From: Archaeoglobaceae archaeon
GTDB lineage: Archaea; Halobacteriota; Archaeoglobi; Archaeoglobales; Archaeoglobaceae
Length of the DNA stretch: 39,023 bases
NCBI GenBank assembly: GCA_025057895.1
Contig: JANXEF010000008.1
Location: forward strand, 1 to 39,023
Direction: 5' to 3'
Both the position numbers and the translations under genes were made by a program. Positions 1 to 39,023 of this stretch are shown here, piece after piece (the first letter of the stretch is position 1; each line of letters starts with the position of its first letter). Under the pieces are notes generated by a model. It was not told the DNA's origin and ran no database searches. It saw only the letters and a list, made by a program, of their open reading frames with translations.

Positions 1-77
1 ATGTTGTAGGTGTTGTTATTGGCGATCCATCAACGTAAATTCTACCTCCGTTAGGATTCACTGTTACTTGATACGTT
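1..77. repeat. Exact 77-bp direct repeat, copy 1 (other copy 475-551)
   Basis: Positions 1-77 are identical to 475-551, an offset of 474 bp or exactly 158 codons. The identity breaks at 78 versus 552. The repeat encodes the start of the 158-residue module of the surface protein and keeps frame. The left limit is unknown because copy 1 starts at the window edge. Confidence 0.93.
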
Positions 78-2383
78 TGGTTAGCTTGTCTAAAAACAGC
101 TGTCAGGTTATTCGGACTATTCATGGTCACTGTATAACTTGGAGAACTTCCGACGTTTACACCATTGAGTTCCCAATGAGAGAAGGCGTAGCCAGATGCT
201 GGAGTTGCGGTAACTGTAACCGGGGCTCCTTGATTATGCCAATAAATTCCAGGAGCTGGATTAGTTGTTCCCGCTCCACTTGGAGATACTGAGATGTTTA
301 GTCTATATTGATCTTGCCAAATTGCAGTGTATGTGGCTGATGAAGTTACTACGATCGTTCTTGGATCCTCTGAATTTCCATCAGACCATCTTGAGAAGAT
401 CTTTCTAACTCCAGGGCTTGGTTCGTAACCAGAATCTGGGTCAAGTGTATGACTTGTGCCCGAAGCCCAATTGTATGTTGTAGGTGTTGTTATTGGCGAT
501 CCATCAACGTAAATTCTACCTCCGTTAGGATTCACTGTTACTTGATACGTTGGAACTACAACTGAACCTGTAGCGTTTGCAGAAGATGAGGAGTATCGGT
601 AATCTCCACCAAAAGCTGCCCTTACAGACATTGTAGTATCAACGCTTACAGTTGCTGTGCAGGCAGAAGATGCATAACCACTGGAGTCTGTATAAGATGT
701 TGACGGATTACAACTGCAAGAACCTTGGCCAATACCGCAGGTAAAAGATATGACTCTGTTTGCAACTCCATTACCACTGCTGTCGATAAGTCGAGCAATA
801 AAGTTCTGTGTTTGCCCTGACTCAATCCTGAAGCTTGATGGGGATATTGAGACTGAGGTGCTAACTTTTTGAACATTGATCGGCACGTCTGTGTATGTGC
901 AACGAGCCAACTCATCATAACTTCGAGCATAGGAGGATTGATAACAGAAACCAACTCGTATGTAGTGCGTTCCGAGAGTTATATCTTGTGGAATTTGAAT
1001 CGTGCAACTTTTTGTTTTTTCATTCCCATAATCACTATCAAAACCTCCATATATTTTGCACAACTCTGTCGTTTTAGCCCAATCTCCAAAGGCGTTGGCA
1101 TACACCAGACAGCCAGAAGGACATGCATTGTAAAATATCCACTTAACAGTTAGAGTCGTCGAATCTCCTGGTGCCAAAGTGCTCGGACTTGCTGAAGCGG
1201 TTGTTATTTCAGGATTCCTCGGCACCTCTACCCTTAACTGATTTTGAAATATCCTCCAGTGGAAATTGTAATCTAAGGATCCATCAGGATTCTTTACACC
1301 CCAAAGTCCAATTTCGAGATTGTAAGTTCCAAGCCTCGCATTTTTTGGAACGTAAAAGCTTCTACTATGCGTAGAGCTCCCATAGGGAACTGTTACAGTA
1401 GTATCGTTTCCGGGATTATGATAGAATACACTCGTTTCATCACTTTTCCTAATAGTTGCTCCCAAAATCACTGGAATACTATGGAAAACATAGCTATTTA
1501 TATTATAGCCAATTGTAAAACTCTGTCCAGGTTTTACAGAAGTGGGAGACACGGTTCGATCATTTATGAGTATGTATCCATTTGCAAGATGATATTCGGT
1601 TTTATTTGATGCTTTATAAGGATGATAAATTTCAACCTTGATTGGAAACTCCGTATCTTTGACCAAAAGGTAAGTTGGATATACTGAAGAAGTATTTGTA
1701 GCTATTAATGTTTCTGCTTTATTATATACTCTCATATCAAAATTGGTTCCGTTTGACCCATTAAGGGATACCACTGCAGTTATGTATCCAGCTGGCTTAT
1801 CTATTGGCAGTGACCAAATGAATTTATACCAATTCGATGGCTCACCATAAGTTCCAAAAGTCCCCTCTATTCTATATCCCCCCGAAACTTCAACTGGTGC
1901 TTCACGCTTTCTCCCCTCTTCTTTATCTACCCAAAAACCCCAACTTCTAACGTATTTAGTCCAAGTTAGGTGTATGTTATCTATCCTTGAGGGAGCACTC
2001 TTAACCTCTATACCTATATAAATATTCCTTTTGGAGACTGTTTTTTCTTCATATTCTACCGAAATCGGCGAAGTGGAACCGCATTGAGAAGCTAAAGATG
2101 TTCTATCTGGATTACTCTCGATATAAATGCATATATTAACTCCTGTTCCTCCAGTGAAATTCTTTGCTTCAACCTTGATTTTCTCACCAGAATTCAACGA
2201 CTGATTATAATAGGCCGACTGACCAGGGTTAAGAGACAATGTAGTTCCGCCAACACCCAATATCTGAACATTTGGACTTGGAGAAGGAGCTGGGGAGACT
2301 ATGGCGCTCTCTACCTCACTTTGAATGCAGACCAAAACTGTCAACAGAAAAACAAAGATCAACGAACTTCTAATTTGTGGCAT
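1..2383 (-). CDS. Large secreted repeat protein, Big-1-like and InlB-B-repeat-like domains (3' end outside window)
   Basis: I read 794 codons without a stop from ATG at 2383 to the left edge; the gene continues outside. Residues 1 to about 27 look like a signal peptide (basic start, hydrophobic core, then Pro/Ser-rich linker). Residues 28-500 are beta-rich, with many N-x-S/T sequons. Residues about 505-610 resemble a bacterial Ig-like group 1 (invasin-type) domain, with paired cysteines. From residue 613 a module of 158 residues starts with YQVTVNPNGGRIYVDG; it begins again at residue 771 and is cut off by the edge. Inside the module, segments such as VTATPASGYAFSHWELNG are typical of divergent InlB B-repeats. 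The ATG has a strong GAGGGGGTGG site and a TATA-like box near 2435. Role as surface adhesin or stalk is inferred from domain type. The C-terminal anchor is not visible. Confidence 0.88.
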   Translation of the reverse strand, partial: MPQIRSSLIFVFLLTVLVCIQSEVESAIVSPAPSPSPNVQILGVGGTTLSLNPGQSAYYNQSLNSGEKIKVEAKNFTGGTGVNICIYIESNPDRTSLASQCGSTSPISVEYEEKTVSKRNIYIGIEVKSAPSRIDNIHLTWTKYVRSWGFWVDKEEGRKREAPVEVSGGYRIEGTFGTYGEPSNWYKFIWSLPIDKPAGYITAVVSLNGSNGTNFDMRVYNKAETLIATNTSSVYPTYLLVKDTEFPIKVEIYHPYKASNKTEYHLANGYILINDRTVSPTSVKPGQSFTIGYNINSYVFHSIPVILGATIRKSDETSVFYHNPGNDTTVTVPYGSSTHSRSFYVPKNARLGTYNLEIGLWGVKNPDGSLDYNFHWRIFQNQLRVEVPRNPEITTASASPSTLAPGDSTTLTVKWIFYNACPSGCLVYANAFGDWAKTTELCKIYGGFDSDYGNEKTKSCTIQIPQDITLGTHYIRVGFCYQSSYARSYDELARCTYTDVPINVQKVSTSVSISPSSFRIESGQTQNFIARLIDSSGNGVANRVISFTCGIGQGSCSCNPSTSYTDSSGYASSACTATVSVDTTMSVRAAFGGDYRYSSSSANATGSVVVPTYQVTVNPNGGRIYVDGSPITTPTTYNWASGTSHTLDPDSGYEPSPGVRKIFSRWSDGNSEDPRTIVVTSSATYTAIWQDQYRLNISVSPSGAGTTNPAPGIYWHNQGAPVTVTATPASGYAFSHWELNGVNVGSSPSYTVTMNSPNNLTAVFRQANQTYQVTVNPNGGRIYVDGSPITTPTT
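475..551. repeat. Exact 77-bp direct repeat, copy 2
   Basis: Partner of the repeat at 1-77. Identity at every base, including third codon positions, points to recent duplication or gene conversion within the repeat array rather than old divergence. Confidence 0.93.
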
Positions 2384-2663
2384 TAAACCACCCCCTCTTA
2401 TCTAAATTTACATTTGAATTATTACTACCAAATATTTAAATTTTACTTTACCTTTAATACTTCACCAACTTGATGCGCATTCGATTATTTGCTGAATCAT
2501 CAAGATATCTTTTCATATATCTGTGGGATCTGTGGGAGGAATTAAATTAGAAGAAGATTTAGATTTATTTTTTATTATAAGTGTTGAAGATCGCTTCTTT
2601 TTTATACAAATTTGGCCTATGATTTTAGTTTAGAATCTTCTGTCTACTTTTAGCTGTGGAAGA
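2384..2663. other. Intergenic region with adhesin promoter and a bulged inverted repeat
   Basis: This 280-bp AT-rich stretch has no convincing gene. On the minus strand a TATA-like box (TTTAAATATT at 2431-2440) lies about 50 bp before the adhesin ATG, which fits a leader of roughly 25 nt. It also holds a short tandem repeat (TCTGTGGGA twice, about 2520-2537) and the inverted repeat at 2469-2504. Confidence 0.5.
2469..2504. repeat. Inverted repeat, 7-bp perfect arms plus 4 inner pairs
   Basis: Arms CTTGATG (2469-2475) and CATCAAG (2498-2504) are perfectly complementary. After a 3-nt bulge, ATTC and GAAT extend the stem. It sits upstream of the adhesin promoter and downstream of the acylphosphatase-like gene, so it could be an operator or an RNA hairpin. 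Confidence 0.45.
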
Positions 2664-3275
2664 TTACATAATTCCTGCTCTTCTTAAAGCATCTTCTATC
2701 CTAGAAATCCTTGCGTTCAATTCGTTCATGTTTGATTCTAAATAGTCTCTAAAATCGGAGCGGAGAAGTTCGAGTTTTGTATTCGTTTCTTCTAGTTTTT
2801 CTGAAATAGACTCGATCTTACTTCCCAACTCTTCCCTAGTCATTTCTATCTTCTTTCCAAGTTCTTCTCTCGTTAAATCTATCTTCCTTCCCAACTCTTC
2901 TCTTGTCTCTTCCAACTTCTGGATCATCAAATCCTGTTTTTCAACCATGTTTAGCATTATTGGAATAGCTTTTCCCCAGTGCTCCATTTGGAAAGCTTGC
3001 ATACATCTCTCTATCGGTGGAACTGCATAATGATATTCTTCAAATTCGATCGCTTCTATAATCGCTTTTTCTGGCTTTTCTATTTTTATTCTTTCCTTAA
3101 AGACTTCAAGAACTTCTTTTGGGGCATCTATTAAAACGAGAACAGACTCTTTATCATTTGAAAGAGTGTTAAAAACAGAAAATCTTTCAATTCCATATTC
3201 CAAAGCGATGTTTATCAACTTAACTCTATAGCCAACTCCGTGTACTTTTCCTTTAATGGTTATCTTTAATGCCAC
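2664..3275 (-). CDS. Acylphosphatase-like domain fused to a hendecad coiled coil
   Basis: 203 residues with a GTG start. Residues 1-65 match the acylphosphatase fold: the anion-binding loop is KGKVHGVGYR with Arg17, and the catalytic Asn is Asn36 in SVFN. Acylphosphatases hydrolyse carboxyl-phosphate bonds and are usually about 90 residues; this one is more than twice that. A helical linker (about 66-120) is followed by three 11-residue repeats (TREELGRKIDL, TREELGKKIEM, TREELGSKIES), then more coiled coil to the end. The 11-residue period (33 bp in DNA, about 2815-2915) suggests a right-handed hendecad coiled coil. A TATA-like box near 3291-3305 is about 25 bp from the GTG, so the mRNA may be leaderless. 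Whether the domain hydrolyses anything or only binds a ligand is unknown. Confidence 0.8.
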   Translation of the reverse strand: MALKITIKGKVHGVGYRVKLINIALEYGIERFSVFNTLSNDKESVLVLIDAPKEVLEVFKERIKIEKPEKAIIEAIEFEEYHYAVPPIERCMQAFQMEHWGKAIPIMLNMVEKQDLMIQKLEETREELGRKIDLTREELGKKIEMTREELGSKIESISEKLEETNTKLELLRSDFRDYLESNMNELNARISRIEDALRRAGIM

Positions 3276-3574
3276 AAAAACATTTTACACCTTATTTTAT
3301 AAATTTTTCTGTCTCATTTCCAAGGAATTTAAGAGCTCCATCAGATGGGGTGTATCGTAAAAATTGTGTAACTCAAAAATCTCAAAAAATTCTAAAGACT
3401 TCCTGTTAGCTATGCTTACAAGATCAACTTATTTATTGAAATTTTGAAAGCATTAGTTACTCTTTCTGATCTTCAAAAAGGACCAAATAATATTTCCATG
3501 GTCTTGTAAAAAGCATTTCTTGATTTTAACTTGAAAAGATTTTTGGAACATAGAAATAAATACAAAATAAAAAT
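3276..3574. other. 299-bp intergenic region, no gene seen
   Basis: AT-rich, with stops in all frames. The right end (about 3545-3574) gives a T-rich transcript after cdhB. The left end holds the promoter of the acylphosphatase-like gene. I see no RNA gene, but cannot exclude a small RNA in 3340-3540. Confidence 0.4.
3551..3574 (-). terminator. T-rich terminator after cdhB
   Basis: Directly after the cdhB stop the minus strand runs ATTTTTATTTTGTATTTATT. Archaeal termination commonly uses such T-rich runs without a hairpin. Confidence 0.4.
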
Positions 3575-4096
3575 TTAAAGTTCTGCGATTATCTCGTCAA
3601 GCAAAGCCAGGTAGTCCTCTTCTTTCCTCCAAAGGTTACCAAAACTCAATGCTGCATTTGGATGATAGTAGCGATCAATTGATATTGCTCTTATGTGTGG
3701 AGCAAAATTCTTGATTGCTGCTAGTACTTGAGAACCGTGGTAGTAAAGATTACCCATCATCAGTACTACATCATAGTTTCCTTTTCCATCGAAGCCCTTC
3801 CAGTTCGGATCTACTAAGAATTGCGCAAGTTCATGCAGCACTGCGTATCTTGCGTTTATCCCAGCAGAGGTTAACCTTCTTATCGCATTTCCAGTCGCAA
3901 CTACTGTAACGCCCTTCTCAGCGAATTTTTTAACTCTTTCAACCATTGGTGGTGTAATATCTGGTCCAACGATCAGTAGCGGATGCTTTGCCCTCTTAAC
4001 TGCAAGAGCTACTGGTTTTCCCCTCTCAAGTAGTGTTGCCATCTTTGGTCCTGGAATATTTGCAGCATCGAAAGGCTGCTCAATTGTCCTTGGCAT
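3575..4096 (-). CDS. cdhB: CO dehydrogenase/acetyl-CoA synthase epsilon subunit
   Basis: 173 residues, the usual length for the small CdhB subunit. It has the [20 protein letters not shown] type N-terminal segment and the later [14 protein letters not shown] and [10 protein letters not shown] segments of the family. CdhB binds CdhA in the alpha2-epsilon2 complex that interconverts CO2 and CO in the archaeal Wood-Ljungdahl pathway; it has no metal site of its own. It lies 9 bp downstream of cdhA on the same strand, so the two are almost certainly cotranscribed. The C-D-E subunits of the complex are not in this window. Confidence 0.95.
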
Positions 4097-4105
4097 CAGA
4101 TCACC

Positions 4106-6508
4106 TCACTTCTTTGCCAAGCTGGAGAATCCCTCTCTAAACAATCTCTCAACACATGTTGGATTGAAGCCGGCATGATAAGGTCTTATTGGTCCCTCAA
4201 CGATCTTCTTTCTACTCCAATCTATCTTCCAACCATGTTTCTCTTCAAGCTCCTTGAGAAGTTCCTCTCTCTTGGCCAATGGTAGGTCAGTTTCAGTTCT
4301 AACATAAAGATGCCAGTCATCTGGCATCCTGCCTAAGTATTTTAGACTTAGATCGATGTAATGTGTTAATTTTATAGCTCTACCCTTATCTGTGTCATTT
4401 GGTCTGAAACAGAGTTTTGCAATCAATGGAATCGCTTCTTCTACTGTTTCAGCAGCAACAAACAGATTTTGTGGAGCAGGCTCAACTCTAACTTTTTGCC
4501 CACTTCTGACATCGTAGACCATCCAGTCTTCTTCTCTGTACGGAAGACCAAGGAAAGCTCTACGATATTTGCTCCCATGAGGTCCTACAACTACTGGAAT
4601 CCCAAATCTGTTCACTGCGGTAGCTATTGCTGCAGCTTTTTGGCTGTATGCTCCCCAAGCGACTCCACATGCTCCAAGACGGTTGAGTATGTAGTCTGCA
4701 ATCTCCTCAAAGTTAGCCCTTATATTTCTCATAGCAAAAATTCTCGCAACTTTTATCGCAGCTCCGTAGATGTGGGAATTTGAAATGCAGCTTCCAAGAT
4801 TTGCAACACATCCACCATCGAAGTCATCTCGATACTTTTCATAGATCGTATTGCCCTCTTCATCTCTGTAGAGCCCTGAATCCATCGCCATACATCCAGA
4901 TGTTACAACTATGTAATTTCTTGAGGCAAATTCGTTCATGATTGTATAGGCATCCTTTGTTCCGTTCGGATAATTGCTGCATCCCACCAGTGCAATTACT
5001 CCTGGAATAGTTCCAAGAACTATTGGTGCTCCAACTTTTCGAATCTCTGAATCCCTTATTGGGCCTCTACCTCTCCTCACTTTACCCTTCTCATTTATTA
5101 TCCTGTTCCATGCAGCGTAATTGAAAACATCGATGATTGGAATCTTCTTTGGACAAACTTGTTCGCATCTACCACAGGTTATACATACATCCCATTTCTC
5201 TTCTAGAATCTTTCTATTTCCCTTCTCTGCAGCATCCATTGCTTCTCCAATTCTTATTTTCTGTGGACATGCAATCGTGCAGTTGCCACATTGTGTGCAA
5301 GCTTTAACGTAACTCATAAACTGCTCTTCAGTCAAAACTGGCTTAATCTCTCCCCTCTTTTTCCTTCTTGCTCTTGCGACCTCAACAGCTATTTCGCCAA
5401 TCTTCAGTGGGTCGAGAACAACAGCACCTGGATTTCCATCGAGCAAGTATTTGATCACTTCCTTTGGATCTTTCTTCGTCATATCTGGTAGTCCATGCAT
5501 GGCTTTTGCATTCGTGCAGAGAACTGGTATCCCAAGCTTTCCTGCATGGTAAAGAATGTCTGCCCTTATGCACTGTTCATCAATCACTATTATTTCTGGA
5601 AGACCAGATCTCACCACTTTTAACTGTCTTCCAAGCGAACCAGCAATCTTTGACATTGGCCAATATCTGCTAACATCGTGGGATGTGCAGCAAATGCCTG
5701 CTAGATCAACTTCGTCACTTAGTTTGTTGTTCTCTATGTAATCTGCGATGTTAAACGCTGGTGGAGCATGATGACCAATTACAAGCACGATAGCTTTTCT
5801 TCTATCGAGAGTGCCCATTCCTACCTCAATCAAAGGTTGATTACTCTCTCCTTTCGGCAAATTAAATGCACAAATCTGAGATATGTCTGCAATCTCTTTA
5901 CCAAGTGCATCCATCATAGCTAAATGGAAGGCTTTTGATTCGTAATCCAAATAACTTCCCTCTTGTCCAGTGTGAATAGCACTCACAACCTGGACTATCT
6001 GCTCTTCAACGTATTTCAACGCTTTTTCTAGATCTGCTAAAGTTTTTGGCTTTATCCCAGTTATTAGCTGTGTTACTGGTGCAACTTCAGAAATCTCCGG
6101 ACCTAGATCTACTGGAATCTCCTCGAGCTTTTTACCAGTTATATGCTCTATGTCGTGAAGCATATGCCTACCATGTCCTGTATGACATGAAGTGCCTATA
6201 GCAACTGCGATGTCAACGATTCTTGCAGTCTGAGTCATCAGATCGATTCCACATGCTCCGCGCTTGTTCTCAGTAAGATCACATTTCCCCATCGTGCAAA
6301 GACAACACATGTCGCAATAAGGGGCGTAAGATGGTTTATAGCGCTTTAAAAGAGTGAAATCCCAGTTTCGGAGCGTTTCAATCTGTGGAAAGGGCGTTGG
6401 ACCCATCGGTGCCCATTCCTCCTCTTCTTCAGCAACTTCTCCTATTTTTATACTGATGTTTCTCAATTCATCTACGAATATTGCCCCTTTTCTCAACTCG
6501 AGAACCAT
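4106..6508 (-). CDS. cdhA: CO dehydrogenase/acetyl-CoA synthase alpha subunit (Ni-Fe-S)
   Basis: 800 residues from ATG 6508. A TTG five codons earlier is less likely because GGTGGT sits just before the ATG. N-terminal cysteines in YCDMCCLCTMGKC (about 65-76) plus Cys86 fit the B/D clusters. Two ferredoxin motifs, CTQCGNCTIACP and CITCGRCEQVCP, lie in the middle; these are specific to the archaeal form. All C-cluster ligands are visible: His in VIGHHAP, the Cys pair in LAGICCTSHDV, Cys in VIDEQC, ALVGCSN, TSGCMAM and NLGSCIS. The enzyme oxidises CO or reduces CO2 and works with CdhB. A TATA-like element around 6537-6545 probably drives cdhAB. Confidence 0.96.
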   Translation of the reverse strand: MVLELRKGAIFVDELRNISIKIGEVAEEEEEWAPMGPTPFPQIETLRNWDFTLLKRYKPSYAPYCDMCCLCTMGKCDLTENKRGACGIDLMTQTARIVDIAVAIGTSCHTGHGRHMLHDIEHITGKKLEEIPVDLGPEISEVAPVTQLITGIKPKTLADLEKALKYVEEQIVQVVSAIHTGQEGSYLDYESKAFHLAMMDALGKEIADISQICAFNLPKGESNQPLIEVGMGTLDRRKAIVLVIGHHAPPAFNIADYIENNKLSDEVDLAGICCTSHDVSRYWPMSKIAGSLGRQLKVVRSGLPEIIVIDEQCIRADILYHAGKLGIPVLCTNAKAMHGLPDMTKKDPKEVIKYLLDGNPGAVVLDPLKIGEIAVEVARARRKKRGEIKPVLTEEQFMSYVKACTQCGNCTIACPQKIRIGEAMDAAEKGNRKILEEKWDVCITCGRCEQVCPKKIPIIDVFNYAAWNRIINEKGKVRRGRGPIRDSEIRKVGAPIVLGTIPGVIALVGCSNYPNGTKDAYTIMNEFASRNYIVVTSGCMAMDSGLYRDEEGNTIYEKYRDDFDGGCVANLGSCISNSHIYGAAIKVARIFAMRNIRANFEEIADYILNRLGACGVAWGAYSQKAAAIATAVNRFGIPVVVGPHGSKYRRAFLGLPYREEDWMVYDVRSGQKVRVEPAPQNLFVAAETVEEAIPLIAKLCFRPNDTDKGRAIKLTHYIDLSLKYLGRMPDDWHLYVRTETDLPLAKREELLKELEEKHGWKIDWSRKKIVEGPIRPYHAGFNPTCVERLFREGFSSLAKK

Positions 6509-6679
6509 TTGACCACCAATCAAATTTACTTCCCTTCACATATAAACTTTTTTAAAGTAAATATCAGAATTTTTTATAGTAGAATAATATGAATTTTTTG
6601 ATAAAACTTAGCATAAAATAGCATAAAATATCAATTTTTTCTGAAAAACTTTTAAAAGCTTTCCAAAGAAAATCCTGTT

Positions 6680-7354
6680 GTGAAAATATTTTTTGTCCTT
6701 GACATAAAAAAAGGTATCGCAGTACTAGCAGAACGTGGTGAAAGAGAAAAATACATGCCTATATCATATAGGAGCTCGATCTTGAAGACAAATGATCCTA
6801 TTGCTGTCGTTAAAAATCTAAAACCAAGATATCTATATGTCGCAGATCTGGATAGAATTTCTGGAATTGGAAATAATTTTGAAACTCTAAAATCGATATC
6901 CAAACTCGTAGAAGAAATGATTGCTGATTGCGGTTTTAGAAATGCTGATGAACTCGAAAAGATTGATTTCAAACCTGTGGTTGGAACAGAAACTTTTGAC
7001 ATAACTAAAATAAATAGAAAATGCTATGTTAGTCTCGACTTTAGAGACTCTTTCCTTGAAGCTTCAGGAAAATTCCATAACTGGGTGGAAGTTGTTGAAT
7101 TCCTGAATGAGCTCGAACTCGAAGGTGTAATCGTGATGAATATGCGAAAGATCGGTTCTCTAACTCCAGATTTTGATCTTACCTCTAAAATCCTAGATAT
7201 CTCGGAGAATCCAGTTTTTATTGGTGGTGGTATTGGTAGTATTTCAGATCTAGAGAAATTAAGAGATATGGGTTGCAAAGGGGTTCTTGTCGCAACTGCA
7301 GTTCACAAGAAGATATTACCTCTTGATTTAATACAGAAAGGTCATTTCATCTGA
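6680..7354 (+). CDS. HisA/HisF-family TIM-barrel protein (orphan HisA-like)
   Basis: 224 residues with a GTG start. It resembles the archaeal hisA/hisF-related family, not true HisA. Asp8 (FVLDIKKG) and the second barrel Asp in VSLDFRDS match the catalytic pair of HisA, and IGGGIGSISDLEKL is a phosphate-binding loop. The sequence is shorter and more divergent than HisA, and no other his gene is nearby. True substrate unknown; a role in cofactor or purine-like metabolism is possible but not shown here. A TATA-like TTTTAAAAGC near 6650-6660 suggests a very short leader. Its last 8 bp overlap the opposing gene ending at 7347. Confidence 0.8.
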   Translation: MKIFFVLDIKKGIAVLAERGEREKYMPISYRSSILKTNDPIAVVKNLKPRYLYVADLDRISGIGNNFETLKSISKLVEEMIADCGFRNADELEKIDFKPVVGTETFDITKINRKCYVSLDFRDSFLEASGKFHNWVEVVEFLNELELEGVIVMNMRKIGSLTPDFDLTSKILDISENPVFIGGGIGSISDLEKLRDMGCKGVLVATAVHKKILPLDLIQKGHFI

Positions 7355-7742
7355 TATCTCCAAAAAATCTCAACTTTTCAGCAGATATTTTACTGATTTT
7401 TGAGTTTCCTGAAAGTTCAAGGGAGATTGCATCTATCTCTTCTATTCTACATCTCTCTCCAATTTTTACCATATTTCCAGAAATTTTTTTACCCTTGCAG
7501 TCGTTCAAAACTATTATAAAATATGCTTTAATCGAATTAAAAGTAGAAGATGCTCCTACGATCACCCTTTCAGCATTTGCACTTTTGAAGATGCATCCTT
7601 TCCCTATAAAAATCTCTTTTCCGTTCAAATCAATCAACTTACAACCTCTACCGACCAATATCGAACCTTCGAATCTTATTCTCTTGTTCAGCTCGGTGAA
7701 GCTCTCAATTATCAAAATCCCCTTCTTTTTATCCACTTTCAT
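7347..7742 (-). CDS. Small beta-helix-like protein, function unknown
   Basis: 131 residues, last gene of a three-gene minus operon. Short hydrophobic strands recur with Gly turns (VGRGCKLIDL, IGKGCIFKSA, IGERCRIEEI, LSGNSKISKI), a pattern like bactofilin or other single-stranded right-handed beta-helices, though I cannot assign a family with certainty. No signal peptide or membrane segment. Its ATG overlaps the stop of the PUA gene (ATGA), showing translational coupling. The 3' end overlaps the HisA-like gene on the other strand by 8 bp. Confidence 0.7.
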   Translation of the reverse strand: MKVDKKKGILIIESFTELNKRIRFEGSILVGRGCKLIDLNGKEIFIGKGCIFKSANAERVIVGASSTFNSIKAYFIIVLNDCKGKKISGNMVKIGERCRIEEIDAISLELSGNSKISKISAEKLRFFGDIR

Positions 7743-8197
7743 TTCATCCCCTGTCTTATCTTTACTGCTACACCCTTTTTCAATACCAACATCTCAAAAG
7801 CAGATAGTAAACTCTTTCCCGTTGCAAGTAGTTCATCTTTCTCGTTAACAACGAGTACTTCATCGTTTGCTCTTATTTTTTCATCAACATTTACCACATG
7901 TTTGGCAAAAACACTCCTCCCATTTATTATGAAATCCGAGATTTCATTTAAAACCACGACTCTCAGCTTTGGAAATGGAAAAAAAGAGTGCAATCTCCTA
8001 GCACCTTCAATGCTAAGAGTGAAAAGTCCTGAGTCAGCTTTTAAAGTAGCAATTCTCTTTCCATTATAAATTATCTGTCTAATTTTACCTTTTTGTGACA
8101 TAAGAAATTCACAATTCTCTGGAAATAAAGCTTTTCCTGCTCCACTACCAAACTGATAATCCGCGATCACTCTCACGATTCTAAGTCTATCTACCAT
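7739..8197 (-). CDS. Archaeal PUA-domain RNA-binding protein
   Basis: 152 residues from ATG 8197. A GTG at 8224 is possible, but the family start at VDRLRIVRVIADYQFGSG and a nearby GGAG favour the ATG. The N-terminal half is the pre-PUA region (IADYQFGSGAGKALFP). The C-terminal half, from about residue 75, is a PUA domain (VFAKHVVNVDEKIRANDEVL, then LLATGKSLLSAFEML). PUA domains bind structured RNA, as in archaeosine transglycosylase and pseudouridine synthases; no catalytic domain is present. It overlaps the upstream gene by 11 bp and the downstream gene by 4 bp. Target RNA unknown. Confidence 0.82.
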   Translation of the reverse strand: MVDRLRIVRVIADYQFGSGAGKALFPENCEFLMSQKGKIRQIIYNGKRIATLKADSGLFTLSIEGARRLHSFFPFPKLRVVVLNEISDFIINGRSVFAKHVVNVDEKIRANDEVLVVNEKDELLATGKSLLSAFEMLVLKKGVAVKIRQGMK

Positions 8198-8708
8198 ATC
8201 TCCTTTCCCTCTTCTGATATTCACGAATTATTCTCAGAAAGTCTACATATCGCATGAATTTCAAGTCTAAATCTGTGAAAAAGAGTTCGCTGTAGATGCT
8301 TTGCCATATCATGAATTCGGGAACTTCTCTTCCAGCTTTCACAATCATATCAGGCTGTGATTTTAAAGTTAAAAAAGATTCAAAAGTTTTCTCATCTATT
8401 TCGTCCAATTTAAGCTCTCCTTTCAAGACTTTTTCTGCAATCTTTCTTATAGTATTTAAAATCTCTTCTTTGCCTGATTTATGAACGAAGTTTAATTTTA
8501 TGCCGTCAAATCTTGTGTCTCCAAGAGTTTCAAGTTTATCTGAACGAGTGCAAATAGTTATTTCACTTATTCCAAACTTTTTACACCATAAAACGAACTT
8601 TTTAAAATTCTCATCTAGATCAGGATAAATCAGAACTATGTGCATTGGAAAAACTCCCTTTCTAATTATTTTCCTCTCAAGTATGAATTGATATAGCAAT
8701 CTTAGCAC
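8187..8708 (-). CDS. Degenerate cis-prenyltransferase (UppS/NgBR-like), probable non-catalytic subunit
   Basis: 173 residues from GTG 8708. An internal ATG at 8645 has a better GGGAG site, but residues before it (YQFILERKIIRKGVFPMHI) align with UppS N-termini, so I keep the long start. The C-terminus is plainly UppS-like: PDMIVKAGREVPEFMIWQ, SELFFTDLDL, then EYQKRERRYGR with the terminal R-x-G. The first motif, normally H-I-A-I-I-M-D-G-N-R-R-W-A, is HIVLIYPDLDENF, so the Mg-binding catalytic Asp is displaced or lost, and about 60-80 middle residues are missing. This resembles the partner subunit (NgBR type) of heteromeric cis-prenyltransferases that make the polyprenyl carrier for glycosylation. 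Head of the three-gene minus operon. Confidence 0.8.
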   Translation of the reverse strand: MLRLLYQFILERKIIRKGVFPMHIVLIYPDLDENFKKFVLWCKKFGISEITICTRSDKLETLGDTRFDGIKLNFVHKSGKEEILNTIRKIAEKVLKGELKLDEIDEKTFESFLTLKSQPDMIVKAGREVPEFMIWQSIYSELFFTDLDLKFMRYVDFLRIIREYQKRERRYGR

Positions 8709-8745
8709 TTAAAGATTTAAATGTCCAACTACTTAACCTTTTTCA

Positions 8746-9912
8746 ATGTTTCCCGCTCTAATGGCAATTGTAGCGCTGCTTGGAATTTACTTAGATCCAA
8801 GGCTCATCTTCGCAATAATGTTCGTATTCACTCTTTCTTATGCAACTCGTTTTTCGGGAGAACATTTCAAAGTTTTGATCACTGCAACTGTTCTATCAGC
8901 TTTAGCTTGTTTTATGCAAAAAGAGATAATCTATGCATCAATATTTCTGATATTTTTTTACGATTTTAAGAAAAACCCTCTCTTGGATATCGCAGTATAC
9001 ACCTCAGCAGGAATTCTTTACTTCTCTCTCTTTGGTCTCCTCAACAATGTTTACACTGCACCAGAGTACATAATCTTCGTATCTCTAGCTGGAGCTCTTT
9101 CAGCCACTCTCGTCGAAACCGTGAAAACAACAGCAGACAAAAGAATGACAATGTTGATTGGAGTTGCTACTACTTTCGCAATATTCAAGATCTATATACC
9201 CTCTGCTTCTCTTTCAAGTCTTGCATTTGCCTTTGCAATCTCTTTCATATTATCTCTACTAGCTCTTAAGGCGAAGATTGCAGATGAAAGTGGACTCATA
9301 AGTGCAACGATCGTTGGAACTATAACAATTCTTTTTACAGATATAAGATTTTTTACAGTCTTGCTCCTCTTCTATCTCGTTGGATCGATAACTACTAAGT
9401 ACAAATACTCTCTAAAGATCGATCTAGGCATAGCAGAGCCTTCGGGAGGAGCAAGAGGTTTTTCAAATGTTTTTGGAAACAGTTTAGCTCCGCTTTTCTT
9501 TGCAATGAACTTTGGTGTTACTAATGATCCTCTTTTTGCCATCGCCTTCATAGCATCGGTAGCAACTGCTCTCGGAGATACGATGGCAAGTGAGATTGGA
9601 AAAACTGCGAAAAATGTATATCTGATCACGAACTTTAAGAAAGTAAGACCCGGAACAAGTGGAGGGATATCTATTATAGGTGAGATCTCTGCACTGGTTG
9701 GGTGCATCATTGTATTCCTTCTTTCTTTTGTCCTTGGTATAGTAGGGTCTCAATATGCGATTCCGATAATCTTAACTTCTTTCATTGGAATTCACATCGA
9801 TAGCCTTCTTGGTGCCACATTGGAAGAAAAGAGCTATCTGAACAATTCTGCAGTGAACTTCCTTGCAACGCTTTTTTCTGGAATGCTTTGCTACTTCTTC
9901 CTAATCTTATAG
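8746..9912 (+). CDS. DUF92 (TMEM19/VTE6-like) integral membrane protein
   Basis: 388 residues with about ten hydrophobic segments. The family signature is clear: LAEPSGGARG-like IAEPSGGARGFSNVFGNS, then ALGDTMASEIGK, VRPGTSGGISIIGE, and IDSLLGATLEEK near the end. DUF92 includes the plant phytyl-phosphate kinase VTE6, so a role in isoprenoid phosphate metabolism is plausible, but archaeal members are not assigned by this sequence alone. It diverges from the cis-prenyltransferase-like gene with only 37 bp between starts, so both promoters overlap. Its 3' end overlaps the opposing Lon-like gene by 22 bp. Confidence 0.88.
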   Translation: MFPALMAIVALLGIYLDPRLIFAIMFVFTLSYATRFSGEHFKVLITATVLSALACFMQKEIIYASIFLIFFYDFKKNPLLDIAVYTSAGILYFSLFGLLNNVYTAPEYIIFVSLAGALSATLVETVKTTADKRMTMLIGVATTFAIFKIYIPSASLSSLAFAFAISFILSLLALKAKIADESGLISATIVGTITILFTDIRFFTVLLLFYLVGSITTKYKYSLKIDLGIAEPSGGARGFSNVFGNSLAPLFFAMNFGVTNDPLFAIAFIASVATALGDTMASEIGKTAKNVYLITNFKKVRPGTSGGISIIGEISALVGCIIVFLLSFVLGIVGSQYAIPIILTSFIGIHIDSLLGATLEEKSYLNNSAVNFLATLFSGMLCYFFLIL

Positions 9913-11657
9913 GTTAGGATTAGAATTGCAAACAAAGAGATAGCTATTTCGAACCCAGGAATTTCTAAAATTTCTCTGATCGATTCTCTAGTTTCTGGAG
10001 TAGTTGGTTTTATATCGACATAACCTCTATGGACAACTTCTCTCTCTCCTTTTGTCTTTGCAACGTTTGACATGAATTTTGCGATTCTCTCCGAAAGTGA
10101 GTAGTAGAGAAGTTTTGCATAAACACTTTTCGAGGTTTCTGCGTATTCGAAGTAGGCTATGGGTAAAATAGGATAACAAGTTTCCTCAGCCTCTCCAATT
10201 GCAATTTTTGCATTTCTCTTTCTCTCTTCAACTTTTGAAGCTATTTCACCGTATTTTACTTCAATCGATAGACTTGCATCGGTTATAGCGTTCAAAGCTT
10301 CAAAAGCTGCTCCAGCATAAAGAGATTCTGAATAGAGTGATTTAGATATTTCAAGTGATTCAAAAGCATTCTGCAATAGATCTGTATAACCTTCTAGAGA
10401 AGAAGCGTAGACAATTATTGAACTTGCTTGATTTATGTAAAACTCTGCTCTCCTCTTTATCTCTGAATTGTTGAGAGATTGACCGCTGCTCATCTGTGGC
10501 AAAAGTGAAAGCCAGACTTTTGCGCTTTCAACTCGTTCTTTTGCATATGCGAGATTATAGAGAATATCTTCTTCACTTCTAGCAATTTTTGCCTTTTTTA
10601 GAGCTTTTTCTGCTTCTGCAACCCTTTCCTGAGCTCCAGCAATAATTTGGATAGAGTTAACACCCATCTGTTCACTCTTCAGATATTCCTTGAGTCTCGA
10701 AATTTCACTTTCGATTGTTTCGATTTCTCTATCTATTTGCTGCGCTGAAGCCAAAGTTTTTTTGAACATTTCGTACCTCATCAGAATCTTTGCCTGGAAG
10801 AACTCACTAGTGGAAGTGTAATAGTTACCCGACTTATAGCTCTGTTCCGCTCTATTTAGTAAATCCCTTGCTTCTTTAGTTGCATAATTTTGTAACTCTG
10901 CAGCCCCCTCTCTCATCCTATCCGCAAGAACTTTCAGAATGTCAGAATAGATGGTTATGTTAACTTCCCTTTCTTGCCTAACTATCTCGTAGCCAGTATA
11001 GTAGCGAAGAGCTTCGTTGACAGTCTTGACTTCAATAACCTCTATTCCCAACTTTTTTCCATAGTCTACCAAGTTTAATTCTCTCAGTTCAGTTGTGATT
11101 ATATTTATAATTCCAACTCTTCGAATTGTTCTCTCTTCCACGTTTATGACACTCTGACCACTTGGAACAAGGAAAATTTTACCTCCATTTCTTGCAACTG
11201 CATCGAGTTTGTAGTTTAATCCACCAACCGGTCCGATGAAACCGTCGGGATATATCATACCACTCATGTAAACTCTCTCGTCCAATTCCAGGTTTTTAAG
11301 CGCAGCAAGCGTGGCAACTGTCATCACAGCTCCTGCAGAGGGACCACCTACGATTGGAGCATCTGCTTCGATTATGTAAAAGAAGTCAAACTTTGTAAAA
11401 TCTATTCCGAGCAAATCACAAGCTGTAATAGCAGAGAGTTGGGTGCTACCTTGCATATCGATCTCAGTGAAAGGTGTTGTAGAGACAAAAACTCTACCGT
11501 TCCCACTGTTTATCATGACAGTAATGTTTATCACTGCTCCTTTAGGCTCATCACCACTCGTAACTGCTACTGCTTTTATCGACTTTTGAATTTCAAAAGC
11601 ATCAACTGTCTGGATAATCGTGAAAAAGATCAGCAATGTCATCAGTGTAAGTCGCAT
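9891..11657 (-). CDS. Secreted Lon-type (S16) serine protease with PGF-like C-terminal tail
   Basis: 588 residues. Residues 1-20 are a signal peptide. Residues about 25-215 form a Lon proteolytic domain with no ATPase part: Ser107 in IVGGPSAGAVMTVA and Lys150 in GPVGGLNYKLDAVA are 43 residues apart, as in Lon (Ser679/Lys722 in E. coli). Residues about 230-540 are mostly helical and rich in Ala/Glu with coiled-coil character. The end has IPGFEIAISLFAIL followed by a basic tail, which resembles a PGF-CTERM sorting signal for archaeosortase or a plain membrane anchor. It probably acts outside the membrane. Archaea usually have a membrane LonB with an ATPase; this is a different, energy-independent form. 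Promoter is shared with ferritin; a TATA-like ACTTATAATT lies near 11680-11690. Confidence 0.88.
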   Translation of the reverse strand: MRLTLMTLLIFFTIIQTVDAFEIQKSIKAVAVTSGDEPKGAVINITVMINSGNGRVFVSTTPFTEIDMQGSTQLSAITACDLLGIDFTKFDFFYIIEADAPIVGGPSAGAVMTVATLAALKNLELDERVYMSGMIYPDGFIGPVGGLNYKLDAVARNGGKIFLVPSGQSVINVEERTIRRVGIINIITTELRELNLVDYGKKLGIEVIEVKTVNEALRYYTGYEIVRQEREVNITIYSDILKVLADRMREGAAELQNYATKEARDLLNRAEQSYKSGNYYTSTSEFFQAKILMRYEMFKKTLASAQQIDREIETIESEISRLKEYLKSEQMGVNSIQIIAGAQERVAEAEKALKKAKIARSEEDILYNLAYAKERVESAKVWLSLLPQMSSGQSLNNSEIKRRAEFYINQASSIIVYASSLEGYTDLLQNAFESLEISKSLYSESLYAGAAFEALNAITDASLSIEVKYGEIASKVEERKRNAKIAIGEAEETCYPILPIAYFEYAETSKSVYAKLLYYSLSERIAKFMSNVAKTKGEREVVHRGYVDIKPTTPETRESIREILEIPGFEIAISLFAILILTYKIRKK

Positions 11658-11715
11658 AGAATTAGTTCTTCAAATCGAATTATAAGTTTTGTGAATCCCC
11701 ATTCCATATAAAAGC

Positions 11716-11765
11716 TATAATCTGCTACTATTTGTATGAAAATATAATCTGCTACTATTTGTATG
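11716..11765. promoter_or_regulatory. Two identical 23-bp direct repeats in the lon-like/ferritin divergent region
   Basis: TATAATCTGCTACTATTTGT followed by ATG occurs at 11716-11738 and 11743-11765, separated by AAAA, a 27-bp period. A weaker third partial copy may lie at 11777-11791. They lie between the two divergent promoters and could bind a regulator as a tandem dimer. No regulator gene is adjacent. Confidence 0.7.
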
Positions 11766-11842
11766 CAAAGAATCCTCTATTATTATTTGTAAAATCAAAA
11801 CTCGATTTTACATCTATTTTTACTATACACAACTCAGAAAGG

Positions 11843-11850
11843 TTTATAAA
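11843..11850 (+). promoter_or_regulatory. TATA box of ferritin operon
   Basis: TTTATAAA, followed about 30 bp later by GGTGATCAC and the ATG at 11881. Spacing fits a start of transcription near 11872 and a very short leader. Confidence 0.65.
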
Positions 11851-11880
11851 TTTTGTGTTGGAAAGATTTAAGGTGATCAC

Positions 11881-12411
11881 ATGACTCTTAGTGAAAAAAT
11901 TGTGAAAGAATTAAACTTTCAGCTGAACAGGGAGATATATTCTGCATATCTGTATCTTTCCATGTCTGCGTATTTTGAATCTCTCAACTTAAGAGGATTT
12001 GCAAAGTGGATGAAAGTACAATGGGAAGAAGAGCTGATGCATGCGATGAAATTCTTCAATTACATAGTAAGCCGTGGTGGTAGAGTGGAGCTCTATACGA
12101 TTGAGGCTCCACAAAAAGATTGGAAGTCTCCTCTTGATGCCTTTGAGCTAGCTCTAGAGCATGAAAAGAGTGTTACGAAAAGAATTGCACATCTCGTAGA
12201 ACTTGCTATGAGCGATAAAGATCATGCAACCTTCAACATGCTCCAGTGGTTTGTGAACGAGCAAGTTGAAGAGGAGAACAGCTTTGGAGATATCGTTGTA
12301 AAGCTAAAAATGGCTAGCAACGATACAAGAGTCATGCTTTTCCTCGATAAAGAGCTTGAAAAAAGGCGATCAGAGGTAAAAAATGAATCTTCAGGCACTA
12401 TACAAGATTAG
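11881..12411 (+). CDS. Ferritin (iron-storage ferroxidase)
   Basis: 176 residues, standard four-helix ferritin length. Ferroxidase ligands are visible: Glu18 in NREIYSAYLY, Glu51 and His54 in EEELMHA, Glu94 in ALEHEKSV, and Glu/Gln around NEQVEEE (127-132). Overall it is very close to A. fulgidus ferritin, which forms a 24-mer with unusual large pores. Residues 148-156 read DTRVMLFLD. In the A. fulgidus protein, as I remember it, the equivalent is DKRALLFLD, whose Lys150/Arg151 hold the shell open; here the Lys is Thr149 and the Arg is kept (Arg150). First gene of an operon with ferric reductase and a mini-rubrerythrin. Confidence 0.96.
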   Translation: MTLSEKIVKELNFQLNREIYSAYLYLSMSAYFESLNLRGFAKWMKVQWEEELMHAMKFFNYIVSRGGRVELYTIEAPQKDWKSPLDAFELALEHEKSVTKRIAHLVELAMSDKDHATFNMLQWFVNEQVEEENSFGDIVVKLKMASNDTRVMLFLDKELEKRRSEVKNESSGTIQD

Positions 12412-12889
12412 CTATGGCCTATACATCGTTACATCTGTAAAAGATAGAAATTTCTCCGGTCAGATAGCAAACACAGTTTTCCAGGTTACCTCCGAACCAC
12501 CAAAAATAGCGGTTTGTTTGAATAAAAAAAATACTACACATGAGTTTGTTAAATATTCAAAAGTCTTTTCTGTAAGTGTTCTTGAAAAAGATACTCCTTT
12601 ACAATTTATTGGAAGATTTGGATTTAGAAGTAGCAGAGATTTCAATAAATTTGAAGGAATAAACTTTAAAATTGGAAAAACTGGTTCTCCAATAGTTATT
12701 GATTATACGGTTGCGTTTTTTGAGGCAAAAGTAGTTGATGAATACGACGTCGGAACACATACACTCTTCGTAGGTGAAGTGATAGAAGCTGATATTCTAA
12801 AGGATGTAGAAGTTATGACCTACGAATATTATCATTTAGTAAAGAAAGGTAAAACTCCAAAAACTGCTACAGTTTACCTGGAAAAATGA
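12383..12889 (+). CDS. Ferric reductase / NAD(P)H:flavin oxidoreductase (FeR-like)
   Basis: 168 residues, the length of A. fulgidus ferric reductase. It is a flavin reductase split-barrel: YKISYGLYIVTS at the start, ANTVFQVTSEPPKIAVCLNK for flavin binding, THEFVKYSKVFSVSVL, and FVGEVIEADIL near the end. FeR uses NAD(P)H to reduce bound FMN or FAD, which then reduces Fe(III) complexes. It starts inside the ferritin gene (29-bp overlap, GAGGT before the ATG) and ends ATGA into the next gene, so the three are coupled. Releasing stored iron from ferritin is a reasonable job here. Substrate is by homology only. Confidence 0.9.
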   Translation: MNLQALYKISYGLYIVTSVKDRNFSGQIANTVFQVTSEPPKIAVCLNKKNTTHEFVKYSKVFSVSVLEKDTPLQFIGRFGFRSSRDFNKFEGINFKIGKTGSPIVIDYTVAFFEAKVVDEYDVGTHTLFVGEVIEADILKDVEVMTYEYYHLVKKGKTPKTATVYLEK

Positions 12890-13086
12890 CGCCCGAAGAT
12901 ATACTCAAAAAAGCGCTTGAGCTTGAAAAAGAAGCAATAGAAATCTACAATGAAATGCGAAAGAATGCAACCACTGAAACAGCTGATATCCTGGATTACT
13001 TGATTTCGCAGGAGAGGGAACATATTAGAATCATAAATGATAGACTAAAAGTTCTCAAACTGCTCGGTAAAAGAGGGGAAAAATGA
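12886..13086 (+). CDS. Two-helix mini-rubrerythrin / half-ferritin protein
   Basis: 66 residues, two predicted helices. Helix 1 has LELEKEAIEIYNEM, helix 2 has SQEREHIRIIND, with the E-x-x-H of rubrerythrin and ferritin-like diiron proteins (Glu43, His46). It is half the usual four-helix bundle, so a diiron site would need a dimer or larger assembly, as known for encapsulated ferritins and some small rubrerythrin-like proteins. No rubredoxin Cys motif. ATGA overlap with the ferric reductase links it to iron redox work. Its last 32 bp overlap the opposing gene. Confidence 0.78.
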   Translation: MTPEDILKKALELEKEAIEIYNEMRKNATTETADILDYLISQEREHIRIINDRLKVLKLLGKRGEK

Positions 13087-14071
13087 TCATCAACTTTATA
13101 CACAAAAGAACAGCGAGAAAACTTAAAAATAGCTTTTTCTTCTTTTTATTTCTTAGATGATCCCCTATTGCCTCAGTCAGTAAAATTACAGAAGAAGTGA
13201 AGAGTATCAGCAATGTGAAAGATAATGGTTTTGGTAATTTTTCTACAGGTAAATAGCTTTCCCAAACCTTTAGAGAGTAATATGCAACAGCTACAAACTC
13301 TATTACAACTGCTGCTGCTGTAATTGCTGAAGTTTTTTTATGAATTTCGAACTCCTCTTTACGTCTATCCATTTCGATCTGGAGGTATATTAAGTTGAAT
13401 TTGTTATCTATCTCATTCAGTGTTCTCTCGAAATCATTTGAGATCTTCTTTACAAAATTTAAATCATTCTCAAGTTTTAGGAGCTCTTCGTGCATGAAAC
13501 CATGAAGCTTTGAAGAGAAGAACTCGGCATTTTTCAATGCGATTTCAATTTCTTTCAATCTTGAATTAAAATCCGAATAAGTTACAAAAAAAGAATCTCT
13601 TTCTTTTACAAGTTTAAAAGCATAATTTTCTTGATCTTCAGCTTCCATCTTTAAAATATCCTTTATTTTAGAAGCTTTTTCTGAAATATAGCTTGAAAAC
13701 TTCATACAATCCTTCGAGATTATTTTTGCAATAGTTAGTTCAGAAAAAAGGGCTGGAAGAATGTCATAGAATAAATTTTCCTCGAATTTTGCTTCTATCT
13801 CTATCGATTCACCCGCTCTATATTTTCCATATAGAAATTTTTCTCCCTCTTCAATAGTTGTTATGAGAACTTCAAATCTTTCGAGAGGTTTCATTGGTAT
13901 CTCATAATTCGAGATCACAAATATCATTGATTTGTATTTACCAACAACGATGTCTAATCCTTCAGCAAGTATTTCGACGTATTTGAGTTTCTTGAATGCT
14001 GGTCTAGCTTTTTCTTTGATTGAAACAAGAATTTTCTCAAGTTCTGAGTCGAAGAAAAAAAGATATTTCAT
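13055..14071 (-). CDS. Unknown coiled-coil protein with C-terminal membrane segments
   Basis: 338 residues, family not recognised. Residues 1-130 look like a mixed alpha/beta domain. Residues about 130-245 are helical and charged with coiled-coil character (SRLKEIEIALKNAEFF, HEELLKLENDLNFVKK). Three hydrophobic segments follow: about 245-267, 284-304 and 314-335, ending at FPLFYRAV. No signal peptide, so the N-terminal part is likely cytoplasmic. The shape recalls membrane-anchored coiled-coil proteins in general, but no catalytic motif is visible. The gene is alone on its strand between the ferritin operon and the cytochrome, with its 3' end overlapping the mini-rubrerythrin by 32 bp. Confidence 0.7.
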   Translation of the reverse strand: MKYLFFFDSELEKILVSIKEKARPAFKKLKYVEILAEGLDIVVGKYKSMIFVISNYEIPMKPLERFEVLITTIEEGEKFLYGKYRAGESIEIEAKFEENLFYDILPALFSELTIAKIISKDCMKFSSYISEKASKIKDILKMEAEDQENYAFKLVKERDSFFVTYSDFNSRLKEIEIALKNAEFFSSKLHGFMHEELLKLENDLNFVKKISNDFERTLNEIDNKFNLIYLQIEMDRRKEEFEIHKKTSAITAAAVVIEFVAVAYYSLKVWESYLPVEKLPKPLSFTLLILFTSSVILLTEAIGDHLRNKKKKKLFLSFLAVLLCIKLMIIFPLFYRAV

Positions 14072-14126
14072 AATATTTTTAGTCAGAAGCGGATTTTTAA
14101 GTTTGCCTAATAAATCTTACGAAAAA

Positions 14127-14134
14127 TTTATAAC
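14127..14134 (+). promoter_or_regulatory. TATA box of cytochrome gene
   Basis: TTTATAAC lies about 26 bp before the ATG at 14157, so the transcript is probably leaderless. This supports that ATG over the upstream open frame. Confidence 0.55.
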
Positions 14135-14156
14135 TTTGAATTTGAAAAGCTTTATT

Positions 14157-15596
14157 ATGTCGAATTCACTTTGTTTACTGTTTCTCTCTACGTTGATCTT
14201 TTTTGCCAATTTTACATATCCGGAAAAAGTCTTTACAACACCTGAAAACTGTATGGATTGTCATAGAGTCTTTTATGATAACTGGAGCCAAACAATGCAT
14301 TCTAGTTCTGCAAAAGATCCTTATTTCATTGCAAAGCTCAGTAGTGAAGTTACTTTTGCTGGAAATTTTATCGAAAAAGAATGCGCAAAATGCCACACAC
14401 CAAAAGCAACTATCGAGGCAAAAATTGAGAAAAAAGAAGTTATAATCCTTTCAAATGGTTTTCTGAGCGAATCAAATGAGTTTCATCGATTCGCAATCAG
14501 TGGAATCTCTTGCACATTGTGTCATCAAATAAAAAGAAACGGAATTAGTGGAAATTATTCAGTCGATTTAAACTATAGAAAACCCGAAAGAGCTATATAT
14601 GGGCCATTCATTCCTCTTTATGGTATAGAGATGTATAGGAGTTCAGGTTATTTCCCAACAAGATCTGAGAACTTTTTAAAAGCAGATTTTTGCAGTAGTT
14701 GTCATGTCGTCTATACTCCGACCATAGAGAATGGCAGTGTAATCAGCTACTTTCCTGAGCAAACTACGTTTTTTGAATGGCATAACAGTGTTTATAATCC
14801 AGAAAAGCCATGTCAAAGCTGTCATATGAAAAAAGAACGTTTTAAGATTTCAACAAAACCTGGAAATCTTTTTGAACGAAATGCAAAGCATCACCACTTT
14901 TCAGGTGCTAATTCTCAAATCCTTTCTATACTCGGCAAAAATGAAGGGGCTAAAAGAGCTGAAGAAGTTCTAAAATCTTCTGCAAAAATAAGGATAAAAT
15001 CTTTGAATATTAATGAAAATGAGTTAGAAATAGTCGTAGAAATCGAAAACAAAGCAGGGCACAAGTTTCCAACTGGATTCCCTTCAAGAAGGGCGATAGT
15101 TCACTTGGTAGTTGAAGATGAAGGTGGAATCGTTTTTGAGTCTGGAAAAATTCTTGGAGACGGAAGAGTTGTGGGGGAGGATTATCCTGAGAGACACTAC
15201 GAGTTAATTGACTCAGAAGATGAGGTTCAAATTTATGAGAGTGTCATGATGTCAAGGGATGGAAGAGTGACATTCGATCTATTGAAGGCCTACAGATACT
15301 TTAAGGATAACAGAATTTTACCAAAAGGTTTTAGCTTTTTGTCAGCTCATCCAGATACGCTACCAGTAGGAGTTGAAGACGACAACTTCTCACCTGGAAG
15401 TGATAAAATTACTTATCTAGTTAAAAAGAGTTTCAAAAAACCTATCAAAGTGAAAGTTGAACTTCTATATCAGCCGATTTCGTTCTTTTTTGTCGAGAGT
15501 TTGCGTGAAACTAAGGAAGGGGTTGAATTCAGAGAATTGATTAAAAAGACCGATCTAACCACGCTAGTAGACTCAGATGAAACAATAATACAATGA
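14157..15596 (+). CDS. Secreted pentaheme cytochrome c (c554-like)
   Basis: 479 residues from ATG 14157. The frame is open upstream to 13932, but that part lies antisense to another gene and would hide the signal peptide (residues 1-20, LCLLFLSTLIFF core). Five CxxCH sites bind heme c covalently: CMDCH (32), CAKCH (76), CTLCH (119), CSSCH (179) and CQSCH (219). His in QTMHSSSAKDP and AKHHHF may be axial ligands. Residues about 265-440 form a beta-rich domain with NKAGHKFPTGFPSRRA, common in cytochrome c554-family proteins. No C-terminal anchor. It should carry electrons outside the membrane; partner and acceptor (metal, sulfur or nitrogen compound) are not shown. Confidence 0.92.
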   Translation: MSNSLCLLFLSTLIFFANFTYPEKVFTTPENCMDCHRVFYDNWSQTMHSSSAKDPYFIAKLSSEVTFAGNFIEKECAKCHTPKATIEAKIEKKEVIILSNGFLSESNEFHRFAISGISCTLCHQIKRNGISGNYSVDLNYRKPERAIYGPFIPLYGIEMYRSSGYFPTRSENFLKADFCSSCHVVYTPTIENGSVISYFPEQTTFFEWHNSVYNPEKPCQSCHMKKERFKISTKPGNLFERNAKHHHFSGANSQILSILGKNEGAKRAEEVLKSSAKIRIKSLNINENELEIVVEIENKAGHKFPTGFPSRRAIVHLVVEDEGGIVFESGKILGDGRVVGEDYPERHYELIDSEDEVQIYESVMMSRDGRVTFDLLKAYRYFKDNRILPKGFSFLSAHPDTLPVGVEDDNFSPGSDKITYLVKKSFKKPIKVKVELLYQPISFFFVESLRETKEGVEFRELIKKTDLTTLVDSDETIIQ

Positions 15597-15602
15597 GTAA
15601 TT

Positions 15603-15630
15603 TAAAATAAAAATATTAAAATATTATTTT
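15603..15630. terminator. AT-rich convergent terminator between cytochrome and pgk
   Basis: AAAATATT (15610-15617) and AATATT-A-TTTT (15620-15630) form a bulged AT hairpin with T-rich runs on both strands, in the 27-bp gap between convergent genes. Could serve both directions. Confidence 0.35.
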
Positions 15631-16832
15631 CTCAACTTCCACTTCTTTTCCCAATACTCTCTGATCTTCTCGATTACAGGAAGCTTTTCTCCACTTAGAA
15701 ATCTTACACAAGCTCCACCTGCTATAGAAACATGGCTTATTCTCTCAGAAAGGCCGAATATATTAACAGCTGAAGCCGTATGACCTCCACCAACAATGGC
15801 ATATGTCCTAGAAGCAGCTCTTAGGAGCTCATATGTACCGAGCGAGAACTTGCTATCTTCGTAAACTCCAGCTGTGCCGTTGATCACGACAGTTTCAAAG
15901 TTCGACAACTGTGAAGTATACTCGTTTACGGTTTCGACACCGATGTCTTTTATCTTTCCTTTTCCATCGAACTCATCTATTGTCACATCTTCTCTGATTC
16001 CTTCCTTCTCAACTCCAAAATCTATTGGTAAGGCTATTTTTTCTCCAAATTTCTCGATAAGAATCTTGACCTCCTCGTCTTTTACACCTTCCTTGTTGTC
16101 CTCGACTACTTTCCTATTTTCTTCGCCTAGATCTTTTCCCTTGAGCATCAGAAAGTAGTTTGCTACGACTCCGGTCAAAAAGATCTTCTCTGCTATTCCT
16201 TGCTGAAGGACGTTTTTCATGACTTTTACTGGATCCTTTATCTTTGCTCCTCCAAGAACAAAAGCTGTTTTTCCTGGCCTAAGAGCTCTACTCAAAGCTC
16301 TGATCTCTTTTTCTGCAAGTCTTCCTATAAAAGATGGAAGAACTGGAATGAAACCAACTAAAGATGCATGACTTCTGTGAAAAGCAGAAAAAGCATCGTT
16401 TACGAAAATGTCGAAAAGTTTCCAAAGTCTGTTAACAAGAATCGATTCTGCGTGCTCCTCTGCACTTCTATCGAGTTGCTCTTCCGAGTAAAATCTTACG
16501 TTCTCTAGCAGTAAAATCTCACCATTTTTTAATCCCCTGATTCTATCGACAACCCTCTTACTAAAGATTTCATCGAAGTATTGGACTTCTTTACCAAGAA
16601 GTCTCGAAAATACTTTCGCATGCTCTTCGAGAGTTGTGAAGTCTTTCCTACCTGGCCTGCTTTGATGCGCAAGTATCACGATTTTCTTATCTTCAAGTTC
16701 ACGGATCGTTGGAACATGGCTTTTGAATCTAGAAGTGTCGAGAATTTTCGAATTCACGATTGGCGCATTTACATCAATTCTAAGTAAAACTGAAGCAAAT
16801 TTTCCAACATTGTCCAGAGTTGGTAGATCCAT
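15624..16832 (-). CDS. pgk: Phosphoglycerate kinase
   Basis: 402 residues from ATG 16832 (MDLPTLDNVG); the frame is open to 16880 but that would run across the divergent promoter. Motifs in order: LLRIDVNAPI, ILAHQSRPGRKDFTTLEEH (substrate loop), NDAFSAFHRSHASLVGF, GGAKIKDPVKVMKNVL, and the C-terminal nucleotide region VVINGTAGVYED and AIVGGGHTASAV. It interconverts 1,3-bisphosphoglycerate + ADP and 3-phosphoglycerate + ATP, in gluconeogenesis or glycolysis. Archaeal type with the RPGRKDF loop. Divergent from argJ with 57 bp between starts. Confidence 0.96.
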   Translation of the reverse strand: MDLPTLDNVGKFASVLLRIDVNAPIVNSKILDTSRFKSHVPTIRELEDKKIVILAHQSRPGRKDFTTLEEHAKVFSRLLGKEVQYFDEIFSKRVVDRIRGLKNGEILLLENVRFYSEEQLDRSAEEHAESILVNRLWKLFDIFVNDAFSAFHRSHASLVGFIPVLPSFIGRLAEKEIRALSRALRPGKTAFVLGGAKIKDPVKVMKNVLQQGIAEKIFLTGVVANYFLMLKGKDLGEENRKVVEDNKEGVKDEEVKILIEKFGEKIALPIDFGVEKEGIREDVTIDEFDGKGKIKDIGVETVNEYTSQLSNFETVVINGTAGVYEDSKFSLGTYELLRAASRTYAIVGGGHTASAVNIFGLSERISHVSIAGGACVRFLSGEKLPVIEKIREYWEKKWKLRK

Positions 16833-16889
16833 AACGCAAATCAGCTTTCGTTTAAAAGAGTTTTTTAATCGATCTTTCAATTGCGAATC

Positions 16890-18017
16890 ATGGAGATAAC
16901 AGATCTCAACATTCTTTGCAATGGTTTAAAAGAAGGTAAACTCGGACTCGCACTTGCAAGGTTCAATGGAACAATTGCAGGGGTTTTTACAAACAACAGA
17001 ATAAAAGCTGCTCCTGTAATAGTTTGTAGGGAGAACATAAGCTCAGGATTTGCCAAAGGACTGATAGTTAACAGTGGAAATGCAAACGCTTACACTGGAG
17101 AAAAAGGAATTGAGAGAGCAAGAGAAATGTGTAGAATTGCTGGAAAACTGCTGAAATGCGATGCGAGAGAAATTGCAGTTGCATCTACTGGTGTCATAGG
17201 TAGAGAACTCGACATCGAATGGATAAGAAAAAAAGCCTCTGAAGTATTTGCTGGGCTTGGAAAAACAAGAGAATGTGCAGAAAGGTTTTCAAATGCGATA
17301 AAGACTACAGATAAATTCGTAAAGAAGGCTTATAGCAATAAAGCGAAAATAGTTGCAGTAGCAAAGGGAGCAGGGATGATAGCTCCAAATCTTGCTACTA
17401 TGCTTTGCTTTATCTTTACTAGTGCAAAATTTGAGGCAACCGAACTTCAAGATATGCTTAAAAATGCTATTAAACCCTTGAACAGATTAACAGTCGATGG
17501 AGATACATCTACGAACGATACAGTTCTTCTCGTTGCACTTGGAGATGAAAAGATTGCAAAGGAAATCTTCGAGGAAGAACTTAGAAGAGTTTGTTATAGT
17601 ATTGCGAGGCAAATAGCGAGTGATGGAGAGGGAGCCACTAAAGTTTTTGAAGTCATAGTCAAAGGGGCAAAGAATGATAGAGATGCAGAAGTTGTAGCAA
17701 AATCTATCGCAAAATCCTTACTCGTTAAGACAGCTATTTTTGGATCAGATCCAAACTGGGGAAGAATAATTTCAACAATTGGTTACAGTGGAGCAGAAGT
17801 GGACGATAAGATCACCGTTATCTTTGAAAATGATGAAAAAAGTGTTAAACTTGTAGAAAATGGTTTTATTACTGGAAAAGAAGAAGAGGCAAGAGAAATT
17901 ATGAGAAGAGATTTCAGAATAGTCATCGACTTGCATAAAGGTGATTTCGAGGATTTTGCAATTGGTTGCGATCTTAGTTATGAATATGTAAGAATAAATT
18001 CAGAATATACGACCTAA
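16890..18017 (+). CDS. argJ: Glutamate N-acetyltransferase / ornithine acetyltransferase
   Basis: 375 residues from ATG 16890; a TTG three codons earlier is less likely. ArgJ self-cleaves before a Thr that becomes the nucleophile: Thr170 in MIAPNLATMLCF. Other family segments are GLIVNSGNANAYTG, STGVIGREL, DGDTSTNDT and FGSDPNWGRI. It transfers acetyl from N-acetylornithine to glutamate in arginine biosynthesis. The N-terminus is short: the usual GGV-AP-GF segment of the family is replaced by a brief divergent stretch. The 3' end overlaps the Lrp gene by 4 bp on the opposite strand. No other arg gene is next to it. Confidence 0.95.
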   Translation: MEITDLNILCNGLKEGKLGLALARFNGTIAGVFTNNRIKAAPVIVCRENISSGFAKGLIVNSGNANAYTGEKGIERAREMCRIAGKLLKCDAREIAVASTGVIGRELDIEWIRKKASEVFAGLGKTRECAERFSNAIKTTDKFVKKAYSNKAKIVAVAKGAGMIAPNLATMLCFIFTSAKFEATELQDMLKNAIKPLNRLTVDGDTSTNDTVLLVALGDEKIAKEIFEEELRRVCYSIARQIASDGEGATKVFEVIVKGAKNDRDAEVVAKSIAKSLLVKTAIFGSDPNWGRIISTIGYSGAEVDDKITVIFENDEKSVKLVENGFITGKEEEAREIMRRDFRIVIDLHKGDFEDFAIGCDLSYEYVRINSEYTT

Positions 18018-18463
18018 AGTTCGATCAAATGCGACTCTTTTACGACGTTTAGTACGAGCATCGTATAGGTTTTTTTGACACTTTTCATACTAAGTAATTT
18101 TTTTACGAACTCATTCAATTTTTCTCTGTTTTCGAACTTTGCAACTACTAGTATATCGAAATCTCCAGTAACATCATAAACAGCCGTCACATTTTTCTCC
18201 TTTGCGATCTCTTCTTCTATTTCCACTATTTGTCCACCTTCAGCCGTGATACCTATGATTGCTGTTATATCATAACCAAGCGTATGGTAATCGAGAACAG
18301 GAATGAACTTCTTTATTATTCCAAGATTTTTCATCTTGTTCATCCTGTTATAAACTGTCCCCTCCGCAACCCCAACTTTTTCAGCTATTTCTTTTAAGCT
18401 CTTTCTAGCATCTTCCTGAAGCTCTCTAAGAATACCGAGGTCAACCTCATCAATCTTGGCCAT
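18014..18463 (-). CDS. Lrp/AsnC-family transcription regulator
   Basis: 149 residues. Residues 1-55 are the winged helix-turn-helix (IDEVDLGILRELQEDARKSL, then VGVAEGTVYNRMNKMKNLGI). Residues 65-149 are the RAM/ACT-like ligand domain (AVYDVTGDFDILVVAKF). These proteins form dimers and octamers and sense amino acids. It lies between argJ and the nuclease; divergent promoter of 70 bp with an inverted repeat that may be its own site. Target amino acid unknown. Confidence 0.93.
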   Translation of the reverse strand: MAKIDEVDLGILRELQEDARKSLKEIAEKVGVAEGTVYNRMNKMKNLGIIKKFIPVLDYHTLGYDITAIIGITAEGGQIVEIEEEIAKEKNVTAVYDVTGDFDILVVAKFENREKLNEFVKKLLSMKSVKKTYTMLVLNVVKESHLIEL

Positions 18464-18488
18464 GTAGAAAGATAGACCTCACTCTTTT

Positions 18489-18519
18489 AAATCTTGTCAA
18501 AAGATTCTTAAAAAGATTT
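18489..18519. promoter_or_regulatory. Inverted repeat between lrp-like gene and nuclease gene
   Basis: AAATCTT (18489-18495) and AAGATTT (18513-18519) are 7-bp complementary arms, centres 24 bp apart, in the 70-bp divergent region. The spacing is about two helical turns, which fits two sites on one face of the DNA. A candidate autoregulatory site for the adjacent Lrp-like protein; TATA-like AT-rich tracts overlap it. Confidence 0.4.
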
Positions 18520-18533
18520 CAAGTTCAACTCAC

Positions 18534-20469
<1,936 letters not shown>

Positions 20470-20485
20470 TTTTTTGAAATGGATG

Positions 20486-20815
20486 ATGAAACTTCCGTCA
20501 TCGATGAGGGTTAGAAAAAGATATATTGCCTTTAGAGTTATAGCTGAAAAAAACATCGAAAAGGAGGTATTATGGGAGACTATGATGAAGAGTTTCATCT
20601 CATTGTTTGGGGAGACTGAGACTATGAATTCCGCGATGAGACTTGAGGAGTTCGAAAATAATAGAGGAATAGTTTCATGCAAATTGGAAAGCCTTGAAAA
20701 GGTTATGATCTCGTTAACTTTAATCGACTGTGTTGGAGGTGTAGATGTGGCTTTGGTAACACTAGGGGTTAGTGGAACAATTAAAAAGTGCAAGAGAAAA
20801 ATGGAGGTGGTATAA
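20486..20815 (+). CDS. rnp2: RNase P protein component 2 (Pop5/Rpp14 family)
   Basis: 109 residues. I choose ATG 20486 (MKLPSSMRVRKRYIAF) since Pop5 proteins start just before the RYIAF segment; ATG 20483 is equally possible and neither has a clear ribosome site, so translation may be coupled to pscS. Family segments: RVRKRYIAFRV, and SLTLIDCVGGVDVALVTLGVS near the C-terminus. It is one of four to five proteins that help the catalytic RNA trim tRNA 5' ends; Pop5 pairs with Rpp30. First gene of the conserved archaeal superoperon. Its TAA shares one base with the psmA ATG. Confidence 0.88.
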   Translation: MKLPSSMRVRKRYIAFRVIAEKNIEKEVLWETMMKSFISLFGETETMNSAMRLEEFENNRGIVSCKLESLEKVMISLTLIDCVGGVDVALVTLGVSGTIKKCKRKMEVV

Positions 20816-21555
20816 TGAATCTTCCGCAGATGGGCTACGATAGAGCTATTACAGTTTTTAGCCCTGATGGAAGATTATTCCAAGTAGAGTATGCAAGAGA
20901 GGCTGTTAAGAGAGGAGCAACAGCGATAGGGATAAAAGTAAAGGATGGAGCGATTCTAATAGCAGATAAGAGAATAGGATCACGATTACTTGAAGCTGAT
21001 ACGATTGAAAAGATCTACAAAATAGATGAACACATCTGTGCTGCTACTTCTGGCCTAGTAGCAGATGCTAGAATTCTCATCGAAAGAGCTAGAATCGAGG
21101 CTCAGATAAACAGATTAACTTATGAGGAACCAATAACAGTTAAAGAGCTTGCAAAAAGAATTTGCGACTTCAAACAGCAGTTCACACAATTTGGTGGAGT
21201 AAGACCATTTGGGGTTTCACTTTTAATCGCAGGTGTGGATTCTGTTCCTAAGCTTTACGAAACTGATCCAAGTGGTGCACTACTTGAGTATAAGGCAACG
21301 GCAATTGGAATGGGAAGAAACATTGTCATAGAATTTTTTGAAAAGGAATATAGAGACAATCTTACCTTCGAGGAAGCTTTAATCTTGGCACTAGTTGCAA
21401 TGGGAAAAAGTATAGAAAGTGAAATTCAGCCAGAAAATGTTGAAGTCGGATATGTAAAATTGGATGAAAAAGTTTACTGTGAAATGGGTCCTGAAGAATT
21501 GAAAAAGTTTGTTGAAAAAGCGAATGAAAGAATAAAAATCGAGCTCAAGAAGTAA
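20815..21555 (+). CDS. psmA: Proteasome alpha subunit
   Basis: 246 residues from ATG 20815, with GGAGGTGG just before. The diagnostic alpha signature is [20 protein letters not shown] near the start, followed by [16 protein letters not shown]. The N-terminal helix gates the 20S barrel; alpha rings have no catalytic Thr. The beta subunit is not in this window. It lies between rnp2 and the SBDS gene, an arrangement known across euryarchaea. The last residues (RIKIELKK) are charged, as in other archaeal alpha subunits that meet PAN. Confidence 0.97.
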
Positions 21556-21556
21556 T

Positions 21557-22261
21557 ATGGTTTCTCTTGAAAAAGCTGTAATAGCAAAACTTAGAAGAGG
21601 TGGAATGGATTTCGAGATCTTTGTGGACCCATATCTTGCCAGAGATCTCAAGGAAGGAAAAGAAGTTAATTTTGACGAGCTTTTAGCAGTCGAAGAAGTT
21701 TTTAAAAACGCAAGAAAAGGAGAAAGAGTACCCTTTGAGGATTTACAAAAAATATTTGGCACTAATGATATCAGAGAGATCGCAAAGAGTATAATAATGG
21801 AAGGAGAAGTTCAGATAACTGCAGAACAGAGAAGAGAGATGCTTGAAACAAAGAAGAAACAAATAATCACATTCATTAGCAAGAATGCGATTGATCCAAG
21901 AACAAACACACCACACCCTCCATCAAGAATTGAAAGAGCCCTTGAGGAAGCTAGAGTGCACATAGATATCTTCAAATCTGTTGAAGCACAGATAAAAGAT
22001 ATAGTCAAAGCTTTAAAACCAATTCTACCGCTCAAATTTGAAGAAATAGAAATTGCAATAAAAGTTCCTGCCGATTATGCTGGTAAAGCAATTTCAGCAC
22101 TTTACAAATTCGGAGGAGTTATGAAAGAAGAGTGGCAAAGAGACGGGAGCTGGATCTGTGTTATGAAGATACCTACTGGGATGTATGGGGACCTAATGGA
22201 TTTGTTAGGCAGAATAACAAAAGGTGAGGCACTAACTAGGATTCTGAGGAGATTTGGATGA
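21557..22261 (+). CDS. Ribosome maturation protein SBDS homologue
   Basis: 234 residues in three domains: N-terminal FYSH domain (residues 1-90, [19 protein letters not shown]), central helical domain (95-160, [14 protein letters not shown], then [20 protein letters not shown]) and C-terminal ferredoxin-like domain (165-234, [20 protein letters not shown]). In eukaryotes SBDS with EFL1 removes eIF6 from new 60S subunits; the archaeal protein likely does similar work. It follows psmA by 1 bp and overlaps rrp4 by ATGA. Confidence 0.96.
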
Positions 22262-22923
22262 GAAAAATTGTGCTTCCTGGGGATTTTCTTTCAAACAATA
22301 CGAAACTGGCTTCATATGGGACTTATGTTGAGGGAGAAAGAGTTTATGCAAAAATTCTTGGTCTTCTTGAAGAAACAGATAACTCGATAAAGGTGATCCC
22401 ACTCAAGGGTAAATATACACCATCTGTTGGTGATACAGTAATTGGTATTGTGAATGAGATCTCAGCAAATGGGTGGAATCTCGACATAAACTCTCCTTAT
22501 CAAGCTTTTCTACCAGCCAGCGAAAATCCAGAAACTAAACCTGGAAAGAAGCTGAACGAAGTTTTGGACATGGGAGATTCTGTAATTACGAAGGTTGTGA
22601 ATATAGATCCAAGGATGAAAGTAACAGTTACGATGAGAGAGAAGATATGCAGAGCAATTAGGTTTGGAAGAATCGTTGCAATAAACCCTGCAAGGATTCC
22701 AAGAGTGATAGGTAAAAAGGGAAGTATGATAAAGCTGATAAAAAACGAGTTAGAAGTTCAAATAGTCGTAGGTCAGAATGGGTTGATCTGGCTAAATGGA
22801 GATAGAAAGAAGATTTCTATAGCAGAAGAAGTCATTTACCTAATTGAAGAGGAAGCTCATACTGAAGGCTTGACCGATAGGGTTGCAGAATTCATAAGGA
22901 GGAGAAAGAATGTTCAAACCTGA
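22258..22923 (+). CDS. rrp4: Exosome complex RNA-binding protein Rrp4
   Basis: 221 residues. N-terminal beta domain (1-60, [13 protein letters not shown]), S1 domain (about 65-135, [19 protein letters not shown]) and KH domain (about 140-205) with the RNA loop GKKG in [13 protein letters not shown]. Rrp4 forms the cap over the Rrp41-Rrp42 ring and guides RNA into the channel. It overlaps SBDS by 4 bp and rrp41 by 14 bp, the densest part of the operon. Confidence 0.97.
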
Positions 22924-23644
22924 AAAGCTAATATTTGATGGAAAAAGAATCGATGGGAGAACTCTAGATCAGCTAAGACCAATAAAAATCGAAGTAGATT
23001 TTCTAAAAAGGGCAGATGGTTCTTGTTACTTAGAAATGGGTAAAAATAGAGTAGTTGCAGCAGTTTATGGACCAAGAGAAGCTTATCCAAGACACATCCA
23101 AGATCCAACAAAAGCTGTGATCAGGTATCGTTACAACATGGCCCCATTCAGTGTTGAAGAGCGAAAAAGACCCGGACCAGATAGGAGAAGTGTTGAAATA
23201 TCGAAGGTAAGCAAGGAAGCATTCGAAGCAGTGATAATGAAAGAATTGTTTCCAAGGAGTGTCATAGATATCTTTGTCGAAGTTCTTCAAGCCGATGCAG
23301 GAAGTAGGACTGCATGTATAAATGCTGCAAGTGTAGCTCTCGTCGACGCAGGTATTCCGATGAAGGGGATGCTCACATCTGTTGCTGTAGCTAAGGTTGA
23401 TGGAGTTCTAGTTCTTGATCCGATGAAAGAAGAGGATAACTTTGGCGAAGCCGATATACCCTTTGCTTTCCTAATAAGGGGAGATAGGATCGAATCAATC
23501 GCTTTGCTTCAAATGGATGGAAGAATGACGAAAGAAGAGATAAAGGAGGCAATAAAATTAGCAAAAAAAGGTGCAATGGAAATATACCAGATGCAGAGGG
23601 AGGCTATAATGAAGAAGTTTCTTGAAGAGGGAGAAAATGGCTGA
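22910..23644 (+). CDS. rrp41: Exosome catalytic subunit Rrp41 (RNase PH family)
   Basis: 244 residues, with AGGAGG before the ATG. RNase PH fold: [17 protein letters not shown] at the start, [12 protein letters not shown] for phosphate/RNA binding, [18 protein letters not shown], and the catalytic acidic loop [18 protein letters not shown]. Rrp41 is the active subunit and degrades RNA phosphorolytically from the 3' end, or adds heteropolymeric tails in reverse. It overlaps both rrp4 and rrp42, ensuring coupled translation of the ring. Confidence 0.97.
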
Positions 23645-24431
23645 AGACATTCTTTCAGAAATAAAGAAAGATTACGTCCTATCTAAGTTGAGAGATGAGG
23701 AGAGAATAGATGGAAGAAAATTCGAAGATTTTAGGAAATTGGAGATAAAGACAAGTATAATTGAAAAGGCTGAAGGTTCTGCACTTGTTAGGCTTGGGAA
23801 CACACAAGTAGTGGTTGGTATAAAGATGCAGATCGGTGAACCTTTTCCTGATACTCCAGAAAAGGGACTCATAATCGTAAACGCAGAACTTGTTCCTCTT
23901 GCTTCACCAACCTTCGAACCAGGACCTCCAGATGAAAACTCAGTAGAACTTGCTCGCGTGGTAGATAGAGGTATAAGAGAGAGTGAAGCTGTAGATCTAT
24001 CAAAACTTTGTATTGAAATAGGTAAAAAAGTTTGGATCATCTTTGTCGACATTCATGCACTAGATGATGATGGTAATTTACTCGACGCTTCTGCAATTGC
24101 ATCGATTTGTGCTTTGCTGAACACAAAAGTCCCCGCAAGCAGATTCGGTGTTGGAGAAGATTATGAATTACCAATAATGGATTTACCGGTTAGTGTTACA
24201 TCACTGATTGTAGGTGATAAATTCCTCATAGATCCTACTAGGGACGAGATGAGCGTAGGGGAGAAGACTCTGACAATAACTGTGGATAAGAATGACAACA
24301 TCGTTGCAATCCAGAAAAGTGGTGGTTATCTTCTGAGTGAGTCGCTATTCGAAGAAGTAATAGATGCCAGTATTAGGGCTGCTAGGAAAATTAGAGAAGA
24401 AATAATAAAATATTGCTCAAAGATTTGCTAG
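23637..24431 (+). CDS. rrp42: Exosome subunit Rrp42 (RNase PH family, non-catalytic)
   Basis: 264 residues from ATG 23637, with GAGGGAG before it; an upstream ATG in frame lies inside rrp41. RNase PH fold: ERIDGRKFEDFRKLEIK, EGSALVRLGNTQVVVGIK, FEPGPPDENSVELARVVDRG, VDIHALDDDGNLLDAS. Rrp42 lacks its own active site but completes the hexameric ring with Rrp41 and shapes the RNA entry path. Last gene of the superoperon; 3' end overlaps tfe on the opposite strand by 15 bp. Confidence 0.97.
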   Translation: MAEDILSEIKKDYVLSKLRDEERIDGRKFEDFRKLEIKTSIIEKAEGSALVRLGNTQVVVGIKMQIGEPFPDTPEKGLIIVNAELVPLASPTFEPGPPDENSVELARVVDRGIRESEAVDLSKLCIEIGKKVWIIFVDIHALDDDGNLLDASAIASICALLNTKVPASRFGVGEDYELPIMDLPVSVTSLIVGDKFLIDPTRDEMSVGEKTLTITVDKNDNIVAIQKSGGYLLSESLFEEVIDASIRAARKIREEIIKYCSKIC

Positions 24432-24917
24432 GAATCTCTCTATGTTCGATATCTCCTCTTTTATCTTCTGAACTGCATTGTTGCAATCGAGAAACTCTAG
24501 CATACTTCTACAATTTGGACAGATAAAATTGGTTGTAATTGCATCGTCATAACTAACTTTTACGCACATGTTAGGACAAATATAATAAATTGCACTCGTT
24601 TCGTTCTCTAACTTTTTTTCTAGGTTTTTTTTCGTCTTTTCAAGCTCTTTTCTGAGCACAACTTTTGCTTTTTCATAGTTTATTTTCCAATAGTATTCCA
24701 TCCATCCTGTTTCATCGTCTTTTTTTCTCCTGTACTCAGCGAGTCCAATTTCGTACATCGCAAAAAGAGCCCTTCTAATTTCGTTTATTTCGATTCCAAG
24801 CTCAAGAGCTAACTGGTCATCAGTAAACTCGTTTTTTATTCCAAGTGAATAAAGGATAGCTCCAATCTCTCCAGCAACCCTTGAAACAAGTTCAGCAATC
24901 AGTTCATCTCCTTTCAT
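24417..24917 (-). CDS. tfe: Transcription factor E alpha (TFE, TFIIE-alpha homologue)
   Basis: 166 residues from ATG 24917. The frame is open to a GTG at 24989, but family proteins start at the MKGDELIAELVSRVAGEIG segment and a TATA-like TTAAAATAA lies near 24955. Residues 1-90 are the extended winged helix (FTDDQLALELGIEINEIRRA, YEIGLAEYRRKKDDETGW). A coiled linker follows, then a zinc ribbon with CPNMC and CPNC. TFE helps open promoter DNA and stabilise the transcription bubble with RNA polymerase. Its stop lies inside rrp42 on the other strand. Confidence 0.93.
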   Translation of the reverse strand: MKGDELIAELVSRVAGEIGAILYSLGIKNEFTDDQLALELGIEINEIRRALFAMYEIGLAEYRRKKDDETGWMEYYWKINYEKAKVVLRKELEKTKKNLEKKLENETSAIYYICPNMCVKVSYDDAITTNFICPNCRSMLEFLDCNNAVQKIKEEISNIERFLANL

Positions 24918-25098
24918 CAGTACTTTCACAATCGTAGTATTTGAACTAACTCTTATTTTAATCTTGCGTGCTTGGATTGCGTTTAGCACTCGATAAAAAA
25001 ATGAATTAGAATTGGATTTCTAAATTTTCTTTTTAACTTTTTTGTAATTAAAATATTCAATTGACATTCTGTAACCCATATTTTCTTATTCAAACATT

Positions 25099-25842
25099 TT
25101 AACCAAAAATAAGGGAAATTATTTCAACTAGGATATCTCCAAAGATTAATGCTCCAAAATAACCGATAGTTATGAAGATCATGAAAGGAAGCGCTGGTGT
25201 AACCCAAATCTCCTTGATTCCTGCTTTTTTCAGAAGTAGTAGTTTATTATCATCACTTTCAATCGCTCTCTTGACTCTTCTAAGTTCTCCATTCTCGTCG
25301 ATGAATTCAAAAAGGTTATGAAATTTTATTTTTTCAACAGAGATTCTATAGCCAGCGAAGTAGTAGAGCGGATTTTTAAAGAAACCTTCAAAACCTTCTT
25401 TGAAAATATTTCTTAGTAAAATCGCAAATATCATAAAGGGGGTAAATATAACAGAGTTCGCGAGAATCGAGAAAGAAAAGATCCCAAAACCGTGATTCAG
25501 AATGGGAAAAGGATCAATACTTGGATAAAGAGGAAAGATAACTGAAAGACACATCAGAGCTTTTGCATCCGCTCCACCATATGCGCCTATAGTGTAAATG
25601 AAGTATGAAAGGATTAACATGAATAAAACTCCAAAAACCGAAAATAGGAGTGGGAGGGGATCCATAGTGATATTATGATAAAGTTGAAGCACTAAGATTG
25701 GTGAAACTGAAATCAACATTGCTTTCCAAACTCTGTTTGGTACAACCCTACTTTTTATGTCAAGAGAGCAAGCATAAATTAGAAAAATTGAAACAAAAGA
25801 AACTTTAACAATTTCAAGAATTTCGAGTTCTAAAGAGTTCAT
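25099..25842 (-). CDS. Prepilin/preflagellin-type peptidase (A24 family)
   Basis: 247 residues with about six hydrophobic segments. Catalytic aspartates are in YACSLDIKSRVVPN (Asp28) and AYGGADAKAL (Asp92), the latter the GxGD-type motif (GGAD). Family A24 enzymes cut the short basic leader of type IV pilins and archaellins on the cytoplasmic side. A soluble insert of about 60 residues (RISVEKIKFHNLF to KKAGIKEIW) lies between the later helices. Oddly it overlaps homoserine dehydrogenase by 29 bp; no pilin gene is nearby, so its operon partner tells nothing of its substrate. Confidence 0.88.
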   Translation of the reverse strand: MNSLELEILEIVKVSFVSIFLIYACSLDIKSRVVPNRVWKAMLISVSPILVLQLYHNITMDPLPLLFSVFGVLFMLILSYFIYTIGAYGGADAKALMCLSVIFPLYPSIDPFPILNHGFGIFSFSILANSVIFTPFMIFAILLRNIFKEGFEGFFKNPLYYFAGYRISVEKIKFHNLFEFIDENGELRRVKRAIESDDNKLLLLKKAGIKEIWVTPALPFMIFITIGYFGALIFGDILVEIISLIFG

Positions 25843-26788
25843 AGAGGTCCGAAAGAATCACACTAGCAGTTTCGAATTTTCCTGCTCCCCTTCCTGCAAC
25901 GAATATTTCTCCAGCTGTATCTGTGTTTATCATGAGAGCATTCAAAGTCCCCTTTATGGCTAGAGGACTGTTAATCCTAACAAGCCTTGGAGACACGCGG
26001 AGATACTTCTTGCTAACTTCAGCGATCAGTCTTATCGTGTAACCCTTTTGCATTGCAACCTTGAAGGCTTGAGGTGTAATCTTTGTTATTCCTTCTCTCT
26101 CAACGTCCTCGAACTTTGCTGTAATACCCATGGTGTTTGCGAGGATTACAAGTTTAATCGCCGCATCGATTCCTTCTACGTCTGCAGATGGATTTGCTTC
26201 TGCAATTCCCATTTCTTGGGCTTCACTGAGCACTTGATGGTATGGGAGTCCCTCCTCTTCCATTCTCGTGAGTATGTAATTGCAAGTACCGTTCAGTATC
26301 CCCTTGACACTTCTTATCTCACAAAGAGCCAAATAGCTGTTCAGTAATCTTATCACAGGCATTGCACCACCTACTGTTGCCTCATACAAAAGCTTCGCAC
26401 TCTTCTTTTCCGCAAGTTTCAGCAAATCGGTTAAAGCGACTGCAATGCTCTTGTTGCTTGTTATAACACTTGCCCCCTTTCTCAATGCGGTCTTCATGTA
26501 CATTATCCCGCTTTCATCAAGTTTTGTTGTTGTGACTTCGATCATGACATCGTAATCCTCCTTTTCAGCTACGTCTATAGCTTCTCTGTTCTCTGGTAGC
26601 TTTCCCCTTCTTCTGCTCTCTATTGCATCTTCGAGTTTGAAATCTCCTAAAATCGCTCCAGTTAGATCTGCAATCGCTATCACTTTGAATTCTCCTATTT
26701 TTTTCTCTATTTCATTCTTTTTTTTTATAAGAAGTTCTGCTACTCCTTGTCCAACAGTTCCAAACCCAATGATTGCAATCTTAATCAT
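25814..26788 (-). CDS. hom: Homoserine dehydrogenase
   Basis: 324 residues. NAD(P)-binding loop IGFGTVGQGVAELL, then the catalytic domain: VEVTTTKLDESGI-like segment, VITSNKSIAVA, YEATVGGAMPVI, ILNGTCNYILTRME and EANPSADVEGIDAA. It reduces aspartate semialdehyde to homoserine for threonine and methionine. The usual C-terminal ACT domain is absent; a free ACT protein is encoded just upstream with ATGA overlap, likely its regulator. Confidence 0.96.
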   Translation of the reverse strand: MIKIAIIGFGTVGQGVAELLIKKKNEIEKKIGEFKVIAIADLTGAILGDFKLEDAIESRRRGKLPENREAIDVAEKEDYDVMIEVTTTKLDESGIMYMKTALRKGASVITSNKSIAVALTDLLKLAEKKSAKLLYEATVGGAMPVIRLLNSYLALCEIRSVKGILNGTCNYILTRMEEEGLPYHQVLSEAQEMGIAEANPSADVEGIDAAIKLVILANTMGITAKFEDVEREGITKITPQAFKVAMQKGYTIRLIAEVSKKYLRVSPRLVRINSPLAIKGTLNALMINTDTAGEIFVAGRGAGKFETASVILSDLYELFRTRNS

Positions 26789-27285
26789 AACTCATCGTTC
26801 ACAGGTTCTATTACGAGAATACCTTTTTCTCTACATATCTCTTTAACTCTCCCCAATGCCCTCTCTAGCGCCTCAACTCCCTTGGCACTTATCGTCATCA
26901 TAGCAGTTGATGGTCGATCGAGTTCAGGCATCGTTACGTTGAGTTCAACACACTCAGCCTCGATGTTATCTATTCTTTTAATCGTATCACTTAAATCTGT
27001 GTGAATTATATGCCCTATGAGGAGTAATGAAATCGTGGAGGTTCTTATTTTTCCGAAGCTTCTCACAACAACTTCTTTTTGAAGCTCGCTGAAAATCTTC
27101 TCAGCTCTCTTTGAATCAGATATGAATGAGATCTCAACAGGAACTCTGTTTAGAGGAGTCTTTTTTCCTCTCTGATGAACAATTCCAACAATGTTACCAC
27201 CATTCTTTGCTATTGGTTCAAGGACTCTTAATAGCTGTCCTGGTTTATCCTCTAGCTCAACTATAAGCGTGAAGAGTTCACTCAT
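26785..27285 (-). CDS. ACT-domain regulatory protein linked to hom
   Basis: 166 residues. N-terminal ACT domain about 1-75 ([35 protein letters not shown]); the second half (78-166) has a further ACT-like fold ([36 protein letters not shown]). No catalytic domain. Such free ACT proteins lie beside homoserine dehydrogenase in many archaea and are thought to sense threonine or another end product. Coupled to hom by ATGA, and overlaps ilvE by 8 bp. Confidence 0.88.
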
Positions 27286-28153
27286 ATATGGGGACTCCTT
27301 CTGTTTGTGTTACTCTTTCAAATTCCTTAATCAGTTTTCTTGTTATCTTTCCAGGCTTTCCATCTCCAATAACGCGTCCATCGACTTCCACGATTGGTGC
27401 AATCTCTGCAGCTGTTCCCGTGACAAAAACCTCGTCTGCAGTATATAGATCATAAAGACCGAGATTTCGTTCGAAAAATGGTATTCCAGATTCCTTAGTT
27501 ATTTCTATCACAACCTCTCTCGTGATACCTCTAAGATTGTTTATTGCTGGAGGTGTAAGAACTGTTCCATTTTTCACAATGAATATGTTGTCTCCACTGC
27601 CCTCGGAAATGAATCCAAGTTTGTCGAGGAATATAGCTTCATCTCCACCTTTTGCATTTGCTTCGATCTTTGCGAGTATATTGTTCAAGTAGTTGAGAGA
27701 TTTGATGTTTGGTGGCAGAGCATCGTATGGATTCCTTCGGACTGCAACAGTTACAGCTTTGAGACCTTTCTCATAAAGGTTTCCATAAAGTTTCTCCCAA
27801 GGCTTTGTTATTACTATAATGGTTGGTTTTTTGCATTTTCTCGGATCTAAACCAAGATCACCAACACCTCGTGTTACTATTGGTCTTATATAGGCATCTC
27901 TGAGGTTGTTTTTTCTCAATGTCTCTATTATAATCTTTTCAAATTCTTCCTTGCTGAGCGGAATTTGAAGATTTATTGTTTTTGCAGAGTCATAGAGTCT
28001 TTCTATGTGCTCTCGAAGTCTGAAAACTCTTCCGTTGTAGGCTCTTATACCCTCAAAAACTCCATCCCCGTATAGAAAACCGTGATCAAATATGCTAATC
28101 TTTGCATCCTCTTCAGGAACGAATTTCCCGTCCAAATATACGAGTAAACCCAT
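27278..28153 (-). CDS. ilvE: Branched-chain amino acid aminotransferase
   Basis: 291 residues from ATG 28153; a TTG one codon earlier is less likely. Fold type IV PLP enzyme: [41 protein letters not shown] Lys in [35 protein letters not shown] and the C-terminal [14 protein letters not shown]. It transfers the amino group in the last step of Val, Leu and Ile synthesis. First gene of the ilvE-ACT-hom-peptidase operon. TATA-like TTTTTAAATC near 28173-28182. Confidence 0.95.
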
Positions 28154-28287
28154 CAACTTTCACGTTACTTAAGATTTAAAAATTGTTTCTGTTTTTATCA
28201 TTTTATTCAAAACTAGTTAAAAAAATTATTTTAAAATTATTCGCATCCTAAAGGTCTATTGTTTTGATATTGAAGTTGTGTAAAGAG

Positions 28288-28295
28288 ATATAAAT
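28288..28295 (+). promoter_or_regulatory. TATA box of FKBP gene
   Basis: ATATAAAT, 31 bp before the ATG at 28326, followed by a GAGGTGATC ribosome site. A purine-rich TAAAGAG just upstream could be the BRE. Confidence 0.6.
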
Positions 28296-28325
28296 CGCTC
28301 TTCGACCTTTTCCAGAGGTGATCGT

Positions 28326-29015
28326 ATGCTCTCAAATGGTGACTTCGTCAGACTTAGTTACACTGCAAAACTAGAAGATGGTAAAGTAATCGATACAACC
28401 GACGCAGAGATTGCGAAGAAAGAAGGTATTTTCAATGAAAACACAAGATATGGAGATATATACGCTGTCCTTGGTGAAGGACATATTTTGAAAGGGCTTG
28501 AAGAAGACTTAATCGGCAAAGAAGTTGGATATAAAGGTATAGCAGTTATACCTCCAGAAAAAGGATTCGGTGTTTACGATCAAAAGAAAAAGGACACATT
28601 CAGCATAACAAGATTCAAAGAAAAGCCAGAAATTGGGCAAAGAATCAGAATTGGAGATAAGATAGGGACTGTAGAAAGAATAATTGGGAGAAGAGTACTC
28701 GTCGACTTCAACCATCCATTTGCAGGTAAGAAGATAACTTTTGAATACGAAATCAGAGAAAAACTAGAAAAGCCTGAAGATAAGCTAAAAGCTCTCTTTG
28801 TGATCCATACAGGAATTAATGTGAAGAATATAACTTTAGATTTTGAAAAAGCTGTAGTAGAGGTTCCAGCGGATTCTTACCTAAATCAGCTCTTCCTCAT
28901 TGGTAGGTATAGAGTAGTGAAAGATGCTTTCAAATTGTTAAATCTCAGAGAGATGAGCATAGTAGAAAGGTTCGATAGAGAATTTTTGAAAGCTGCTGAA
29001 GAAGACAAGAAGTAG
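28326..29015 (+). CDS. FKBP-type peptidyl-prolyl isomerase, long archaeal type (SlyD-like)
   Basis: 229 residues. FKBP domain with an inserted flap: FVRLSYTAKLEDGKVIDTTD, YGDIYAVLGEGHILKGLEED, GIAVIPPEKGFG, then the insert RFKEKPEIGQRIRIGDKIGT, then DFNHPFAGKKITFEYEIRE. Residues 155-229 form an extra C-terminal domain found in the larger (about 26 kDa) archaeal FKBPs. Role: isomerase and holdase chaperone in the cytoplasm. Single-gene unit with a clear TATA box and ribosome site. Confidence 0.95.
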   Translation: MLSNGDFVRLSYTAKLEDGKVIDTTDAEIAKKEGIFNENTRYGDIYAVLGEGHILKGLEEDLIGKEVGYKGIAVIPPEKGFGVYDQKKKDTFSITRFKEKPEIGQRIRIGDKIGTVERIIGRRVLVDFNHPFAGKKITFEYEIREKLEKPEDKLKALFVIHTGINVKNITLDFEKAVVEVPADSYLNQLFLIGRYRVVKDAFKLLNLREMSIVERFDREFLKAAEEDKK

Positions 29016-29026
29016 TAAATTCGAAC

Positions 29027-30064
29027 TCAAATAGAACCAAATACAGCTTTATGAAGAATTTCAACAACATCAAAAACCTTTATCTCTGCTTTTTTTACTT
29101 TCACCGCATCTTCGAACATTATTAGGCAAAAGGGGCATGATGTTGCAATAAAATCACTTCTAGTAAGCATAGCCTCACGAACCCTTTCTAAAGAAGGTCT
29201 CCAATGAAAATCGCGAATTATTCCTCCGCTTCCACCTCCACAGCAAAGAGATAGTTCTTCTCTCCTCTGCATTTCAACTAGCTCTAATCCTGGAATCGAT
29301 TTAAGAAGATTTCTAGGCTCTGAGATGATCTTGTTATGTCTTGATAGATAACAGGGATCGTGATAAGTAACTCTACTTTCAAAGACTTCTGTGAACCTCA
29401 GATTAGCTTTTTTTACCTTTTCTAACAAGATCTCCGTTATGTGATAAGTTTCTAATCCATAATAATTCCTAAAAGCGTTGTAGCAATGTGGCGATATAGT
29501 TATGATTTTCTGAACCCCAAGATTTTCAAAGATTTGCATATTTCTTTCCTTCAGAAACTCGAAAAGCCCAATCTCTCCGATTGCTCTAACATCGTTGCCA
29601 CAACAGTTCTCATTCTCGAGAATTGCAAAGTCAACTTCAGCAATTTTCAGTAGATTCATCGCTTTTTTAGCCATCAATTCTATTCTTGGATCATAAACAG
29701 CGCAGCCCAAAAATAATAAAAACTCAAAATCTTTCTTTTTAGCAATTTTAACATCAAAAACAGGTCTCTTCAATAAACCAAATGGATTTGAGAACTTCTG
29801 AATGTTTTCAAGCATTTTTTTAAGTTCTTGTGGTAACTTACCACTTTCAACAATCTTAGCTCTCGCCTCATTTATGATATCAACGAGTTTTATTCCTCTT
29901 GGACATCTCTGTTGACAGATTAGACAATTAGTACAGTTCCAAAGCTCGTAATTCCAAAAATCTCCCGAAGATAAAAAATTTGCAATGACTCTTCTCAGAT
30001 TCATGTTAAATCTCATGCTACAGGAAGATGAACATACACCACATTGGATGCAAGTAGAAAGCAT
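29027..30064 (-). CDS. HdrD/GlcF-like iron-sulfur oxidoreductase subunit
   Basis: 345 residues. N-terminal two [4Fe-4S] ferredoxin motifs: CIQCGVCSSSC and CTNCLICQQRCP. Two CCG domains follow: FLGCAVYDPR with ENENCCGND, and TYHDPCYLSRHNK with LSLCCGGGSGG. These bind the noncubane cluster that reduces disulfides in HdrB/HdrD; similar subunits pair with flavin dehydrogenases for lactate or glycolate. No membrane segment. Lies in a minus operon behind a zinc ribbon gene (45 bp) and a sodium:solute symporter, so a role in oxidation of an imported organic acid is a fair guess. No FAD partner gene is nearby. Confidence 0.9.
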   Translation of the reverse strand: MLSTCIQCGVCSSSCSMRFNMNLRRVIANFLSSGDFWNYELWNCTNCLICQQRCPRGIKLVDIINEARAKIVESGKLPQELKKMLENIQKFSNPFGLLKRPVFDVKIAKKKDFEFLLFLGCAVYDPRIELMAKKAMNLLKIAEVDFAILENENCCGNDVRAIGEIGLFEFLKERNMQIFENLGVQKIITISPHCYNAFRNYYGLETYHITEILLEKVKKANLRFTEVFESRVTYHDPCYLSRHNKIISEPRNLLKSIPGLELVEMQRREELSLCCGGGSGGIIRDFHWRPSLERVREAMLTRSDFIATSCPFCLIMFEDAVKVKKAEIKVFDVVEILHKAVFGSI

Positions 30065-30109
30065 GATTTTCGAAGATTTTGGGAGATAAAGATTTAACTG
30101 TTTATTTAT

Positions 30110-30286
30110 CTAGTAAATCATCTTTATTGAAAATATGCCTCTTTTCTTAGTCAACCTCCTACTGCCACAGAAAGGGCAGTAGAGATTTGGAATGTGGAGT
30201 GGGGCTGAATAACTCGTAGTTCTTTTAACTTCGAGATCGAACTCAGAACCACACCTTGCACAATATATTCCATCGATTCGAGTCAT
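30110..30286 (-). CDS. Small zinc-ribbon protein (58 aa)
   Basis: 58 residues, MTRIDGIYCARCGSEF to IKMIY. Two Cys pairs, CARC and CPFC, about 28 residues apart, form a rubredoxin-like zinc knuckle. It sits 10 bp after the symporter stop and 45 bp before the HdrD-like gene, all minus strand. Function not known; similar small ribbons often bind nucleic acid or act as protein adaptors. Confidence 0.72.
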   Translation of the reverse strand: MTRIDGIYCARCGSEFDLEVKRTTSYSAPLHIPNLYCPFCGSRRLTKKRGIFSIKMIY

Positions 30287-30296
30287 AGAGAGACAC

Positions 30297-31658
30297 TCAG
30301 GATTTCGTTATAAATCTTTTTTCAATCGAAGCTACTGAGAAGAATACTGTAAAAGAGATAAAAACTACCCAAACGCTTATTGGGATTCCAAAAGTATATT
30401 TGGTGTAGTAAAGTAGGATAGCTGTGAAGAAACCAGCGAGAAGCGTTGTAATTGCAGAAATTTCTTTTCCTAGTTTCCAGTGGAAGATTCCAAAGATCAA
30501 AGGCAACTGACATAAAAGGATAGTTGAGCTCATGACAGCTAAATCGACTATGTAAGCTGGTCTCTGAATCGCAAAGATTGCAATTGCTGTTGTTATTAAA
30601 ACTACAAAAATCCTTCCGGCAATGATACTCTTGTTTCTCAGCAAGTCTCTAGAGAACATGGAGGAAAGTGTTAGGACTATTGAATTCGCAGTGGTTATAG
30701 CTGCAATGAGTATGCTAATCGCAATGGCAACACTTAGCCAGGATGGAATCATTTCGAGGAACTTTGGTGTTACAAGATCTCTGTTTTGGATAACTGGAAA
30801 ATAACCATATTCGGTCAAAATCCTGAGCTGCAATCCGAGAAGTGTAACTAGAATAGTATAAAGGAGCCCAAATAATCCGAATAATATGACCATTCTTTTC
30901 AAACTCCTCTCATCCTTTGGAATAAATATTCTCTGAAAAACTTGTGGATTTGTTAAAGCGAAGAAGAACCATGGGAGAGTATAGGATATGAAGACATCAT
31001 AAGTCCAAAAACGGTTTGGAACATAGAGAAGTTCTCCGAGTTTTGAAACATCTGAATTTTGAGGTAGTAAATGAAATGCGTATAGAACTGCAAATATTGC
31101 CATTACCAACATGAATATACCAAACAACGCATCAGTCCATGCAACGCTTCTCATTCCGCCAATATAGGCCCAAAGCGCTGTGATTATAGCTGAAATCAGA
31201 ACTCCAAACTCAAAAATTATCTCCCTGCTCAGTAGGAGTGAGATGCCTACGAATTGAAGTGAAGTGTATGGAATGAGAGACAATGCTACTACTAATGCCA
31301 AAATCCTTGCTGTAGTCTTTCCATATCTGTTCGATAACAGATCACCTGGTGTCACAAAACCTTTTTCTTTTCCGAGTTTCCAAATTCTTGGTGCATAATA
31401 AGAGAGAAGCATGATGGTTCCAACCAGATAAAATAGTTCAAAACCTAAGGCACCGACCCCAGTTGTATAAGTTAGTCCCACTAGTCCGACCATCATAAAT
31501 GCTGAATAGGTGGTCGCAGCATACGTGAGAGCAGAAATTATTCCACCTATCTTTCTTCCTCCAACATAATAATCTTCATCCGTGGAAACTTTTTTCATTG
31601 CAAAAATTGCAATAACTGTACCTAGAAACAAGTAAATGAGTAAAGCGTAGATTAACAT
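30297..31658 (-). CDS. Sodium:solute symporter (SSS family)
   Basis: 453 residues with about 12-13 transmembrane segments. Family segments: DEDYYVGGRKIGGIISALTY near the N-terminus, TTYSAFMMVGLVGLTYTTGV in helix 2, GKEKGFVTPGDLLSNRYGK, and YIGGMRSVAWTDALFG. SSS carriers move solutes such as proline, pantothenate, acetate or other organic acids with Na+. Substrate cannot be read from sequence. Start ATG has AGGAGGTGG upstream, overlapping the end of the 47-aa gene. Confidence 0.93.
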   Translation of the reverse strand: MLIYALLIYLFLGTVIAIFAMKKVSTDEDYYVGGRKIGGIISALTYAATTYSAFMMVGLVGLTYTTGVGALGFELFYLVGTIMLLSYYAPRIWKLGKEKGFVTPGDLLSNRYGKTTARILALVVALSLIPYTSLQFVGISLLLSREIIFEFGVLISAIITALWAYIGGMRSVAWTDALFGIFMLVMAIFAVLYAFHLLPQNSDVSKLGELLYVPNRFWTYDVFISYTLPWFFFALTNPQVFQRIFIPKDERSLKRMVILFGLFGLLYTILVTLLGLQLRILTEYGYFPVIQNRDLVTPKFLEMIPSWLSVAIAISILIAAITTANSIVLTLSSMFSRDLLRNKSIIAGRIFVVLITTAIAIFAIQRPAYIVDLAVMSSTILLCQLPLIFGIFHWKLGKEISAITTLLAGFFTAILLYYTKYTFGIPISVWVVFISFTVFFSVASIEKRFITKS

Positions 31659-31659
31659 T

Positions 31660-31803
31660 CTACCACCTCCTAAAAGCTGTGAATATTAAGTAAAAGGCAG
31701 AAATAATTGTCCAATATAAGTATGTAGTCATATCAGCTCTTTTTATAGCTAAAAAAGGTACACACATAGCTATAATTATCAGAAAAGATTCTATTTGCCT
31801 CAT
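31660..31803 (-). CDS. 47-aa membrane peptide, putative symporter partner
   Basis: 47 residues with two hydrophobic segments: about 6-19 (SFLIIIAMCVPFLA) and 25-42 (YLYWTIISAFYLIFTAF). It ends 1 bp before the symporter ATG, and its last codons hold the symporter's ribosome site. Small two-helix proteins are regularly encoded just upstream of SSS carriers and are thought to be subunits. I do not recognise the exact family. Start ATG lies within the palindrome at 31802-31819. Confidence 0.7.
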   Translation of the reverse strand: MRQIESFLIIIAMCVPFLAIKRADMTTYLYWTIISAFYLIFTAFRRW

Positions 31804-31819
31804 CGAACAATCGTTCGAT
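31802..31819. promoter_or_regulatory. Perfect inverted repeat over the start of the symporter operon
   Basis: ATCGAAC-AATC-GTTCGAT: 7-bp arms, 4-bp spacer, overlapping the start codon of the 47-aa gene. A TATA-like TTTTATATATC on the minus strand lies near 31825-31835, so the palindrome covers the likely transcription start. This is the place for a repressor dimer. Confidence 0.65.
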
Positions 31820-31929
31820 AATAGATATATAAAATTTTCTAACTTGAAATCACAATCTTCATTTGAGTAATGAGCATAGAATTACCGATTCAAAAACATA
31901 AAATCGAGCTCTCTAAGAATACAAAAAAA

Positions 31930-31939
31930 CTTAAATTTT
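31930..31939 (+). promoter_or_regulatory. TATA box of aIF5A gene
   Basis: CTTAAATTTT ends 20 bp before ATG 31959; TATA-to-start distance predicts a leaderless mRNA. No ribosome site is visible before the ATG. Confidence 0.55.
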
Positions 31940-31958
31940 CTTATTGTTTGCGATTAAC

Positions 31959-32345
31959 ATGAAAGAGCAAGTTGAAGTTCGACAACTAAGAGAAGGGGGC
32001 TATGTTGTCATCGATGATGAGCCATGTGAGATTTTGAGCATTTCAGTGAGTAAACCTGGAAAACATGGAGCTGCAAAAGCTAGAATCGATGCAATAGGTA
32101 TTTTCGACTCTCAAAAAAGGAGCATAGTCGAGCCCGTAACTGCGAAGATATATGTACCAATAGTGGAAAGAAAGAAAGCACAAGTTCTCAGCGTTACAAA
32201 AGAAAGTGCACAGCTGATGGATCTGAATACTTTTGAAACTTTTGAACTTCAGATTCCAGAAGAGCTAAAAGGGAAGATTGAAGCGGGAAGAGAGGTCATT
32301 TATTTAGAATCTCTAGGTAAAAGAAAAATAGAGAGATTCGCATAA
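31959..32345 (+). CDS. Translation factor aIF5A
   Basis: 128 residues from ATG 31959; a TTG five codons earlier is rejected. The hypusination site is Lys35 in SVSKPGKHGAAKAR. The second half is the OB-fold (IVERKKAQVLSVTKESAQLM, then REVIYLESLGKRKIERFA). aIF5A frees ribosomes stalled on difficult peptides such as polyproline, and needs a spermidine-derived modification of the lysine. It shares one base with the agmatinase start, so the modified protein and a polyamine-synthesis enzyme are coexpressed. Confidence 0.97.
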   Translation: MKEQVEVRQLREGGYVVIDDEPCEILSISVSKPGKHGAAKARIDAIGIFDSQKRSIVEPVTAKIYVPIVERKKAQVLSVTKESAQLMDLNTFETFELQIPEELKGKIEAGREVIYLESLGKRKIERFA

Positions 32346-33175
32346 TGCACGTAGACTCATATTTTTCAATATCGAATTCGAAAATTGAAGTTGCGGATTA
32401 CGTTATTTATGGGATTCCATACGATGCTACGCAATCTTTCAAACCTGGATCGAGGTTTGCTCCTAACGCAATAAGAGAGGCAAGTTGGAATCTCGAAGCG
32501 TATTCACAGTTTTTCTCCTTCGATCTCTCTGTCGCTAAGATTTGTGATGCTGGAAACATTTTTTGTGATGGTAGTTTTGAAGAAATCGGTACAAGAGTAA
32601 GTGATTTTCTGAAAAAAGTAAAAAAAATTCCAATAGCTATGGGTGGAGAGCACAGCGTGAGTATTTTAACATCAAAGAAATTCAAAAATACTTGTTTTCT
32701 AGTTTTCGATGCACACTTTGACTTGAGAGATGATTTTGACGGAAATAGATTCAATCACGCTTGCACAACTAGGAGGATTTTTGAGGAGGGCTTTGATGTC
32801 TTGATAATTGGGGTGAGAAGTGGTTGTAGGGAGGAAAAAGATTTCGCTGACAATAAAGGGATAAAATACAAATTTTCTTGGCAAATAAAATGTGTAAAAG
32901 ACATCTTGGAAATTCTAGAAGGTTATGAAAAATTTTATCTCTCAATAGATATGGACGTGTTTGACCCCTCTTTTGCGCCAGGAGTTTCAACTCCTGAACC
33001 ATTTGGTTTGAATCCAAGCATAATACCTCCAATTTTCGCAGAGATAGCTAAAAAAGTTGTTGCAATGGACATAGTCGAAGTAGTACCAGATTTGAACAAG
33101 ATAACACAAACTCTTGCAGCTAAAATCATTTTCGAATTCATTTCAGCCAAAGAAAAATCTGCAAAAATTTTTTAA
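32345..33175 (+). CDS. speB: Agmatinase-like ureohydrolase
   Basis: 276 residues. Arginase-superfamily Mn ligands: His103 in GGEHSVS, Asp122, His124 and Asp126 in [10 protein letters not shown], and Asp202/Asp204 in [20 protein letters not shown]. The short DLRDDF loop is of agmatinase type. It splits agmatine to putrescine and urea, or acts on aminopropylagmatine in thermophiles. TAATG overlap with aIF5A. Substrate is by homology and context. Confidence 0.92.
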
Positions 33176-33198
33176 ACTCTTCAGAAAGTAGAGGGGCG

Positions 33199-33963
33199 AT
33201 GGAGGCCAGAATAACAAGAGCTATAATAGAAGAAACTCTAAAAGATTGGATCGATTTTGCCAGGAGCGATGTAGTAATAGCTGGAGCTGGACCTTCTGGG
33301 CTTACAGCTGGTAAATATCTCGCGGAAAAAGGTTATAAAACTCTTATCTTTGAAAGAAGGCTTAGTTTTGGTGGAGGAAGTGGTGGAGGAGCAATGCTTT
33401 TCCACAAGATTGCCTTGGAGAAAGAAGTAAAAGAAATTTTGGATGATTTTGGAATAAGAGTAGTTGAAAAAGAGGATTTACTAATATGTGATAGCTCGGA
33501 GTTCATGGCAAAACTAGCTTCAAAATGTATCGATGCTGGAGCAAAAATAGTATTGGGAGTTACAGTTGATGATTTAATTTTTCGGGAAAACCCACTAAGG
33601 ATAACTGGGGTTTGCATTCAGTGGAGTGCAGTGGAGATGAGTGGTCTTCATGTTGATCCTATATTTGTGGAAAGCAAAGCAGTGGTCGATGCAACTGGAC
33701 ATGATGCAGAAGTGATCTCGGTTGCCTCAAGAAAAGTTCCATTGGCAATAGAAGTTCCTGGAGAGAGATCAGCTTTTGCTGAGAAATCTGAAAAACTAAT
33801 AGTAGAAAAAACAGGTAAGATAGCTGAAGGACTATACGTTACTGGTATGGCAGTAGCAGCAGTAAAATCTTTACCAAGAATGGGACCTATTTTTGGGGGA
33901 ATGTTAAGAAGCGGAAAGAAAATTGCCGATATAATTGTAAGTGATTTAAAGAAGCTTCCTTAG
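33199..33963 (+). CDS. thi4: Thiazole synthase Thi4, archaeal sulfide-dependent type
   Basis: 254 residues. NAD-binding [18 protein letters not shown], the glycine-rich [15 protein letters not shown], and [30 protein letters not shown] at the C-terminus. Fungal and plant Thi4 sacrifices an active-site Cys as sulfur donor; here that position is His151 in [10 protein letters not shown], which marks the catalytic archaeal form that uses sulfide. It makes the thiazole of thiamine from NAD and glycine. GAGGGGCG before the ATG; single gene. Confidence 0.95.
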
Positions 33964-33993
33964 CTATTCCATTTGATCTATTTGAAAGATAAG

Positions 33994-34024
33994 AAAGATT
34001 GGCGCAATCTTTTTCTTTAAAGAA
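33994..34024. promoter_or_regulatory. Hairpin/inverted repeat plus palindromic TATA before nrdJ
   Basis: AAAGATTG (33994-34001) and CAATCTTT (34005-34012) are perfect 8-bp arms around GCG. A second palindrome, TTCTTTAAAGAA, follows at 34013-34024 and contains the likely TATA (CTTTAAAG). The first may end thi4 transcripts (stem followed by T-rich DNA) or be an operator for the ribonucleotide reductase gene. Confidence 0.55.
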
Positions 34025-34046
34025 GAGAAGATTTTTTGGTGATTAG

Positions 34047-36281
34047 ATGATTCTCAACAAAACAGCTGAAACTGTGCTCAAAAAAAGATACTTGCTGAAA
34101 AATGAGAATGGAGAAATTATTGAGACTCCAGAACAAATGTGTTTCCGTGTCGCTAATGCAGTTGCGATTGCGGAGGAGAGATATGGAGGGGACTCAAAAT
34201 TCTGGGCAAAGAAGTTCTTTGAAATTATTTGGAATCAAGATTTCATGCCGAATTCTCCAACTTTGATGAATGCAGGAACGACCTTGGGACAGTTGTCCGC
34301 GTGTTTTGTTTTGCCAGTAGAAGATAGCATGGATGGAATATTCAAAGCTCTCTGGGATATGGCGAGAGTTCAGAAGAGTGGTGGAGGTACAGGTTTCAGC
34401 TTTTCAAGACTGAGACCAAAGGGTGATATAGTCAAGAGCACAATGGGAGTTGCCAGTGGACCTGTAAGTTTCATGAAAATCTTTGATTCTGCAACAGAGC
34501 AGATAAAACAAGGAGGAAAAAGAAGAGGGGCAAACATGGGAATACTGAGGTGTGATCATCCAGACATCGAGGAGTTCATCAAAGCAAAATGGGAAGAGGG
34601 AGTTCTTCGCAATTTTAACATTAGTGTTGCGGCTACAGAAAGATTCATGGAAGCTGTGAAAAGAGATGAAGAATATGAGCTGATAAATCCTAGAACGAAA
34701 GAGGTTGTGAGAAAAGTTTCTGCAAGGAAAATCTTCAACTTGATCGTAGAAGGGGCTTGGCGTAACGGAGAGCCTGGAATCGTTTTTATAGATGAGATAA
34801 ACAAAAACAATCCAACTCCTCATGTTGGAGAGATAGAAGCTACAAATCCCTGCGGAGAACAGCCATTGCTACCATATGAATCTTGCAATCTTGGGAGCAT
34901 AAACCTTGCAAAATTCGTAAAAGGTGGGGATTTTAACTGGGATAAGCTAAAGGATGTTGTTTGGACTGCAACAAGATTTCTGGAAGATGTGATAGATGTC
35001 AATGAATATCCAATTCCAGAAATTGAAGAAAAAACAAAAGCCAACAGAAAGATTGGACTCGGAGTTATGGGGTGGGCTGATGCCCTTTTTTTACTTGGAA
35101 TCCCATACGACAGTGAGGAAGCTCTTAATATGGCTGAAAGAGTGATGAAGTTCATTCAATTAGAATCCCATAAAGCTTCACAATTCCTTGCTGAAGAGAG
35201 AGGAGTTTTTCCAAATTGGAATGGTAGCGTTTGGGAAAAGAGAGGAGTAAAGATGAGAAATGCTACAACAACGACAATCGCACCAACAGGGACAATAAGC
35301 ATAATAGCAAATTGCAGTAGTGGAATAGAGCCTGTTTTTGCACTAGCTTATAAGAGAGTCAACGTTCTCGATGGGGAGGAGTTTTTCGAGTTGAATCCAG
35401 TATTTGAAAAATTTTTGAAAGATAAAAGATTATACAGCGATGAATTAATAAAAAAGGTTGCTGAAACAGGTAGTATTCAAAATCTCGATTTTCCAATTGA
35501 TATGAAAAGAGTTTTCAAGACTTCTCTTGAAATTGCTCCTGAATGGCATGTAAGAATGCAGGCAGCATTTCAGAAATTCACAGATAACGCAGTCAGTAAA
35601 ACGATAAATCTTCCAAATTCAGCAACTAGGGCAGATGTTGAAAGAGCCCTCATGCTTGCATATGAGTTGAAGTGTAAAGGAATAACAGTTTACAGAGATG
35701 GGAGTAGAGAAGAACAAGTTCTAATGACTAAGAAGACTGAAAAAGATAAAGAAAAACTTAGAAGACCAACAAAGTTCATTGAACCACGTCCAAGACCGAG
35801 AGTGACAGTTGGTAGAACTATAGAAACAAAAACTGGGTGTGGATCCCTTTATGTCACTATAAATGAAGATAGTGAGGGTATTGCAGAGGTTTTTGTACAG
35901 CTTGGAAAAAGTGGTGGATGTGCAGCTTCGCAAACTGAGGCTATAGGTAGGCTTTTGAGCATATCTTTGAGAAGTTGGATAAATCCTGAAGTCCTAATAA
36001 GGCAGCTCAAAGGTATTAGATGTCCAAGTGTGGGATTTGATAGTGGAGAGATAATAACAAGCTGTGCAGATGGAGTCGCAAAAGTTCTCGAAAAGTGGTT
36101 GAAAGGAGAATATAAGAAAATAAGGTTCGAAGTTGAAGGAATTAAGCCTTTGACCGAGTTTACTGGTGAAGAGAGTACGAGCAAAATGATTGGAGGAGTT
36201 TGTCCGGAATGTGGAAACATCCTCGAATACGGCGAAGGTTGTGCAACTTGTAGGTTTTGTGGATTCACAAAATGTGGATAA
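34047..36281 (+). CDS. nrdJ: Adenosylcobalamin-dependent (class II) ribonucleotide reductase
   Basis: 744 residues. Cys86 in LSACFVLP and Cys280 in ESCNLGSIN are the redox cysteines; Cys269 with Glu271 in NPCGEQPLLPYE is the thiyl-radical site. Other segments: MPNSPTLMNAG, KSGGGTGFSFSRLRP, APTGTISIIANCSSGIEP. Residues about 555-744 form the C-terminal region with ATTRADVERA, a thiol tail and CPECGNILEYGEGCATCRFC, a zinc ribbon typical of the B12-dependent form. It makes dNTP precursors without oxygen. GGTGATTAG before the ATG. Confidence 0.95.
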   Translation: MILNKTAETVLKKRYLLKNENGEIIETPEQMCFRVANAVAIAEERYGGDSKFWAKKFFEIIWNQDFMPNSPTLMNAGTTLGQLSACFVLPVEDSMDGIFKALWDMARVQKSGGGTGFSFSRLRPKGDIVKSTMGVASGPVSFMKIFDSATEQIKQGGKRRGANMGILRCDHPDIEEFIKAKWEEGVLRNFNISVAATERFMEAVKRDEEYELINPRTKEVVRKVSARKIFNLIVEGAWRNGEPGIVFIDEINKNNPTPHVGEIEATNPCGEQPLLPYESCNLGSINLAKFVKGGDFNWDKLKDVVWTATRFLEDVIDVNEYPIPEIEEKTKANRKIGLGVMGWADALFLLGIPYDSEEALNMAERVMKFIQLESHKASQFLAEERGVFPNWNGSVWEKRGVKMRNATTTTIAPTGTISIIANCSSGIEPVFALAYKRVNVLDGEEFFELNPVFEKFLKDKRLYSDELIKKVAETGSIQNLDFPIDMKRVFKTSLEIAPEWHVRMQAAFQKFTDNAVSKTINLPNSATRADVERALMLAYELKCKGITVYRDGSREEQVLMTKKTEKDKEKLRRPTKFIEPRPRPRVTVGRTIETKTGCGSLYVTINEDSEGIAEVFVQLGKSGGCAASQTEAIGRLLSISLRSWINPEVLIRQLKGIRCPSVGFDSGEIITSCADGVAKVLEKWLKGEYKKIRFEVEGIKPLTEFTGEESTSKMIGGVCPECGNILEYGEGCATCRFCGFTKCG

Positions 36282-36309
36282 TAATTTTCTCACGATTTGA
36301 AATAATTTC

Positions 36310-36780
36310 TTATTCTTCAACTTTTTTCAAAAATCTAACCATGTTAATCCAATGCCCTCCCATCCAATAAAGTTTTTTACAACTCTCACAGAACCAAAGT
36401 TCGTATCTCTCGAGCATATCCTCTTTTAATCCTAACTCTTTCAGTACTTCGAGAGCCTCTTTTTCACTTGGTTTTCTGAGCAGGCTATTACAAACGCTAC
36501 ATCTGTCCATCACTATCTGGAATTTTACATTCAATGTTCTCAACTCTTTCATCTGATCTGCAACATCGTTTGATTTTATCAAAAAAGCACTTCGTCCAAT
36601 TTTCTCGGATTTTCTAAACAAACTCCTATCTTTAGTCAATAGAATTCTATCAAGATGATTTTTAAGTAAAAAATCATCTTCATCTTCTTTTTTTAGATTT
36701 CCAATGTAGATTGTATCGTATCCAGAAATTCTGAGCCATGTTGCAAGTTTTCCAAGCATTCTATCACATATGAATTTCAT
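36310..36780 (-). CDS. Mut7-C RNase domain protein (PIN-like, DUF82) with zinc ribbon
   Basis: 156 residues from ATG 36780, which overlaps the upstream stop by ATGA; an ATG three codons earlier is also possible. KFICDRMLGKLATWLRISGY is the family start, with Asp acids and LLTKDRSLF for the PIN-like active site. The zinc ribbon has CSVC and CESC. Members of this group are inferred RNases; the human Mut-7 C-terminus shares the fold. Target not known. Operon with the HD protein. Confidence 0.85.
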   Translation of the reverse strand: MKFICDRMLGKLATWLRISGYDTIYIGNLKKEDEDDFLLKNHLDRILLTKDRSLFRKSEKIGRSAFLIKSNDVADQMKELRTLNVKFQIVMDRCSVCNSLLRKPSEKEALEVLKELGLKEDMLERYELWFCESCKKLYWMGGHWINMVRFLKKVEE

Positions 36781-37271
36781 CTCCACCATCTGGGATCTTT
36801 CCTTTTCATCAATTCCTCATATATTTTCCTTGCTATATCTGTTTCGAATTCAAGCTCTTCAGCAAACTCAATTGCAAATTTGGTGATATTTGAATACTCT
36901 ACTGCTTGAAAAGCTAGCTCAAGTTTGTCTGCATCTTTAACAAATTTTTCAACATCTGAAATATCTTTAAAATCAATTCCAAAGCTAACTTGTTCGTTTT
37001 TCACTTTTTCTTCATCAACTTTAACGTATTTCTTTGCTAACCCATGGAGATCCATCGTTCTAGATTCATGGAGATCATGCACCAATGCACAGAATGCGGA
37101 TTTTAGAGCTTTTTCTATTCCACTTTCTTTTGCAAGCAAAAATGCAATTATCGCAGCTCTAAAGCTATGTTCGGCCACACTTTCAGGATTTTTTACTCCA
37201 ACTTTTAGCCAACCAGATCTAGGTATAAGTTTCAATGTGCCCACTTCGTGGATGAAATTCACTAAATCCAT
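36777..37271 (-). CDS. HD-domain phosphohydrolase, YfbR/HDDC2 type
   Basis: 164 residues. HD ligands: His35 in PESVAEHSFRAA, His65-Asp66 in ALVHDLHES, and an Asp in FVKDADKLELAF (113/115). GTLKLIPRSGWLKVGV is the family N-terminal signature. E. coli YfbR is a 5'-deoxynucleotidase; this protein likely removes phosphate from dNMPs or similar nucleotides. First gene of a two-gene operon with Mut7-C protein. Divergent from DUF99 with 33 bp between starts. Confidence 0.9.
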   Translation of the reverse strand: MDLVNFIHEVGTLKLIPRSGWLKVGVKNPESVAEHSFRAAIIAFLLAKESGIEKALKSAFCALVHDLHESRTMDLHGLAKKYVKVDEEKVKNEQVSFGIDFKDISDVEKFVKDADKLELAFQAVEYSNITKFAIEFAEELEFETDIARKIYEELMKRKDPRWWR

Positions 37272-37304
37272 AACGTCTTAATATTGTCCCGTGGAATAAA
37301 CTTT

Positions 37305-37847
37305 ATGAAAAACTGGAGAATTGCTGGTATTGATGATAGTTTTTCAAGAGACTTCTGCTGTATAGTTTGTTGTGTTATGAGCGGTGAAAAAGTTGAGGGG
37401 TTCATGTATGAGGAAATCTCGATAGATGGATTAGATTCGACTGAGAAAATAGTAAGAATGCTTAAGAAGTCAAAGTTCTATGACCAGATCAGAGTAGTTT
37501 TTCTTAACGGTATAACTTTTGGTGGTTTCAATGTTGTAGACATTTGGAGAGTCTATGAAGAAACAGAAATTCCTGTTGTAGCTATAATGAACCGAATGCC
37601 AAATCTAGAAGAGTTTGAAAAAGCCTTGAAGAACTTCAGAGATTATGAAAAGAGGATAGATATTGTAAGGAGAGCTGGTGAGATAAAATTTACTGGAGAA
37701 GTCTACATTCAATGCTGTGGTTTAAAATACGAAGAAGCTTTGAATTTAATCAGAATGAACACTCTAAGGGGAAAAATTCCAGAATCACTTCGCCTTGCAC
37801 ACTTAGTTGCTTCAGCTATAATTCATGGCGAGTCTAGAAGCCGATAG
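37305..37847 (+). CDS. DUF99 protein (endonuclease V/dU-like fold)
   Basis: 180 residues from ATG 37305; a TTG at 37284 is less likely. Family markers: KNWRIAGIDDSFSR at the start, RVVFLNGITFGGFNVVD, IPVVAIMNRMPNLEEFEKAL, and RTLRGKIPESLRLAHLVASA-like C-terminus. The fold is RNase H-like, related to endonuclease V, and the early Asp pair (GIDDS) fits a metal site. Role in repair of deaminated bases is suggested for the family, not shown here. Confidence 0.88.
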   Translation: MKNWRIAGIDDSFSRDFCCIVCCVMSGEKVEGFMYEEISIDGLDSTEKIVRMLKKSKFYDQIRVVFLNGITFGGFNVVDIWRVYEETEIPVVAIMNRMPNLEEFEKALKNFRDYEKRIDIVRRAGEIKFTGEVYIQCCGLKYEEALNLIRMNTLRGKIPESLRLAHLVASAIIHGESRSR

Positions 37848-37895
37848 TTCAATTTTGATTTAAAAATAAAATTTTATAAAAAATTAATAATTAGG
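37848..37895. terminator. AT-rich convergent terminator between DUF99 and CooS-like genes
   Basis: 48-bp gap with alternating A and T runs (TTTAAAAATAAAATTTTATA) giving U-rich transcripts from both sides. Confidence 0.35.
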
Positions 37896-39023
37896 TTAGA
37901 AAACTCGAATTTTTAATCCTCTTTCAACTATTACTTTTTCAAGCAGATCCACAGCTTTAACGGGATCTTCTTCTACTATAACTTTACCCCCTGTCAGTTT
38001 TTCAACTTCTTCGGTCAACAACTTCACAACTTTATCGCTTCCGGTGATTGGTGGAATCGGCGATACATGAGTTGGAAGTCCATAAGCTACTGCAAAAACC
38101 GCGTCGATCGTTGCCTTTTGCTCCATGTATTCAGGAGCGGTAACAGCAACTGGTAGCTGAGAAATGTCCACATTAAGCTTCTCCGCAATTAATCTCAGCA
38201 AATAAGCTGTTCTTCCAACATCTGTGCAAGTTCCAAAGCTTAGAACTGGTGGAATCTTTAAAGCTTCACAAACAGCTTTAAGCTTTTCTCCAGCCAATTC
38301 TTTTGCCTCTAAACTCGTTAGTCCAGCTACCTGCAACGCAGCGTTTCCACAGCCCATTGAAAGCAAAAGAATATCTCTCTTTATCAGCTCCTTTGCAATG
38401 GCAACCGCATTTGCATCATGTGGTCCGTTTTTAAGCGTTGTGCAACTCACCAAAGCGACGACACCTTTTATATTTCCATTTTTAATTGCTTCCAAAAGCT
38501 TATCGAGACCTATTAGTTTCTCTATAGCTTCAGTTGAGAATCCAACTATTATTTTCTGTTTTCTATCAATTTTCACCGCCTTATTTTTATCTCTACTCCC
38601 AAAGTTCTCAACAGCTATCTCTACCAGCTTTTTGGCTATGTTTTCAACCTCTTCTGGCTTGTAATCCAGTCCTTGATCAATTCCTCTGAACCTCACGAGC
38701 CTGCTAACTGGGATGACTTTCACCCCATACTTCTGGTATTCTGGCAAAGAAGGCAAGGCGCAGTTCATATCCGCTGCAAAAACATCGATGCAGCCAGTTG
38801 CTAAGGCGAATTCCTGCACGATCCAGTTTCCAACTATGCCAGCAAATACTGGGCTTTTAATGCGTTGTAAAATCTCTTGTCCTGTTTCTATAAATCCAAT
38901 TATTCTCAATCCCTTTGCTCCAGCCTTCTTTGCCATATTCTGAATTTCTTCCTTCTCAGCAAGCTTTATCAAAGCAATTCCAACAAATGGCTCATGCCCA
39001 TCTACTGCGATGTTCACGTATTC
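37896..39023 (-). CDS. CooS-like (Ni-CODH family) protein with altered C-cluster site (5' end outside window)
   Basis: 375 visible codons, open to the right edge; GTG at 39017 is internal, since the frame and homology (EYVNIAVDGHEP) run on past it. CooS C-cluster ligands: His at 38994-38996 (DGHEP), Cys in AADMNC, LVSCTT, SMGCGN and SFGTCTD are all present, and the Lys in YMEQKATIDA matches the proton-transfer Lys. The Cys-Cys-Thr-Gly-Asn-Glu segment of true CooS is here IETGQE: codons 38886-38891 encode Ile-Glu in place of Cys-Cys. One of that pair binds the C-cluster. So the protein keeps the scaffold but lacks a ligand, and may bear an Fe-S or Fe-S-O cluster with a Glu ligand. The N-terminal B/D-cluster region is not in the window. 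Confidence 0.88.
   Translation of the reverse strand, partial: EYVNIAVDGHEPFVGIALIKLAEKEEIQNMAKKAGAKGLRIIGFIETGQEILQRIKSPVFAGIVGNWIVQEFALATGCIDVFAADMNCALPSLPEYQKYGVKVIPVSRLVRFRGIDQGLDYKPEEVENIAKKLVEIAVENFGSRDKNKAVKIDRKQKIIVGFSTEAIEKLIGLDKLLEAIKNGNIKGVVALVSCTTLKNGPHDANAVAIAKELIKRDILLLSMGCGNAALQVAGLTSLEAKELAGEKLKAVCEALKIPPVLSFGTCTDVGRTAYLLRLIAEKLNVDISQLPVAVTAPEYMEQKATIDAVFAVAYGLPTHVSPIPPITGSDKVVKLLTEEVEKLTGGKVIVEEDPVKAVDLLEKVIVERGLKIRVF

Follow-up and report, generated by a model that had tools for sequence, protein, structure and literature searches.

The gene at one end of this archaeal contig raises the question of what a CooS-type protein does once the Cys-Cys pair of the CCTGNE motif has been replaced. 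The window, i.e. the whole stretch of 39,023 nucleotides analysed here, is an entire contig from an archaeal genome of 1.01 Mb (79% complete) whose closest named relatives are Archaeoglobales. A preliminary description had placed the gene at 37896-39023; the frame is real and has no internal stop, but the description overlooked that it lies on the minus strand and that its 5′ part is lost at the contig end. The 375 residues encoded in the window are C-terminal; the N-terminal third of the protein, with the cysteines of the B and D clusters and the His93-equivalent residue, falls beyond the contig end, as do the promoter and the upstream gene. A search of the genome's other contigs with the CODH family model gave no match that could supply the missing N-terminus. 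At the other extremity, the last ten residues (ERGLKIRVF; 37896-37930) are unlike the KRKALGI-type ending of relatives. A late frameshift was considered as the source of these odd residues and rejected, since no shifted frame recovers the relatives' ending. The features of the gene, with residue roles predicted by alignment, are:

37896..39023, minus strand: C-terminal 375 residues of a protein assigned to the CooS-V type (group D-1) from profile and PDB matches, alignment and tree
38994..38996, minus strand: His10, predicted cluster ligand (His259 of CooS-V)
38886..38891, minus strand: Ile45-Glu46 replacing Cys-Cys; Glu46 corresponds to Glu295 of CooS-V, a hybrid-cluster ligand in that crystal structure
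38760..38762, minus strand: Cys88, predicted cluster ligand (Cys338 of CooS-V), with the conserved Asn87 just before it
38442..38444, minus strand: Cys194, predicted cluster ligand (Cys449 of CooS-V)
38349..38351, minus strand: Cys225, predicted cluster ligand (Cys480 of CooS-V)
38226..38228, minus strand: Cys266, predicted cluster ligand (Cys521 of CooS-V, where it forms a persulfide)
38121..38123, minus strand: Glu301, predicted second hybrid-cluster Glu (Glu556 of CooS-V, Glu494 of HCP)
38115..38117, minus strand: Lys303, acid-base Lys position

The NCBIfam profile identifies the window protein as a CODH (TIGR01702, 531.9 bits). Its best match in the PDB is CooS-V of Carboxydothermus hydrogenoformans (7b7q, E 4e-124, vs. 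2e-84 for the next CODH). Scores with the HCP model (TIGR01703) were 45-47 bits (46.8 for the window protein), far under its curated cut-off of 360.8. A fold search with an AlphaFold model of the fragment also returned CooS-V (7b7q) as the nearest solved structure. It should be noted that this model is only moderate (pLDDT 80, pTM 0.71, rmsd 8.4 to 7b7q) and that the relative placement of its two domains cannot be trusted; it was used for fold recognition alone.

The replacement of Cys-Cys by Ile-Glu at 38886-38891, already reported in the preliminary description, was confirmed from the codons: TTCTAT on the plus strand reads ATA GAA on the minus strand, giving Ile-Glu within GFIETGQE. In alignments with solved CODHs, the Glu falls on the second Cys of CCTGNE (the ligand, Cys295 of CODH-II) and the Ile on the other Cys, and no alternative Cys occupies the ligand position, an eventuality that the description had raised itself. 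Glu46 thus stands where the complete C-cluster ligand set of an active Ni,Fe-CODH has Cys295. The His, the four Cys and the Lys said to be kept are indeed all there (His10, Cys88, Cys194, Cys225, Cys266 and Lys303). Glu301, two residues N-terminal of Lys303 in the sequence EQK, had escaped attention, and with it every hybrid-cluster ligand expected in the visible part of the protein is present. That the Glu would reach the cluster is deduced from aligning the sequence with the CooS-V crystal structure, not from the predicted model. As also stated previously, the pair is intact in AGICCTSHDV of the window's cdhA (4106-6523, minus strand).

A decaying gene, or an assembly error at the motif, might account for such a substitution, and the truncation at the contig end and the deviant last ten residues could be taken as signs of it. 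The frame is nevertheless open throughout, the D-1 relatives all have the Glu and the surroundings of the ligands are invariant, in agreement with the earlier view that the gene is not simply decaying. A sequencing error at 38886-38891 is excluded by the same Glu in congeners and in the best 80 of 386 relatives. We consider the chance of decay or error to be negligible.

The 386 relatives come from a scan of 84,980 species genomes (GTDB), from which the best 80 were retrieved; a further comparison used 13 close full-length relatives (L003-L015) from the genomes nearest to that of the window. All of the best 80 of the 386 relatives have the Glu, the ExK and Asn-Cys motifs, and a Tyr at the His93 position, the site of the acid-base His; this Tyr is also found in the window's congeners. 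The aligned full-length congeners possess a type III D-cluster (C-X2-C-X5-C) and the B-cluster Cys (CPFCxxGLSC...). Structural group D-1 is defined by the ligand pattern His, Glu, four Cys, Tyr and Lys together with a type III D-cluster, and its active-site residues match those of HCP, extra Glu included (Inoue 2019, PMC6344411). A tree of 70 sequences places the 57 proteins with the Glu, among them 7b7q and the window protein, on one side of a single branch (SH-aLRT 100), and the Cys/Glu ligand undergoes a single change of state. Two clade D-like proteins encoded beside D-1 genes in Methanoperedens-type genomes keep the Cys and already have the Tyr and ExK, compatible with the idea that the second Glu may predate the Cys-to-Glu change.

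Judged by its sequence, the window protein is a CooS-V-type protein of clade D, structural group D-1. The lead to CooS-V given in the preliminary description, with a hybrid-like Fe/S/O cluster and no CO activity, fits closely, 7b7q being the best match by sequence and by fold, the visible ligands agreeing and the tree placing the protein on the Glu-bearing branch. The description had also spoken of an archaeal deviant CODH; the protein is both archaeal and a deviant CODH-like protein, but it is not new, since the group (D-1 of Inoue 2019, the CooS-V subclade of Jeoung 2022) already has archaeal members. The description further supposed a different substrate, and the gene context of relatives points towards stress chemistry. 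The kind of protein, its active site and its presence in archaea are already known, and the window copy is a further member. Additional copies or types occur in related genomes: two Archaeoglobaceae loci (L017, L018) encode a further cooS-type protein with GATCVGQD, a Gln at the Lys position and a clade C-like pattern, an Archaeoglobus-group genome (G043, locus L043) has two D-1 copies, and another genome (G001, L040) has a D-1 gene and a canonical CCTGNE CooS about 12 kb apart on one contig.

Among named systems, CooS-V (7b7q; PMC9311411) shares with the window protein the IE(T/S)GQE motif, the His, the four Cys, both Glu and the Lys, as well as its branch of the tree. The window protein is about 56% identical to the crystallised protein over the fragment, belongs to a hyperthermophile-type archaeal lineage, has its N-terminal clusters outside the fragment and is known from sequence alone. 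The clade D CooS of Archaeoglobus fulgidus (AF1849) comes from the same class of archaea and the same clade, although from a different species, and is likened here by published descriptions; its gene is solitary, unlinked to CO metabolism and not CO-responsive (PMC4543118, PMC13056359). HCP (hydroxylamine reductase) has the same active-site ligand set of His, two Glu and four Cys as D-1 (PMC6344411), whereas the window protein lies on the CODH side of the family, with its score far below the HCP cut-off. The Ni,Fe-CODHs (CODH-II, DvCODH and CooS of clades E and F) share with it the fold, five of six C-cluster ligands and the Lys; they differ in having Cys295 as Fe ligand in place of Glu, no extra Glu before the Lys and a separate branch, and the acid-base His that is Tyr in the family of the window protein.

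The CooS-V crystal structure contains a redox-gated channel and a [4Fe-3S-nO] cluster that lacks nickel, counts Glu295 and Glu556 among its ligands and is remodelled by redox state; the protein has no Ni and no CO activity, its reduction of NH2OH is very slow (kcat 0.13 per s), and NO reduction was not detected above background (PMC9311411). Its redox potentials are about 300 mV below those of HCP, suggesting a different role, and a C295E variant of CODH-II loses both Ni and CO activity (PMC9311411). By analogy, the window copy probably carries the same cluster as CooS-V. One could argue that the native host inserts nickel and that CO is oxidised despite the Glu, since the CooS-V studied was produced in E. 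coli (PMC9311411); cooS genes also rise under CO/NO3- in Methanoperedens, and a genetic study in M. acetivorans suggested D-1 involvement in CO oxidation, according to Inoue's account (PMC6344411). A working Ni-CODH is nonetheless very improbable in view of the properties of CooS-V and the C295E variant, the Tyr in place of the acid-base His in all of the best 80 of 386 relatives, and the lack of induction of A. fulgidus cooS by CO.

The genes beside cooS-V in the window encode an endonuclease dU family protein, an HD-domain protein, a Mut7-C protein and ribonucleotide reductase, and no cooC or nickel genes were found beside it within the window. This neighbourhood says nothing about function, and the regulation of the window copy is unreadable because its promoter and upstream gene lie beyond the contig end. 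We therefore compared the neighbourhoods of relatives, bearing in mind that loci within one lineage are kin and that neither their counts nor the p-values are independent evidence. The COG1063 and hypAB neighbours reported for D-1 (Inoue 2019, PMC6344411) are absent from the recurrent neighbour families annotated here.

A conserved operon in Archaeoglobi was looked for and rejected, nothing being constant beyond an HTH_10 regulator. This protein is encoded near cooS-V in ten loci of Archaeoglobi and their neighbours (L033:2885-3508, minus strand, and nine others, the copy in L058 being truncated); it has four invariant cysteines in its N-terminal domain and is possibly a metal or redox sensor. 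NrfD, ferredoxin and cytochrome c genes follow cooS-V in two Archaeoglobi genomes and lie a few genes upstream in a third. D-1 occurs in about 26 of 59 Archaeoglobi genomes (23 that have full-length genes, that of the window and two that have contig-end fragments), and HCP over the cut-off in 0 of 59. The idea that D-1 generally replaces HCP, suggested by these numbers, was rejected at the scale of the phylum, where the two co-occur as chance predicts (8 times vs. 10.1 expected, Fisher p 0.39); this comparison uses 34 D-1 calls, of which G083 (693 bits) is a less strong one, possibly a different form of clade D.

MsvR is a redox-sensing repressor of methanogens. Its gene is divergent from cooS-V in eight relatives (seven Thermoplasmatota loci and archaeon SCG-AAA382B04), and all eight neighbouring regulators score over the curated MsvR cut-off. 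When reduced, MsvR of M. thermautotrophicus is a repressor of fpaA, which encodes F420H2 oxidase, and the sites of MsvR can be expressed as TTCGN7-9CGAA (PMC3729527). A TTCGN8CGAA box starts 59-61 bases before the cooS-V start codon in 8/8 msvR-linked loci, with a TATA-like AT-rich stretch immediately after it, an arrangement resembling the M. acetivorans msvR promoter. Within 200 bases upstream, by comparison, such a box precedes 1.5% of the other genes in these loci (15 of 1015) and one of the 71 remaining D-1 genes (L096, likewise from Thermoplasmata). In Thermoplasmatota-type archaea we infer that cooS-V is under the control of MsvR, the box being its predicted site.

In eight ANME-2/Methanosarcinaceae loci, genes for rubrerythrin, a flavodiiron protein and, in most cases, ferredoxin-thioredoxin reductase beta (FTR) precede cooS-V on the same strand. 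The cooS-V start lies 150-230 bases past FTR, and farther where FTR was not found; given this gap, cooS-V may have a promoter of its own. An HAO-like multihaem cytochrome gene is directly downstream of cooS-V in five archaeal loci (Methanoperedens and relatives), and a Crp/Fnr-type regulator is encoded nearby in eight bacterial loci. Near D-1 genes in 12 bacterial and archaeal loci is a gene for a protein of 235-295 aa whose N-terminal domain is a 2[4Fe-4S] ferredoxin (e.g. L076:9110-9961, plus strand), a possible electron donor. In 'Ca. Methanoperedens' BLZ2, two cooS genes (L123:10001-11872, plus strand, and L123:4458-6386, minus strand) are found near a gene for a 1154-aa molybdopterin oxidoreductase, and L119 is organised likewise. 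One of the pair is D-1 (Glu) and is followed by HAO-like cytochrome, CBS and HPP-type membrane genes; in the other, the Cys is kept alongside Tyr and ExK. The cooS genes of the Methanoperedens nitrate-reductase cluster are regarded as CO-oxidising in a 2026 paper; they may be the same genes as this pair.

The msvR, flavodiiron/rubrerythrin, HAO-like and regulator contexts, together with the chemistry of CooS-V, lead us to favour, as slightly more likely than not, the view that the archaeal CooS-V-type protein has a CODH scaffold with a nickel-free hybrid cluster and acts as a low-potential reductase in oxidative or nitrosative stress. A Fe/S/O cluster would be bound through His, four Cys and two Glu; electrons would enter via the D and B clusters and, with the cluster reduced and the gas channel thereby opened, would pass to a small oxidised molecule such as NO, NH2OH or a different N- or O-species. 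Both this substrate and the defence role in Archaeoglobi are putative. Weighing against the stress reading are the slow NH2OH turnover of CooS-V, with NO reduction not detected above background, and the Archaeoglobi themselves, which have the HTH_10 regulator and no stress operon; the MsvR and flavodiiron contexts come from lineages other than that of the window.

The same type of reductase could instead serve metabolism, acting on a carbon, sulfur or nitrogen compound. The low potentials suggest a role different from that of HCP, and in Methanoperedens a molybdopterin oxidoreductase and an HAO-like cytochrome are encoded near the gene. We think this rather unlikely, as the compared neighbourhoods of relatives contain no constant metabolic partner across lineages, and the MsvR, flavodiiron and rubrerythrin associations point elsewhere. 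Alternatively, the hybrid-cluster protein might sense redox state or have a regulatory function, as a 2026 survey of gene context proposed for clade D (PMC13056359). This would agree with the frequency of transcription regulators as neighbours, both here and in that survey, and with the very slow turnover and redox-driven remodelling of CooS-V. We consider it unlikely: the neighbouring regulators bind DNA and already contain sensor domains (MsvR V4R, cNMP-type), making a further sensor superfluous, and the conserved active site, like the gas channel, has the look of an enzyme.

For clade D, the 2026 survey could discern no clear pattern; it left the clade out of further consideration and regarded a stress role as unproven (PMC13056359). 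The MsvR boxes and the flavodiiron/rubrerythrin neighbours make such a role testable in archaea. No link between MsvR and CODH, or between CooS and flavodiiron protein and rubrerythrin, is made in the titles and abstracts of the papers that a search of the open-access literature retrieved, subscription journals being outside this search; both associations look new, and are a property of the family rather than of the window copy. For the family as a whole, we tentatively propose, with somewhat less than even confidence, that D-1 proteins are defence enzymes with a hybrid cluster, on the CODH side of the family and distinguished by one ligand change, that reduce an N- or O-species and are wired to archaeal redox-stress regulation through MsvR in Thermoplasmatota and kin, flavodiiron/rubrerythrin in ANME-2 and the four-Cys HTH_10 protein in Archaeoglobi. 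Hundreds of annotated CODH genes, including one of the two cooS genes next to the nitrate-reductase-like cluster of Methanoperedens BLZ2, would then not be CO-oxidising. An annotated cooS should not be equated with CO-oxidising capacity in every Archaeoglobi, ANME or Thermoplasmatota genome.
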